Of a DNA stretch of 52,924 bases, positions 1-52,924 are shown one piece after another (position 1 is the stretch's first letter; every line of letters begins with the position of its first letter). The stretch lies in NCBI GenBank assembly GCA_019038645.1, contig JAHOYT010000069.1, positions 1 to 52,924 of the forward strand, in the 5' to 3' direction. Origin of the DNA: Bacteroidales bacterium. Its GTDB lineage: Bacteria; Bacteroidota; Bacteroidia; Bacteroidales; UBA12077. The notes below the pieces were generated by a model. That model was not told where the DNA came from and ran no database searches. It saw only the letters and a list, made by a program, of their open reading frames with translations. The translations under genes and the position numbers were made by a program.

Positions 1-2
1 TT

Positions 3-707
3 TCCGATGTTGCACTGGTTGGCGGAGGTGGATTTCCGCAGCCCGGAGAAATTTCCTTAGCACATAATGGTGTGCTGTTTCTCGATGAATTGCCTGAATT
101 CCAACGATCGGTTCTTGAAGTAATGCGGCAACCTCTTGAAGACCGAATAATAACTATTAGCCGTGCAAAATTCACAGTTGAATACCCAGCAAGTTTTATG
201 CTTATTTCTTCAATGAATCCTTGTCCTTGTGGATATTATAATCATCCCGAAAAAGACTGTGTTTGTGCACCGGGAAATATTCAGCGATATCTGAATAAAA
301 TTTCGGGACCATTATTAGACCGAATTGATATTCATATTGAAGTAGTGCCTGTTTCATACGACGAACTTTCTGAAGTTAAACCAGCAGAAAGCAGTGCTAA
401 TATAAGGAATCGTGTTATTACAGCACGTGAAAAACAAACAGAACGTTTTAAAAATAAAGATCAGATTTATTGCAACGCACAAATGTCTTCGAAATTAATT
501 CGGGAACATTGTGAAATTGATTCAGCAGGAAAAACATTGCTCAAAAAAGCAATGGAGAAACTAGGCTTATCGGCCAGAGCATATGATCGGATTTTAAAAG
601 TTTCGCGCACCATTGCCGATTTGGAAGGCAAAGAAAAAGTAGAATCGTACCATTTAGCTGAGGCAATACAATACCGTAGTCTGGACAGAAGTGGTTGGGG
701 AAATTAG
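3..707 (+). CDS. comM: ComM/YifB family Mg-chelatase-like AAA+ ATPase, 3' part
   Basis: The window opens inside this gene; the frame is open from base 3, so the 5' end is missing. Visible are the Walker B region ([10 protein letters not shown], around bases 72-101), the cysteine-rich stretch [11 protein letters not shown] followed by DCVCAPG, and the C-terminal lid with the [20 protein letters not shown] signature of the YifB/ComM group. In naturally competent bacteria ComM is a helicase that promotes branch migration of incoming DNA; in Bacteroidota the gene is nearly universal and its role is less clear. About 235 of roughly 510 residues are present. The C-terminus matches the family, so nothing suggests a pseudogene; truncation is only the window edge. 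Confidence 0.93.
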
Positions 708-770
708 AAATGAGTACATAGTTTTTAGTATCGAGTACAGAGATTAAAATATTTGCAAAAAGACAAATTG

Positions 771-799
771 ATGTCACGCTGAGCCTGTCGAAGTGTGAT
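771..799 (+). repeat. Dispersed intergenic repeat, copy 1
   Basis: Bases 771-799 carry the unit that begins TGTCACGCTGAGCCTGTCGA. It matches, in opposite orientation and at about 21 of 26 core positions, the unit at 1433-1458. It is richer in G and C than its surroundings. Units of the TGTCATTCTGAGC type are common dispersed intergenic repeats in Bacteroidota and other phyla. No transposase is nearby. Confidence 0.6.
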
Positions 800-834
800 T
801 TTTAGGATTACTGATACAAGCTAAAATAAATACC

Positions 835-1254
835 ATGAAATACATAACTATAAAACATCGGGCATTCAGACATTTTCTTACTGCTCCTTTAATATTTGGA
901 GCTATTATTCCAATTGCGATTTTAGATTTATATATAGAGATTTATCATCGCTTTTCATTCCCTTTTTATAGAATTCCTTATGTAAAAAGAAGAAACTACG
1001 TTAAAATTGACCGGCATAAATTATCGTATTTGAAACCTGGTCAAAAAATTAATTGCATTTATTGCGGTTATTCAAATGGAGTATTTCATTACTGGGTAAA
1101 AATTCTTGCCGAAACAGAAAAATACTTTTGTTCTGTTAAACACAAAGAAGACAAAAACTATATTCCTCCCGAACATCATAAAGAATTTATAGACTATTCT
1201 GATAAAGAAACTTTTGATAAGGAATACGGATCGAAGAGAACCCCTTTTTTGTAA
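835..1254 (+). CDS. Small membrane-anchored protein with Cys-x2-Cys motif, unknown function
   Basis: A 139-residue protein with one hydrophobic segment (about residues 16-33), then a basic stretch (VKRRNYVKIDRHKLSYL) and a pair of possible metal-binding cysteines in CIYCGY. A third cysteine and a histidine follow in FCSVKHKED. I recall hypothetical proteins with the same DRHxLxYL...NCxYCxYxNG...C..KH layout in Proteobacteria and Bacteroidota, but I cannot name a function. The ATG at 835 is the first in frame and precedes the membrane segment. The gene stands alone between two patches of dispersed repeats, with no Bacteroidota promoter that I can recognise; a weak hairpin (1265-1287) follows the stop. 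Confidence 0.75.
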   Translation: MKYITIKHRAFRHFLTAPLIFGAIIPIAILDLYIEIYHRFSFPFYRIPYVKRRNYVKIDRHKLSYLKPGQKINCIYCGYSNGVFHYWVKILAETEKYFCSVKHKEDKNYIPPEHHKEFIDYSDKETFDKEYGSKRTPFL

Positions 1255-1343
1255 AATTTAATCCGGCGTGGATTACAAATTCACGCCAGCTGAGTTTTCG
1301 CGTGTGCCTTTATTGTAAAATCCTTTTTACAGAAAAAGAGATT

Positions 1344-1395
1344 AGCTTCGCTGAGCTCACTACGTTCGGTTCCGGCTCTACGGCCGGAATGACAT
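1344..1395 (-). repeat. Dispersed intergenic repeat with hairpin, copy 2
   Basis: Read on the minus strand this starts ATGTCATTCCGGCC and continues into GAGCTCAGCGAAGC, so it looks like a composite of the unit seen at 771 and 1433 with a GC-rich insert. The insert forms a perfect 7-bp stem TTCCGGC/GCCGGAA at 1370-1389 with a 6-base loop. Its base composition stands out from the AT-rich surroundings. Confidence 0.55.
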
Positions 1396-1432
1396 CTGTT
1401 TCATATTGTCAATTAGTTGTTCATCCTTCGAG

Positions 1433-1458
1433 ATTCTTCGACAAGCTCAGAATGACAT
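1433..1458 (-). repeat. Dispersed intergenic repeat, copy 3
   Basis: On the minus strand this reads ATGTCATTCTGAGCTTGTCG followed by AAGAAT, the most canonical copy of the unit in this window. It is inverted relative to copy 1 at 771-799, so the hypothetical gene at 835-1254 lies between inverted copies. Confidence 0.6.
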
Positions 1459-1503
1459 TACTCAGGATAACAACTCCTTAATCCTTTTATCTTAATACGA
1501 AAT

Positions 1504-1532
1504 TTGCAAATTCAAAAAAATCACTATCTTTA
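1504..1532 (+). promoter_or_regulatory. Candidate promoter for DUF6268 gene
   Basis: TTG at 1504-1506 and TATCTTTA at 1525-1532 are separated by 18 bases. The second element matches the Bacteroidota -7 consensus TAnnTTTG at all but the last position. The start codon follows 44 bases later. Confidence 0.5.
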
Positions 1533-1576
1533 AAATCATTGTTTTTTATAATAAACTAACATTTAAGCTCTATAAA

Positions 1577-2491
1577 ATGAAAAGATTACTAAGTACTTTA
1601 ATTTTAGCATGCGCAATTACAGCTGTATTTGCACAAGATCGTTTTGATATTTTTTATGTTGCAGGGAATTATAATTTTATGCAAACCACAGCGATTAATG
1701 ATGATACCAATTACGAAACAGCGGTAATGTCCAATCTGAAAGTGCCGATTGTATTTAAAGATTCATCTGTTTGGTATACAAGTGTTGATTATCAGTATTT
1801 TTCAATGAACAACGAATATTTTACTTCTGATCCAACACCTGTTGAAGCGTTTAATTTACATGGGATAATCCTGCGAACAGGTTATATTCACAGGTTTAAT
1901 TCTAAACAATCATTACAAATACTATTTGCTCCGCGTATTATGAGTGATTTTAATGCTTCCTTTTCTAAATCGTTACAGCTTGGCGGAATACTGATGTACG
2001 AGAAAATAAAGAATGATGATTTAACATGGAGAATAGGAGTTCTTTACAATCAGGAGTTTTTTGGCACTTACATAGTTCCGGTTGTTTACCTGGACTGGAA
2101 TATGACCCATAAGTTAAAAGTAAAAGGATTGCTTCCTGTTTACGCAAAAATCTATATGGAACCTTCAGAAAAAATCTCTGCCGGGTTGCATTTTATTGGT
2201 TTAACTACTACATACCGAATTAACGAACAAGGATTTGAAAATTACTATGTTGATCGTCGAAGTATCGATCTTTCATTGTTTACCAATATTCATTTGTTTG
2301 ATAATGTATTTTTTGAAGGGCGTGCAGGATATTCTTTATCACGCGATTATGGGCTTTTTGCCGAAAATGATAAAATTGATCTTGGTCTGCCTTTGGTTAA
2401 TATTGGTGATGACCGAACAAGAGCAAACAACGAGTTTGAAGGTAGCCCTTTTATTCACTTGAGGTTAATCTATAGCTTACCGGTTAATTAG
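1577..2491 (+). CDS. DUF6268-type outer-membrane beta-barrel protein
   Basis: A 304-residue protein with a signal peptide (residues 1-19, cleavage after VFA before QDR) and alternating hydrophobic/polar strands typical of outer-membrane barrels, ending in the aromatic-containing strand HLRLIYSLPVN. The pattern of strands and length fit the DUF6268 family of Bacteroidota, whose role is unknown; recognition is by pattern, not by a search. It is a single-gene unit: a promoter lies just upstream and a strong hairpin terminator follows at 2511-2542. Nothing in the flanking genes hints at a transported substrate. It could instead be a different barrel family, but export to the outer membrane is well supported. 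Confidence 0.75.
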   Translation: MKRLLSTLILACAITAVFAQDRFDIFYVAGNYNFMQTTAINDDTNYETAVMSNLKVPIVFKDSSVWYTSVDYQYFSMNNEYFTSDPTPVEAFNLHGIILRTGYIHRFNSKQSLQILFAPRIMSDFNASFSKSLQLGGILMYEKIKNDDLTWRIGVLYNQEFFGTYIVPVVYLDWNMTHKLKVKGLLPVYAKIYMEPSEKISAGLHFIGLTTTYRINEQGFENYYVDRRSIDLSLFTNIHLFDNVFFEGRAGYSLSRDYGLFAENDKIDLGLPLVNIGDDRTRANNEFEGSPFIHLRLIYSLPVN

Positions 2492-2510
2492 TTTAAATAT
2501 AAAATACAAA

Positions 2511-2542
2511 AAACCACTACAAGAAAATGTAGTGGTTTTTTT
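2511..2542. terminator. Bidirectional rho-independent terminator
   Basis: A perfect 11-bp stem AAACCACTACA (2511-2521) / TGTAGTGGTTT (2528-2538) with loop AGAAAA, followed by T residues to 2542. A-rich sequence on the other side makes it work for the converging gene at 2565-4577 too. Confidence 0.9.
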
Positions 2543-2564
2543 ATGCTTTATAATCCATCAAAGA

Positions 2565-4577
2565 TTATTTATTATTTTTCTTTCTTAGCTCTTCGTATTG
2601 TTCACGAATTGCTTCCATTTCTTCAAGGTTTTGGCGCATCTCTTCTTCCTTTTCCTGCATTAACAGAGTTTGCTCCCTGAACTTTTTAATTAACACAGCG
2701 CTATTTTCATTCATTCTTATATTATTCAGATTATTTGCAATGTTCAGTGCAATCCTTTTAATAAATTCTACCTCAAGATCAGTAAATTTGTTAAAGCTTG
2801 CAATCTCAATTATTCCAAAAACCTTTTCATCAATACTCAACGGAATAACCAGTAGTGCTTCTGGTTGCGATTCTCCAAGACCCGATTCAATTTTAATATA
2901 ATTTTCAGGTACATCATTAACAATTTTTAATTTGTTTTCGGAGTAAACAACACCCAAAATACCCGTTGTTATATGAATTTTTGCCTTGTCTTTTCTTACT
3001 TCATTGCTACATCCATAATCAGCCACTAACTCCAGAGCAGGATCTTCCCCGTCATCATTATCCAGCATATATAAAACCCCGAATGTAGCTCTGACATATT
3101 TAATTAGTTGCGACAGTACTTTTGAACTTAAAGCTTTAAAATCGTTTTTATTATCGGCCAGTATATCGTTTATCAAAGTCATTCCATTGTTTACCCAACT
3201 CTGCTCTTTTTCCTTATCCTGATGCTTGATTAGCTGATCGTGTTGTAATTGCAGTTCTTTTGTGCGTTCAGTAATATTTAATTCCAGATTTTCTTTTTCA
3301 AGTGTCAGTTCATCGCTTAAATTTTCATTTTCATTAATCGCTTTTGCAGATTTTACAGTAATTGTAATTGACTGTATAAACATAAATGCTACCAATCCGT
3401 ACGGAGCAACGTATGTACTTTGAATTAACCCCATACTGCTTAACACATCGTTAATTGCCGTTGCGTAAAGGATAAACATTCCTAAAAAGGCAAAAAAGGC
3501 TGTTGGTCTTCTTCTGATTGCCGATTTAAGGAGTACACCAAAAGTAAGGTAAAGACCAAAAATTAAAATGTAGATTTCGAAAAACATCCTGTATTTTCCA
3601 TAGAAATTTGCAGGCGTTGCAAACACAAGAAGAGTAACAATGACTCCGATTATGATAATAATATTCTTTATTGCTTTAGGAAAATCAACTTTAAAAAGAC
3701 TATAAATAAAAAGTGCAAACAAAGGGATTGTTCCAAATCCTGAAAAATTGTCAAGTTTAACCAATAATTCCCAATTAATGTTTGGAATAAAATAAGTTAT
3801 AATTCTATCTCCTGTTGTGATGTTACGAAGTATCATTACAATACTAACTATACTAAAGTATAAGTTCGACACATCTTTTCTGCGGAACAAATACATATTA
3901 AGGTGATTAATACCAATTACCAGAATTATTCCAATAATAATCAGATTGAGAATGTCCATGAATCTGGATTCTGACCTCAACTTTTCGTATGTACCAAAGA
4001 ATATCGGTTTTTGCAGACCCGCACGTTGATGCGAAAAATTAGATACCTGAATAATAACTTCTATCTTTTCAGTATTCTCTTTCTCAGGATCTAAAATAAA
4101 TGGAATATCCTGATATTTAAATTGTGGAACAGAAAGATCATCATTTGTTCCGACTTTTCCTACCTCCGTAATCAGGTTTCCATTTATCCATAATATATAA
4201 TTCGAAAAAACAGAAGATATTTTTAGGCCATAAATTGTTGCTGTTGAATCCGCCTTTTTATTAATAATTAACCTGTAAGTTGCAAAACCTTCATTTGGAA
4301 TTTTAACACTATCAATCTGATAGCTTGTCCATGATTTGGGAACTTTTACATAATCCGGATTAATTCCTGATTTTAAATTTTTGAAATCTTGTGGCTCTAA
4401 CAGCTTATTCCAGAAAAATTCCCATTCACCCTGAAGCTTTATGCTTTTTGACTCGTAAATATTTACAGGTTCCAGATCAATAATTCCGTTCTCAATAAAA
4501 ATATTATTATTAGAAGCAGATACTGTTGTGCTTAAAAACCATAAAGTTAAGATGGATACCAGGATTCGAAATTTCAT
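2565..4577 (-). CDS. 7TM-DISM receptor with GAF domain and no output domain
   Basis: A 670-residue membrane receptor. In order: signal peptide (1-21), an extracytoplasmic beta-sandwich of the 7TMR-DISMED2 type (about 35-190, with LQGEWEFFWNKLL and VPKSWTSY, typical of these carbohydrate-binding-like domains), seven membrane segments (about 208-410), a coiled coil (415-460), a GAF domain (about 475-620, with LLVIPLSIDEKVFGIIEIAS) and a C-terminal coiled coil rich in Glu (630-670). DISM proteins usually end in a histidine kinase, cyclase or phosphatase; none is present here, and the stop is followed directly by a terminator, so this is not an obvious truncation. It may act through a partner that docks on the coiled coil. 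It is monocistronic. Confidence 0.88.
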   Translation of the reverse strand: MKFRILVSILTLWFLSTTVSASNNNIFIENGIIDLEPVNIYESKSIKLQGEWEFFWNKLLEPQDFKNLKSGINPDYVKVPKSWTSYQIDSVKIPNEGFATYRLIINKKADSTATIYGLKISSVFSNYILWINGNLITEVGKVGTNDDLSVPQFKYQDIPFILDPEKENTEKIEVIIQVSNFSHQRAGLQKPIFFGTYEKLRSESRFMDILNLIIIGIILVIGINHLNMYLFRRKDVSNLYFSIVSIVMILRNITTGDRIITYFIPNINWELLVKLDNFSGFGTIPLFALFIYSLFKVDFPKAIKNIIIIIGVIVTLLVFATPANFYGKYRMFFEIYILIFGLYLTFGVLLKSAIRRRPTAFFAFLGMFILYATAINDVLSSMGLIQSTYVAPYGLVAFMFIQSITITVKSAKAINENENLSDELTLEKENLELNITERTKELQLQHDQLIKHQDKEKEQSWVNNGMTLINDILADNKNDFKALSSKVLSQLIKYVRATFGVLYMLDNDDGEDPALELVADYGCSNEVRKDKAKIHITTGILGVVYSENKLKIVNDVPENYIKIESGLGESQPEALLVIPLSIDEKVFGIIEIASFNKFTDLEVEFIKRIALNIANNLNNIRMNENSAVLIKKFREQTLLMQEKEEEMRQNLEEMEAIREQYEELRKKNNK

Positions 4578-4954
4578 AATGTAGGTTTTGTAATCAACTT
4601 ATAAAACTAATTCATTTTTAGAAATTCCCGAAATTATATTAAAGAAATCTAAAGAGAAGTACTTGAACAGGATGTATTGAGACAGGAAGTAGATTAGTTA
4701 CATTATTGATAAAAAACTTTTCCACCAATTAACGAAATTAGTAAACATTTCAATAACTATTTCAAAAAAGTTAAGAAAGAGAACATTTATTTCAAAAATA
4801 TGTTGTACAACAGAATTTTATAACTATTTTTGAACTTTTTAAAATTAATGATAAATAACATACTCAATTGTAGAGATATAAAAACTAAACAAAACTGGAA
4901 ATAAAATTTATTATACACATAAGAAAATAATTACTAATTAAAATTGAATTAAAA
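4578..4954. other. 377-base intergenic region, divergent promoters
   Basis: The region separates the divergent DISM-GAF receptor and hppA. It is very AT-rich and holds a perfect Bacteroidota promoter for hppA (4803-4832). I found no convincing small gene, RNA gene or riboswitch. A TAGTTTTA element just upstream of the receptor start, read on the minus strand, is a weak promoter candidate. Confidence 0.5.
4803..4832 (+). promoter_or_regulatory. hppA promoter
   Basis: TTG (4803-4805), a 19-base spacer and TATTTTTG (4825-4832) match the Bacteroidota sigma-ABfr consensus exactly. Transcription would start near 4839, leaving a leader of about 115 bases before the hppA ATG at 4955. Confidence 0.8.
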
Positions 4955-7243
4955 ATGGACACGATTTTTTGGTTAATTCCTGTTGCATCAACTATTGCAT
5001 TAGTTTTTGCCTGGTTCTTTTTCAAGGATATGATGAAGAACTCTGAGGGAACAGAAAAAATGAAAGAAATTGCACAACACGTACGCGATGGTGCATTGGC
5101 TTATTTAAACAGACAGTACAAAGTAGTAGGAATAGTATTTATGGTATTATTCTTTATTCTTTTAATGCTGGCTTATTTTGGAATACAAAATCCATTTGTG
5201 CCTGTAGCATTCTTAACCGGTGGTTTTTTCTCCGGACTTTGTGGTTACCTGGGCATGCGTACTGCAACATATGCTTCTGCAAGAACTGCACATGGAGCAT
5301 CTCAATCATTAAATAAAGGATTAAAAATTGCTTTCCGCAGTGGTGCCGTGATGGGTCTTGTGGTTGTAGGTTTTGGATTATTAGATATCAGCCTTTGGTG
5401 GGTGATTTTAAATAAATTAGTTTACACTGCTGAACATATGCAAGATGGATTGCATGCTCTTGGTTTAACATTTGTTCATGCAGGAACAACAGATCACGAA
5501 AAATTGATTGAAATTACTGCTACAATGTTAACATTCGGAATGGGTGCATCTACTCAGGCATTATTTGCCCGTGTTGGTGGTGGTATCTTTACTAAAGCTG
5601 CAGATGTTGGAGCTGACTTAGTAGGTAAAGTTGAAGCAGGAATTCCTGAAGATGATCCTCGTAACCCTGCAACTATTGCCGATAACGTAGGTGATAACGT
5701 AGGTGATGTTGCTGGTATGGGAGCTGACTTATATGAATCATATGCTGGTTCTATTCTTGCTACTGCTGCATTAGGAGCAGCCCTTCCTTTAGTTGCCGGA
5801 GTAGATCCTGTAAAAGCAATTACTGCACCAATGATCGTAGCCGCAATTGGTATTCTACTTTCTATTTTGGGTATTTTCATGGTTCGTACAAAAGAATCGG
5901 CTACACAAAAAACATTATTAAATGCATTATTATTTGGAACAGGAGGTAGTTCTGTTTTCATACTAATTGCTGTAGCTATTTTGGCAAATATTGGCTGGAT
6001 TAGCTGGGGAATATTTGGTGCTGTTGTGGTTGGTTTAACTGCAGGTGTTATAATCGGACAAGGAACTGAATATTTTACTTCTGATGAGTATAAACCTACA
6101 AAAGGTATTGCAAAACAAGGACAACAAGGTCCTGCCACTACAATTATTGAAGGTATTGCTGTTGGTATGTATTCTACCTGGATCCCAGTCTTAACAATTG
6201 TATTAGCTATTATTGGAGCATATGGATTTGCTGGTGGATTTGAAAACTTTGCATTGGGTGTATACGGTATTGGATTTGCAGCTGTTGGTATGCTATCAAC
6301 TTTGGGTATTACATTAGCAACTGATGCATTCGGTCCTATTGCTGACAATGCGGGTGGAAATGCAGAAATGGCTAAACTTCCAAAAGAAGTAAGAGAACGT
6401 ACTGATGCTTTAGATATGTTAGGTAATACAACTGCTGCAACTGGTAAAGGATTTGCAATTGGTTCTGCTGCTTTAACTGCCATGGCATTATTAGCCGCAT
6501 ATATGGAAGAAGTTAGATTATGGCTAGGTAAATTAGCAAACTCAAGTGTCGAGGGTTTCAAACAAATAGGTGATACATTATTTTACAATGATAATATGCC
6601 TGTTGTTGAAGAAGGTCAAAGAGCTGTTGAATTAGCTGGTGCAACAATACAAGATTTCATTTATGCTTATGATCTTTCAATATTCAATCCTATGTTATTA
6701 GGAGGTTTATTTTTAGGTTCTATGATGGCATTTGTATTTAGTGCTATGACCATGAAAGCTGTTGGCCGTGCTGCCGGAGCAATGGTTGAAGAAGTACGTC
6801 ATCAGTTTAAAACTATCGTTGGAATTATGGACGGAACAGGTAAGCCTGATTATGCAAGATGTGTTGAAATTTCGACTCGTGGAGCACAAAAAGAAATGTT
6901 AGTTCCTTCAATATTCGCTATAGCTGTTCCAATAATTGTTGGAGTTGTTTTAGGTGTAGCTGGTGTTGTGGGATTATTAGCAGGTGGACTTGTAACAGGA
7001 TTTACTTTAGCAAGTATGTTAAATAACTCTGGTGGTGCATGGGATAATGCTAAAAAATACATCGAAAAAGGTAATTTAGGTGGAAAAGGTAGTGAAACTC
7101 ATAAAGCAGGTGTTGTTGGTGATACAGTTGGTGATCCTTTCAAAGATACATCAGGTCCGTCATTAAATATACTTATTAAGCTTATGACAATGGTTTCAGT
7201 TGTTATGGCTGGATTAACTGTTGCTACAGGATTCTTTTCTTAA
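4955..7243 (+). CDS. hppA: Membrane-bound ion-pumping pyrophosphatase
   Basis: A 762-residue integral membrane protein (about 16 helices) that hydrolyses pyrophosphate and pumps H+ and/or Na+ across the cytoplasmic membrane. The substrate loop is clear near residues 215-260 ([20 protein letters not shown], then [20 protein letters not shown]). The second conserved acidic site appears in [17 protein letters not shown] and the third in [30 protein letters not shown] near residue 490 has Ala where K+-independent enzymes have Lys, so this should be the K+-stimulated type; that group includes Na+ and dual Na+/H+ pumps, which sequence alone does not settle here. It has its own promoter and a strong terminator, and codon use is regular and T-ending as for a well-expressed gene. 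Confidence 0.96.
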
Positions 7244-7260
7244 AAAACTTAATATATTAA

Positions 7261-7290
7261 AAAAAGCCGGCTCAACGAGCCGGCTTTTTT
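7261..7290 (+). terminator. hppA terminator
   Basis: Perfect stem AAAAAGCCGGCTC (7261-7273) / GAGCCGGCTTTTT (7277-7289) with a 3-base loop and a T run: a strong intrinsic terminator directly after hppA. Confidence 0.93.
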
Positions 7291-7352
7291 GTTTACTTAT
7301 TAATTTGTGAATATAAAATGCATTAAGGTTTCATTGTTACTCCTAATATTTT

Positions 7353-7360
7353 TATATTTG
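7353..7360 (+). promoter_or_regulatory. -7 element of the Thx gene promoter
   Basis: TATATTTG matches the TAnnTTTG consensus exactly. A TTG lies at 7334-7336, but the 16-base spacing is short. The element sits downstream of the earlier in-frame ATG at 7307, which supports the ATG at 7397 as the true start. Confidence 0.55.
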
Positions 7361-7396
7361 GGAATAAAGCAAATACAAATTTTAAATTATACTATT

Positions 7397-7669
7397 ATGG
7401 GTAAAGGCGATAAAAAAACCAGAAGAGGTAAAATAACAATTGGCAGTTACGGAAAAAGAAGACAAAAAAAGAAAAAAACAACAATTGCAGAAGTGAAAAA
7501 AATAACTCCAAAACCAAAGGTTGCTCCGAAGCCAAAACCTAAAGTGGAAACAAAGCCAAAAGCGGAACCAAAACCAAAGGCAACAGAAAAACCTAAAACG
7601 GAAACAAAAGCAAAATCAGCACCAAAAAAAGCTGAATCAAAGGATAAACCTAAAAAAGATAAAGAATAA
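7397..7669 (+). CDS. 30S ribosomal protein Thx with long Lys/Pro/Ala-rich tail
   Basis: A 90-residue very basic protein. Residues 1-27 (MGKGDKKTRRGKITIGSYGK then RRQKKKK) are a typical Bacteroidota Thx, a small peptide that sits in the head of the 30S subunit. The remaining 60 or so residues are an unusual extension of KPK/KTE/KPKAE-type repeats with no hydrophobic core, resembling histone-H1-like or linker tails. An upstream in-frame ATG at 7307 would add a hydrophobic 30-residue leader, but a perfect promoter -7 box lies inside that stretch and the Thx family starts with MGKGDKKT, so I chose 7397. The gene stands alone between two terminators. Thx identity is firm; the function of the tail is unknown. 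Confidence 0.85.
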   Translation: MGKGDKKTRRGKITIGSYGKRRQKKKKTTIAEVKKITPKPKVAPKPKPKVETKPKAEPKPKATEKPKTETKAKSAPKKAESKDKPKKDKE

Positions 7670-7690
7670 TCAATATTTAATATTGAGGAC

Positions 7691-7735
7691 AGGGTTGATT
7701 CCGATAACAATAAGGAATCAACCCTATTCTTTTTT
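7691..7735. terminator. Terminator between Thx and WD40 genes
   Basis: A perfect 12-bp stem AGGGTTGATTCC (7691-7702) / GGAATCAACCCT (7714-7725) with an 11-base loop, then a T run at 7730-7735. It lies between converging genes and can serve both. Confidence 0.85.
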
Positions 7736-7742
7736 ACATCTA

Positions 7743-8747
7743 TTATTTAATCAAGTCTTCAATCTTCCATATTAATACTTTGCCTTCAGGAGTAGCCAGA
7801 GCCAATAATTTTCCATCAGGACTAATTTTACAATCTGCCAATTCAGGTTTTGGATTTAAATATGTCCATAGTTCCTGCCCGGTTTTAAAGTCCCACAACT
7901 TTAATGTATAATCTTCGCCACAAGTAACCATATATTTTTCATCGGGCGTTAGCTGAACACTTTGGAGCATATCCTGGGCAGGTATTGATCGAATTAAATT
8001 ATTGGTAGAAATTTCCCATATATTAATTGTATCATTCCCTGTATTTAACAAATATTTTTCATCATTAAACAATTGAAAAGAGCCATTATATCCTCCTTTT
8101 TCACTCATTTTTCTTAATGGCTTATATGTTTTAGTATCCCAAACTATTAAGCTTTCATATATAGCTCCACTTATCATTATATCATCCCTGGCACTAAAAG
8201 CTATATAAAATATACTCGTATTATGCCCGTCAAGCTTTTGAATTAATTCAAATGATTTTAAATCCCAAATTCTAATTAATTCATCGGTAGAACCTACTGC
8301 TAAATACCTTCCATCAGAGCTATAAGCTAAAGCCGAAATAGCATTTTTCGCTTTTCTATCAAACTCAGGATACGGTCCTTTCTTTATAAATTCTCCTGGT
8401 GATGGCTCTACATCATACTCCATCTTTCCTGAATTAAGGTCCCATATTTTGAAACTTCCATCATGCGATCCACTAACAATATGTTTATTATCAGGACTAA
8501 ATTCTATTTCTCTAATCCAATCAGTATGCCCTTTTAAAACATGGATCTTTGTAAAAGTCTTCATATCCCAAACTAGTACAAAATTATCCCATCCACCGCT
8601 TGCTAAATATCTGCCATCCTTGCTAAAACGCAAATAATTAATCTTATGCTTATGTCCTGTTAAAACTTTATAAGGATTTATGTTGTTTTGTCCAAAAATT
8701 GGACAAAACATAAAAAGCAGTACAAAATTGGATATTATTTTTTTCAC
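7743..8747 (-). CDS. Exported WD40-repeat beta-propeller protein
   Basis: A 334-residue protein with a signal peptide (1-19, ending FGQ) and seven WD40 repeats (roughly residues 30-66, 72-108, 135-170, 174-208, 215-248, 256-290, 297-330), enough for one closed seven-bladed propeller. Typical repeat ends such as VLVWD, FKIWD, IRIWD and LKLWD are visible. WD40 propellers are protein-interaction platforms and no enzyme motif is present. It starts 13 bases after the TPR gene stop (8761), so it is very likely cotranscribed with the TPR protein and the aspartyl-protease lipoprotein upstream; together they look like an exported or periplasmic assembly of unknown role. Confidence 0.88.
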   Translation of the reverse strand: MKKIISNFVLLFMFCPIFGQNNINPYKVLTGHKHKINYLRFSKDGRYLASGGWDNFVLVWDMKTFTKIHVLKGHTDWIREIEFSPDNKHIVSGSHDGSFKIWDLNSGKMEYDVEPSPGEFIKKGPYPEFDRKAKNAISALAYSSDGRYLAVGSTDELIRIWDLKSFELIQKLDGHNTSIFYIAFSARDDIMISGAIYESLIVWDTKTYKPLRKMSEKGGYNGSFQLFNDEKYLLNTGNDTINIWEISTNNLIRSIPAQDMLQSVQLTPDEKYMVTCGEDYTLKLWDFKTGQELWTYLNPKPELADCKISPDGKLLALATPEGKVLIWKIEDLIK

Positions 8748-8760
8748 AAAATATCTTGAT

Positions 8761-10077
8761 TTACTCTTTGGCTACTTCAAAGAACAATTCTTCATTTAAT
8801 ATTTTAATTCGCCCTTTTGCATTTTCAATAACTCTTGGATCGGCAATAAAAGAATCAATCAAATTCCCGCCACGCAAACTATCAGGCGTATTGGCCATTG
8901 TTAAATAAGCATCGTAATAATCTATTGCCAGTTTTTTATTGTCCAGGTAATAATCATATAACTGAGCCATTTTAAAAGACAATATTGGACTTGCATTACT
9001 CTTATAAGCCAGTTTTAAATTATCAAGTGCTAATTCATATTTTCCCTGATTCCTGAAAATATATGCCATTTCGGAATAAATATTTGAAAGCTCAACCGGT
9101 GACGGAGATATAAGACCTAACGATTTTTGAAGATATAAAACTCCCTCCTTACCTGAATTCGATCGACCAAATGCACTACCCAGAAAAAAACAAAGCTCGG
9201 CATCAGTGTCGTCAAGTTCTCTTGCTTTCTGTAAATATGGAATTGCATTTACAAACTGTTTCTTCTCAAAATAAGAAAATCCGAGATATTTCAAATTAAA
9301 ATACGATGTGTCGCCTAACTCTAACAATCTGTTAAATCCAACAATAGATGAATCGAAATCCTTTTTAAGGTATTGAGCATAAGCCTTAACTTTCATTAAC
9401 TGATTATCGTTGGGATAGTTTTCTAAGCCATTATTACATGTATTTATAGCATCTTTAAAAAACCTTTCTGAATTCTGTAAGTTTGCTAACTGATAATACA
9501 TTCCCAAATCGAAAGGATTAAGCATTATTGCAATCTCATATACATAAATTGCAGGTCCTGGCAAATTAATTTTATTAGTACAGTAAGCTTGTTGCTTGTA
9601 GTAATAGAAATTCTCAGGGTCTATAGCAGATGCTTTTTGATAATAATGAATAGAGGAACCATACTCCCGTGATTTCCGGAATATATTCGCAAGATTAACT
9701 ATGGGTTCTATTTTAGTTGTATCTCTAAGGTATTGGTTATAATAAATCTGAATTGCACTTTCATTTTTTCCAATAAAATCATATATGTGAGCTAATGCAT
9801 TTTCAATTACCGCATTTGCAGAATCGAGCTCAATCGCTTTTTCAAATACTTTTAAGGCATTGAAATGTTTATATTTTGCCTGATATGATTTGCCTGAATA
9901 ATAATAAACTAACCAGTTCGACGAATCAGTTTCCATAATATGATTAGCCATAATTATTGCTGAATCATACTTAGTTTTTAAAACCAGTAATTCAAGATTC
10001 TGAATTGAATTTTGTTCTTGTGAAAATGTTTTAAAAAACAGGACAATACAATATGATAGTAATAGTATTCTTTTCAT
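8761..10077 (-). CDS. Exported TPR-repeat protein
   Basis: A 438-residue protein with a signal peptide (1-19, ending TFSQ) and about nine or ten tetratricopeptide repeats across nearly its whole length, for example YYYSGKSYQAKYKHFNALKV and ALAHIYDFIGKNESAIQIYY. TPR proteins scaffold protein complexes; no catalytic motif is visible. It is the middle gene of a probable three-gene unit: the aspartyl-protease/PDZ lipoprotein ends 38 bases upstream and the WD40 gene starts 13 bases downstream. It may bridge these two in the periplasm, which is inference from gene order only. Confidence 0.85.
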   Translation of the reverse strand: MKRILLLSYCIVLFFKTFSQEQNSIQNLELLVLKTKYDSAIIMANHIMETDSSNWLVYYYSGKSYQAKYKHFNALKVFEKAIELDSANAVIENALAHIYDFIGKNESAIQIYYNQYLRDTTKIEPIVNLANIFRKSREYGSSIHYYQKASAIDPENFYYYKQQAYCTNKINLPGPAIYVYEIAIMLNPFDLGMYYQLANLQNSERFFKDAINTCNNGLENYPNDNQLMKVKAYAQYLKKDFDSSIVGFNRLLELGDTSYFNLKYLGFSYFEKKQFVNAIPYLQKARELDDTDAELCFFLGSAFGRSNSGKEGVLYLQKSLGLISPSPVELSNIYSEMAYIFRNQGKYELALDNLKLAYKSNASPILSFKMAQLYDYYLDNKKLAIDYYDAYLTMANTPDSLRGGNLIDSFIADPRVIENAKGRIKILNEELFFEVAKE

Positions 10078-10115
10078 ATTAGGATCTTATGTGTTGTATT
10101 TTATATAAAACCTTG

Positions 10116-11339
10116 CTAGATTATATCCTTGATAACTTCTTGAAGTTTAAAAGTAAAGTTCAGGGTTTTTTCATCCCGTTTTACGGTCAACCTTATATCA
10201 TGTAATTCTTTGAATAGTTCTTTTTGCTGATCATAACTTATTTCAGTAATTGGTTCATTATTAATATGGCTTATCCTGTCATCAATTTTTAGTCCACTTG
10301 TTTCGGCAGGAGATCCATCATAAAACCCTGTTACTATCCATGCTCCATAGGTTTCATTTCTATCAACAAAAGAAAAACCCAATCGTGAAAATTCAAAAGG
10401 CTTTTCGAAATAAGTATTAGGTTTTAAATATAAAACATTCGTTTTAAAATCAATTAAAACATCAAACTTTTCTAGTATTTTATTTCCTATTAAGCCTAAA
10501 TGTTTTTCTGACGACATAGCACCGGCAGTATCCAAACTATAACTCATTACAATATCATCTATATGATAATCCCCTATAGATGCCAACTTTGCTTTAAACA
10601 CATAGCTGGACGATTCACCTCCAATGCCTCCGTATTTTGTCCAATATCGTATTTTTGTATTAATGACATTATGTAAATTATAACTGTTAGCAGAAGTACT
10701 TGTTAATGAAATACTTCCTCCTGAACCAAAATCCAGTTGAAACTTACCTTCTATCTTTAACGAATCATTTATTTGAATTTTGAGAGGTATGTAAAGCCTG
10801 TTGTCAATATTTTCGTATTGAATTTTTGAATATTCACATATATCTGCGGAATCAATATTATCATAAACTTTAATATATTCATGTTTATAATCTATTTGTA
10901 GAACTTTTCCTAAAAAATAATCTAATCCTAAAATGCCATCAGCATAATCTCCAAGTATTGGTTTTAAACTAAGAATAGGAACTATTGGCGTTTTGTAATA
11001 ATGATCACTAAACTGAAAATTAACACTATCCAATATTACTTTAATATCCTGCACACTTGTTCCTGCACCTGGTATTTTGGCATTTATTAAATTCTTATAT
11101 CTGAAATTATTTTGCTGATAAAACAAAGTGTCTAAATAAAAATTATTGGCTCCTGTATCAAAAACAAAAGATCCTTTTACACTATCAACAACTCCTTCGA
11201 TGTAAATATGCCCTCTATAAGATATTAAACAGCTTCCTTGTGGGATTTTACTTTTTAGTTGATTATTATCCTTAATTTGTTGTGAATTACAGGATGTGAA
11301 AAATACAATAATCAAACAAAACTTAATTACTCTTTTCAT
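10116..11339 (-). CDS. Retropepsin-like aspartyl protease lipoprotein with PDZ domain
   Basis: A 407-residue lipoprotein (lipobox FFTSC, Cys17). The first half-site is VFDTGANNFYL with Asp61, the second QLDFGSGGSISL with Asp203, spaced as in bacterial retropepsin-like two-lobed proteases; the second site is DFG rather than DTG. A PDZ domain follows at about residues 315-400 (IVTGFYDGSPAETSGLKIDD). The family probably cleaves or binds peptides in the periplasm. It is first of the three-gene unit with TPR and WD40 proteins, and lies 56 bases after the BlaR1-TonB gene, separated by a hairpin (11359-11382), so it may be only partly coupled to BlaI control. Whether DFG keeps activity cannot be told from sequence. 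Confidence 0.82.
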   Translation of the reverse strand: MKRVIKFCLIIVFFTSCNSQQIKDNNQLKSKIPQGSCLISYRGHIYIEGVVDSVKGSFVFDTGANNFYLDTLFYQQNNFRYKNLINAKIPGAGTSVQDIKVILDSVNFQFSDHYYKTPIVPILSLKPILGDYADGILGLDYFLGKVLQIDYKHEYIKVYDNIDSADICEYSKIQYENIDNRLYIPLKIQINDSLKIEGKFQLDFGSGGSISLTSTSANSYNLHNVINTKIRYWTKYGGIGGESSSYVFKAKLASIGDYHIDDIVMSYSLDTAGAMSSEKHLGLIGNKILEKFDVLIDFKTNVLYLKPNTYFEKPFEFSRLGFSFVDRNETYGAWIVTGFYDGSPAETSGLKIDDRISHINNEPITEISYDQQKELFKELHDIRLTVKRDEKTLNFTFKLQEVIKDII

Positions 11340-11358
11340 AAAAATTTGTATAAAATTT

Positions 11359-11382
11359 AAGGTCTGAGTGATTTCAGACCTT
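11359..11382 (-). terminator. Hairpin terminator after blaR1-like gene
   Basis: Perfect 9-bp stem AAGGTCTGA (11359-11367) / TCAGACCTT (11374-11382) with a 6-base loop. On the minus strand it is followed by TAAATTTTA, a moderate T tract, so it may attenuate rather than fully stop transcription into the aspartyl-protease gene. Confidence 0.65.
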
Positions 11383-11395
11383 TTATGATTAAACC

Positions 11396-12706
11396 TTATT
11401 TTAATTTAAAAACTATAGGGAAGGTGTATTGAACATTTACAAATTTCCCGTCCTTTCTCCCGGGCTCCCACTTAGGAGATAGTTTTACAACTCGAATGGC
11501 TTCTTCATCAAGAGCTGAATGAACCCCTCTTTCAATTTTAACATTTCTAACATTTCCATTTTTATCAATAACAAATGATACAAAAACTCTTCCATCAATT
11601 TCCTGTTTTTGTGCTTCTTCAGGGTATTTAAGGTTCTCTCTTATAAAGAGTCGGAATTCATCTGCTCCCTTTCCTTGAAACTTAGGCATTACTTCAGCCA
11701 CAAAAAGTATCTCACCTTCCAATTCTACCTCAGTTTCAACTTTCGAGGTATCTTCAAATGCAACAATTTCTTTTTCTAAACTATTATTGTTTGTTGCTTT
11801 TGCAAATTCAGTTGAATTTGTAAAGAAGAAAATAAAGGCTAATGCAAAAGGTATTGCCAAAATAATTTTGGTTTTTGATATGTTTTTTGATTTCATCATG
11901 GTTAACATTTTTAAACGGTTTTTAGATAATGAATAACTAAACCTACTGGTTAACCCGACTAACCGACTGTCAGTTACCTGACTTAATAATAATTGCTGAT
12001 AATCTAACCGATCAAAACCGTTTTCCACGACAGCCTCATCGGCAAGATATTCATGCACTTCTCTAATCGATTTTCGGTACCAATAGATGAAAGGATTAAA
12101 CCAAAACAGAATAACAAGTACCTCAATAAAGATCAGATCAAAAGAATGTAACTGAAATGCATGCATGCGCTCATGAGCAATAATCTGCTTCATGTCATCG
12201 GATGAATACTTGTCAGGATTTATAATAATCCACTTAAAAAGTGAGAATGGAACAATGGCTTGTGGCGATTCTATTATTCGATATCCATCGTATTTTTGCG
12301 AACTACTTTTAAAAATCATAATAATGATTTTTCCTAATCCAAAAACAAAAAATACGCCTGATATTAATACTCCAAAAATATAAATTATACTTAAATAATC
12401 TTTAATAACAGACCATGTCAGTTTTCCTGAATAAGCATAAATTATTACTTCATTTATTTCGTTATATCCCTGTTTTATACCTGAAATTTTATTCATAATA
12501 TCGTTTCCCGAAGAAACCTGATTTGCAAAACCTCCTATATTTACATATAAAAAAGGAATGATTAAAGCAAATAATAACGAACTAAGCAAATACAACCTGT
12601 TTAGTTTAAAAAAGGTTTCTTTATTAAGAAATACTTTATAAAACAAACAGAATATTGCAAGTATAATTGCAGATTCCAGTATATTAAATAAACTTAGATC
12701 TATCAT
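11396..12706 (-). CDS. BlaR1/MecR1-type M56 peptidase fused to TonB C-terminal domain
   Basis: A 436-residue membrane protein. Three N-terminal membrane segments come first (about 5-28, 37-57, 105-133). A cytoplasmic M56 metalloprotease follows with HERMH (His178-His182) and the downstream EYLADEAV region supplying the third zinc ligand, then a segment around 275-295 and a C-terminal TonB-type domain (about 335-436, PKFQGKGADEFRLFI to TFPIVFKLK). In BlaR1 the C-terminus is a penicillin sensor; here TonB_C replaces it, a known Bacteroidota arrangement whose signal is unknown. It overlaps the BlaI gene by 4 bases (12703-12706), the usual BlaI-BlaR pair in which the peptidase inactivates the repressor. 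The TonB_C part closely resembles that of the tonB gene at 46828-47508. Confidence 0.92.
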   Translation of the reverse strand: MIDLSLFNILESAIILAIFCLFYKVFLNKETFFKLNRLYLLSSLLFALIIPFLYVNIGGFANQVSSGNDIMNKISGIKQGYNEINEVIIYAYSGKLTWSVIKDYLSIIYIFGVLISGVFFVFGLGKIIIMIFKSSSQKYDGYRIIESPQAIVPFSLFKWIIINPDKYSSDDMKQIIAHERMHAFQLHSFDLIFIEVLVILFWFNPFIYWYRKSIREVHEYLADEAVVENGFDRLDYQQLLLSQVTDSRLVGLTSRFSYSLSKNRLKMLTMMKSKNISKTKIILAIPFALAFIFFFTNSTEFAKATNNNSLEKEIVAFEDTSKVETEVELEGEILFVAEVMPKFQGKGADEFRLFIRENLKYPEEAQKQEIDGRVFVSFVIDKNGNVRNVKIERGVHSALDEEAIRVVKLSPKWEPGRKDGKFVNVQYTFPIVFKLK

Positions 12707-13083
12707 TTGTTATTTTTTCGTTTTTGTATTTCTTCTTCAACAATTTTTTTCATTTCTTCAAGGTCCTGTATAGAAACATCTTCTTCACGAGCAAAGAATG
12801 AAGCAAACTTTTTATACGAATTGTTAAAATTCTTGCTTAAAACATCCTTAAATCTACCTTTTCTATACTCAGCAGGAGAAACTATAGGATAATACTGATG
12901 AGTCTTGCCATAGGCTTCATAAGAAACCATTCCCTTCTTTTCTAAAATTCTTACAATAGTTGAAACAGTATTATAAGCCGGCCGTGGTTCCGGGAACTGA
13001 TCTAAAATATCTTTTACAAAAGCCTTTTCAAGCTTCCATAGATACTCCATTACCTGTTCTTCTGCTTTGGTTAATTCTTTCAT
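12703..13083 (-). CDS. BlaI/MecI/CopY family repressor
   Basis: A 126-residue winged-helix repressor. The N-terminus MKELTKAEEQVMEYLWKLEK is diagnostic for Bacteroidota BlaI-type proteins, followed by AYNTVSTIVRILEKKGMVSY, the recognition helix and wing, and an acidic C-terminal dimerisation helix. It represses its own operon until the partner BlaR-type peptidase (overlapping by 4 bases downstream) inactivates it. The control region is unusually clear: a perfect promoter at 13088-13117 is filled by a 19-bp palindrome (13095-13113) with a second palindrome at 13116-13134. The -7 box ends only 5 bases before the ATG, so the message should be leaderless or nearly so. No beta-lactamase is present. 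Confidence 0.95.
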   Translation of the reverse strand: MKELTKAEEQVMEYLWKLEKAFVKDILDQFPEPRPAYNTVSTIVRILEKKGMVSYEAYGKTHQYYPIVSPAEYRKGRFKDVLSKNFNNSYKKFASFFAREEDVSIQDLEEMKKIVEEEIQKRKNNK

Positions 13084-13087
13084 GCAA

Positions 13088-13117
13088 CAAACATAAACTA
13101 AAAGTTTTAGTTTTCAA
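13088..13117 (-). promoter_or_regulatory. blaI-blaR promoter
   Basis: On the minus strand TTG (13117-13115), a 19-base spacer, and TATGTTTG (13095-13088) match the Bacteroidota consensus exactly. The -7 box ends 4 bases before the ATG at 13083, implying a leaderless or near-leaderless transcript. Confidence 0.8.
13095..13113. promoter_or_regulatory. BlaI operator 1
   Basis: A 19-bp palindrome AAACTAA-AAGTT-TTAGTTT (arms match over 9 bases: AAACTAAAA/TTTTAGTTT). It lies in the spacer between the -33 and -7 elements and touches the -7 box, where a bound repressor would exclude RNA polymerase. Confidence 0.8.
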
Positions 13118-13134
13118 ACTAAAGGTCTTAGTTT
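13116..13134. promoter_or_regulatory. BlaI operator 2
   Basis: A second 19-bp palindrome with the same arms, AAACTAA-AGGTC-TTAGTTT, centred 21 bp from operator 1 (two helical turns) and overlapping the -33 element. Same arms with a different spacer identify the conserved half-site as AAACTAA. Confidence 0.78.
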
Positions 13135-13195
13135 AACATTTTTTAACATTTATTGTAAAGAATATTATCGCTGTAAACTTTTAGTTATATGCGCT

Positions 13196-14443
13196 TTAAT
13201 TTTTCTGGCTTATCGAAGAAGTACAGTCCAGTTTCCTGGCAATAAAAAATCCTGAAAATACAATTAAAGAAACAACAATAAATATAATGTGGAAACCAAA
13301 AACAGAAATAAGCGCTCCTGCCAATAGAGGAAATATCATTGAAATAATATCACCGGCACCTGAAATTCCTGTGTATTTTGCTCTATTATCAGCATTTGAT
13401 ATTTCTATAAGAATACCACTTTTAGAAATTTTATATGCTGAAACAAAAAATCCGGATAATATAAATAAGAATTGATAATAAAACTGATATTGAATAAGGA
13501 ATAAACTCACAACAGGAATTAATGCGCCAGCTATTGCTGCAGCTTTAACCATAAACTTATAATTCACTTTATGGGCTAATCTGTAAAACACCATTCCTGA
13601 CACTACCATTCCTGAAACACGAAAAACCAGGAAATTACCAATCATTTTACCTGTTAAATCAAAGTTTTCTTTTGCAAAAAGTATTAAAAACGGCAAAAGA
13701 CTTAAAGCCAGACCAAAAGTATTTATCAGTAAAAGATAGTATTTCAGGTTGCTATTTTGTCTTATTTCCGAAGGAATCTGTTTAAAAAAGGAAATTATGC
13801 CTTTGTTAATTTTTATTTTTGATCGTATTTCCTTTATCTGCCAAAAACCTAAAGAAGCTGTTAATAATAGAAATGCTGCAATTAAAAACAACAAACTATA
13901 ATTCGATGGGTAATCGTAGCTTTTCAAAAGTTCACGAACAATTATTGCAGAAATAAATACGCCTACACTTGTTACTGATTCTTTAAGTGTAAAAAATTTC
14001 TTTCTTCTTTCAGCCTTTACTGATTTCCCAAAAATATCCATATAAGATATATTTGCAAACGATCCGCTTACTGCAAAAAAGGAAATAATAATGAATATAA
14101 ATAGTATGATTAAATCTGATTTAATGTTCTTTGAGAAAAAGAATAAAAACGACAAAGCAAATAGCGAGAAAACTCTAAGGTTAATGGCTGTAAGTAAATA
14201 TCCTTTTTTATAAGTCTTGTTTGATAAATAACTGGCAAATAATAATTGAAAAAAACTTGATCCTCCAAGTAATATTGCGGTTAAAATTCCCAGATGAAAC
14301 GAAGTTCCTCCCGACTGAATAAGCATAGCAGGAATAACTGTATCAATATCCATAAAATTGCTTGCCAATGCAAGGAATATTGCATGCCAAAGAAATGATT
14401 TAAAATTTATTTTGGATCGTTTTTCAGATAATAGCTGATTCAT
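13196..14443 (-). CDS. MFS transporter
   Basis: A 415-residue membrane protein with about 12 hydrophobic helices in two halves, typical of the major facilitator superfamily. It begins MNQLLSEKRSKINFKSFLWH, with the first membrane segment containing NFMDIDTVIPAMLI; GAGDIISMIFPLLAGALISV is in the C-terminal half. It resembles the group in Bacteroidota where one helix bundle carries ADNRAKYTGISGAGD; the substrate is not predictable. It lies upstream of blaI on the same strand but the blaI control region separates them. It is divergent from the thioredoxin-like gene with a 90-base shared control region carrying the TTTACATGTAAA palindrome, so the two may be co-regulated. Confidence 0.85.
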   Translation of the reverse strand: MNQLLSEKRSKINFKSFLWHAIFLALASNFMDIDTVIPAMLIQSGGTSFHLGILTAILLGGSSFFQLLFASYLSNKTYKKGYLLTAINLRVFSLFALSFLFFFSKNIKSDLIILFIFIIISFFAVSGSFANISYMDIFGKSVKAERRKKFFTLKESVTSVGVFISAIIVRELLKSYDYPSNYSLLFLIAAFLLLTASLGFWQIKEIRSKIKINKGIISFFKQIPSEIRQNSNLKYYLLLINTFGLALSLLPFLILFAKENFDLTGKMIGNFLVFRVSGMVVSGMVFYRLAHKVNYKFMVKAAAIAGALIPVVSLFLIQYQFYYQFLFILSGFFVSAYKISKSGILIEISNADNRAKYTGISGAGDIISMIFPLLAGALISVFGFHIIFIVVSLIVFSGFFIARKLDCTSSISQKN

Positions 14444-14476
14444 TTGTGTTTTTTAAAATTTAATTCTTTAAAACAC

Positions 14477-14488
14477 TTTACATGTAAA
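14477..14488. promoter_or_regulatory. Candidate operator palindrome in divergent promoter region
   Basis: TTTACATGTAAA is a perfect 12-bp palindrome. A near copy, TTGCATGTAAA, lies at 14504-14514 and overlaps the -7 box of the thioredoxin-like gene. Position and repetition suggest a regulator binding site; no regulator is identified. Confidence 0.4.
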
Positions 14489-14510
14489 ATAGTTTTAAAT
14501 ATATTGCATG

Positions 14511-14518
14511 TAAATTTG
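14511..14518 (+). promoter_or_regulatory. -7 element for thioredoxin-like gene
   Basis: TAAATTTG matches TAnnTTTG exactly but there is no TTG at the right distance upstream. The ATG is only 15 bases away, so the leader would be about 8-10 bases. Confidence 0.4.
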
Positions 14519-14533
14519 AAAAAATAGAAAATT

Positions 14534-15052
14534 ATGAAAAATTTAAGCACTTTATTTTTATTTTTAGCAATTACCAGCTCCTTATTTTCACAGGAGGAAA
14601 TGAATAAAATTGTATTTGATGAAAATGCTAATCAGGAAATCCTCCTTGGCTATTGCGATAAAAATAGCTTAATGTCAAATCCTGTTACACAATGGTTTAA
14701 GCCTGAATATGACAATTATTCTATTGATAAAGAAACTTTAAAATCAATAAATCCGGATTTAATACCGGAATTGGAAATTTTCATAGTAATGGGTACCTGG
14801 TGCAGCGATAGTCAAAGAGAAGTTCCAGGATTTATAAAAATAACTGAGCTCTTAAATCTGCAATCTGGCCAACTTGTAATTATAGGCGTTAACAAAAACA
14901 AAGAAGCCGATGAAATTCCGATAATAAGAATGGACATTGAACTTGTTCCAACATTCATTTTTTATAAAGATGGTGAAGAAATTGGTCGTATTGTTGAATC
15001 ACCTGAAGAAAGTCTTGAGAAAGATATAGTAAAGTTTCTGACATGGGATTAA
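14534..15052 (+). CDS. Exported thioredoxin-like protein with single active-site Cys
   Basis: A 172-residue protein with a signal peptide (1-19, ending LFSQ). The thioredoxin fold is shown by FIVMGTWCSDSQREVPGF, where the usual CxxC is CSDS, and by the cis-proline loop LVPTFIFYKDGEEIGRIVES. A CxDS site keeps the nucleophilic cysteine but lacks the resolving one, so it cannot act as a normal disulfide oxidoreductase; it might work by a monothiol mechanism, use a partner thiol, or be a binding protein. This CxDSQ variant recurs in Bacteroidota as I recall. It is divergent from the MFS gene and may share its control region. Confidence 0.85.
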   Translation: MKNLSTLFLFLAITSSLFSQEEMNKIVFDENANQEILLGYCDKNSLMSNPVTQWFKPEYDNYSIDKETLKSINPDLIPELEIFIVMGTWCSDSQREVPGFIKITELLNLQSGQLVIIGVNKNKEADEIPIIRMDIELVPTFIFYKDGEEIGRIVESPEESLEKDIVKFLTWD

Positions 15053-15126
15053 GCGTGCAGCATTTATTGCAGAACACACGTCATTTTTATATATTTGGTA
15101 AATCTTAACTTATAAACTCAATAATC

Positions 15127-15630
15127 ATGGAAGAAAACAAATCATCAAGCTCAGGGCAGGGATTAGGTATTGCCGGATTAGTTTTGGGTATAATTGCATT
15201 AATTATTTCCTTTATCCCTTGTTTAGGAATGTATGCTCTTGTTCCTGGAATAATAGCTATAATTTTAAGTGCAATCGGTTTCTCTCAAGCTTCAAAAGCA
15301 AATGCTAAAAAAGGTTTAGTAACAGCCGCCCTAATTATTTCTATCGTTGGAACAGCTATAGCAAGCTGGCAGCTATACATTTTTAGAAGCGCCCCTGCTA
15401 AACTGGAACAGTTCGGAAAAGAATTTCAAAAAGCACTTGAAGAAGAATTAGACGATGAAGATTTAGAAGATCTTGAAGAAGCAATGGAAAAATTAGAAGG
15501 TGAAATAGAAGAAATAACTGATGAGACTATTGAAGAAGCTGCAAAAGCTGCCAGCGAAGCCATAAAAGAATTTGCAGAAGAACTGGATGAGGTTGCGGAT
15601 GAGCTGGACGACGATGACGAAGAAAAATAA
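15127..15630 (+). CDS. DUF4190-like membrane protein with acidic C-terminal tail
   Basis: A 167-residue protein. Three hydrophobic segments in the first 88 residues show the Gly/Ala-rich DUF4190 pattern (GLGIAGLVLGIIALIISFI, then GMYALVPGIIAIILSAIGF and KKGLVTAALIISIVGTAIAS). The remaining 80 residues form a very acidic helix (EEELDDEDLEDLEEAMEKLE onwards) with hardly any basic residues. The function of the family is unknown. The next gene starts inside its 3' end (17-base overlap), implying translational coupling. The tail is likely a coiled coil or disordered acidic region on the cytoplasmic side; sidedness is inferred, not seen. Confidence 0.75.
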   Translation: MEENKSSSSGQGLGIAGLVLGIIALIISFIPCLGMYALVPGIIAIILSAIGFSQASKANAKKGLVTAALIISIVGTAIASWQLYIFRSAPAKLEQFGKEFQKALEEELDDEDLEDLEEAMEKLEGEIEEITDETIEEAAKAASEAIKEFAEELDEVADELDDDDEEK

Positions 15631-16027
15631 GTTTGGTTCCTTTTTTAAAGAGCCATACCATACTATAAATTTATATTTTGCCGGAATAATTATGTTGATA
15701 TTTATTTATTCCGGCATTTTTCGTGCAGAAAAAAACAACTACCCAATAAAATCGGCCTGCGAAATTTTTGTGGATAAACCATGTAAAAGCACTGGCTTGT
15801 CGAGAAGTTTTTCTGAAATTGTTCGTTTTAAATTTGACAGTGCAAAATCCTATAATCAATATGGAATTAAAATATTTTTATTCTTCCTTACTCAATTCTT
15901 TTTGCGGTTTATTGTTTCTCTGGTACTATTTAAAAAAATAATTAAACCAAACTTCCTTGTTATAACAGATCCTTTATTTTCTGTAGGTTTATACCTTTAT
16001 TGTTTTTGGGATTTTTTTGCTTATTAA
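15614..16027 (+). CDS. DUF2752-like small membrane protein
   Basis: A 137-residue membrane protein. I start it at the ATG at 15614, which overlaps the stop of the preceding gene (15630) and gives MTKKNKFGSFFKEPYHTINL; longer starts only read through the upstream gene in another frame. It has about three hydrophobic segments, and PCKSTGLSRSFSEIVRF resembles the DUF2752 signature CPxCGxTRA, with the second Cys replaced by Thr. SAKSYNQYGIKIFLFF also fits the family's 'A..yNP..l' segment. DUF2752 proteins are uncharacterised and often neighbour DUF4190/TM2-type membrane proteins in Bacteroidota, as here. Assignment is by motif only. Confidence 0.6.
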   Translation: MTKKNKFGSFFKEPYHTINLYFAGIIMLIFIYSGIFRAEKNNYPIKSACEIFVDKPCKSTGLSRSFSEIVRFKFDSAKSYNQYGIKIFLFFLTQFFLRFIVSLVLFKKIIKPNFLVITDPLFSVGLYLYCFWDFFAY

Positions 16028-16080
16028 AAATCTATGTAGGGGCGCAATTATAGTTTTCTTCGATCTGAGCAATAAAACAT

Positions 16081-16785
16081 TTAACCACTAATAAATTCTG
16101 CAATATCTTTCAGTACAATTATTCCTGTCATTTGCTCATCGGGCTTTCCGGAAGGAGTAATAACCAAGGCATCATAATACCAATTTACAGGAGGTTTCAT
16201 ATATGAATTTTTATAAATTTCAGCCGCATCGAAAACCGACATATTGCCTGATATAGTTTCAAAATTGTTATTTCGCTCAGCATTGCTAAGCACATCGCCT
16301 ATAACCGTTTCAGATGGAGTAACACTTTTTTCTGCTGCTAACCAATCTGCAATATGACTACTATTTAAAACATCAATTATTACACCCTTTTCAATTATTG
16401 GAATTTGAGAAATTTTATACTCATGCATAAACTGTAATGCTTTTGAAAGCATATCGTCGGTAAAGCAATAGTAAACTTTCTTTTTGAATTTAGATACTTT
16501 CTCAGGATGTTGAATTTGCTCCCAAATCCTTTCTATATTTTCAACCACATCATCTAATGGTTCTGCAATAATGCGCCCGTTAATTCTTGAATTATGAACC
16601 ATTACATTTCTTAAATCGGAATAGGTAAACAGATTTTCTCTGTATCGTTTTATAACACCTTCCTTTGCCGAAGCCTTACGAATTAACTCACCAAACGGCA
16701 TATAATAACCATTGTTAAACTTCGATTTTAAATGTTTTTCAATAAAATTAAATGTGTCGAGAAATTTCTCTGCATTTCGTGACAT
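16081..16785 (-). CDS. HEPN-like domain fused to CBS domain pair
   Basis: A 234-residue soluble protein. I use the ATG at 16785 (MSRNAEKFLDTF); the longer frame would need a TTG that lies within a TATATTTG promoter-like box at 16801-16808. Residues 1-85 are helical and contain DLRNVMVHNSR, an R-x4-H pattern (Arg59, His64) typical of HEPN domains, many of which are ribonucleases or nucleotide-binding partners. Residues about 90-230 form a CBS pair (KALQFMHEYKISQIPIIEKG and later TGIIVLKDIAEFISG) that would sense adenine nucleotides. It lies 33 bases after the stop of the adenylate cyclase gene, which makes an adenylate-responsive role attractive but unproven. Confidence 0.75.
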   Translation of the reverse strand: MSRNAEKFLDTFNFIEKHLKSKFNNGYYMPFGELIRKASAKEGVIKRYRENLFTYSDLRNVMVHNSRINGRIIAEPLDDVVENIERIWEQIQHPEKVSKFKKKVYYCFTDDMLSKALQFMHEYKISQIPIIEKGVIIDVLNSSHIADWLAAEKSVTPSETVIGDVLSNAERNNNFETISGNMSVFDAAEIYKNSYMKPPVNWYYDALVITPSGKPDEQMTGIIVLKDIAEFISG

Positions 16786-16800
16786 AGAAGTATTTTTTCT

Positions 16801-16808
16801 CAAATATA
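16801..16808 (-). promoter_or_regulatory. Possible -7 box upstream of HEPN-CBS gene
   Basis: Reads TATATTTG on the minus strand, an exact TAnnTTTG match, 15 bases before the ATG at 16785. No TTG at 19 bases, so support is partial. It would allow expression independent of the cyclase gene. Confidence 0.35.
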
Positions 16809-16818
16809 GGATATTCTG

Positions 16819-17874
16819 TTAAGTAGATTTAACAAAATACATCTTCATTTTGCCTTTACCTTTTACTTCGAGCGGAGGTTGTTCTTCGAATTCAAATTTA
16901 TCCTTAACTAATTTATAGGTTGTTTCCGATAAATGAATTCGCATTGTTTTTGAATTATGTTCCAATCGTGATGCAGTATTTACAGGGTCGCCAAAAACAT
17001 CATAAATGTATTTCTTTGTCCCGACAATTCCACCCACCACTTCACCGGTATCAACACCCAGGCGAATTTCCCACTTGTATTTGCTCTTCTCATTTCTGTC
17101 GGCTAAAAAAGCAATAGCATCTATTGAAGCATTAATAATATTTTCGGCATGTTTTGGATTCGGAACAGGCAATCCACAAACAGCAACGTAAGCATCGCCA
17201 ACAGTTTTTATTTTTTCGCACTGATTCTTATCCATAATTGCATCAAATCCTTTTATAATATCGTTTAGTTCATTTAACAGAATATTCGATGGAATCTTTA
17301 AAGTCTTGGCTGTAAAATCTACAATATCGCTATAAAAAACCGTTACTGCCTTATATAATTTCGGTTCTGTCTTTCCTGTTTCCTTTAAATCTTTAGCTAC
17401 TTTTTCGGGAAGAATATTAAGTAACAACCTATCACTTTTTTCTTTTTCTATCTGAAGTTCTTCTTTCTGTTTTTTAATCGTCTGGTATGATTCTGAAAGC
17501 TTCAACATCGAATTAACTCTGGAAATAAGCTCCATTTTATCAATCGGTTTTCTTATAAAATCTACTACTCCGGATTTAAAAGCAGTCATAAGATTTTCCG
17601 ATGATGTGTTAATTCCGGTGCACATGATAACCGGGATATGTGCGAATTCTTCCTTTTTCTGAATAATTTTACAAAATTCTATTCCGCTTATTCCTGGCAT
17701 TTCCCAATCGGTAAGAATTAAATCGGGGAGTTCGCTTTCAAGTATTTCTAAAGCTTCAGAACCACTTTGAGCATGCTTCAGTTTTATATCATGGTCCGTA
17801 TTTTCAAGAATATGCTGAATTATTTTATAATGTACCAGATCATCCTCAATAATCAATATTTTGAACGGTTTCAT
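16819..17874 (-). CDS. Response regulator with class III adenylate cyclase domain
   Basis: A 351-residue cytoplasmic protein. The receiver domain (about 3-120) has the acidic pair in IIEDD, phospho-acceptor Asp56 (ILTDWEMPG), Thr86 and Lys109 (RKP). A short helical linker (125-150) and LLLNILPEKVAKDL lead into a class III cyclase (about 172-350). Metal ligands are Asp183 (YSDIVDFT) and Asp227 (KTVGDAY). Lys223 and Asp292 (YDVFGDPVNTASR) take the places that recognise adenine; guanylate cyclases have Glu and Cys there. So it should make cAMP from ATP when phosphorylated. No histidine kinase is adjacent. The HEPN-CBS gene follows 33 bases downstream. Confidence 0.9.
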   Translation of the reverse strand: MKPFKILIIEDDLVHYKIIQHILENTDHDIKLKHAQSGSEALEILESELPDLILTDWEMPGISGIEFCKIIQKKEEFAHIPVIMCTGINTSSENLMTAFKSGVVDFIRKPIDKMELISRVNSMLKLSESYQTIKKQKEELQIEKEKSDRLLLNILPEKVAKDLKETGKTEPKLYKAVTVFYSDIVDFTAKTLKIPSNILLNELNDIIKGFDAIMDKNQCEKIKTVGDAYVAVCGLPVPNPKHAENIINASIDAIAFLADRNEKSKYKWEIRLGVDTGEVVGGIVGTKKYIYDVFGDPVNTASRLEHNSKTMRIHLSETTYKLVKDKFEFEEQPPLEVKGKGKMKMYFVKST

Positions 17875-17934
17875 TCTTTAAACTTTATATAAAACACTTT
17901 CAACCAACAATATAAATTATTTTAACCAGTTATC

Positions 17935-20271
17935 CTAATTAACCTGATGATCAGTTCTCTTTGGCCTTTTCTTCTCTTCCTTTTCCCTTTTTCTTTTTCT
18001 GTTAAAAATTCTCCGAATAAATTCTTCTATATCAGTTTCTTTTTTATCAAATAAATAAAATATACGTGGTTCCGCATATTCGTCAAAATCATAACAATCG
18101 AGTAGCGAATAAATTGAATCAGGAATATTGAAAGTATCATTTTTTAAATATGAGTACTTATTATCATGATATAGATACTGAAAGAAATTTGCAAAAACCG
18201 GCAAAGCAGAATAAGCACCCTGACCATATGTTGTTGATTTAAACCTGACAACTGGATTGTCGCCACCAACCCATACTCCGGCTATTAATCCGGGACTCAT
18301 TCCAATAAACCAGGCATCAGTATTGTTTTGTGTTGTTCCGGTTTTACCAACAAAATCACTCTCAAACTTCCAAACAGACCGAAGCCCGTTTGCAGTTCCT
18401 CTGTCAACAACTCCCTGCATCATTGCAAGGACAGTTTGTGCAGTTACCGGACTCATTACAGTATCTGCCGGTTCGTGAGCCGGATCAGAATAAAGTACAT
18501 TCCCTTCTGAATCCTCAATTCTTCTTATTACCCTTGGCTCAATACTTTTTCCCTGATTTAAAAATACTACGTACGATTTCACCATTTCATAAAGAGAAAC
18601 TTCTCCTGTACCAAGAGCCATTGAAGGCACCGGAGGTAAATAAGAACTTATTCCGGATTTGTGTGCAAGACTAATTGTGGTATCGATACCTGCCTGCATC
18701 AATAATTTTACACTGATAGTATTTATTGAATTTGCAAGTGCTCCTTTAACAGAATAATATCCACCATATCCTTCTCCTGAATTTTGAGGAGTCCAGTTGT
18801 CATAATCTTCATAAACAACACTGTCGTTCTCGTAAAAATCACATGGTTTAATTCCGCTTTCCAGTGCAGATGCATAAATAATGGGCTTTATTGTTGATCC
18901 GGTCTGTCGTTTTGCAATTACATGATCATATTTAAAATACTTATAATTTACACCTCCTACCCAGGCAAGAATATCACCTGTTTTGCCATTCATAACCAAC
19001 GATCCGGTTTGCAAAGTTTTGAAATGATGCAAAACAGAATCCAAAGGAGAAATTAATGTATCCTTATTTCCCTCCCAGGTAAAAATTTCAGTTTTACGGA
19101 GAACTTTCATGGCAGCAATCGCCTCATTTTGCGATAATCCCTTCTTTCTGAAAGACTTATAAGCACTGCTTTGCTCTATCTGAAGCATAGCCAACTTTGG
19201 GTTACTTATCCACGGTTCTTCACCTTTCCATTCCTTTTCAAATTCCTGTTGCAGTTTTAATAAATGTTTTTTTACCGATTTTTCAAGGTAATCCTGCATT
19301 TTGCTGTTTAGAGTAGTATATACTTTTAATCCATCGGTATATAAATTATATTCATTTCCATCTGATCTCTTATTATTTTTTAAAATATCCAGACATTTTC
19401 TTCTTAAATATTCACGAAAATATGGTGCAGGACCTTCTGTGTGTGTTAATTTACGGTATTTTATTGTTACCGGTAATTGTCTAAGTTCTTCGAATTTTGT
19501 CTTATTCAAATAACCATATTTGTGCATTTGTTTAAGCACAATATTTCTTCTTCTTTTTGCCGCTTCCTTATTTTTTCTGGGATTATAACTTGTATTAGCT
19601 TTAAGCAAACCAACTAATACTGCTGATTCTTCAATATTTAAATCAGCCGGCTGCTTATCAAAGAAAATAATTGACGCTGTTTCAATTCCGTAGGTGTTTT
19701 CTCCAAATGAAACGGTATTTAAATAGAGTTCTAATATCTCTTTTTTAGAATATAAGTTCTCAATTCTTCGGGCTAAAATCATTTCTCTGATCTTGGCAAC
19801 AGGAATTGTCACAATTCCAAAATCTCTTCTTTTATAAAGATTCTTAGCCAATTGCTGCGTAATGGTACTACCGCCTCCCGAACTTCGATTAAATAATATA
19901 ATTGTTTTTACTAATACCCTTAAAGTACTTCTGGGATCGATACCATTATGCTCATAAAAACGCACGTCTTCTGTGGCAACCAACGCCTGAATTAAGTGAT
20001 CAGGGATTTCGTCATACGATACATTTGTTCGATTCTGATAATAATACCGACCTAAAAGCTTATTATCAACAGAATAAATATTGGTTGCCGTATTGTTTTT
20101 GATTTTTTTTAATTGAGCATAATCAGGTAAGCTGCCGAAAACACCAATTTTTACCAGAATTACTAAGGTGAAAATAAAAATCGAAACAATGAATAATCCT
20201 GTAAAGAAAAGTTTAACAATTAACCTTTTCCAATTTCGTTTTTGCTTCTGACGTTTTTTTGAAACCATCAA
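17935..20271 (-). CDS. mrcA: Class A penicillin-binding protein (PBP1A type)
   Basis: A 778-residue bifunctional peptidoglycan synthase anchored by one N-terminal membrane helix (about 17-42). The GT51 glycosyltransferase domain carries ATEDVRFYEHNGIDPRS with the catalytic Glu near residue 94, and GGGSTITQQLAKNLY. The transpeptidase domain has STIK near residue 458, SIN near 512 and KTGT near 640. The tail is long and very basic (RRIFNRKRKREKEEKKRPKR), as in Bacteroidota PBP1A. It works at the periplasmic face of the inner membrane joining lipid II into glycan and cross-linking it. It is monocistronic as far as the sequence shows. Confidence 0.95.
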   Translation of the reverse strand: MMVSKKRQKQKRNWKRLIVKLFFTGLFIVSIFIFTLVILVKIGVFGSLPDYAQLKKIKNNTATNIYSVDNKLLGRYYYQNRTNVSYDEIPDHLIQALVATEDVRFYEHNGIDPRSTLRVLVKTIILFNRSSGGGSTITQQLAKNLYKRRDFGIVTIPVAKIREMILARRIENLYSKKEILELYLNTVSFGENTYGIETASIIFFDKQPADLNIEESAVLVGLLKANTSYNPRKNKEAAKRRRNIVLKQMHKYGYLNKTKFEELRQLPVTIKYRKLTHTEGPAPYFREYLRRKCLDILKNNKRSDGNEYNLYTDGLKVYTTLNSKMQDYLEKSVKKHLLKLQQEFEKEWKGEEPWISNPKLAMLQIEQSSAYKSFRKKGLSQNEAIAAMKVLRKTEIFTWEGNKDTLISPLDSVLHHFKTLQTGSLVMNGKTGDILAWVGGVNYKYFKYDHVIAKRQTGSTIKPIIYASALESGIKPCDFYENDSVVYEDYDNWTPQNSGEGYGGYYSVKGALANSINTISVKLLMQAGIDTTISLAHKSGISSYLPPVPSMALGTGEVSLYEMVKSYVVFLNQGKSIEPRVIRRIEDSEGNVLYSDPAHEPADTVMSPVTAQTVLAMMQGVVDRGTANGLRSVWKFESDFVGKTGTTQNNTDAWFIGMSPGLIAGVWVGGDNPVVRFKSTTYGQGAYSALPVFANFFQYLYHDNKYSYLKNDTFNIPDSIYSLLDCYDFDEYAEPRIFYLFDKKETDIEEFIRRIFNRKRKREKEEKKRPKRTDHQVN

Positions 20272-20341
20272 AAAGAAGTGTTTTAGTTTTAAATCGTATT
20301 ATTTTCTTTAATTCCTTCAACCATTTGAAATGTATATAAAT

Positions 20342-20974
20342 TTAATTGAACCAGGTTATAAGTCTACCTTCAATTATTACATCTAAAAATCCAAATTCTT
20401 CTTTTATCCAATGAATTGTTTTCTCATGATAAATAAATACATGTGTTATATCGTTCTTATAATACCATTTATGAAAATCAATACTTTCATTATAAATGTC
20501 AGTCATACAATAGAGTTTGCCATTCTTTTCTAACATTTTCCTGAGTAAACTAAATTCTTTTTTGGGATTATAGAAATGCTCTATTACTTCACAACAAACA
20601 ATATAGTCGTATTTATCTTTTAATAAATCAGGGTTATTATGAAAAAAGGGATCATATTGCATAATCGTGAAGTTGTTGTCTTTTAATATTTTAGAAATTA
20701 CAGGGCCGGTTCCTGCACCAAAATCAAGACCCTTGTCATTTTGAGTAAAGTCTCTCATTATAGCTGAAGTAATATTGGAAACAAAGTTTTGATATTTTTT
20801 ATCATTAATATCGTTATTATGTTCTTCGTAACGCGACTTTTCCGCTTCCCTGTCAGGTCTGGTATTTTCATCAACGTATATGCCATAACAATTATTACAT
20901 TGATAATAAAACTGTTTATTGTTATTGTAGAAAACAGCACCAGGACTATTGCAGAGAGGACAATAATTTATCAT
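20342..20974 (-). CDS. Class I SAM-dependent methyltransferase with N-terminal zinc ribbon
   Basis: A 210-residue protein. I use the ATG at 20974 (MINYCPLCNSPGAVFY), 2 bases after the stop of the DksA-like gene; a TTG start further up would overlap that gene. Two CxxC pairs (CPLC and CNNC) form a zinc ribbon in the first 35 residues. The methyltransferase fold follows, with GLDFGAGTGPVISKILKD as SAM-binding motif I and DYIVCCEVIEHFYNPKKEF as the post-II/III region. This ribbon-methyltransferase layout is typical of the Methyltransf_23 group; the substrate is unknown. Third gene of an overlapping operon with an oxidoreductase and a TraR/DksA-like protein. Confidence 0.85.
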   Translation of the reverse strand: MINYCPLCNSPGAVFYNNNKQFYYQCNNCYGIYVDENTRPDREAEKSRYEEHNNDINDKKYQNFVSNITSAIMRDFTQNDKGLDFGAGTGPVISKILKDNNFTIMQYDPFFHNNPDLLKDKYDYIVCCEVIEHFYNPKKEFSLLRKMLEKNGKLYCMTDIYNESIDFHKWYYKNDITHVFIYHEKTIHWIKEEFGFLDVIIEGRLITWFN

Positions 20975-20976
20975 AA

Positions 20977-21300
20977 TTATTTTGCACAATTAACACAATA
21001 TAAACTTTCAGGTCTGATTAAAATTCTGCCTATAGGAATTGGTTTCCTGCATTTCAAACACAGTCCGAAATCTTTACTTCCTAATTGAGAAAAAACGCGA
21101 TGTAAGTTCCTTAACTTTTCTTCTGTTTGCCGAAGAGAAGCCTCAGCCACGCTTTTGTTATTAATAGCATCCATGCGTGAGATACGACCAATTGCTACAT
21201 CCGGAGCAATGGGTTTTGTCAGGTCTTTATATTCTATGATTAACTTCTCGGTCTTTGAAATCTCGTCGAGAAGTATTTGTCGAATATTATTATTGTCCAT
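20977..21300 (-). CDS. TraR/DksA-family zinc-finger protein
   Basis: A 107-residue protein: an N-terminal helical part forming a coiled-coil hairpin (about 1-72), then a four-cysteine finger CLKC ... CVNC (residues about 82-106) with PIGRILIRPESLYCVNC, typical of DksA/TraR proteins that bind the secondary channel of RNA polymerase. Residues GRISRMDAI match the family segment just before the second helix. The usual DxA motif at the coiled-coil tip appears here as PDVA. It overlaps the oxidoreductase gene by 11 bases and precedes the methyltransferase by 2 bases, so all three are one operon. It might alternatively be a zinc-binding protein without polymerase role. Confidence 0.85.
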   Translation of the reverse strand: MDNNNIRQILLDEISKTEKLIIEYKDLTKPIAPDVAIGRISRMDAINNKSVAEASLRQTEEKLRNLHRVFSQLGSKDFGLCLKCRKPIPIGRILIRPESLYCVNCAK

Positions 21301-22276
21301 GAGTTTTCTTGTTTTGTGGCGGATTGTCTATAACAACGATGTTTTTCCCTTTACTATGTCCTTTTTGAGCATATTCGTGAGCTTCGGATATTTGGTCTAA
21401 ATGAAAGGTCCTGTCTATTTTAATTTTCAATTCGCCTTCATTAATCCATTGAGCAATCATGCCCAAATCAGAATTGTTGTGTTTCATAACTAAAGTTTTT
21501 GCCTTTTTGCCTTTAGAAAACAACTGATGAAATTTATTAACTGGCATTTTAGTAAGGGAATTAAGGTAATTTAAATTTAAATAAATCCCCTTAGTCTTTA
21601 GTAAATGTTTTGTTTTTGGAAAAGTGTAATTTCCAGCCACATCGAAAAAAACATCAACTTTTTTATCCAGATTTAAAACATCCTGCTCATTATAATCAAC
21701 GAAAGAATCCGGATTAAACTGTTTAACAAAACCTTTGCTTTTTGAACTTGCTACAGCAATTATTTTTACGCCCATTATCCTGGCAATTTGCATTGCAATA
21801 TGACCAACTCCTCCTGAAGCTCCATTAATTAAAATGGTTTGTCCGGGTTTTAAATTTGCTTTATCTCTGAATGCTTGTAATGAAGTTAATGAAACCATTG
21901 GAAAAGCAGCAGCCTCCTGAGTTGAAATATTTCCAGGCTTTAACGCGAAACACTTTTCATGTCCCACTGCATATTCAGCCATTGCTCCACCATATTTATT
22001 ATCTAATACTCCAAAAACAATATCACCTTTTTTGAATTTGTCTATTTCATCTCCAACCTCAACAACTTCTCCACAAGCATCATAGCCTAAAACAATTGGG
22101 AAAGGCGACCCAAGAATAAATTTATGATTTCCTTTTCTTTGTTTCCAGTCAATTGGATTTATACTTACGGTATTAACTTTAATTAAAATCTGATCGGAAT
22201 TTATAATTGGGGTTTGAATATCTGCCATTTCAAAAACATCAGGCTCTCCAAACTGATTTATTATTGCTGATTTCAT
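21290..22276 (-). CDS. NADP-dependent oxidoreductase (zinc-independent MDR, quinone oxidoreductase type)
   Basis: A 328-residue medium-chain dehydrogenase/reductase. The N-terminal GroES-like fold contains VSINPIDWKQRKGNH and LGYDACGEVVEVGDEIDKFK; the Rossmann part has ILINGASGGVGHIAMQIARI with the AxxGxVG nucleotide-binding motif. The cysteine/histidine zinc ligands of classical alcohol dehydrogenases are absent, so it belongs to the quinone-reductase-like branch acting on small carbonyls or quinones with NADPH. It is the first gene of the operon continuing into the DksA-like and methyltransferase genes (11-base overlap). Its link to them is unclear. Confidence 0.9.
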   Translation of the reverse strand: MKSAIINQFGEPDVFEMADIQTPIINSDQILIKVNTVSINPIDWKQRKGNHKFILGSPFPIVLGYDACGEVVEVGDEIDKFKKGDIVFGVLDNKYGGAMAEYAVGHEKCFALKPGNISTQEAAAFPMVSLTSLQAFRDKANLKPGQTILINGASGGVGHIAMQIARIMGVKIIAVASSKSKGFVKQFNPDSFVDYNEQDVLNLDKKVDVFFDVAGNYTFPKTKHLLKTKGIYLNLNYLNSLTKMPVNKFHQLFSKGKKAKTLVMKHNNSDLGMIAQWINEGELKIKIDRTFHLDQISEAHEYAQKGHSKGKNIVVIDNPPQNKKTHGQ

Positions 22277-22445
22277 ATCTTGTTTTTAGAATTTTTAAAG
22301 ATAATTCAAAAATCTTTAATGTCGATTCAAATTAACAATTCACTTAAATTGCCATAATTAACCATATTTTAATCTTAAAAATTAGCGGTTTTCAGAAATT
22401 TTTCTTTACTTTATTAGTTGATAGGCAATCCAACCCGGGCAATAT

Positions 22446-23552
22446 ATGGATATCAAAACAACATTCTGGTTTTTTGATAGAATCAAGGAAGATAATCTTT
22501 GTCTTTTATACAATGGTAATTTTAGCGATGACATCACTACAAAATTCATCGAATTAAGCGAATATAATATTACGAACATTAACAGTTTATCGAAAATGAA
22601 GAAAAAAGTCTCTTTTTTGATGGCTGAATGTTTCCAGAATATTGTACGCCATGGAGAGGCCCTTGAGAATAAAGTTGATGTTGCCCCAAATGAGGGTTTC
22701 TTCCTTACGAAAAACTGGCAGGATATTTATTATATAACATCCGGAAATTTAATTGAGAAAAAAAAGATTGAGGATGTAAAAGCTCAGCTTGAAACGGTTA
22801 ATCGTCTTGATAAAGAAGAATTAAAAGTTCTATACCGACAGGTACTGGAAAACCAGGAATTTACTGAAAAAGGAGGCGCTGGTCTTGGATTAATTGAGAT
22901 GGCACGTAAATCAGGTCAAAAGCTGGAATATACATTTAACGATTTTGATGATAAATATTCTCTTTTTTATAATCAGATTCTACTTAAATCTGATCAAGAA
23001 GTTATTAACGCAAGTGATAGTGAATTTGAAATAGGTGAAGCAGTTAACTATCATCGGAAAATGATTTCCGAAAATATTCTGATTATACACAAAGGAGACT
23101 TTTCACAGGATTCCATTTTCCCGGTATTACAAATCATCGAACAAAATCTTCAAAAAGAAAAAAAAGATTCTGTTTCTAAAAAGAAAATATTCCATATTCT
23201 TGTTGAACTTCTTCAAAATGTTAGTCATCATTGTTTAAAAGAAGGAACTAAAAAAGAAGGAATATTTATGATCGGAGAATCTGAGAAGTATTTTGTAATA
23301 AATACCGGAAATTTTATAAGAAATGAAGAGGTTGATAAACTAACAGAACATCTTGATTATATTAACGGGCTTAATGGAAAAGAGCTTAAGGATTTTTATC
23401 TTAGCAAATTACGTGAACGAAACATACCTAATAACGGAGGTGCAGGAATAGGACTTATTGATATTGCACGAAGATTAATATCTCCTGTAAATTACTCAAT
23501 CCAAAAAATTGACGATATGAAATCATTTCTTTCTATTAATATAATTGCATAA
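22446..23552 (+). CDS. SiaB-family kinase with two tandem ATPase-like domains
   Basis: A 368-residue protein made of two similar halves. Each half has a GHKL N-box-like segment (ECFQNIVRHG at residues 61-70; ELLQNVSHHC near 251-260) and a glycine box (GGAGLGLIEMAR near 143; GGAGIGLIDIAR near 330). SiaB/DUF6272 proteins are single-domain kinases that phosphorylate the partner-switch protein SiaC; here the unit is duplicated inside one chain and both copies keep their motifs. The SiaC gene starts 10 bases downstream. In Pseudomonas the module also has a PP2C phosphatase (SiaA) and a diguanylate cyclase (SiaD); neither is adjacent here. No promoter of the standard type is visible upstream. Confidence 0.82.
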   Translation: MDIKTTFWFFDRIKEDNLCLLYNGNFSDDITTKFIELSEYNITNINSLSKMKKKVSFLMAECFQNIVRHGEALENKVDVAPNEGFFLTKNWQDIYYITSGNLIEKKKIEDVKAQLETVNRLDKEELKVLYRQVLENQEFTEKGGAGLGLIEMARKSGQKLEYTFNDFDDKYSLFYNQILLKSDQEVINASDSEFEIGEAVNYHRKMISENILIIHKGDFSQDSIFPVLQIIEQNLQKEKKDSVSKKKIFHILVELLQNVSHHCLKEGTKKEGIFMIGESEKYFVINTGNFIRNEEVDKLTEHLDYINGLNGKELKDFYLSKLRERNIPNNGGAGIGLIDIARRLISPVNYSIQKIDDMKSFLSINIIA

Positions 23553-23562
23553 AAATTCTGAA

Positions 23563-23943
23563 ATGATTCCAAATCTTGAAATAAAAGGAACGCGAGATAC
23601 TCCTGAAATAATTTTTGATAAAGAAAATAATTTATTCGAAATCAAAGGTAACTCTTTGCCAGAAGATACAACCAAATTTTTTTCTCCACTTTTCGAGTGG
23701 ATTTCGGAATATATAAAATCTCCAAACAAATCGACTCATTTGATTTGCAAACTTGAATATTTTAATTCATCATCGGCAAAAATGTTTTATGAAGTTTTTC
23801 TTGAATTTCAGAAAATTGCCAAAACCGGAAATGAAATTAAAATTAGCTGGTATTTTGAGCCCGGTGATAAATTAATCGAAGAAAAAGGATTAGAATTTCA
23901 GTCTATTCTCGATATCCCTTTTGAACTTAAGGAAGCAAAATAA
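23563..23943 (+). CDS. SiaC-family (DUF1987) partner-switch regulatory phosphoprotein
   Basis: A 126-residue protein starting at the ATG at 23563, 10 bases after the SiaB-like stop; a TTG start at 23545 would overlap that gene. It matches DUF1987 with GTRDTPEIIFD near the N-terminus, a hydrophobic FEWISEYI helix, and KLEYFNSSSAKMFYEVFLEF. SiaC is phosphorylated near the equivalent of Thr68 in Pseudomonas; here the site would fall in the serine run 69-71, which is inference. Unphosphorylated SiaC activates a diguanylate cyclase there, but none is in this window, so the target must be elsewhere or different. Confidence 0.85.
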   Translation: MIPNLEIKGTRDTPEIIFDKENNLFEIKGNSLPEDTTKFFSPLFEWISEYIKSPNKSTHLICKLEYFNSSSAKMFYEVFLEFQKIAKTGNEIKISWYFEPGDKLIEEKGLEFQSILDIPFELKEAK

Positions 23944-23961
23944 ATATTCCTGACGTACACC

Positions 23962-24456
23962 TCAAAATGTATAATAAAATTCAGAATTTGTTTTTTTCTC
24001 TGAAATAATTCCTTTATCCATTCCGTCCAAAAGTCGCTCGCAGGATTTTTTAAAATCTGCATAAAAATCTTCCACAACCAAAATCAGTTTCCCATCTGAC
24101 TCCTGAAGATGTTTTTTGCCATAATCCGGATCTGATTTAAATGTTAAATAAACTTGTCTGCTTACTGAAAAGGTGTGAGCAAGGCTCGCTCTTAACTGAT
24201 CATATAATTTGTGATTATTATTAAGCTTAGCATATTTGACAGGCATTAATCGATTAATTGCGTGTGAAAAACGAAGTTTAGATTGCTCACGTGCTTTTAA
24301 CGGTTTTGAATCCAAAAAATTACCTAATGTTTCTAATCCCTGAGCCATAATAACAAATGCAAAATGATGAAATCCGGCATCGACAAGCCGTCCTGTTTCA
24401 TCGATAAAAACTCTTTGTATAAACTCTTTAGCTAATAAATTATTTTCTGTAATCAT
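23962..24456 (-). CDS. HEPN-like helical protein, unknown function
   Basis: A 164-residue, mostly helical protein with no signal peptide or membrane segment. Residues 84-97 (LYDQLRASLAHTFS) contain an R-x4-H pattern (Arg89, His94) in the setting usual for HEPN domains, where the pair forms an RNase site or a nucleotide-binding surface. Residues 26-45 (AGFHHFAFVIMAQGLETLG) could be the first HEPN helix. It converges with the SiaC gene with 18 bases between stops. There is no small partner gene of the MNT antitoxin type beside it, so I do not call it a toxin. The domain call rests on the motif alone. Confidence 0.55.
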   Translation of the reverse strand: MITENNLLAKEFIQRVFIDETGRLVDAGFHHFAFVIMAQGLETLGNFLDSKPLKAREQSKLRFSHAINRLMPVKYAKLNNNHKLYDQLRASLAHTFSVSRQVYLTFKSDPDYGKKHLQESDGKLILVVEDFYADFKKSCERLLDGMDKGIISEKKTNSEFYYTF

Positions 24457-24512
24457 TCTGGTATCCTTTTTGCAAAGGTCATAAACATTTTTATATTAAC
24501 ATCCCTGAATAA

Positions 24513-25145
24513 CTAAAAATAATAACTCAGATCAATTCCATAATCAAAATTGTAAAGTTTGTAGATCTCATGAATTGAGAGGAAAGAACGCGCTACACGC
24601 AAACCAAATAATGTTTTTTCTTTTCTGTTTGCAGAAATCTTCAATGCACCGATCATAGAATAATCATAATCTTTAAACTGATTAAATAAGGAAATATCCT
24701 GTCCATAGCTATAGTCACTAACAAGTTTTTCGGAGTTTAATAATTTAGCGACTGCAGCTCCCATTTCAATATAAAGATACCGTTTGCCAATATTCGTTTT
24801 ATAGCCTATAAGAACCGGCAACTCAGCATAATCAAGCTTTATTGACTCGAAATCTCGTACACCCTGAACATTAGTGAACTCATATATACTTCCTTTCCGG
24901 ATATAACGTAAATCAAATGACCAATATAAGTTTCTGGCAAAACCTCTTTTTACAGACAAACCTGCACTTATACCTCCTGTTCCCCAAATTGTTCCGTTGG
25001 ACGAATTGTAAAGAACTTCGTTATCGCCTTCGATATGAATTCCATTTAACCCAAAAAAGATACCCGCCTCAAAACCCTTTTTCTGAGCAAATACAGTAGA
25101 AATAAATAAGGTGAGACATAAAACAACTTGAATTTTCATATTCAT
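24513..25145 (-). CDS. PorT-like outer-membrane beta-barrel protein
   Basis: A 210-residue protein with a signal peptide (about 1-20, ending VFAQ) and eight or so amphipathic beta strands (AGIFFGLNGIHIEG, LYWSFDLRYIRKGS, LDYAELPVLIGYK, YLYIEMGAAVAKLL, FDYGIDLSYYF). LDYAELPVLIGYK is the signature strand of the OMP_b-brl_2/PorT group in Bacteroidota. Members are small outer-membrane barrels, one of which (PorT) belongs to the type IX secretion machinery; this one need not. It is alone on the minus strand, with a 156-base gap upstream that holds a curious sequence fragment (25236-25301). Confidence 0.8.
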   Translation of the reverse strand: MNMKIQVVLCLTLFISTVFAQKKGFEAGIFFGLNGIHIEGDNEVLYNSSNGTIWGTGGISAGLSVKRGFARNLYWSFDLRYIRKGSIYEFTNVQGVRDFESIKLDYAELPVLIGYKTNIGKRYLYIEMGAAVAKLLNSEKLVSDYSYGQDISLFNQFKDYDYSMIGALKISANRKEKTLFGLRVARSFLSIHEIYKLYNFDYGIDLSYYF

Positions 25146-25301
25146 ATAAAAAAATAATGTTTAATCTATAACGAACTGATGTTCATTAAATTTCACATTA
25201 TTCTTTTAAAAATATTCAGAGCCATCTATAAATCTAAAATCTTTTTTACTGCACTATGTGATATCCCGAATTTATTGGGAATTTTAATTTCATATAAAGC
25301 G

Positions 25302-26558
25302 CTATTGAAATTCTAATTCACAAAATCGCTTCAAGGCTTGGTCCAGTACAATTTTCGTATCATGCATGATCTTGCTTCTCCATGCATCTGACGAAGGATA
25401 GTACATTTCTAAAAAATCACTTTTTACTTTTATAGAATCTTCTTTGGAATTATATCCGTAATGTTCTCCCTGATTTTCCATAATCATAACATGCAAAGAT
25501 TTTATTGAGCCAATGGTAAGTTGACTGTCCATGGTTCCATACTCAAAAGGCATAGGAATAAATATTTTATCATGGTTGATTTTCCCTATGTAACCGGCAA
25601 AGTCGCCAGAATATGTGTAAAAATCATCTGAATCGCCCCAATCAATATGCAAACCTTCAAATATTTCTTCCATTCGCTTTTTTACCGGTTCTTCAACGGG
25701 ATTTGGAAATAAATGTAATTTGCCTCGTTCTCCGTATGCGGTATGTAAATCTATGGCAAATACGACATTGTAAGGTTTGCAGATTGTGTCTATAATTGGA
25801 ATAAGATTTTCTATTTGTGGTTCAAAATCGTTACCACCATAAAATAAACCTTCGGGAAACTCATATTGACCTTGCAGAACTGCCTGTCTTAACACGGGCA
25901 TTGATTCTTTAATAATTCTCTTTATTGCTTTAATAAAGTAAAAACGATTAGCAAGACTTCCGGTTTTTACTACCCCTTTAGGATTAATTAAATCATAAAC
26001 TCTAGGATAATCTTCATTTTTTGAAGTATACAGTTTATTATCAATATCGCTGTTGCGGTTTAAATCAATATTGTTTTCTGTAACTCTTCTAATATATTTA
26101 AACCCATATGGATTTATTCCATGAATAAGCAATACACCCGTGTTTTCAAGTAACTCATGATTAATGTAATGATCCATAAAAAAAAGCTGTACTGCACTTC
26201 CGGTAAAACCTTCTAAACCATGCACACCAGAGCTTAGGACTATTATTTTATCAGCATTTTCTGATCCCGGAATAAAGCAAAAATCTATGGTTAAATTTGT
26301 ATCCTTACTGCTATTTACAGGCAGCTTAAACACCTGTGTGCCTAGATATTGTGATGATAATTCATCCGATTTAAACCTAAAGTTTTTACGTGCTTCTTCA
26401 TAAGAGTTATTAAAATAAGATAATACACTTTCATTTACTTTATATTCATCTTCAAATGAAAAATTGTTATAGGCTACATAGAAATATCCAATACCTGCAA
26501 TAACCGGAATTAAAATAATTCCAATTATTATTACTGAGATTTTAATTGCTTTTTTCAT
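25302..26558 (-). CDS. DUF2817 / M14-type zinc carboxypeptidase-like protein, membrane-anchored
   Basis: A 418-residue protein with an N-terminal membrane helix (about 6-29). The catalytic region has SSGVHGLEGFTGSAVQ (zinc ligands His and Glu), the arginine/asparagine segment NNIDLNRNSD, and AIDLHTAYGERGKLHLFP (third ligand His). That is the M14 carboxypeptidase layout as found in DUF2817. Substrate is unknown; an extracytoplasmic amidated or C-terminal peptide is possible. It is 49 bases downstream of the YwbE stop and on the same strand, possibly cotranscribed. The C-terminus runs to LEFQ and overlaps nothing. Confidence 0.85.
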   Translation of the reverse strand: MKKAIKISVIIIGIILIPVIAGIGYFYVAYNNFSFEDEYKVNESVLSYFNNSYEEARKNFRFKSDELSSQYLGTQVFKLPVNSSKDTNLTIDFCFIPGSENADKIIVLSSGVHGLEGFTGSAVQLFFMDHYINHELLENTGVLLIHGINPYGFKYIRRVTENNIDLNRNSDIDNKLYTSKNEDYPRVYDLINPKGVVKTGSLANRFYFIKAIKRIIKESMPVLRQAVLQGQYEFPEGLFYGGNDFEPQIENLIPIIDTICKPYNVVFAIDLHTAYGERGKLHLFPNPVEEPVKKRMEEIFEGLHIDWGDSDDFYTYSGDFAGYIGKINHDKIFIPMPFEYGTMDSQLTIGSIKSLHVMIMENQGEHYGYNSKEDSIKVKSDFLEMYYPSSDAWRSKIMHDTKIVLDQALKRFCELEFQ

Positions 26559-26607
26559 GTTAAAATAGGTTTAAAGTTTATTATAAATATAATGCAAGTT
26601 AGCTTTT

Positions 26608-26805
26608 TTAATCATCTAAAATCTTCTTTACCCTTCCAATTTCGCCGGATGTTAATCTAACTTTTATTCCGTGCGGATGTGTTGCTGATTTGGTTAGAAT
26701 ATCCTGAACAATACCTTCGGTTAGATTTTCTGTTCGTTGATCTTTTTTAAGCACAATTGCCACCATAATGCCTACTTTTATATCTGATCTGTTTGTTCCA
26801 CTCAT
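26608..26805 (-). CDS. ywbE: YwbE family protein (DUF2196)
   Basis: A 65-residue protein matching YwbE over its full length: MSGTNRSDIKVGIMVAIVLK, then QRTENLTEGIVQDILTKSA and HPHGIKVRLTSGEIGRVKKI. The family is widespread, small, beta-rich and of unknown function; the fold resembles a KOW/SH3-like barrel. Its start overlaps by one base the stop of the nucleoid-associated protein gene (26805), so the two are translationally coupled. Confidence 0.92.
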   Translation of the reverse strand: MSGTNRSDIKVGIMVAIVLKKDQRTENLTEGIVQDILTKSATHPHGIKVRLTSGEIGRVKKILDD

Positions 26806-27854
26806 TACTTTTCTTCTTTAAAAAATACCTGGTAATATTGCATTCCCGATTTTTCATCAAACCCTTTTGTAATATATTCCCGATTGCCATGAACATATAT
26901 ATGGAAGTTTTTATCGAGCTTAATTACGCTTTTCATGACCCGCGATTGCTTCTTTACTGCACTATTTGAGATTTCAAATTCGTTTGAAATTTGTATTTCG
27001 TTTTCTGACTCATACGTTTTTTGATAATTATTAAAATCCTGAATCAAATCTTTATCTTCAAAAACTCTTTCGGTAAAATCCTCCATTTCGAAATTATCTG
27101 TTTCTTTAAAAAACTTTTTTGATTTGTTAATCATATCAACCTGATCGGCTTTTGTTACTTCAAATTCGTTTGGCAATTCATTAACTACGTAATTCTTATA
27201 CATTTTCATCACATTTTCGGTGTGATAATATTCATCTTCACGTTGTTTTATTTTCAGAAAATCATCAATCCAATAACGGGCATCTTCTCCTTTACTTAAC
27301 TTATCAACAGATGTAACAACAAATCCCTTTTCTTTTTCGAGCTTCAGAATCAAACAACCTTTATCAAGTTTTTTAATGTCAATTCCTTGCTCACTTTCAA
27401 TAGTGTACCCATCTTCTTTAGGATAAACTTTTAAAAAAGTTTCGCGCGATTCGGATTTAAACAAACCGATGGCATCAACCGGTTCGTTATTAAATTCAAT
27501 ATCCTGAAAATAGACAGTATAAAACTCTCCTCCATTAATATTCGGATGAGTTGAGCTCTCGTAAAGATGTTTAGCAAGATTTATTGATTGATCATAAATT
27601 TTATCCGGATTATCAAATATTTGCGAAGCATAATGATAAACTTCGTTCAGATTTAAATCAGACTCGTGAAAAAAATTGAAATATTCATTGGATTTAAATG
27701 GTGTAAGAAAATACCTGGTTAATAAATCCTTAATTTCATTTTCCGTTTTTAAAAGATCCTTGGAAAACCTAATATTTTCTTCGTTGTACTTGCTTCCAAC
27801 TTTGTGAACAACAAGTTTATCTATAATAGTTTCCGGGAATAATAACATAATCAT
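26805..27854 (-). CDS. NdpA/YejK-type nucleoid-associated protein
   Basis: A 349-residue cytoplasmic protein of the NdpA (37-kDa nucleoid-associated) family: IIDKLVVHKVGSKYNEENI at the start, FKSNEYFNFFHESDLNLNEV, GGEFYTVYFQDIEFNNEPVD and FLKVYPKEDGYTIESEQGID in the middle. The E. coli homologue YejK binds nucleoid DNA and topoisomerase IV. Alternative starts at 27854 and 27848 (MIM) differ by two residues. A strong terminator upstream (27893-27924) isolates it from lysE; ywbE follows with a one-base overlap. Residues around EIQISNEFEISNSAVKK resemble the fragment in the 25236-25301 gap. Confidence 0.85.
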   Translation of the reverse strand: MIMLLFPETIIDKLVVHKVGSKYNEENIRFSKDLLKTENEIKDLLTRYFLTPFKSNEYFNFFHESDLNLNEVYHYASQIFDNPDKIYDQSINLAKHLYESSTHPNINGGEFYTVYFQDIEFNNEPVDAIGLFKSESRETFLKVYPKEDGYTIESEQGIDIKKLDKGCLILKLEKEKGFVVTSVDKLSKGEDARYWIDDFLKIKQREDEYYHTENVMKMYKNYVVNELPNEFEVTKADQVDMINKSKKFFKETDNFEMEDFTERVFEDKDLIQDFNNYQKTYESENEIQISNEFEISNSAVKKQSRVMKSVIKLDKNFHIYVHGNREYITKGFDEKSGMQYYQVFFKEEK

Positions 27855-27892
27855 TTATTTAATTGAAGCATAAAGGTAAGTCATAAAAAGCA

Positions 27893-27924
27893 AATATCCC
27901 CGGGCAACCACACCCGGGGATATT
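27893..27924 (-). terminator. Terminator after lysE-like gene
   Basis: A perfect 12-bp GC-rich stem AATATCCCCGGG (27893-27904) / CCCGGGGATATT (27913-27924) with an 8-base loop. On the minus strand it is followed by TTTGCTTTTTATG. Confidence 0.88.
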
Positions 27925-28011
27925 CTAAATTAAGTTTCGATAAATCGAAAAATAACCTGACGCAAAGTTACTCAATAAAAATAAGTGGTAAAGAATAATC
28001 TCCTTTAATTT

Positions 28012-28629
28012 TTAAAATATACCGAAAAATTTGAAACCGTCTTTTATCAGTATAATTGCAAACAATAAAAGAATAAATCCTAAAACTTTAACGATAACTA
28101 TATAAGACTTGCTGGATAGAATATTTTTTGATTTTTCGGAAATAATAGCAACTCCAATTTTAGTCCCTACAATAAAAATATAAAAACCCATTATGAATAA
28201 TACTGCAGCAACAGGGCTTTGATTATACGCTTTAATTGATATTGGAGCTCCAACCAGCATCCAGAATAAATAAGGATGCGGGCTTAAAAAATTTGCGATT
28301 ACTCCTTTTCTATATGTTTTACTTCCATCATTATTCGAATCTACAATAATTGATTTAACACAAATATTCTCCAGAGCCAAAAACAGTAAAAAGGCTGCTC
28401 CAAGAAAGGAAATTATTCCTAAAAGTATATCTGAATTTGATAATTTGTATACCACAAAAACAGAAAACAACACAATGGGCAAGTCTGATATTAAAGGAAC
28501 TAAGGCTATTTTAATTCCTTCTTTGCGATTGTACTTTATGGTTTCGGTTATTACTAAAACCAATAACGGGCCTGGAGAAATCCCGGCTATAAATCCTAAT
28601 GTTATACCTGCTATCAGGTAATTAATCAT
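28012..28629 (-). CDS. LysE/RhtB family amino-acid exporter
   Basis: A 205-residue membrane protein with six hydrophobic segments. The first, AGITLGFIAGISPGPLLVLV, is the LysE signature (GxxPGP). It probably exports amino acids or related metabolites across the inner membrane; which one cannot be told. It starts 5 bases after the KAS III-like gene and ends before a strong terminator, so the two form a unit. Confidence 0.9.
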   Translation of the reverse strand: MINYLIAGITLGFIAGISPGPLLVLVITETIKYNRKEGIKIALVPLISDLPIVLFSVFVVYKLSNSDILLGIISFLGAAFLLFLALENICVKSIIVDSNNDGSKTYRKGVIANFLSPHPYLFWMLVGAPISIKAYNQSPVAAVLFIMGFYIFIVGTKIGVAIISEKSKNILSSKSYIVIVKVLGFILLLFAIILIKDGFKFFGIF

Positions 28630-28634
28630 AACAG

Positions 28635-29717
28635 TTACATCTTGTAAACAAATGTATTAATATTCATTCCGGCTCCAACGGAAGCGAAAACTATGGTATC
28701 ACCTTTGTTTATTTTGTGTGGTTCTAACTTATCTTTTAATATAAGATCTAATAAAGTTGGTACTGTTGCTACAGATGAATTACCCAACCACGAAATTGTC
28801 ATTGGCATAACATCTTTAGGTACATCATCTATATAGTACAAACTATACAGTCTTTTTAATATAGCGTCATCCATTTTCCCATTAGCCTGATGAATTAACA
28901 CTTTCTTAACTTCACTAAGATGAGTATTACTTTTATCAAGACAGTCCTTTATTGCCTGAGGAACATTTTCAAGTGCGTATTGATAAAGTTTTCGACCATT
29001 CATCTTTAAAAAAAAGTTGTCCTTGTTTGCAATGCCAGGATTGTATGATTTACCCATAAATAACATTTTGGAATATAAAAAAGTATCTGAACGTGCTTTA
29101 TGTGCAAGTATTCCGATAGGAGTATCACTATTTCTGGCTTCCAAAATGGTAGCTCCGGCACCATCAGCATATATCAAACTATCTCTGTCATGCGGATCAG
29201 AAATCCTCGATAATATATCAGCCCCGATAACCAATATTTTTTTGGCATCTCCTGATTTTATAAAATAATCAGCCTGGATAATACCCTGCAACCAACCCGG
29301 ACATCCAAAAGGCAAATCGTAAGCTATAGTATACGGATTTTTTATTTCTAGTTTGTGTTTTACACGGGCAGCTATACTCGGCACAATATCTAATTGCTTA
29401 TTCTCTTTCTTTACATCTCCAAAATTATGGGCAACAATAATGTAATCTAATTCTTCTTTATTAATGTTTGCTGACTTAATAGCATCAATAGCAGCATAAT
29501 ACGCAATATCTGAAGTTGACAAATCGTCCGTAACATAACGTCTTTCTGCAATAGTTGTGATCTCCAGAAACTTATCAATTATTTCCTGATTCGTTTTTTC
29601 TATTTTCTTTCCGTTTGTTTCATAAAATTCATTGGAAAGAAAATCCTCATTCCTGATACGTTTTGTTGGGATGTAATTTCCTGTTCCGTTAATCACACTG
29701 TAAATTGGACCATTCAT
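28635..29717 (-). CDS. 3-oxoacyl-ACP synthase III-like (KAS III/FabH family) condensing enzyme
   Basis: A 360-residue thiolase-fold enzyme with the FabH catalytic triad: Cys139 (PFGCPGWLQG), His276 (VLIHQANGKM) and Asn313 (SWLGNSSVATVP). It begins GPIYSVINGTGNYIPTKRI. FabH itself starts fatty-acid synthesis by condensing acetyl-CoA with malonyl-ACP, but at about 330 residues; the extra N-terminal insertion (residues 28-50) and the divergent DLPFGCPGW active site suggest a paralogue for secondary or alternative acyl condensations. No acyl-carrier protein or reductase is adjacent. A LysE exporter follows 5 bases on, hinting at export of a product or precursor; that is speculation. Confidence 0.87.
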   Translation of the reverse strand: MNGPIYSVINGTGNYIPTKRIRNEDFLSNEFYETNGKKIEKTNQEIIDKFLEITTIAERRYVTDDLSTSDIAYYAAIDAIKSANINKEELDYIIVAHNFGDVKKENKQLDIVPSIAARVKHKLEIKNPYTIAYDLPFGCPGWLQGIIQADYFIKSGDAKKILVIGADILSRISDPHDRDSLIYADGAGATILEARNSDTPIGILAHKARSDTFLYSKMLFMGKSYNPGIANKDNFFLKMNGRKLYQYALENVPQAIKDCLDKSNTHLSEVKKVLIHQANGKMDDAILKRLYSLYYIDDVPKDVMPMTISWLGNSSVATVPTLLDLILKDKLEPHKINKGDTIVFASVGAGMNINTFVYKM

Positions 29718-30001
29718 ATTTATAATTCTAATTCGTTCATTGTGCTACAATAGCTGATTTAACAGACTCACGGTTAAAAATGTTCAATAAGTTGGCTAAA
29801 TTAGTAAAAATTGACTTAACCGGAAACTAAAAAATAATGATAATACGATACCCAGAAAACCAACCAACAAATCTCCACCAACTTTTTAATTCAATTGTTC
29901 CTGAAATTGAAAGATTATGGATTGACTTATAGATGGATTCTTTTCTTTTAAATGAGATAAACTAAACACCACATTTTGCGATGTTTTTTCTAAATTAAAT
30001 T

Positions 30002-31102
30002 TTAATCAAAATTTATGTGAGGATAAATAGCCAAATCGTTTGCAAGTTTTCTGTATTCTTTCGACTTTTTTTTATCTTTTCCAGCATAGATTCTTGACAA
30101 TCCGTAAAAAGCTACGGAAGAATAACTGTTACCATAACTCCCGTATTTCTCAAGACTTTTAACAGATTTTGCGTACATTTTTGTTGCTTTCGAATAATTC
30201 TTATTCTTTTTTTCCTGAATTATAGCCTCATAAATATCAGAAACTACCGGGAAAAAATCATTTCTGAATTTTAATTCTCTTAATTTGGAAATATAAACAA
30301 GGGCTAAATCATATTCTTGTTTCAGTAATAAAGTTTGTATTCTGTAAGAAAGATAAAGTGGGTTTTTTGGATAAGCTTTATTCAGATGTTCAAGATACTC
30401 AAGCGATTTGTCATAATTCTTTTCGAAATTCAAATTAATATAAACCAAGAAAAACAAGGATTCTGCATCAAGAAAAATACCATTTTCCCAGTTAAATTCA
30501 AGTTGCTGTAATCCGTATTCAATATCACCGTCAGGGAAAAAAAATGCAACAGGTTTATAAATCGGGTATGCTTTCGGATAAGCCTCGCGGTAGTAATTAT
30601 AAACACCTGTTGAAAAATGAAAATCAATCAGACTGTCACTCAGATCAAATCCTGAAGTCACCATTTTGTATGCACGTCCTAAATGCGGTATTACTTTAGA
30701 TGAAGCTCCGTTATCAGCATAATACTGCATAATAAACATTCTGCTCATCAGGTTAAAAAATATTGCTTCGGTGTTGGACTTATCCTTTTCAAGTATTTCC
30801 TCAACGATAGATATTGCCTTAGCTGTTTTTTCTGCAAGAATGATATACTGCTCACTTTCAGGTACTATGGGGAAGTATTTCCAGTATATCATTATTGCAT
30901 AAAACAACTGAGTAAAGGCATGATCCGGATATTTTTCCTCCAGTTCCTTATACACTTCTTCTGAATTATCGAACTGAAAATTATATATATTATCCACTTC
31001 GGCTTTTAAGCTCATTATATATGTAGTGTCAGAAAAAATAGATTCCTGAGCAGATATATTTAGCGATTGAGCAAAAAGAAAGATGAATAATAAGCGTTTC
31101 AT
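30002..31102 (-). CDS. Exported TPR-like helical protein
   Basis: A 366-residue protein starting at the ATG at 31102 (MKRLLFIFLFAQSLNISAQ), which gives a clean signal peptide; a longer frame needs a TTG and would spoil it. The mature part is helical with TPR-like repeats (for example NFEKNYDKSLEYLEHLNKAY and KNYSKATKMYAKSVKSLEKY) and aromatic-rich loops, fitting Bacteroidota TPR proteins of unknown role. It is 49 bases downstream of the metallo-beta-lactamase-fold gene on the same strand, possibly cotranscribed. No catalytic motif is visible. Confidence 0.75.
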   Translation of the reverse strand: MKRLLFIFLFAQSLNISAQESIFSDTTYIMSLKAEVDNIYNFQFDNSEEVYKELEEKYPDHAFTQLFYAIMIYWKYFPIVPESEQYIILAEKTAKAISIVEEILEKDKSNTEAIFFNLMSRMFIMQYYADNGASSKVIPHLGRAYKMVTSGFDLSDSLIDFHFSTGVYNYYREAYPKAYPIYKPVAFFFPDGDIEYGLQQLEFNWENGIFLDAESLFFLVYINLNFEKNYDKSLEYLEHLNKAYPKNPLYLSYRIQTLLLKQEYDLALVYISKLRELKFRNDFFPVVSDIYEAIIQEKKNKNYSKATKMYAKSVKSLEKYGSYGNSYSSVAFYGLSRIYAGKDKKKSKEYRKLANDLAIYPHINFD

Positions 31103-31151
31103 AAAAGACTTATAAAATATCAAAATTATAACATAAGATTTACTTTACCAT

Positions 31152-31982
31152 TTATAAGGTAAATGTTTCTTTAACACGTACACCTCTTTCCGCCTGATGA
31201 ACAGTAGCGCACTCATTGTACAAATCGTGCTGAAAAAATAAAGTGTAATTATTTGCTGCTGCTTCGTTCAGAAAATCTTCCTTTTCCTGTAACATATCCA
31301 TCGGACGAACATCATATGCCATATTCCAAACCACAGGTACATGTGCAGTCGAAGGAATGAGATCGGCCATAAAAACCACTGTTTTTTCTCCGGTATTTAC
31401 AAAAGGGATCATTTGACCAACGGTATGTCCGTTAAACAATCGAAGATTTATTCCAGGATATAGCTCCGTATCTTTTTCAACAAATTTTAATTGCCCGCTT
31501 TCTAACATCGGTTTAAGATTTTCTTCTAAAAAGGCTGCTCCTTCCTGTTTATTCGGATTCATTGCCCATTCCCACTGAGGCTTACTCACCCAATAATCGG
31601 CATTTTTAAAAACCATTTCAAATCCGCTTTTGTCGGCATTATATTTCACGCCACCACCACAATGATCAGTATGTAAGTGTGTTAAAATCATATCCGTAAT
31701 ATCGTCCAAAGAATAACCATGCTTTTTTAAAGCACCTTCAAGTCCGTCGCCACCATTTAAATGAACATGACTAAAGAATTTTTTACTTTGCTTATCACCG
31801 TAGCCATTATCAATAAGAATTACACGATCGCCTGTATCAATTAACAACGACCTTATTGCAAAGTTACAAAGGTTGTTCTCATCGGCTGGATATTTTTCCT
31901 TCCATAACACTTTTGGAACAACACCAAACATTGCTCCACCATCGAGTTTAAAGTTTGTTATGTGTATCGGATATAGTTTCAT
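31152..31982 (-). CDS. MBL-fold metallo-hydrolase
   Basis: A 276-residue metallo-beta-lactamase-fold hydrolase. The zinc motif is LTHLHTDHCGGGVKYN, with further ligands in FNGHTVGQMIPF (His), VFMADLIPS (Asp) and FFQHDLYNECATV (His). It resembles the AHL-lactonase/quorum-quenching-like branch by length and motif spacing, but the N-terminus KLYPIHITNFKLDGGAMFGV is typical of a large unassigned group. It acts in the cytoplasm (no signal). Divergent from mpl with a 92-base gap. Substrate is unknown. Confidence 0.88.
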   Translation of the reverse strand: MKLYPIHITNFKLDGGAMFGVVPKVLWKEKYPADENNLCNFAIRSLLIDTGDRVILIDNGYGDKQSKKFFSHVHLNGGDGLEGALKKHGYSLDDITDMILTHLHTDHCGGGVKYNADKSGFEMVFKNADYWVSKPQWEWAMNPNKQEGAAFLEENLKPMLESGQLKFVEKDTELYPGINLRLFNGHTVGQMIPFVNTGEKTVVFMADLIPSTAHVPVVWNMAYDVRPMDMLQEKEDFLNEAAANNYTLFFQHDLYNECATVHQAERGVRVKETFTL

Positions 31983-32074
31983 TTAATAATTTGTTATTTG
32001 AATTAGTACTATACGAATTCTGTTATTTATGAATTCTGTTTATTATCTTCACAATTTAAATACAAATATACACA

Positions 32075-33436
32075 ATGAAAGTTCATTTTATTGCCATTGG
32101 TGGAAGTGCAATGCATAATCTTGCTATAAGTCTTTTTAAAAAAGGTTATGAGATTACCGGATCTGATGATGAGATTTTTGAACCTTCAAAATCCCGGTTG
32201 CTGAAATATAATATTTTACCGGATGATATGGGATGGGATTCAGATAGAATAACGCCTGATTTAGATGCAATAATACTTGGAATGCATGCCAGAAATGATA
32301 ATCCTGAGCTGATAAAAGCCCGTGAACTGAATCTGAAAATTTATTCTTATCCTGAATATTTATACGAACAAACTAAAAATAAAACAAGGGTAGTAATTGG
32401 TGGTAGTCATGGTAAAACAACTATAACATCGATGATAATGCATGTTTTGAAATTTCATAATAAGAAATTTGATTACATGGTTGGAGCTCAAATTGATGGT
32501 TTTGAAACTATGGTTAGCTTATCTGAAAATGCTCCCATTGCAGTTTTTGAAGGAGACGAATATCTTTCATCACCTATTGATCCACGTCCCAAATTTCATC
32601 TTTACAAACCAAATATTGCCTTAATAAGCGGTATTGCCTGGGATCATATTAATGTTTTTCCGACGTTCGAAAATTATAAAAAACAATTCAGCATATTTAT
32701 TGGGAAAATAGAAACAAATGGTTGTTTATTTTATTATAAAAACGATGATGTTTTGCAAGATGTGGTAAAGCAAGCCCGTAATCCAATCGAAAATACCGGA
32801 TATAGCAAACATGCTTATACCAAAAGAAATAACCAAACATTCTTATGTGATATAGATAAAGAAATTCCTTTACAGATATTTGGTGCACATAACCTTCAAA
32901 ACATTAGTGGAGCAAAACTTGTATGCAATAAACTGGGAATAACCGACAATGAATTTTATGATGCGATCTCTGTTTTCAAAGGCGCTTCAAAAAGACTTGA
33001 AGTTCTGGCCGAAAATGATTCAACCATTATATTTCGCGATTTTGCACATTCACCTTCGAAATTAATGGCAACGGTTAATGCAGTTAAAGAACAATATCCG
33101 GAAAAAGATCTGCTAGCAATTATGGAGCTTCATACCTTCAGTAGTCTTAACTCTGCGTTTTTAAATGAATACAAAGGAACAATGGATAAAGCTGATTTAT
33201 CAGTTATCTATTTTGATCCGGAAGTAGTTAAACATAAAAAACTTACTCCGATTAGTTCTGAACAAGTTAAAAAATCATTTCAAAATAAAAATTTAATCGT
33301 ATTCACCAACCAAAAAAATTTAATAGACTTTATTAGTAAATGCAGGCTTACCAACAAAAACATACTGTTAATGAGTAGCGGAAATTTTTCCGGCCTGAAT
33401 CTGAACAGTTTTGCAGAATCTCTTTTGCAAAATTAA
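32075..33436 (+). CDS. mpl: Mpl-type UDP-N-acetylmuramate:tripeptide ligase
   Basis: A 453-residue Mur ligase: N-terminal Rossmann domain (VHFIAIGGSAMHNLAISLFK), ATP-binding P-loop GGSHGKTTITSM near residue 108, central domain (VFEGDEYLSSPIDPRPKFHL, GIAWDHINVFPTFE) and C-terminal domain (FRDFAHSPSKLMATVNA). It recycles cell-wall material by joining UDP-MurNAc to L-Ala-D-Glu-mDap recovered from turnover, in the cytoplasm. The G-D-E-Y and DHIN motifs separate it from MurC. It is divergent from the MBL gene and upstream of tRNA-Glu. Confidence 0.92.
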   Translation: MKVHFIAIGGSAMHNLAISLFKKGYEITGSDDEIFEPSKSRLLKYNILPDDMGWDSDRITPDLDAIILGMHARNDNPELIKARELNLKIYSYPEYLYEQTKNKTRVVIGGSHGKTTITSMIMHVLKFHNKKFDYMVGAQIDGFETMVSLSENAPIAVFEGDEYLSSPIDPRPKFHLYKPNIALISGIAWDHINVFPTFENYKKQFSIFIGKIETNGCLFYYKNDDVLQDVVKQARNPIENTGYSKHAYTKRNNQTFLCDIDKEIPLQIFGAHNLQNISGAKLVCNKLGITDNEFYDAISVFKGASKRLEVLAENDSTIIFRDFAHSPSKLMATVNAVKEQYPEKDLLAIMELHTFSSLNSAFLNEYKGTMDKADLSVIYFDPEVVKHKKLTPISSEQVKKSFQNKNLIVFTNQKNLIDFISKCRLTNKNILLMSSGNFSGLNLNSFAESLLQN

Positions 33437-33508
33437 ATCCATACATAAAATTCTTTTAACTAATTGTTTCTTTTTTAATCATAAAAGGCAAAATAAATTA
33501 AAAAATAT

Positions 33509-33538
33509 TTGCAGGAATAAAAAAATCATTTACTTTTG
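33509..33538 (+). promoter_or_regulatory. tRNA-Glu / rpsT promoter
   Basis: TTG (33509-33511), 19-base spacer, TACTTTTG (33531-33538): an exact Bacteroidota consensus. Transcription would start around 33545, 20 bases before the tRNA, and can run on into rpsT. Confidence 0.8.
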
Positions 33539-33565
33539 CACCACCAAGTTTTAGACTTGATTCAT

Positions 33566-33637
33566 GGTCCGTTCGTCTAGGGGTTAGGACGCCAGGTTTT
33601 CATCCTGGTAACAGGGGTTCGATTCCCCTACGGACTA
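33566..33637 (+). tRNA. tRNA-Glu (anticodon TTC)
   Basis: The sequence folds into a cloverleaf: acceptor GGTCCGT / ACGGACT (with a G-T closing pair), D arm GTCTAGGGGTTAGGAC, anticodon arm CCAGG TTTTCAT CCTGG with anticodon TTC, and T arm AGGGGTTCGATTCCCCT. CCA is not encoded. It shares a promoter with rpsT downstream and sits 34 bases before its start codon. Confidence 0.95.
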
Positions 33638-33661
33638 CAAAATTATTTAAATAAGTTATAC

Positions 33662-33666
33662 GGAGG
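33662..33666 (+). promoter_or_regulatory. Strong Shine-Dalgarno before rpsT
   Basis: GGAGG four bases before the ATG at 33671. Strong Shine-Dalgarno sites are rare in this phylum and I see few elsewhere in this window, so the site stands out. Confidence 0.7.
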
Positions 33667-33670
33667 AATT

Positions 33671-33922
33671 ATGGCAAACCATATATCAGCAGCGAAAAGA
33701 GCAAGACAAGGTGAAAAGTTAAAAGTTCACAACAAGTATTATGCAAGAAGTGCACGTAATATGATTAAGCAATTACGAAGTACTACCGATAAAAATGAAG
33801 CTAATGAATTATTACCAAAAATTACTTCATTGCTTGACAAACTTGCAAAGAAGAATATCATTCACTCTAACAAAGCTGCTAATTTAAAATCAAGCTTAAC
33901 GTTACTTGTAAATAAACTATAG
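33671..33922 (+). CDS. rpsT: 30S ribosomal protein S20
   Basis: An 83-residue basic helical protein matching S20 over its whole length (MANHISAAKRARQGEKLKVH, then HSNKAANLKSSLTLLVNKL). It binds 16S rRNA near the 5' domain of the 30S subunit. Preceded by tRNA-Glu and by an unusually strong Shine-Dalgarno site, followed by a terminator. Confidence 0.97.
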   Translation: MANHISAAKRARQGEKLKVHNKYYARSARNMIKQLRSTTDKNEANELLPKITSLLDKLAKKNIIHSNKAANLKSSLTLLVNKL

Positions 33923-33941
33923 TATACTCTACATAAAATTT

Positions 33942-33974
33942 AAAGCCTTTCTCTGTTTGAAGAAAGGCTTTTTT
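33942..33974 (+). terminator. rpsT terminator
   Basis: Perfect 11-bp stem AAAGCCTTTCT (33942-33952) / AGAAAGGCTTT (33961-33971) with an 8-base loop and a T run. Codons read through it would encode the hydrophobic leader of a longer, spurious version of the next gene. Confidence 0.9.
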
Positions 33975-34022
33975 GTTTTCTTACTTTTATTACCTTTATC
34001 ATCTCAATTTAAATTTACTTCA

Positions 34023-34604
34023 ATGATTTCTAAAGTATCAGTGTTCTGCGCTTCCAGCCACAAAGTAGGCCAAAAGTATTTTGCTGTTGCGGAAAAAACA
34101 GCAGAAGTTCTAACCAGAAACAATATTACTACTGTTTATGGAGGTGGTGCTGTCGGTTTAATGGGTAAACTTGCCGATACTGTGATGAAAAATAACGGAA
34201 AGGCCATTGGAATAATTCCATCATTTATGCTGGAAGTTGAGTGGGGGCACAAAAATATTACTGAGCTGATTGAAGTAAAAGACATGCATGAACGCAAAAA
34301 AAGGCTTGTTGAAGATGTTGATGCTATAATTATTCTACCAGGTGGATCTGGCACTCTTGAAGAAACTCTTGAAGTAATAACCTTAAAACGTCTCGGTAAA
34401 TTTACTAAACCAATAGTTTTTATTAATACTGATGGCTTTTATGATAGTTTATTCTTGTTGTTTGATAAAATGATTGAAGAACACTTTATGCGTGAAGAAC
34501 ATCGAAAAATGTGGGTTTCGGTTAATGTGCCTGAAGATATTATTTCTGCTATTCAATCAGCCCCTGTTTGGGATGAAACTGCAATAAAAATTGCTGCGGT
34601 ATAA
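34023..34604 (+). CDS. LOG-family protein (TIGR00730-type, cytokinin riboside 5'-monophosphate phosphoribohydrolase)
   Basis: A 193-residue Rossmann-fold protein. Family motifs are TVYGGGAVGLMGKLADTVM and LPGGSGTLEETLEVITLKR (PGGxGTxxE). LOG enzymes release free base from nucleoside 5'-monophosphates; bacterial members may act on other nucleotides. I chose the ATG at 34023 (MISKVSVFCASSHKVGQKYF) because the longer frame begins at a TTG inside the rpsT terminator and its leader is terminator-derived. It converges with the SpoIIE gene, with a strong palindrome (34613-34641) between the stops. Confidence 0.88.
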   Translation: MISKVSVFCASSHKVGQKYFAVAEKTAEVLTRNNITTVYGGGAVGLMGKLADTVMKNNGKAIGIIPSFMLEVEWGHKNITELIEVKDMHERKKRLVEDVDAIIILPGGSGTLEETLEVITLKRLGKFTKPIVFINTDGFYDSLFLLFDKMIEEHFMREEHRKMWVSVNVPEDIISAIQSAPVWDETAIKIAAV

Positions 34605-34612
34605 AAATTAAA

Positions 34613-34641
34613 CCATCTGGCAGATTGAATCTGCCAGATGG
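34613..34641. terminator. Bidirectional terminator palindrome
   Basis: A 14-base inverted repeat CCATCTGGCAGATT (34613-34626) / AATCTGCCAGATGG (34628-34641) around one base; folding leaves a 13-bp stem and 3-base loop. On the minus strand TTTAATTTTT follows, so it stops transcription of the SpoIIE gene best. Confidence 0.8.
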
Positions 34642-34661
34642 TAATATATAATACTTAAAAT

Positions 34662-37600
34662 TTAGAATCTTCTTCCAACAAAAACAATATCATCAATCTG
34701 ATCATGGTTTTTCATCCAGTCCAGAATAAACCTTTCTAATTCTTCACCTTGTTCTTTCATCGACATTTCCTGAATTGAAATCAATAAATCTTTCATATTC
34801 TTTTTTCGGAATTTACGTCCGTCCTCACCACCAAACTGATCGGCATAACCATCAGAAAAAATGTAATAAGTATCTCCCTTTTCAACTTTTATTTCATGAT
34901 TTGTAAACTTCTTATTATCATGAACGGTAGTCATTCCAATAGGGAAGCGATCTGCTTTTATCTCTTCAAGTTCTCCATTTCTAATTCTAATTAAAGGATT
35001 ATAGCCACCTGAGTATTCAAGTATTTGTGTATCCCTATTATAACAAATTAAGGCTAAATCCATACCATCATTTACAACTCTTTCGCCTTTTACGTTTTTC
35101 TGATGTAAGGCGTTAATAATTTCTATATCCAGCTGATCCAGAATTTTTGCCGGTTCAAGAAACCCATACTCCCTTACAATCTTTGTAAGCATACTGTGTC
35201 CGAGTATTGAAAGAAATGCTCCAGGCACTCCGTGTCCTGTACAATCTACAGCAGCAATCATCTCTTTATTTCCGATTGTTTCCAGCCAGTAAAAATCGCC
35301 GCTCACAATATCTTTTGGTCTGAAAAATATAAATGTATCATCAAAAGGTATTTCAGGTGGTAAAACCGCAGTTTGTATACGTTTTGCATATCTAATACTA
35401 TCCGTAATATCCTTGTTTTTCTTTTCAATCTCAATACTTTTCTGAACTACTTCTGCCGTTCTTTCCTCCACTTTTTCTTCAAGAATTTTCTTTTCAATTA
35501 TTAAGTTTCTTTCACGAACTTTTATGTAAGAGATTATACTTATTATACCAACAGCAATAGCTGATAAAATAAACCACCATGTTTTGTAGAATGGGGGACG
35601 AATGGTAAAAGTATAAGTAACAGGTTCTGAGCTCCACACTCCTGCGCTATTTCTTGCTTTCACCTTAAAGACGTAGTTATCAGGAGCTAATGAAGAATAG
35701 TTTGCAACAGTCTGTTCGGTTACCGGTCGCCAAACTTTATCAGCTGGCTCCAGCATAATCTGATATCGTACAGCATCCGGGTTATTCAAACATATACTAT
35801 GGAAATCGAATATTACCGAGTTTTCAAGATAACTAAATTTCTGTCCTGAAATCATTTCCCGATCTTCCAGGTTAATTCTCAATCCTGAAATATCGATAAG
35901 CGGATCCTGGGGAATACATAAATCAAATTTTGGAGAATATTTCGTTACCCCCTTTACTGTGCCAAACCATAAATTTCCTTCTTTATCTCTATAGGTAGCA
36001 TTATCCTTTGCTTCAATTCCTGTAAATCCGCTCTTTTCTGTGTATATGTGAATATTCCCGTTTGTGTCAACTTTATTTAAACCCCGGCTGGTTCCTACAA
36101 AAATATTATTGTTATCATCAATATTAAGCTGGGTAATTGAATTTGATAACAAACCATCACTTTCGCTTAAAGTTCTTATAATGGTTTTTCCATCGCATAC
36201 TAATACTCCTTTAGATAATGTTCCTATCACAATATTACCATCTTTATCTTCAACCATACACTGTGGCGTTACTAAACCTTCAAATTCAATCTTGCCAATA
36301 CTATCTCCCTGAATATAATTTAATCCCTTGCCCTCAATTCCAACCCAGACACGATTTTTTGAATCCGCATAAAGAGCAGAAATAGTTGAACCATTCAAAC
36401 CCGTAATCTGGGTTAAAAACTGGCTTTGCTCTTTATTAATATCATAGTAAATTAATCCTTCAAGTGTACCTACCCAAAGTTGATTTTGTTTATCAACATC
36501 GAGCGCAGTCACGGAATAGTTTGTGATGAAATACCTGTTAATTATTGGATTGTATTCAAAACGTCCCGTTTTGTAGTTGTACATACTAACACCATTATCA
36601 TCAGTCCCAATCCAAACGTTGCCATTATTGTCATTTTTTAAATATCTGATTTGATCGCCTATGGCGTTAGATTCCAGATTATAATGGGCAAACTTTATTC
36701 CTTTACCCCCGGCTTTTGGATTATAAACCGAAACACCTTTGTTCGTGCCAAACCAATACTTCCCTCCTTTATCCTGTACAACAGCCCAAACGTTTTGATC
36801 AATTAACCCATCATCGGTACCATAAGTAGTAAATTTTTCTCCTTTAAAAATAGCTAATCCATGCTCATACGTCGAAATAAGAATATTTCCTTCTAAATCT
36901 TCTAATATTTTATAAATCTTTAGATCGAGTAATCCATTTGAATTATCAAACGTTTTAAAACCATCATCTGAAAATTTGGTTATTCCTCCTCCCCAGGTTC
37001 CAATCCAAACATTCCCCTTGCTATCTTCAGTAATTGTACTTATCCAGTTATCTGCTATTCCATCACGTTCCGCATCATACGTTATAAATTCATTTTTTTC
37101 CTTAATGTATCTATTTAATCCCCCGTGATAAGTTCCAAACCAAATATCTCCTTTTTGATCTTCAAGCATTGCTGTAATTGCAAAATATCTATCCAAACCT
37201 TTAGGAGCAAATCTTTCAAAAGAATTTTTTGATTTATTGTATTTCTTTATACCCGTATCGGTAATAAAAAAGATAGTATCTCCTTTAGCAATTGTTCCGG
37301 AAATGACTCTGTCGCTTAATCTTCTTCCTTTGTAATGTTCATATTTTATTTTCTCAGGATCTAATTCATATGGAGTATCTAAACGAATTAATCCATCTCC
37401 ATGTGTTGTTATCCATAAAACATTTTCATGATCCATTAAAATTGAAGAAATTTCTGCATTCAGAGAATCACTAACAGGATGTATTTTAAATTCTTTACCA
37501 TCAAAAAAAGAAACACCTCCTGATTTGTGCCCCATCCAGATATTACCTTGCGAATCTTTAAATAACGCCTTTATTCCTCCTTCAGCTAATCCATTCTCGG

Positions 37601-37856
37601 CTGTGTAATTTGTAAAATATAATCCATCGAACTTTGAGATTCCACTTTCAGTAGCCAACCATAAATAGCCATGATCATCCTGCAATACATCATACACTTT
37701 TGATTGTGGAAGACCTTCCTTAACACCGTAATAATCGAAATAATACGTTTGAGCAGATAAGGTAGATACACTAAGCAGAATTACTGCATAAAAAAAAGTT
37801 ATTCGCTGTAATGAGCGAATAACTTTTTTAATTTTCGGATTATGTGAAAATATCAT
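34662..37856 (-). CDS. Two-component-propeller sensor with SpoIIE (PP2C) phosphatase domain
   Basis: A 1064-residue membrane sensor. After a signal/anchor (residues 14-36) come about 14 two-component-propeller repeats (for example KVYDVLQDDHGYLWLATESG and IKALFKDSQGNIWMGHKSGG), which make two seven-bladed propellers, then a Y_Y_Y domain (about 680-760), a membrane helix near 765-785, a coiled coil and a SpoIIE/RsbU-type phosphatase domain (about 840-1064). The phosphatase has FFRPKDIVSGDFYW, AAVDCTGHGVPGAFLSILGH and the terminal DDIVFVG with metal-binding Asp residues. So it senses something outside and dephosphorylates a partner-switch protein (SpoIIAA/SiaC type) inside. The caspase-like gene ends 14 bases upstream, so they form an operon. 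Confidence 0.92.
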   Translation of the reverse strand: MIFSHNPKIKKVIRSLQRITFFYAVILLSVSTLSAQTYYFDYYGVKEGLPQSKVYDVLQDDHGYLWLATESGISKFDGLYFTNYTAENGLAEGGIKALFKDSQGNIWMGHKSGGVSFFDGKEFKIHPVSDSLNAEISSILMDHENVLWITTHGDGLIRLDTPYELDPEKIKYEHYKGRRLSDRVISGTIAKGDTIFFITDTGIKKYNKSKNSFERFAPKGLDRYFAITAMLEDQKGDIWFGTYHGGLNRYIKEKNEFITYDAERDGIADNWISTITEDSKGNVWIGTWGGGITKFSDDGFKTFDNSNGLLDLKIYKILEDLEGNILISTYEHGLAIFKGEKFTTYGTDDGLIDQNVWAVVQDKGGKYWFGTNKGVSVYNPKAGGKGIKFAHYNLESNAIGDQIRYLKNDNNGNVWIGTDDNGVSMYNYKTGRFEYNPIINRYFITNYSVTALDVDKQNQLWVGTLEGLIYYDINKEQSQFLTQITGLNGSTISALYADSKNRVWVGIEGKGLNYIQGDSIGKIEFEGLVTPQCMVEDKDGNIVIGTLSKGVLVCDGKTIIRTLSESDGLLSNSITQLNIDDNNNIFVGTSRGLNKVDTNGNIHIYTEKSGFTGIEAKDNATYRDKEGNLWFGTVKGVTKYSPKFDLCIPQDPLIDISGLRINLEDREMISGQKFSYLENSVIFDFHSICLNNPDAVRYQIMLEPADKVWRPVTEQTVANYSSLAPDNYVFKVKARNSAGVWSSEPVTYTFTIRPPFYKTWWFILSAIAVGIISIISYIKVRERNLIIEKKILEEKVEERTAEVVQKSIEIEKKNKDITDSIRYAKRIQTAVLPPEIPFDDTFIFFRPKDIVSGDFYWLETIGNKEMIAAVDCTGHGVPGAFLSILGHSMLTKIVREYGFLEPAKILDQLDIEIINALHQKNVKGERVVNDGMDLALICYNRDTQILEYSGGYNPLIRIRNGELEEIKADRFPIGMTTVHDNKKFTNHEIKVEKGDTYYIFSDGYADQFGGEDGRKFRKKNMKDLLISIQEMSMKEQGEELERFILDWMKNHDQIDDIVFVGRRF

Positions 37857-37870
37857 ATTATATTTTTTAA

Positions 37871-40228
37871 TTACCTTTCTTTTGCAATAAAGAAAAATGT
37901 TCCTCCTTCATCCTCTAATCCATCAATTTTACCGAATTGCGGTTTTTGCATTCCTCCTTTAGCAACCGCAACAGTTACCTTCGAAACAACATTCTCAATA
38001 GGTAAACATGCATTTGGATTATTTCTTAAAGTATTAGCAAAAGTTCTTGTAAATTGTGAATTATCAACAGCTAATTCATATCCGGCAGAAGAAAATACCT
38101 GAGAAGATTTAAACTTGGTTGCTTCCCAGTCGCCACAATCTCTATCTTTCAATCCTGAGCGCATTGCCTGGTAGAATGTAGGACCAGACTCACATGCATC
38201 TGATATTACCAATGTATGTGTAACAAATGTTGCATAGGATTGTAAGGCTGCTTTTAGTGTGCTAATATTGAAATAAGTAAACTCATCATCGCGAGTAGCA
38301 TCAGTAGGCACCCAATATCCAATATCGTTAATAAATTTACCATGTCCGGCATACCAAACAAGCAGCGAATTAACCTGGTTACTTCTTACCAGGTCACGCA
38401 ATTCAATCGCAAAAAATCTTTCCATCTCAGCTTTGGACATATTTTGCTTATGAAGAATATTATGAACTTTATAATTTGCCAGAGCAGCCTTCATCATACT
38501 AACATCTTTAATAGGTCCTTCTAAACTGGCAAAAGTCTCATAATCCGAATTCTCAACAAAAATAACCCATGTTTTACCCATAGGATTTTCCTGAGATATT
38601 TCCAGTGCTTCTCTGTTAATTCTATATTCCATTTCGCTTACATTGCCATAAATATCTTCTGCTTTTACCACAAACTTATTTTTATTAGCAATATCAATCG
38701 TAGCATAGAACTCTGGATTCATAGCGTCGACAGAATAACTTGCTGTCATTTCATCAACAATAATGCTTTTGATTTTATTTTCATCGGCAATCCTGCCTTC
38801 AACATAAAGTTTTCGGTTATCAACATCCATATAAATTTCACCGGTTGATGAAGCATAAGGTGCAATCAAACTTATCTGAGGTGGATTAATTTCTGTTCTA
38901 TTTAATTTATATGTTGATGCCAAAACGTTGTTGTAAACATCTGCTATAGCTATTGAAACAGTTTCTTTACCTGTAACATTAAGTGTTACTGAAAATTCAT
39001 TGTTTTTACCGTTTTCATCAAAGGTCACATCAACACCATCTACTTTTGCCGACTTTATATCACTTTCATCAGCAATAAGTCCTAACAGAGTTACTTCAAT
39101 TGCGTCTTCAATAATATTTATTGAATTTCCGGCTTTTTCTGCTGGTTCTGTAAATGTCAGAACAGGCTTGTTGCCTTCACGGTTTAATTCATACAAACGA
39201 TCTTTAACAATCTTTAACCGGTCTTTCGCTTCTTTATCACTATCATCAGATAATTTGGCATATGTCTGGTAATCGGAAATTGCTTTTTCGTATTGCGTAA
39301 TCTCCTCGTTAGATTTAGCGCGATGGAAGTATGCCAGTGCATTTTTAGAATCAATCGAAATAACTTTACTAAAATCGTTTATCGCACTCTGGTGCTGATT
39401 AAATTCCTGGTAATAAATACCTCTTGCGAAAAAGGCTTCTAAATCATCCGGAGAGAAAATAATCATTTTGGATAAATCATTAATCGCACTTGGGTAGTCA
39501 ATCTTCTCTTTATAAATTTTACTTCTTGTCCATAATGCTTCTTTACATTTTGAATCAATGCCTAATGCTCTGGTACAAATATTCAATGATTGATCAAATT
39601 TTTTGGCTTTTAGAAGCACATTACCCAACAAAATATATGATTCCAGCATATTTGGAGATTTTTCTATCGCTTTTCTCAAATCTGTTTCAGCTTTATTATA
39701 ATCTTCAAGCTTATCACCAATATAACCTTTCCAATAAAAATTTTCCGCAGTCGCATTCAGGTCTACAAGGCTATTGCTTTCCTTAAGTGCCTGTTCATAT
39801 TTTTCAAGTGCGATGTAAGAATTCATTTTATACTTGTAGGCATTAATATGCTTCTTGTCAAGTGCAGTAACTTTTACAAGCATAGGTATTGCTTCCTCGT
39901 ATTGTTCAAGTTCATAATATAATCTACCTGCATTGTAATAAATGGATTCATCTTTATCTTCAAAGGCAGTAGCTCTTTTGTAATCACTTGCAGCTTCCTC
40001 TTTTTTATCAGCTTTCTCATATGCCTCAGCTCTTGCAACATAAGCTTCCGTATATTCAGGAGTTTCTTCTATCAGTTTTGTAAACTGAGCAATAGCATCC
40101 TCATAATTACCAGATGCTACGAAATCTTTACCCGTTGTATATAATTTAGGACTACACTGAACTAAAGAAAACAGTATAATTAGCATTGGGGTAAAGAATA
40201 ACACACGCTTTAATCTAATTTTTCCCAT
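37871..40228 (-). CDS. TPR / Ig-like / caspase-like (C14) lipoprotein
   Basis: A 785-residue lipoprotein starting at the ATG at 40228 (MGKIRLKRVLFF); the longer frame needs a TTG. Lipobox LVQC at Cys25. Residues 30-360 are about nine TPR repeats, 365-560 hold two beta-sandwich Ig-like domains with matching ends (YKLNRTEINPP and YRINREALEIS), and 565-785 a caspase-like peptidase. The dyad is His near 628 (WYAGHGKF) and Cys near 677 (VISDACESG), with both flanks typical of C14 enzymes, so it should be active after Asp or Arg/Lys. It is followed after 14 bases by the propeller-SpoIIE gene. A caspase domain in an exported lipoprotein and paired with a phosphatase sensor is unusual. Confidence 0.88.
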   Translation of the reverse strand: MGKIRLKRVLFFTPMLIILFSLVQCSPKLYTTGKDFVASGNYEDAIAQFTKLIEETPEYTEAYVARAEAYEKADKKEEAASDYKRATAFEDKDESIYYNAGRLYYELEQYEEAIPMLVKVTALDKKHINAYKYKMNSYIALEKYEQALKESNSLVDLNATAENFYWKGYIGDKLEDYNKAETDLRKAIEKSPNMLESYILLGNVLLKAKKFDQSLNICTRALGIDSKCKEALWTRSKIYKEKIDYPSAINDLSKMIIFSPDDLEAFFARGIYYQEFNQHQSAINDFSKVISIDSKNALAYFHRAKSNEEITQYEKAISDYQTYAKLSDDSDKEAKDRLKIVKDRLYELNREGNKPVLTFTEPAEKAGNSINIIEDAIEVTLLGLIADESDIKSAKVDGVDVTFDENGKNNEFSVTLNVTGKETVSIAIADVYNNVLASTYKLNRTEINPPQISLIAPYASSTGEIYMDVDNRKLYVEGRIADENKIKSIIVDEMTASYSVDAMNPEFYATIDIANKNKFVVKAEDIYGNVSEMEYRINREALEISQENPMGKTWVIFVENSDYETFASLEGPIKDVSMMKAALANYKVHNILHKQNMSKAEMERFFAIELRDLVRSNQVNSLLVWYAGHGKFINDIGYWVPTDATRDDEFTYFNISTLKAALQSYATFVTHTLVISDACESGPTFYQAMRSGLKDRDCGDWEATKFKSSQVFSSAGYELAVDNSQFTRTFANTLRNNPNACLPIENVVSKVTVAVAKGGMQKPQFGKIDGLEDEGGTFFFIAKER

Positions 40229-40287
40229 ATGGTTAAGTTTTTTAAATTTCTGATGTTGTTCATCCAAAATAAGTTAATATAATCTAT

Positions 40288-40295
40288 CAAATTTA
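40288..40295 (-). promoter_or_regulatory. -7 box for the caspase-SpoIIE operon
   Basis: Reads TAAATTTG on the minus strand, an exact -7 match, about 60 bases before the ATG at 40228. No TTG 19 bases upstream, so support is partial. Confidence 0.4.
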
Positions 40296-40341
40296 CAAAA
40301 GCTTTTAATTAATCCGAAATTTTATGACTAATCAATTCAAT

Positions 40342-41427
40342 TTATTGATTAAATGTATCTGTGTTTTTGATGAAAGTTAGTTTAGCACCACCTAAACGTT
40401 CTCTTTTCAGCTCTTTAACTCCTATATTCGGTGCATTTACACCTTTATTAAATTGATTGTTCCCATAAAAAATACGGGCTTCATCCCAAATATTATTCCT
40501 GATAAAAGAACTTAGTACTTTTTCACCTCCCTCTACAATTATAGACTGAATTCTTTTGTTATGTAAAATATCAAATAACTGATGGTAAAAATTATTCGAA
40601 TAATCTACAAATTCAATACCAACATTTGAATTTAAATATTTATTTCTCAGGGTTTTAGTTGAGTTGTCAGCAATAACCAGTGTTTCTGCATTACTGTTAA
40701 ATACGCTTTGCTTATTATCAAGTTTTAGGTTACGGTCTAAAATCACCCTTAAAGGGTTATGACCCTTCCAGTTTCTTGTTGTTAACTCCGGATTATCAGC
40801 TAAAACAGTATTTGTTCCCACAAGAATAGATTGCTCTTCTGACCTCCATTTATGCACCAGTTTTTTTGCATACTCATTCGTAATCCATGTTGGTCTCTCA
40901 GAAGATTCGTATCCCCTCTCAATATCAATAAATCCATCTTTTGTTTGAGCCCATTTCAGAATAACATAAGGCCGATTTTTTTCATGAAACGTGAAAAATC
41001 TTTTATTTAACTCTCTTGATTCCTTTTCAAGCACTCTTGTTGTAACCTTGCATCCTGATTCCTTAAGGATTTTAATCCCATTTCCTGAAACATGAGATGC
41101 TGTATCTACAGTTCCGATAATCACGTTTGGTATGCCCAGATTCGAAATTAAGTTAGCACAAGGTGGTGTTTTTCCATAATGCGAACAAGGCTCCAGATTT
41201 ACGTATAATGTCGATTTACTTAATAAACTCTTATCAGTAACAGAATCTATCGCATTAACTTCTGCATGAGCCTCTCCGTTTTTTGTATGATATCCTTCTC
41301 CAATTATGTTATTATTATAGACAATAATCGATCCTACCATCGGATTAGGAGCAGTATTCCCCAATCCCAAACCCGCCAGGTCGATACATCTTTGCATATA
41401 TTTTTCATGAAGTGTTCTATTGGTCAT
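40342..41427 (-). CDS. ribD: RibD bifunctional deaminase/reductase
   Basis: A 361-residue riboflavin-pathway enzyme. The N-terminal deaminase has GEAHAEVNAIDSVTDKSL (zinc His and catalytic Glu) and NLEPCSHYGKTPPCANLI (two zinc cysteines). The C-terminal reductase (about 150-361) contains VILKWAQTKDGFIDIERG and IIVEGGEKVLSSFI. It deaminates and reduces the pyrimidine intermediate of riboflavin synthesis with NADPH. It is divergent from prmC with only 22 bases between start codons, so the control regions overlap the coding starts; other rib genes are not in this window. Confidence 0.96.
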   Translation of the reverse strand: MTNRTLHEKYMQRCIDLAGLGLGNTAPNPMVGSIIVYNNNIIGEGYHTKNGEAHAEVNAIDSVTDKSLLSKSTLYVNLEPCSHYGKTPPCANLISNLGIPNVIIGTVDTASHVSGNGIKILKESGCKVTTRVLEKESRELNKRFFTFHEKNRPYVILKWAQTKDGFIDIERGYESSERPTWITNEYAKKLVHKWRSEEQSILVGTNTVLADNPELTTRNWKGHNPLRVILDRNLKLDNKQSVFNSNAETLVIADNSTKTLRNKYLNSNVGIEFVDYSNNFYHQLFDILHNKRIQSIIVEGGEKVLSSFIRNNIWDEARIFYGNNQFNKGVNAPNIGVKELKRERLGGAKLTFIKNTDTFNQ

Positions 41428-41449
41428 ACAATTTATTTAATTTTGAGCC

Positions 41450-42310
41450 ATGGCAATTAATTATACTATAAAGAAAACAATTTCAATAATAAAAACCGAA
41501 TTAAAAAAGTTTTACCCGCTTAATGAGATCAATAGTTTTATATATCTGATTTTTGAAAAATATCTTAATTATTCAAAAACTAAGCTTCACCTATTACAGG
41601 ATAATGAAATATCCGGGGATTTATTCCAACGAATCACAACTGTAATTAAAGAGCTTATATCTTACAAACCAATACAGTATATTCTGGAAGAAGCATTTTT
41701 TTATGATACTGTCTTTAAAGTTACACCAGATGTTTTAATTCCTCGGCAGGAAACTGAGGAACTTGTAGACTGGATTATTAATAACAATGCTAACGATATT
41801 ATAAAAATACTCGACATTGGTACTGGAAGCGGTTGTATTGCTGTTTCTCTCGCGAAAAATATATCAGAATCAGTTGTTTTTGCTTCTGACATATCAACCA
41901 AAGCCCTCAGTATTGCAAAATTTAACAGTCAATTAAATAATGTTGATTTACAGCTTCTGCAATTTGATATTCTGGACACTAATTCGCATCCGGAAGCTAT
42001 GTTTGATATTATTGTCAGTAATCCTCCGTATGTAACTGAAAAAGAAAAAAAACTAATGCATAAAAACGTTCTTGATTTTGAGCCGAAGTTAGCTTTGTTT
42101 GTTCCGGATAATAATCCACTGCTTTTTTACAAGGCAATTATTGATTACGCAAAGAGTCATTTAAATCCAGGAGGGGAAGTTTATTTTGAAATAAATGAAT
42201 CTTACGGAAAAGAAACAACTTTACTACTTAAAGAAAATCATTTTCATGATATTTCCATTAAAAAAGACATAAATGGAAAAGACCGGATGATAAAAGGTAT
42301 ATTAAATTAA
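41450..42310 (+). CDS. prmC: Release factor glutamine methyltransferase PrmC
   Basis: A 286-residue methyltransferase that methylates the GGQ glutamine of release factors 1 and 2. The N-terminal helical domain contains YKPIQYILEEAFFYDTVFKV, the SAM site is ILDIGTGSGCIAVSLAKN, and the catalytic NPPY is in FDIIVSNPPYVTEKE near residue 190. A TAATTTTG box at 41438-41445 lies 5 bases upstream of the ATG, so the message could be leaderless. Its substrate prfB is encoded 1.3 kb downstream in the same orientation. Confidence 0.95.
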   Translation: MAINYTIKKTISIIKTELKKFYPLNEINSFIYLIFEKYLNYSKTKLHLLQDNEISGDLFQRITTVIKELISYKPIQYILEEAFFYDTVFKVTPDVLIPRQETEELVDWIINNNANDIIKILDIGTGSGCIAVSLAKNISESVVFASDISTKALSIAKFNSQLNNVDLQLLQFDILDTNSHPEAMFDIIVSNPPYVTEKEKKLMHKNVLDFEPKLALFVPDNNPLLFYKAIIDYAKSHLNPGGEVYFEINESYGKETTLLLKENHFHDISIKKDINGKDRMIKGILN

Positions 42311-42314
42311 AAAA

Positions 42315-42800
42315 ATGTCTTATTCTAAAAAAACAATTCCCATTAAAGAAGCGCTATCAAAGTCCCAACAACTTTGTTCCATAAAAGAAAAGTGCGCTTC
42401 TGATATCCGAAAAAAACTTTTTGACTGGAAACTTCCTGATACAGAACACAATACTGTTATTGAATTATTAACAAAAGATAAATTTATTGACGAACAAAGA
42501 TACGCTCAGTATTTTACAAAAGATAAACTAAACTATAATAAATGGGGGAAAGTTAAAATTGAATATGCCTTAAAACAAAAAAACATTCCTGATGAATACA
42601 TTAAAAATGCTTTTGCTGAAATATCCGAAACAGAATATGAAAAACTTCTCGAAAGTGAGCTAAATAAAAAACTTAAAACCATTAAAAATAACGACGAATA
42701 TACTATAAAATCTAAACTTATAAGATTTGCTACTTCCAGAGGGTTTGAAACTGGCAAGGTATTTGTAATAGTAACAGAAATTATAAAAAATGAATTTTAG
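42315..42800 (+). CDS. recX: RecX regulatory protein
   Basis: A 161-residue helical protein of the RecX family: LCSIKEKCASDIRKKLFDWK, DKFIDEQRYAQYFTKDKLNY, NKWGKVKIEYALKQKNIPDE, with repeated three-helix units. It modulates RecA filaments. It starts 4 bases after prmC, so the two share a message. recA is not in the window. Confidence 0.92.
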   Translation: MSYSKKTIPIKEALSKSQQLCSIKEKCASDIRKKLFDWKLPDTEHNTVIELLTKDKFIDEQRYAQYFTKDKLNYNKWGKVKIEYALKQKNIPDEYIKNAFAEISETEYEKLLESELNKKLKTIKNNDEYTIKSKLIRFATSRGFETGKVFVIVTEIIKNEF

Positions 42801-42938
42801 ACGTTCTTTTAAATAAGATTTCATTAATTTTACAATACAATTTTGAAAATGATTAATAAATAACAAAAATCATTTAGACATAAGTAAGAAATTAATTTAA
42901 AAATTATAATCAATTATTTAATTCAAAAAACCGAAACT

Positions 42939-43529
42939 ATGAAAACTAAATTTTACAAACCATTGGGTTTACTAATAGCAGGTGCTGTTATTTTTGGAAG
43001 CACATTTACCAGTTGTAAATCAAAACAAGAAGTTACTGATGTGAAAAATGAAACTCTTATTGAAGTATATTGTTCCGGACCCGAATACAGAAGTGACAAG
43101 ACTACTTTTAGAGCAAATGCAACCGGAGAAAGTACTGATATGGAAATTGCTCGTAAAAAAGCAGGTAGTAATTCTAAAGCTGCTTTAGCCGCTCAAATTC
43201 AAACTACTATTAAAGGTGTTACTGACAATTATGTTAATTCAAGAGAATTTAACAATGTTGAAGAAGTTGAAGAAAGATTTGAAGTTCTTAACAGAGAAGT
43301 TGTAAATCAACAACTAAATAATGTTAAAACTATTTGTGAAAAAATTACCCAAACAAAAGCTGGTACTTATAAGTGTTATATGGCTATCGAAATGAGCACA
43401 GATGCTCTTGAAGAAGCTTTAAACAATAGGCTTTCAAAAGATCAGCGATTAAAAGTTGATTATGACTACGAGAAGTATAAAGAGACTTTTGACAAAGAAA
43501 TGGAAAAACTTGAAAACGGTGGATACTAA
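42939..43529 (+). CDS. LPP20-like lipoprotein
   Basis: A 196-residue lipoprotein with lipobox TFTSC at Cys26. The mature part starts with a beta strand (TLIEVYCSGPEYRSDKTTFR), then GESTDMEIARKKAGSNSKAA and long helices, matching the LPP20/FlgT-like fold (alpha-beta module with a conserved 'A...A...A' helix). It probably sits in the outer membrane's inner leaflet; function unknown. It has its own 138-base upstream gap and is followed by a strong terminator, hence monocistronic. I found no consensus promoter. Confidence 0.8.
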   Translation: MKTKFYKPLGLLIAGAVIFGSTFTSCKSKQEVTDVKNETLIEVYCSGPEYRSDKTTFRANATGESTDMEIARKKAGSNSKAALAAQIQTTIKGVTDNYVNSREFNNVEEVEERFEVLNREVVNQQLNNVKTICEKITQTKAGTYKCYMAIEMSTDALEEALNNRLSKDQRLKVDYDYEKYKETFDKEMEKLENGGY

Positions 43530-43547
43530 TAACATAAATCCATGTTA

Positions 43548-43577
43548 AAAAAGGGAGCATCTGCTCCCTTTTTTTAT
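43548..43577 (+). terminator. Terminator after LPP20-like gene
   Basis: Stem AAAAAGGGAGCA (43548-43559) / TGCTCCCTTTTT (43562-43573) around CATCTG, followed by a T run. Confidence 0.88.
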
Positions 43578-43591
43578 GACTATACTGAAGT

Positions 43592-43621
43592 TTGGCTATC
43601 GTAACTTTTATGTTATTTTTG
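43592..43621 (+). promoter_or_regulatory. prfB promoter
   Basis: TTG (43592-43594), 19-base spacer, TATTTTTG (43614-43621): an exact Bacteroidota consensus. The start would be near 43628, about 20 bases before the prfB ATG at 43649. Confidence 0.78.
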
Positions 43622-43648
43622 TAATCTATTTAAACAAATATTATTTTA

Positions 43649-44738
43649 ATGATTTCTACTGATCAAATAAAAGATGTAGAGAAGCGCCGGGATGCGCTGA
43701 GGAGGCATCTTTGACATCGAAAATAAATTAATCCGAATTGAAGAAGAAGAGGAAAAAACACAATCGCCTGAATTTTGGAACAATCCACAGGAAGCAGAAA
43801 AGCAATTAAAACATATTTCACAATTAAAACAGTGGACAGATTCATTTAAAGAAATTGAGACTCAAATTAATGAATTAAAAATTGCCATTGACTTTTTTCA
43901 GGAAGGAGAAATTGAGGAATCTGAAGTAGAAAGTCTGTATACAAAAACTGTTAATCTAATAGAGATCCTGGAGCTAAAGAATATGCTGCGCAAAGAAGAA
44001 GATTCCCTGGGAGCGTATTTGCAAATTAATCCTGGCGCAGGAGGAACAGAAAGTCATGATTGGGCCGAAATGTTAATGCGGATGTATATTCGCTGGGGAG
44101 AACGCAACAAATACAAAGTAAGAAAGGTAAATTACCAACCAGGCGATACTGCAGGTATAAAAACTGTTACTCTGGAGTTTTCAGGAGATTTTGCTTACGG
44201 ATACTTAAAAAGTGAAAATGGAGTCCACAGATTAGTTCGTTTATCTCCTTTTGATTCCGCCAACCGTCGTCACACCTCATTTGCATCAGTTTTTGTGTCT
44301 CCTGTTGTTGATGAAACTATTGAAATTACTATAAATCCTGCTGATATTACCTGGGATACATTTCGTTCAAGTGGTGCGGGAGGGCAACATGTAAATAAAG
44401 TAGAAACAGCTGTAAGGCTCAGACATGCTCCTACAGGAATAGTAATCGAAAATCAGGAAACCAGATCGCAATTAAACAACAAAGAAAACGCATTACGAAT
44501 GCTTAAATCTCAGTTGTACGAACTAGAATTAAGGAAAAAAATAGAAGAAAAAGCCAAAGTAGAGGGTGAAAAGAAAAAAATTGAATGGGGATCACAAATC
44601 AGAAATTATGTATTACATCCTTACAAAATAATAAAAGATGTGAGAACAAATTTTGAAGTCGGTAACGTTCAGGATGTCCTTGATGGAAATCTGGATGGAT
44701 TTATAAAGGCCTATTTAATGGAATTTGGAGAAAATTAG
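43649..44738 (+). CDS. prfB: Peptide chain release factor 2, made by programmed +1 frameshift
   Basis: The gene begins MISTDQIKDVEKRRDALRRH in one frame (ATG 43649), meets TGA at 43712-43714, and continues from the GAC at 43713 in the +1 frame for 341 residues, giving a 362-residue RF2. The site has CTT TGA C preceded by AGGAGG at 43700-43705 with three bases between, the arrangement of E. coli prfB. RF2 features are the SPF anticodon-like tripeptide (VRLSPFDSANRRH) and the catalytic GGQ (SSGAGGQHVNKVETAV). It terminates at UGA and UAA, and the frameshift lets low RF2 raise its own synthesis. prmC, which methylates this GGQ, lies upstream. A shorter start at 43983 would lose domain 1 and is not the real one. 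Confidence 0.95.
43700..43714 (+). promoter_or_regulatory. prfB programmed frameshift signal
   Basis: AGGAGG (43700-43705) acts as an internal Shine-Dalgarno; CAT; then CTT TGA with C following. Weak termination at TGAC lets the ribosome slip +1 on CTT T. Confidence 0.92.
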
Positions 44739-44826
44739 ATAGAAGGATTTATTAATCTTAGTTATAAAAATCCACTGAGGATTTAAACAACAACAAAATA
44801 TTTTTTAGAGTAAAAAATTATATGCC

Positions 44827-46470
44827 ATGAAAAACTATCTTATCATTTTAGTATTAGCAATTTATTCATTCTCCTGTACAACAGGTTATAGAAAGGCCGA
44901 ATCAACAATAAATGAGTCAGATATGACCAGAATTGTTACAGAATTCGCCTCAGATGAATTTCAGGGACGAAAACCATTCACTTCAGGAGAAGACAAAGCC
45001 GTGGCATTTTTAGAAAAGGAATATAAACGAATTGGTCTTGAACCAGCAAATAATGGAAGTTATATTCAGGAAGTTCCTATGGTTGAAGTTACAAATTCAC
45101 CTGACAAAAGAATGAAAATCAATTTATGGAACGCCGCCATTGAATTAAACCATGAAGATGATTTTGTTGCTTTTTCGAAGCAACTAACTGACAATATAAA
45201 GGTTAGAAATTCAGAAATGATATTTGTGGGGTATGGAATTGTTGCTCCGGAATACAACTGGAATGACTACGAAGGAATAAATGTAAAAGGAAAGACCGTG
45301 GTTGTACTTGTAAACGATCCGGGATTTGGAACTGAAAACAAAGATTTCTTTAAAGGAAATGAAATGACCTATTATGGCAGATGGACATATAAATATGAAG
45401 AAGCAGCACGTCAGGGAGCCAAAGGTGTATTTATAATACATGAAAACGATCAGGCTGGTTATCCATGGAGCGTTGTTTTGAATGGTGCTACTATTCCCAA
45501 ACTATATCTTCAGCCTGAAGATAATTATATGTCGATGTGTGCTTTAGAAGGCTGGCTTACTTTAAATGCAGCAACAGAGCTGTTCTCTCTGGCAGGAAAA
45601 AATTTAACTAAACTTAAAGATAAAGCTAAAACCCTTGGATTTAAAGCTGTAAGAATGAATGCCAGATTAAACCTCAATATAAAAAGCACACACAAATTTG
45701 CTACCTCAAGAAATGTAATAGGAATCTTGCCGGGAACTGAAAGAGGAGACGAGGTAATTATTTACTCATCACACTGGGATCATTTGGGTATTGGACCTGT
45801 TGTAAACGGAGATTCTATATATAACGGAGCTGTCGATAACGGGACAACAACCGCGTGGATGCTTGAAATAGCAGAAGCTTTTGCAAACTTAAAAAAGAAA
45901 CCTAAAAGAACCATAATGTTCTTTTCTCCAACAGCAGAAGAACAGGGATTAAAGGGTTCTGAATATTATGCGAAAAATCCTCTTTTCCCATTAAATAAAA
46001 CTGTTGCCAATATTAACAATGACCTGATGTTACCTTATGGCCCTTATAAGGATGTTATGATAACCGGATATGGTCAGTCTGAATTAGAAGATTATATAGT
46101 AAAATTTGCTAAAGAATATGATCGTTATATAATGCCTGATCCAAATCCACATACAGGAATGTATTACCGGGCAGATCATTTTAGTTTTGCGAATGCTGGT
46201 GTTCCAGCCCTTTTTGCCAGAGGTAACTGCGATAGCAGAGAACATGGAAAAGAATGGGCTCTTAAAAAAGAAAAACAGTGGTTAAACAATAATTATCATA
46301 AACAAACAGATCAGTATGACCCTGATTCCTGGACATTTGAAGGAATTGTTGAAGATGCAAGGTTGTTTTTCAGAATAGGTTTTGAATTAAGTAATGAGAG
46401 TACATTTCCGGAATGGAAAGAAGGATCAGAATTCAGAGAAAAAAGATTGAAACAAATGAAAGAAGAGTAA
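44827..46470 (+). CDS. M28 family zinc aminopeptidase lipoprotein with PA-like insertion
   Basis: A 547-residue lipoprotein (lipobox FSC at Cys17). An inserted PA-like domain lies around residues 135-250 (IFVGYGIVAPEYNWNDYEGI, GKTVVVLVNDPGF). The M28 zinc site is seen in SSHWDHLGIG (His, Asp), NGAVDNGTTTAWM (Asp), SPTAEEQGLKGSEY (Glu), NINNDLMLPYG (Asp) and YRADHFSFANAGVPALF (His). It likely trims peptides at the cell surface or in the periplasm. It is 88 bases downstream of prfB on the same strand with a weak hairpin between (44768-44784, no T run). tRNA-Ala lies just 3' on the opposite strand. Confidence 0.92.
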   Translation: MKNYLIILVLAIYSFSCTTGYRKAESTINESDMTRIVTEFASDEFQGRKPFTSGEDKAVAFLEKEYKRIGLEPANNGSYIQEVPMVEVTNSPDKRMKINLWNAAIELNHEDDFVAFSKQLTDNIKVRNSEMIFVGYGIVAPEYNWNDYEGINVKGKTVVVLVNDPGFGTENKDFFKGNEMTYYGRWTYKYEEAARQGAKGVFIIHENDQAGYPWSVVLNGATIPKLYLQPEDNYMSMCALEGWLTLNAATELFSLAGKNLTKLKDKAKTLGFKAVRMNARLNLNIKSTHKFATSRNVIGILPGTERGDEVIIYSSHWDHLGIGPVVNGDSIYNGAVDNGTTTAWMLEIAEAFANLKKKPKRTIMFFSPTAEEQGLKGSEYYAKNPLFPLNKTVANINNDLMLPYGPYKDVMITGYGQSELEDYIVKFAKEYDRYIMPDPNPHTGMYYRADHFSFANAGVPALFARGNCDSREHGKEWALKKEKQWLNNNYHKQTDQYDPDSWTFEGIVEDARLFFRIGFELSNESTFPEWKEGSEFREKRLKQMKEE

Positions 46471-46477
46471 TTTATTG

Positions 46478-46551
46478 TGGAGCATAGCGGAATCGAACCG
46501 CTGACCTCTTGACTGCCAGTCAAACGCTCTAGCCAACTGAGCTAATGCCCC
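46478..46551 (-). tRNA. tRNA-Ala (anticodon GGC)
   Basis: On the minus strand the cloverleaf has acceptor GGGGCAT / ATGCTCC plus discriminator A, D arm GCTCAGTTGGCTAGAGC, anticodon arm TTTGA CTGGCAG TCAAG with anticodon GGC, and T arm CAGCGGTTCGATTCCGCTA. CCA is not encoded. It is 7 bases from the stop of the M28 gene on the other strand. Confidence 0.94.
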
Positions 46552-46775
46552 AAAAGTAAAATCACGTGAAAATACATTTTTTTATTTAAAATGAAAAGCT
46601 ATTTTAGCGGTCTGAAAACATTATCCTGAATAATTAATAAATTATAAGAATAAAGTAAACAATTTTATTTTAACTTTTTTTAACAATTAGTGGCTGATTT
46701 TAAGAAACATAACAATATTTAAAACGTATAATTAATCTCAAAGGCAACTTTGATATTATTTTTTGCATCTAAATT

Positions 46776-46806
46776 TTGAAAAACATTATTATATTATTTA
46801 TTTTTA
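46776..46806 (+). promoter_or_regulatory. Candidate tonB promoter
   Basis: TTG (46776-46778), 20-base spacer, TATTTTTA (46799-46806): one mismatch in the -7 box and a spacer one base long. ATG at 46828 follows 22 bases later. Confidence 0.45.
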
Positions 46807-46827
46807 GGCGTTCAAAAATAAACCAAC

Positions 46828-47508
46828 ATGGAAATTAAAAAAACAGATAAAGCTAATTTAGAGAAGAATAGAGGTATGTTTCTTCAATTAGGTTATGTTG
46901 TCGTTCTTGGCCTGGTATTACTGGCTTTTGAATGGGGAACAAGACCTTCAGATCTTAACTCTTTAGGACAATTAGACAACCTTGATTTAGAGGAAGAAAT
47001 TATTCCTATTACACGTCAACAAAACGAACCTCCTCCTCCTCCTCCTCCACAAACAACTGAGATTATCAATATTGTGGAAGATGATGTAGAAATTGAAGAT
47101 GAGTTAATTCTTGATGATACAGAAGCAGATCAGGATACCGAGATTGACATTGTTGAATTCGATGAAGATGATGAAGAAGTTAATGAAATGGAGGTGTTTT
47201 TTGTTGTTGAAGACATGCCAACATTCCAGGGACAAAGTAGTGATGCTTTTCGAATTTACATTCAGAGAAACCTGAAATATCCTATGATTGCTCAGGAAAA
47301 TGGTGTTAGCGGACGTGTTTTTGTTCAGTTTGACGTAGATCCGTCAGGATCAATAATTAATGTAGTTGTTGTTCGGGGAGTTGATCCTTCTCTTGATAAA
47401 GAGGCTTTAAGAGTTGTTAAATCATCTCCAAAATGGACACCAGGAAAACAAAGAGGAAGAGCAGTAAGAGTTCGGTTTACATTCCCAATTGTATTCCAGT
47501 TACAATAA
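46828..47508 (+). CDS. tonB: TonB energy transducer
   Basis: A 226-residue inner-membrane protein. One membrane helix (about 17-36, MFLQLGYVVVLGLVLLAFEW), a proline run (EPPPPPPPQ) and an acidic periplasmic spacer (residues 73-125) precede the TonB C-terminal domain (about 130-226, MPTFQGQSSDAFRIYIQRNL to TFPIVFQLQ). TonB couples the proton gradient to outer-membrane receptors through ExbB/ExbD, which are not in this window. The C-terminal domain closely resembles the TonB part of the BlaR1-like protein at 11396-12706. Confidence 0.93.
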   Translation: MEIKKTDKANLEKNRGMFLQLGYVVVLGLVLLAFEWGTRPSDLNSLGQLDNLDLEEEIIPITRQQNEPPPPPPPQTTEIINIVEDDVEIEDELILDDTEADQDTEIDIVEFDEDDEEVNEMEVFFVVEDMPTFQGQSSDAFRIYIQRNLKYPMIAQENGVSGRVFVQFDVDPSGSIINVVVVRGVDPSLDKEALRVVKSSPKWTPGKQRGRAVRVRFTFPIVFQLQ

Positions 47509-47527
47509 TTCTTAGAAGATATTTAAA

Positions 47528-47560
47528 AAAATAACCGGCTAATTGGCCGGTTATTTTTTT
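47528..47560. terminator. tonB terminator, overlapping ruvC stop
   Basis: Stem AAAATAACCGGC (47528-47539) / GCCGGTTATTTT (47546-47557) with a T run. The converging ruvC stop codon lies inside the stem (47551), so it can serve both. Confidence 0.85.
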
Positions 47561-48105
47561 ATACGTCCAGGGTTTTTAATAATGAAGTCCTTCCAGCTAC
47601 TAAATGACTTTTCGCTTGTCGGAACATTCGTCTGATAATAATGACACATTGCCGCAGCCAAACCATCAGTAGCATCCAGATCAGATGGTAATTCATCAAT
47701 TTTCAATAGGTTTTTTAAAAGCATTGCAACTTGTTCTTTTGAGGCATTTCCATGTCCGGTAATTGACATTTTTATTTTTCGTGGTGCATACTCAAATATA
47801 GGTAAAGATCTGGATAATGCAGCAGAAATAGCTACACCCTGTGCCCTTCCAAGTTTTAGCATTGACTGAACATTTTTACCATAGAAAGGAGCCTCAACAG
47901 CTAGTTCATCAGGATGAAAATGATCAATTAAAGCCGTAACCCTTTCCAGAATATGTTTAAGCTTTGTATAGTGATCGGAATATTTTTTTAGATCAATTAC
48001 ACCTAACGCAATAAGTTCAACCTTATTTTTAATAATCTTAATTAATCCATAGCCCATTATTGTTGTGCCAGGGTCAATTCCTAGTATAATTCGTTCTTTT
48101 TCCAA
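47551..48105 (-). CDS. ruvC: Holliday junction resolvase RuvC
   Basis: A 184-residue nuclease. Catalytic residues are in ILGIDPGTTIMGYG (Asp), LAVEAPFYGKN (Glu) and DATDGLAAAMCHY (Asp). It cuts Holliday junctions after RuvAB branch migration. It is the last gene of a four-gene minus-strand set: lipoprotein, EamA transporter, S41 protease, ruvC (gap 11 bases from the S41 stop), and ends in the tonB terminator. Its neighbours have no known link to recombination. Confidence 0.95.
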   Translation of the reverse strand: MEKERIILGIDPGTTIMGYGLIKIIKNKVELIALGVIDLKKYSDHYTKLKHILERVTALIDHFHPDELAVEAPFYGKNVQSMLKLGRAQGVAISAALSRSLPIFEYAPRKIKMSITGHGNASKEQVAMLLKNLLKIDELPSDLDATDGLAAAMCHYYQTNVPTSEKSFSSWKDFIIKNPGRIKK

Positions 48106-48116
48106 TTAACAATCAG

Positions 48117-49391
48117 TTAAAGTGAACCTAATTCGTCCTTTATATTACGAATTTCTTTAAATGGCCTTTTATAAATATCATATGAAGATTTTGTGCTTGT
48201 AAACGATCCATTTTCTATATGATATAACACTTCATTTAATACCGCCTCGTCTGTTCCAAACTCATGTAATATATCATCTTCAATATAACTGTCAGCACTC
48301 AGTCCATTATAATAACCACCGTAATTATTTGCATTCACCAGTTTAAATGAAATCGGGACATAAACCAAATCACTTATCCTGCTGCTAAACGAGTACATTC
48401 CGACAGGCTTCCCGTAGGTATCATCTCCAATTATATAAACATCAATATAAGGATCCAGTCCGTTAATAATTGCTTCACTTGCAGATGCAGATCCTTTTCC
48501 TGCAATAAAATATACCTTATTAAGTTTTAAAGAACCTGCGTTTTGCTCAAAATAATATTCTGAATTTTCTCCGGACCTGTCTTCATTATGCTCATATTTA
48601 AAAAAGAGCTCTTCGTTCAAATTGTCAGGAATTATCAGACCGGCAAGGTGTGATACTACATCCATTCTACCTCCACCATTATACCTTAAATCGACAACTA
48701 ATTCATTAACACCCTGCAACTTAAACTCATTAAATATTTCTGTAAGCTCGGCAATTGAAGGCCCGATAAAACTTTTGAATACAAAATAGCCTGTTTTATC
48801 AGCTCCTGATGTTATAACTTCTTTATAAACTACTGTATTCATTGTTATTAACTTCTTGCTGAATGTTTCAGAGACAATCGTTCCGGTAGGCGATTCAAAC
48901 TCCATATTGTTTTCTACTCCAATATCATTGGCCCCGAGCAAAGTATTTAATGAAGAATTTTCATCTACTAAAACATCGTTTACCTTATTGATTTTCCAGC
49001 CTCTGTTTATTCCATATCCATTCAGGTCCGAATTTTCATATAAAAAAGTAATTCTAAGCTTACCTTCAGAGTCGGAAGAAAATCCAAATCCATAGCCAAC
49101 GTATGTTCCTTCTTCATAGTATTGCGCATATTCATCTTTAGTTGATATATAACTCCATTTATCTCTGGGTATATATCTCATTGCTTCAAGCAAATTATTG
49201 GTGCTTGTGTATTCATCAGGATCAACATCTGAAATTGAATCTTTCCATAAATACCATTGATCCATTAATGAGTAAAGCTCATGAACTTCGTCGTATGCCG
49301 GATATATTTTTTCTTTTTCACAGGATGTAAACATTGAAAAACTGATTAATAAAACTGATATCAACAATATGCTTAATTCTCTCTTTTTCAT
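48117..49391 (-). CDS. S41 family (tail-specific type) protease lipoprotein
   Basis: A 424-residue lipoprotein (lipobox FTSC at Cys24). A PDZ-like region (about 95-175, YGFGFSSDSEGKLRITFLYE) precedes the S41 protease. The Ser is in GSASASEAIINGL and the Lys in YGKPVGMYSFSS; NELVVDLRYNGGGRMDV is the family strand. It probably degrades or trims proteins in the periplasm or at the outer membrane. Overlaps the EamA gene start by 4 bases (ATGA), so translationally coupled. Confidence 0.9.
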   Translation of the reverse strand: MKKRELSILLISVLLISFSMFTSCEKEKIYPAYDEVHELYSLMDQWYLWKDSISDVDPDEYTSTNNLLEAMRYIPRDKWSYISTKDEYAQYYEEGTYVGYGFGFSSDSEGKLRITFLYENSDLNGYGINRGWKINKVNDVLVDENSSLNTLLGANDIGVENNMEFESPTGTIVSETFSKKLITMNTVVYKEVITSGADKTGYFVFKSFIGPSIAELTEIFNEFKLQGVNELVVDLRYNGGGRMDVVSHLAGLIIPDNLNEELFFKYEHNEDRSGENSEYYFEQNAGSLKLNKVYFIAGKGSASASEAIINGLDPYIDVYIIGDDTYGKPVGMYSFSSRISDLVYVPISFKLVNANNYGGYYNGLSADSYIEDDILHEFGTDEAVLNEVLYHIENGSFTSTKSSYDIYKRPFKEIRNIKDELGSL

Positions 49392-50278
49392 AACTCCCTG
49401 TTTTTTCTTTTAACTTGCTGAACAAAAATTCCTGTGACAATCAAAATTAAACCAAATAAAGTTGTAACAAATATTTTCTCACCTAAAATTATACTTATAA
49501 ATATTAACGAACAAAAAGGTGTAAGAAATATTAAGTTTCCAATCTTATCAGTTCGACCTGCCAATTTTAAAGCTTTTAACCATAACACAAAAGTTATGCC
49601 CATTTCAAATAATCCAATATAAATTCCTGCTGCTAATCCCTTAAGATTAATCCCCTTAATCTCTGAAAAGATAGTAAGTGTTATAGAAATAAACAATAAT
49701 GCAAACAAAAAGTTAAAAAACAACTTCAATATCTCATCACGATTATCTTTAACATTATACAACCAAAAAAGAGCCCACACAACAGAACTTCCTAATGCTA
49801 AAAACACACCCAAAGGATTAGAAAATTTCATATTCATAATATTCCCTTCGGATGATATTAAAATAACACCAATAAAGCTTAGCAACAAAGCCAGCATACT
49901 TTTTAATTTTAACTTTTGTTTTAAAATAGGAACAGATAATAAAACTAAAGTTATGGGCCACACAAAATTTAGAGGTTGTGCAACCTGAGCGGGAAGCAAC
50001 GAATATGCTATAAATAAAATCGTATAATATAGAAACGGATTTAAAAACCCTAATAAGATTGAGTGAGAATAATCTATAATTGAAAATCGCTTTATTAGAA
50101 TCAGTTTTTTTTGATATACTAAAATGAAAAATAAAAACAATACTGCAGTTGAGGTTGCAATAAATAATAATTGAAAGTAATCAATGTACTTTAATCCAAT
50201 TTTAAATGCCGAAGCAGATGTTCCCCAAAAAATGATTGTTAGGCCTGCATATAAATATGCTTTACTCTGGTTTCTCAT
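49388..50278 (-). CDS. EamA/DMT family transporter
   Basis: A 296-residue membrane protein with ten hydrophobic segments in two EamA repeats (LTIIFWGTSASAFKIGLKYI; NPLGVFLALGSSVVWALFWL) and ending in a basic tail. It likely exports a metabolite; substrate unknown. It overlaps the lipoprotein upstream by 4 bases and the S41 gene downstream by 4 bases. Confidence 0.9.
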   Translation of the reverse strand: MRNQSKAYLYAGLTIIFWGTSASAFKIGLKYIDYFQLLFIATSTAVLFLFFILVYQKKLILIKRFSIIDYSHSILLGFLNPFLYYTILFIAYSLLPAQVAQPLNFVWPITLVLLSVPILKQKLKLKSMLALLLSFIGVILISSEGNIMNMKFSNPLGVFLALGSSVVWALFWLYNVKDNRDEILKLFFNFLFALLFISITLTIFSEIKGINLKGLAAGIYIGLFEMGITFVLWLKALKLAGRTDKIGNLIFLTPFCSLIFISIILGEKIFVTTLFGLILIVTGIFVQQVKRKNREL

Positions 50279-50778
50279 TTTTGAACAGAATCTTTAATAG
50301 AAAAGAAAGGAATATTGTACTTTTGGTTGATCAGATATATATTCGAATCAACTCTTTCTTTTAAAAAACGAACCATATCCTTAACATCTGATGTTTCCAT
50401 CAGAAATTCGGATTTTGAAATTTCGCTATTTAATAACTCATTTTTTAATGATGATAATTGATCCTTAGCAAAATAAATTTCTTGTTGAGTTTGAATAAAT
50501 ATTTCGTTAAACTCATTTATATTTAGTTCCAGATATTGGTAAAATCCAAGTGAATCAGGAAGATTTAAACCCTGAGCTAAAGAATCAACTCTAAGGCTAT
50601 CATCAGCAAGCAAATAAAAGTTTTCCGATGTATAATTATATTGATTCTGAATAACATTTAATAAGCTATCTGTAACCAACAATAATTTATTAACCTCCGA
50701 AACATCCTTGTTTTTTTCTGTTATGCAGCCATTAAATAATAGAAGAATAAAAACTGAAATAATATTAATGAATCTCAT
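50275..50778 (-). CDS. Lipoprotein of unknown function, helical
   Basis: A 167-residue lipoprotein (lipobox LFNGC at Cys18) with a long helical, coiled-coil-like mature part rich in Glu, Asn and Leu (for example VNKLLLVTDSLLNVIQNQYN). No recognised domain. It is the first gene of the set ending in ruvC and overlaps the EamA gene by 4 bases. The serS terminator (50853-50880) lies just upstream, so it has its own promoter, which I cannot identify. Confidence 0.75.
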   Translation of the reverse strand: MRFINIISVFILLLFNGCITEKNKDVSEVNKLLLVTDSLLNVIQNQYNYTSENFYLLADDSLRVDSLAQGLNLPDSLGFYQYLELNINEFNEIFIQTQQEIYFAKDQLSSLKNELLNSEISKSEFLMETSDVKDMVRFLKERVDSNIYLINQKYNIPFFSIKDSVQK

Positions 50779-50852
50779 AAATATGTTTTGAGAACAAAAA
50801 CGAATAATACGAATAATTTAAATATTATAAAAACTCTACCTGATAAAACAAA

Positions 50853-50880
50853 AAAAGAGTACCTGGTTGAGTACTCTTTT
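50853..50880 (-). terminator. serS terminator
   Basis: Perfect stem AAAAGAGTAC (50853-50862) / GTACTCTTTT (50871-50880), 8-base loop, T run on the minus strand. Confidence 0.88.
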
Positions 50881-50900
50881 AGCATAAATAAATGTTTTTT

Positions 50901-52163
50901 CTAATCAATAATATTAAATCCGGTATAAGGTCTTAAAACCTCAGGAATAACAATTCCTTTTTCGGTTTGGTTATTCTCAAGCAATGCGGCCAATATTCTG
51001 GGTAGTGCCAGTGCACTTCCGTTCAAAGTATGTGCTAATTGCGGTTTCTTTTCACCTTCTTCTCTATATCTTAATTTTAGTCTGTTTGCCTGATACGATT
51101 CAAAATTTGAAACGGAACTCACTTCTAACCATTTTTCCTGTGCTACCGAAAATACTTCAAAATCGAATGTTAATGCCGAAGTAAAACTAACATCTCCACC
51201 ACATAACTTTAATATTCTATAGGGAAGATTTAACGATTTAACTAAATCCTCAGCATGAGCAACCATTTCGGTAAGAGTTTCATATGATTTTTCAGGATGT
51301 TGAATCTGTACAATTTCAACTTTATCGAATTGATGTAAACGATTCAATCCACGGACATCTTTACCATAAGATCCTGCCTCTCTTCTAAAACAAGGAGTAT
51401 AAGCAGTCATTTTTCTTGGAAAATCTTTTGCATTCAGAATCTCATTTCTAAAAATATTAGTGACAGGAACTTCTGCAGTAGGAATTAAATATAAATTATC
51501 GACAGTTACATGATACATTTGTCCTTCCTTATCTGGTAACTGTCCTGTACCAAAACCTGAATCTTCGTTAACCATTAAAGGAGGCATTACTTCAGTATAA
51601 CCAGCTTCATTAGCTTTATCTAAAAAATAACTTATTAGTGCACGTTGTAATTTTGCTCCTTTTCCTATATAAACCGGAAATCCTGCACCCGTAAGTTTAT
51701 TTCCCAGTTCAAAATCAATAATATTATATTTCTTAGCTAAATCCCAATGAGCCTGAGCTCCTTTATGTAATACAGGTATTTCACCTCCGGACTTAACCTC
51801 AACATTATCCTCTTCTCCTTTTCCGGCAGGAACAGATTCATGCGGTAAATTCGGAATCTGAATTAATAAATCGTTCAATTTCTTCTCATACGAATCAAAT
51901 TCTTTAGATTGTCCCTTTACAATTTTTCCTAATTCTGTTGATTCAGCTTTTATTATCTCCTTTTCTTCAAGATCTAAAATCTGAAACGCTTTTGAAATCT
52001 CATTAATTTTTGATTTGTTTCGATCCAGTTCTGCTTTTAGCTCTTTGCGTTTTTGATCTATATCAAGAATCTCGCTTACTAAATCTTCTGCCTGAAAATT
52101 TTTGATTTTTAGCCTTTCAATTACTAAGTCTTTGTTCTCTTGAATGAATTTTAAAGTCAGCAT
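50901..52163 (-). CDS. serS: Seryl-tRNA synthetase
   Basis: A 420-residue class II synthetase. The N-terminal coiled-coil arm (about 30-105, KELKAELDRNKSKINEISKA) contacts tRNA-Ser; motif 2 is in FRREAGSYGKDVRGLNRLHQ and motif 3 in NGSALALPRILAALLENNQ. It makes seryl-tRNA from serine and ATP. It lies downstream of rpmA but a hairpin between them (52200-52241) may separate the messages. Confidence 0.97.
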   Translation of the reverse strand: MLTLKFIQENKDLVIERLKIKNFQAEDLVSEILDIDQKRKELKAELDRNKSKINEISKAFQILDLEEKEIIKAESTELGKIVKGQSKEFDSYEKKLNDLLIQIPNLPHESVPAGKGEEDNVEVKSGGEIPVLHKGAQAHWDLAKKYNIIDFELGNKLTGAGFPVYIGKGAKLQRALISYFLDKANEAGYTEVMPPLMVNEDSGFGTGQLPDKEGQMYHVTVDNLYLIPTAEVPVTNIFRNEILNAKDFPRKMTAYTPCFRREAGSYGKDVRGLNRLHQFDKVEIVQIQHPEKSYETLTEMVAHAEDLVKSLNLPYRILKLCGGDVSFTSALTFDFEVFSVAQEKWLEVSSVSNFESYQANRLKLRYREEGEKKPQLAHTLNGSALALPRILAALLENNQTEKGIVIPEVLRPYTGFNIID

Positions 52164-52199
52164 TACTTATAGAATTAGATGAATTATTAATAAATAAAA

Positions 52200-52241
52200 A
52201 ATCTCCTGAGTTTTTACTATAAATAGCAAAATCAGGAGATT
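52200..52241 (-). terminator. Possible rpmA terminator
   Basis: Stem AATCTCCTGA (52200-52209) / TCAGGAGATT (52232-52241) with a 22-base loop; TTTTTTATTTATT follows on the minus strand. The loop is long, so I rate it below the others. Confidence 0.6.
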
Positions 52242-52261
52242 CAAAATTACGTAAAATTCTT

Positions 52262-52522
52262 TTATACTTCGAAAGGAATAACAGATACAAATGATTTATC
52301 CCCTTGTTTTTTTCTAAATTCAATTTTACCATCGATCAAAGCAAATAATGTGTGGTCTTTACCCATTCCTACATTTTCGCCCGGATAGTGTTTTGTTCCC
52401 CGTTGGCGAACAATAATATTACCAGCTTTGGCAGCCTGACCGCCATATAGTTTTACACCTAATCGTTTACTTTCCGATTCGCGACCGTTACGTGAACTAC
52501 CAGCTCCTTTCTTATGTGCCAT
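52262..52522 (-). CDS. rpmA: 50S ribosomal protein L27
   Basis: An 86-residue ribosomal protein: [20 protein letters not shown], then [20 protein letters not shown] and [20 protein letters not shown]. It lies near the peptidyl-transferase centre. It follows rplU by 19 bases, the near-universal L21-L27 pair. Confidence 0.97.
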
Positions 52523-52541
52523 TTTCTAAATTATTTTAAAA

Positions 52542-52853
52542 TTAAGCTATAATTTCTTCGATTTGAATTTGAGTAAATTGCTGACGGTGTCCGTTTAGCG
52601 TTTTATACCCTTTTCTTCTTTTTTTCTTGAAAACAAGAACTTTGTCACCTTTTTGGTGAGCCAATACTTTAGCGGAAATTTTTGCAGCTTTCACGGTAGG
52701 TTTTCCAACTTTTACCTTTCCGTCATTATCTAACAACAGTACTTTCTCGAACTCAACAGTTGATCCTTCTTCTGCTTCTAAGCGATGAACAAAGATTTTA
52801 CTGTCTTTCTCAACTTTAAACTGCTGTCCTGCGATCTCTACAATTGCGTACAT
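52542..52853 (-). CDS. rplU: 50S ribosomal protein L21
   Basis: A 103-residue ribosomal protein: [20 protein letters not shown], ending with the basic [19 protein letters not shown]. It binds 23S rRNA. The promoter at 52894-52923 is a perfect match and gives a leader of about 35 bases. Confidence 0.97.
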
Positions 52854-52893
52854 CTATTAATTTTTTAACAGTTTTTATACTTTTTTGGGAATG

Positions 52894-52923
52894 CAAAAAT
52901 ATAAAAGTTTATCTGATTCACAA
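52894..52923 (-). promoter_or_regulatory. rplU-rpmA promoter
   Basis: On the minus strand TTG (52923-52921), 19-base spacer, TATTTTTG (52901-52894): an exact Bacteroidota consensus. Confidence 0.82.
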
Positions 52924-52924
52924 A

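Follow-up and report, generated by a model that had tools for sequence, protein, structure and literature searches.

Does a secreted caspase-like protein work together with the membrane phosphatase encoded next to it? The question is raised by two genes, here called C and P, in a 52,924-nucleotide stretch of DNA from a Bacteroidales bacterium (the window, meaning the whole stretch that was analysed). The initial annotation had placed the two genes 14 bases apart, and the ORF list agrees: both lie on one strand with P downstream, the stop codon of C being at 37871 and the ATG start codon of P at 37856. The observation in the window is real, and the median gap across 74 C-P loci is 14 as well.

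37871..40228, minus strand: gene C, secreted TPR/Ig-like/caspase protein, 785 aa (ORF list, Pfam, AlphaFold)
37857..37870, minus strand: intergenic gap between C and P, 14 bases (ORF list)
34662..37856, minus strand: gene P, propeller/Y_Y_Y/transmembrane/PP2C sensor phosphatase, 1064 aa (ORF list, Pfam, AlphaFold)

What kind of protein is C? The following parts can be told apart.

40154..40228, minus strand: signal sequence of C, residues 1-25, ending in a lineage-specific Cys25, a possible lipobox (N-terminus alignments)
39173..40153, minus strand: nine TPRs and a capping helix of C, residues 26-352 (Pfam, AlphaFold model)
38606..39172, minus strand: two Ig-like beta sandwiches of C, residues 353-449 and 450-541 (model)
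37874..38587, minus strand: C14 caspase domain of C, residues 548-785 (Pfam)
38342..38344, minus strand: catalytic His629 of C, YAGHG (motif conservation)
38192..38194, minus strand: catalytic Cys679 of C, DACESG (motif conservation)

About nine TPRs, two Ig-like domains and a C14 dyad (AGHG, DACESG) had been read from the letters, and this architecture holds. C matches many TPR models of Pfam, and its AlphaFold model (mean pLDDT 81.8) has nine TPR helix pairs at residues 26-326 and then a capping helix, beta sandwiches at 356-444 and 451-538, and an alpha/beta C-terminal domain. Since the Pfam scan of C names no Ig domain there, the label Ig-like is based on the sandwiches of the model only. 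The C14 match covers positions 3-223 of the 233 of the Pfam profile (E=1.2e-13; 51.7 bits against a cut-off of 21.4). The caspase part of the model has a pLDDT of about 70 in 10-residue blocks, and the loop directly after the catalytic His falls below 50. In a structural comparison of the C model, the matches were filled by TPR proteins, leaving the caspase part uncovered.

Both H629 and C679 are present in the C of the window. Conservation was followed in 80 named loci, which are those fetched out of 248 reported and are all titled as MAGs. All 80 keep the Cys motif and 79 the His motif, the single exception being a locally garbled stretch, and the dyad is invariant in alignments A1 and A3. 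The caspase domain is also the most conserved part of C, with a mean conservation of 0.82 versus 0.47-0.67 for the TPR and Ig-like parts, and 115 of its 238 columns are conserved at 95% or more. Judging from these sequences, C is predicted to be an extracytoplasmic cysteine peptidase of the caspase fold, probably with proteolytic activity.

C had also been called a lipoprotein, which stands for the signal sequence and, at most, for one genus. Where the N-terminus of a genus relative is readable, the Cys is there (17 of 17), preceded by E in 11, by Q in 5 and by the canonical G in 1. Within alignment A3 (37 rows), Cys is at that position only in the 3 rows of the window's genus; the other 34 rows have xQ (mostly AQ, SQ or GQ) and then N, S, A, K or T, an ending that, judged by eye, resembles that of a signal-peptidase-I substrate. 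It is plausible that C is lipidated in the window's genus only and carries a plain signal peptide elsewhere.

What does P contribute? Its parts are as follows.

35907..37751, minus strand: periplasmic double beta-propeller of P, residues 36-650 (Pfam, model, structural comparison)
35586..35906, minus strand: Y_Y_Y domain of P, residues 651-757 (Pfam)
35517..35579, minus strand: transmembrane helix of P, residues about 760-780 (TM prediction from sequence, model)
34665..35351, minus strand: cytoplasmic SiaA-type PP2C phosphatase of P, residues 836-1064 (Pfam, NCBIfam, structure match)

A 1064-residue sensor with a propeller outside and a SpoIIE-type phosphatase inside was thus correctly foreseen: Pfam finds Reg_prop (E=5e-50), Y_Y_Y (4e-10) and SpoIIE (3e-18), and the AlphaFold model has a pLDDT of 86.5. 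The periplasmic double propeller with Y_Y_Y is shared with the hybrid two-component sensors of the BT4663 type (TM-score to target 0.79). Unlike these, P has a phosphatase as its output, the Pfam scan finding SpoIIE instead of histidine kinase or receiver domains, and is paired with a caspase gene. The PP2C domain matches the C-terminal part of the SiaA model NF038263 (E=3.3e-54) with 184.5 bits, below the equivalog cut-off of 700 bits that NCBIfam sets for the whole protein, and it matches 6k4e (E=1.4e-37; TM-score to target 0.88, rmsd 2.4). The phosphatase can be regarded as SiaA type; that P is SiaA is not claimed. Active-site motifs are conserved in both enzymes. Arg652 of SiaA, the proposed holder of phosphothreonine, corresponds to Ile in P by the numbering used in this analysis, and therefore the recognition of SiaC may differ.

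PorU is a C25 peptidase of clan CD, and type IX secretion likewise combines this caspase-fold peptidase with a Reg_prop-type propeller protein, PorZ. Might C and P be such a surface unit, with a role in type IX secretion or surface attachment? According to a part of PMC8545088, PorZ hands anionic LPS to the PorU sortase, and the NCBIfam PorZ model does match P (2e-24). The match reaches 85.9 bits against a cut-off of 260, however, and the ectodomain of P is far nearer to BT4663 than to PorZ 5m11 (TM-score 0.33), so that membership of P in PorZ was rejected. PorU/PorZ is a surface system with another peptidase family and neither a transmembrane helix nor a phosphatase, both of which P has. In Pfam, C matches C14 without any hit to a Por_Secre_tail model. 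A unit of this sort is very improbable.

Is the pairing of C and P a constant trait? P directly follows C on the same strand in 74 of the 80 named loci; among the remaining 6, the sequence stops at C in 2. P adjoins C in 17 of 17 loci of the window's genus with readable downstream sequence and in 10 of 12 other genomes of the order. Of the two outcomes that the initial annotation had named as refuting, homologues that seldom adjoin and a dyad lacking conservation, neither was observed. The orthologues of C and P are found in the identical 31 of 147 related genomes. The reading frame of P is split in two pieces in G122, G005, L139 and L197. In a phylum-wide sample of 395 genomes, C (E<=1e-70) and P (E<=1e-150) were found only in the window's own genome, and therefore the pair is confined to some lineages at those E limits. 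These comparisons support a pairing that is real, conserved and beyond chance.

Adjacency could also be inherited synteny with no functional link. A ribD-like gene lies upstream in 45 of 66 loci and a LOG-like gene downstream in 27 of 61 (both named by eye). The flanks vary while C-P stays constant, however: the upstream genes form 10 clusters and the downstream genes 16, the pair persists where the genes on either side are different ones, also in loci labelled Flavobacteriales, and C and P co-occur genome by genome. Synteny alone was rejected as the explanation because the flanks vary, and a pair without any functional link is given a very low probability.

Some genomes lack the adjacency. 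A P orthologue was not found in four of the six genomes whose C has no adjacent P (L142, L151, L190 and L158, of which the completeness is not stated, L158 ending at C). P is missing from an otherwise conserved synteny in L142 and L151, and therefore C has some use without P. Both genes are present but apart in G059, G061 and the L180 genome, and G066 has one more complete C at a distance from P. Two genomes have, next to P, a gene for nothing more than a secreted caspase domain, of 261 or 263 aa. The P tree suggests two losses of the TPR/Ig part, the caspase tree, which is poorly supported, does not, and no number of losses is claimed. The initial annotation had offered cleavage or scaffolding at the propeller as examples of a link; because of these standalone caspases, a scaffold formed by the TPRs of C is less likely to be the essential one and was rejected as such.

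Which part of P is tied to C? At seven positions (245, 338, 451, 483, 531, 594 and 614), all in the propellers, C-linked P have a constant residue that is rare among 19 other P. One of these, Lys338, is found in each of 48 C-linked P and could be a candidate cutting site or contact. Propeller residues of their own, together with a caspase domain conserved far past the dyad, would also suit a stable complex for sensing: the caspase fold would dock or bind a ligand, its conserved surface would bind the propeller, and protease activity would be incidental or serve self-processing only. A pure docking domain, however, would have no need of the two dyad motifs kept in practically every copy, and such a complex is unlikely.

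The order of control might be reversed, the pathway of P governing an envelope process carried out by C, such as the processing or turnover of surface proteins, with the two genes co-regulated and their products not in contact. The few genomes with C but without P and the three with both genes apart fit this reading, and two other P paralogues that were checked adjoin PKD-type extracytoplasmic genes. On the other hand, the C-linked P clade is marked by residues of the propeller and not of the PP2C domain, the order is fixed as C then P, and 57 of 74 gaps are shorter than 20 nt or overlapping. This reversed order seems quite unlikely.

Where would the signal go in the cytoplasm? The SiaABC(D) system of Pseudomonas aeruginosa is a partner switch based on threonine phosphorylation, and the PP2C domain of P is of the same type. 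P departs from that system in its sensor part, a double propeller plus Y_Y_Y, in its caspase partner and in having Ile at the equivalent of Arg652. In L090, L152 and L153, C and P are followed in one row by a SiaB-like and a SiaC gene, pointing to the cytoplasmic pathway. The window has such genes about 11 kb from P.

22446..23943, plus strand: DUF6272 (SiaB-like) and SiaC genes, candidate downstream partners, with a presumed link to P (profile matches)

In the window's genome, SiaC occurs at 14 places and STAS proteins at 4; given the latter, an RsbV-type protein may be the target instead. A partner-switch pathway had been proposed before; it is retained with a refinement, SiaB/SiaC being likelier than RsbW/RsbV because the phosphatase of P is of SiaA type.

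With moderate confidence, I favour a dedicated envelope-signalling module of C and P, in which C cuts the propeller region of P or a protein bound there and the PP2C domain acts on a protein of SiaC type. P would sit in the inner membrane as a receptor, with a periplasmic double propeller that cooperates with C and a cytoplasmic PP2C that dephosphorylates a SiaC-type phosphoprotein, opposed by a SiaB-type kinase. The cut, as the likeliest step, would turn P on or off, and a periplasmic proteolytic event would thereby reset a cytoplasmic phosphorylation switch. I infer the contact between C and P, the proteolysis, the direction of control and SiaC as the substrate.

Is C-P the only such pair? 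In a second caspase subfamily, a propeller-PP2C gene is next in 8 of 17 places and forms a P clade of its own. Tentatively, there may be a recurrent signalling class with an exported caspase as the input, a propeller-PP2C protein as the transducer and a SiaB/SiaC switch at the end, spanning two or more caspase subfamilies of Bacteroidota, where periplasmic proteolysis would directly set cytoplasmic phosphorylation. A Pfam C14 search of the window's own genome gave 4 places and missed the window's caspase, which a protein search did recover along with 2 more caspase-type places; the family counts from the Pfam tool are therefore lower bounds.

Is the pairing known from elsewhere? No description of it was found in open-licence PMC papers, in agreement with the earlier statement that no such system had been described. 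Ig domains precede the caspase in MALT1 paracaspase, as in C. MALT1 is the sole solved protein matched by the caspase profile at E<=1 (best E=3.7e-4 over positions 3-99 of the profile, the YAGHG region among them), a weak and partial match to a eukaryotic signalling protein that serves as a lead only. C shares the C14 domain, the His/Cys dyad and the TPR partner domains with bacterial orthocaspases and metacaspases; TPRs are listed among the commonest partners in a part of PMC3501461, and a part of PMC6426788 gives cleavage after positively charged residues for orthocaspases. Unlike the described orthocaspases, C is exported and is the neighbour of a transmembrane phosphatase gene, and the operon survey PMC3501461 uses none of the words SpoIIE, propeller and phosphatase in its main text.

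Other origins were also assessed. C and P match 0 PADLOC families at E<=0.001, and a known anti-phage defence system was rejected; the second-subfamily caspase of L107 matches the PADLOC model named caspase (7.5e-19). A viral or plasmid gene was likewise rejected, with no relative in a single viral_contigs scan and none for the caspase domain in plasmids (E 1e-10).

Prokaryotic caspase homologues are often discussed as cell-death factors. Their functions are called largely unknown in a part of PMC3501461. Here, a whole exported caspase subfamily accompanies one receptor phosphatase from genome to genome. The subfamily thus gains a concrete, testable partner or substrate, and SiaABC-type switches a possible input. 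Protein partners are also suggested for the large propeller sensors of Bacteroidota. Most of the examined genomes of these uncultured Bacteroidota keep C and P side by side, and this suggests a hitherto undescribed route across the membrane from a protease outside to a signal inside.

Gene C, which encodes a secreted TPR/Ig-like/C14 caspase protein, adjoins gene P, which encodes a sensor phosphatase. The two genes, and a further gene pair, lie in the window as follows.

37871-40228, minus strand: gene C, 785 aa
34662-37856, minus strand: gene P, 1064 aa
22446-23943, plus strand: a DUF6272 gene, SiaB-like and matched in two stretches, which shares a few bases with a SiaC gene

The initial annotation had placed C and P 14 bases apart, and the ORF coordinates bear this out. 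According to Pfam and an AlphaFold model, C begins with a signal sequence, followed by nine TPR pairs with a cap, a pair of Ig-like sandwiches, and a C-terminal C14 caspase domain. P consists of a signal sequence, a Reg_prop double propeller, Y_Y_Y, one TM helix, a coil, and SpoIIE/PP2C (Pfam, TM prediction, and AlphaFold model). In structure comparisons, the ectodomain of P resembles that of the hybrid two-component sensor BT4663 (TM-score to target 0.79), and its PP2C domain resembles that of Pseudomonas aeruginosa SiaA (6k4e; TM-score to target 0.88, rmsd 2.4). Elsewhere in the window, a release-factor-2-like gene (named by eye; about 43649-44738, plus strand), of which the listed 251-aa ORF is only a part, carries CTTTGAC at 43709, apparently the classical programmed frameshift site.

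Is the pair conserved? Of 147 related genomes searched for C, 36 have a match at E up to 1e-20. G041, G050, G057, G080, and G100, whose only caspases are 25-31% identical, were taken for paralogues and left out, as were similar low-identity extra rows in other genomes. This leaves 31 genomes with a C orthologue, which comprise the window's own, those of 18 of its 19 relatives in the genus, and 12 further ones from the order. Where the sequence downstream is readable, P follows C at every one of the 17 loci from the genus (G004 breaks off within C); the same holds for 10 of the 12 other genomes (G031, G038, G062, G066, G067, G073, G086, G122, G135, and G141). The gap is wider in some (356 nt in G086, 124 in G073, 121 in G062), P is broken into two pieces in G122 and G005, C and P are both present but apart in G059 and G061, and G066 has an additional full-length C unlinked to P. 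A search for P orthologues (E up to 1e-120, at least 39% identity, at most five candidates scored per genome) returned the same 31 genomes; matches of 30-38% identity were left out, as was G057 (46%, residues 561-1064 only). In the P tree, the copies from G057 and G113 are not part of the C-linked clade.

Scanning with the caspase alignment identified 248 relatives, and the 80 best were retained. These loci are all titled as MAGs, with the labels Bacteroidales, Flavobacteriales, Vicingaceae, Bacteroides sp., Bacteroidia, or only Bacteroidetes/Bacteroidota, and 17 of them (L121-L137) correspond in length to genus contigs of the 147-genome set. P is the next gene after C in 74 of these 80 (split in L139 and L197); rare adjacency would have refuted the proposal and is not what these loci show. 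Of the other six, L158 and L183 end at C, and the gene after C is not P in L142, L151, L180, and L190. P orthologues occur elsewhere in the genomes of L180 (50% identity) and L183 (48%); since the latter lies at the start of a contig, assembly has probably split a single C-P pair there. No P orthologue at 38% identity or more was found in the genomes of L142, L151, L158, and L190. In L142 (8202-8213) and L151 (8723-8765), the surrounding gene order is intact, suggesting that P was lost and C retained. The upstream genes form 10 clusters over 66 loci (the largest ribD-like by eye, 45/66) and the downstream genes 16 clusters over 61 loci (the largest LOG-like by eye, 27/61). The Flavobacteriales-labelled loci inspected (L148, L154, L166, L174, L177, and L200) have different neighbours and keep C-P. 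The C-P gene pair is real and conserved.

The catalytic dyad is also kept. His629 and Cys679 are invariant in 20 aligned C orthologues; the Cys motif is present in 32/32 and GHG in 31/32 sequences from relatives, and in 80/80 and 79/80, respectively, of the best 80 loci. The exception in both sets is one and the same contig (L073/L133), whose sequence is garbled exactly there, and it looks like an assembly error. In the DAC motif of C, an Asp lies two residues ahead of Cys, as it does before the catalytic Cys of metacaspases. Orthocaspases cleave after positively charged residues, as stated in PMC6426788. MALT1, not a bacterial enzyme, was the only solved protein matched by the caspase profile (window 37874-38587) at E up to 1 (best 3.7e-4). 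The description of C as a lipoprotein is plausible only for the window's genus, to which Cys25 of the proposed lipobox is confined among the rows examined.

Across 37 full-length C sequences, the caspase domain has the highest mean conservation, 0.82, against 0.52 for TPR and 0.47 and 0.67 for the two Ig-like domains. G062 and G066 have, ahead of P, a gene for a signal peptide and a caspase domain only (261 and 263 aa). In P, seven positions are constant in C-linked copies (at least 93% of 48) and rare (at most 15%) in 19 other P sequences. All seven lie within the propellers. As these make up 615 of the 1064 residues, simple arithmetic puts the chance of this at about 0.02 under even spreading. 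Of the 101 positions common to C-linked and other P, 62 are in the coil and PP2C. The propeller location is the pattern a periplasmic partner would leave in the sequences, but is not proof of one.

A second caspase subfamily was found in G113, where 5 nt separate the gene of another C14 protein from a downstream propeller/Y_Y_Y/SpoIIE gene. Among 295 genomes of the order, 12 contain relatives of this C14 protein at E up to 1e-60, in 17 places. A propeller-PP2C gene lies downstream in eight (directly in six, with one gene between in two) and is absent after the caspase in nine, one being L251, which ends inside the caspase gene. One of the eight paired caspases, that of G187, lacks the usual DxCxSG motif. 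The N-terminal parts of these caspases (L107, L236-L242) differ, since the protein lengths range from 445 to 833 aa. In the P tree, the P copies beside each kind of caspase group into a clade of their own (100/100 each), and copies that have no caspase next to them branch between the two; the caspases themselves also separate (98/95 and 83/87). The pairing either arose twice or is old and was lost many times. Other propeller-PP2C paralogues (L103, L105, L109-L113) are preceded by a gene of 322-331 aa, without a Pfam match in the two scanned (L103 and L105); PKD-containing genes beside them suggest a different set of extracytoplasmic partners.

On the cytoplasmic side, PMC7647112 states that SiaA acts on SiaC phosphorylated at Thr68, that SiaB has kinase activity with SiaC, and that the SiaC fold resembles an anti-sigma-factor antagonist. 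In the alignment, the SiaA loop GGEHGF is GGEDGR in P, and F612 and R652 of SiaA are replaced by Arg and Ile (numbering of this study). I found the gene row C-P-SiaB-SiaC in L090, L152, and L153. These rows may represent one lineage, because the P tree, sampled without L153, joins L152 and G073 (L090) as sister branches. A gene of 174-188 aa comes next in all three (L090 5208-5774, L152 13186-13710, L153 5748-6272). Searches of the window's own genome gave 18 SpoIIE places, 14 SiaC, and 4 STAS; the SiaC and SpoIIE places amount to a large set of such switches.

No description of a caspase/propeller-phosphatase pairing was recognised in open-licence PMC full text, judged by titles and abstract beginnings and by parts of PMC4933709, PMC6426788, and PMC3501461; the words SpoIIE, propeller, and phosphatase do not occur in the main text of the operon survey PMC3501461. 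All domains of C and P are from known families, and it is their combination that was not found in the open-licence PMC literature searched. The pair suggests a module for envelope signalling that is linked to a caspase and has SiaA-type output; the mechanism would most likely be proteolysis of P by C.
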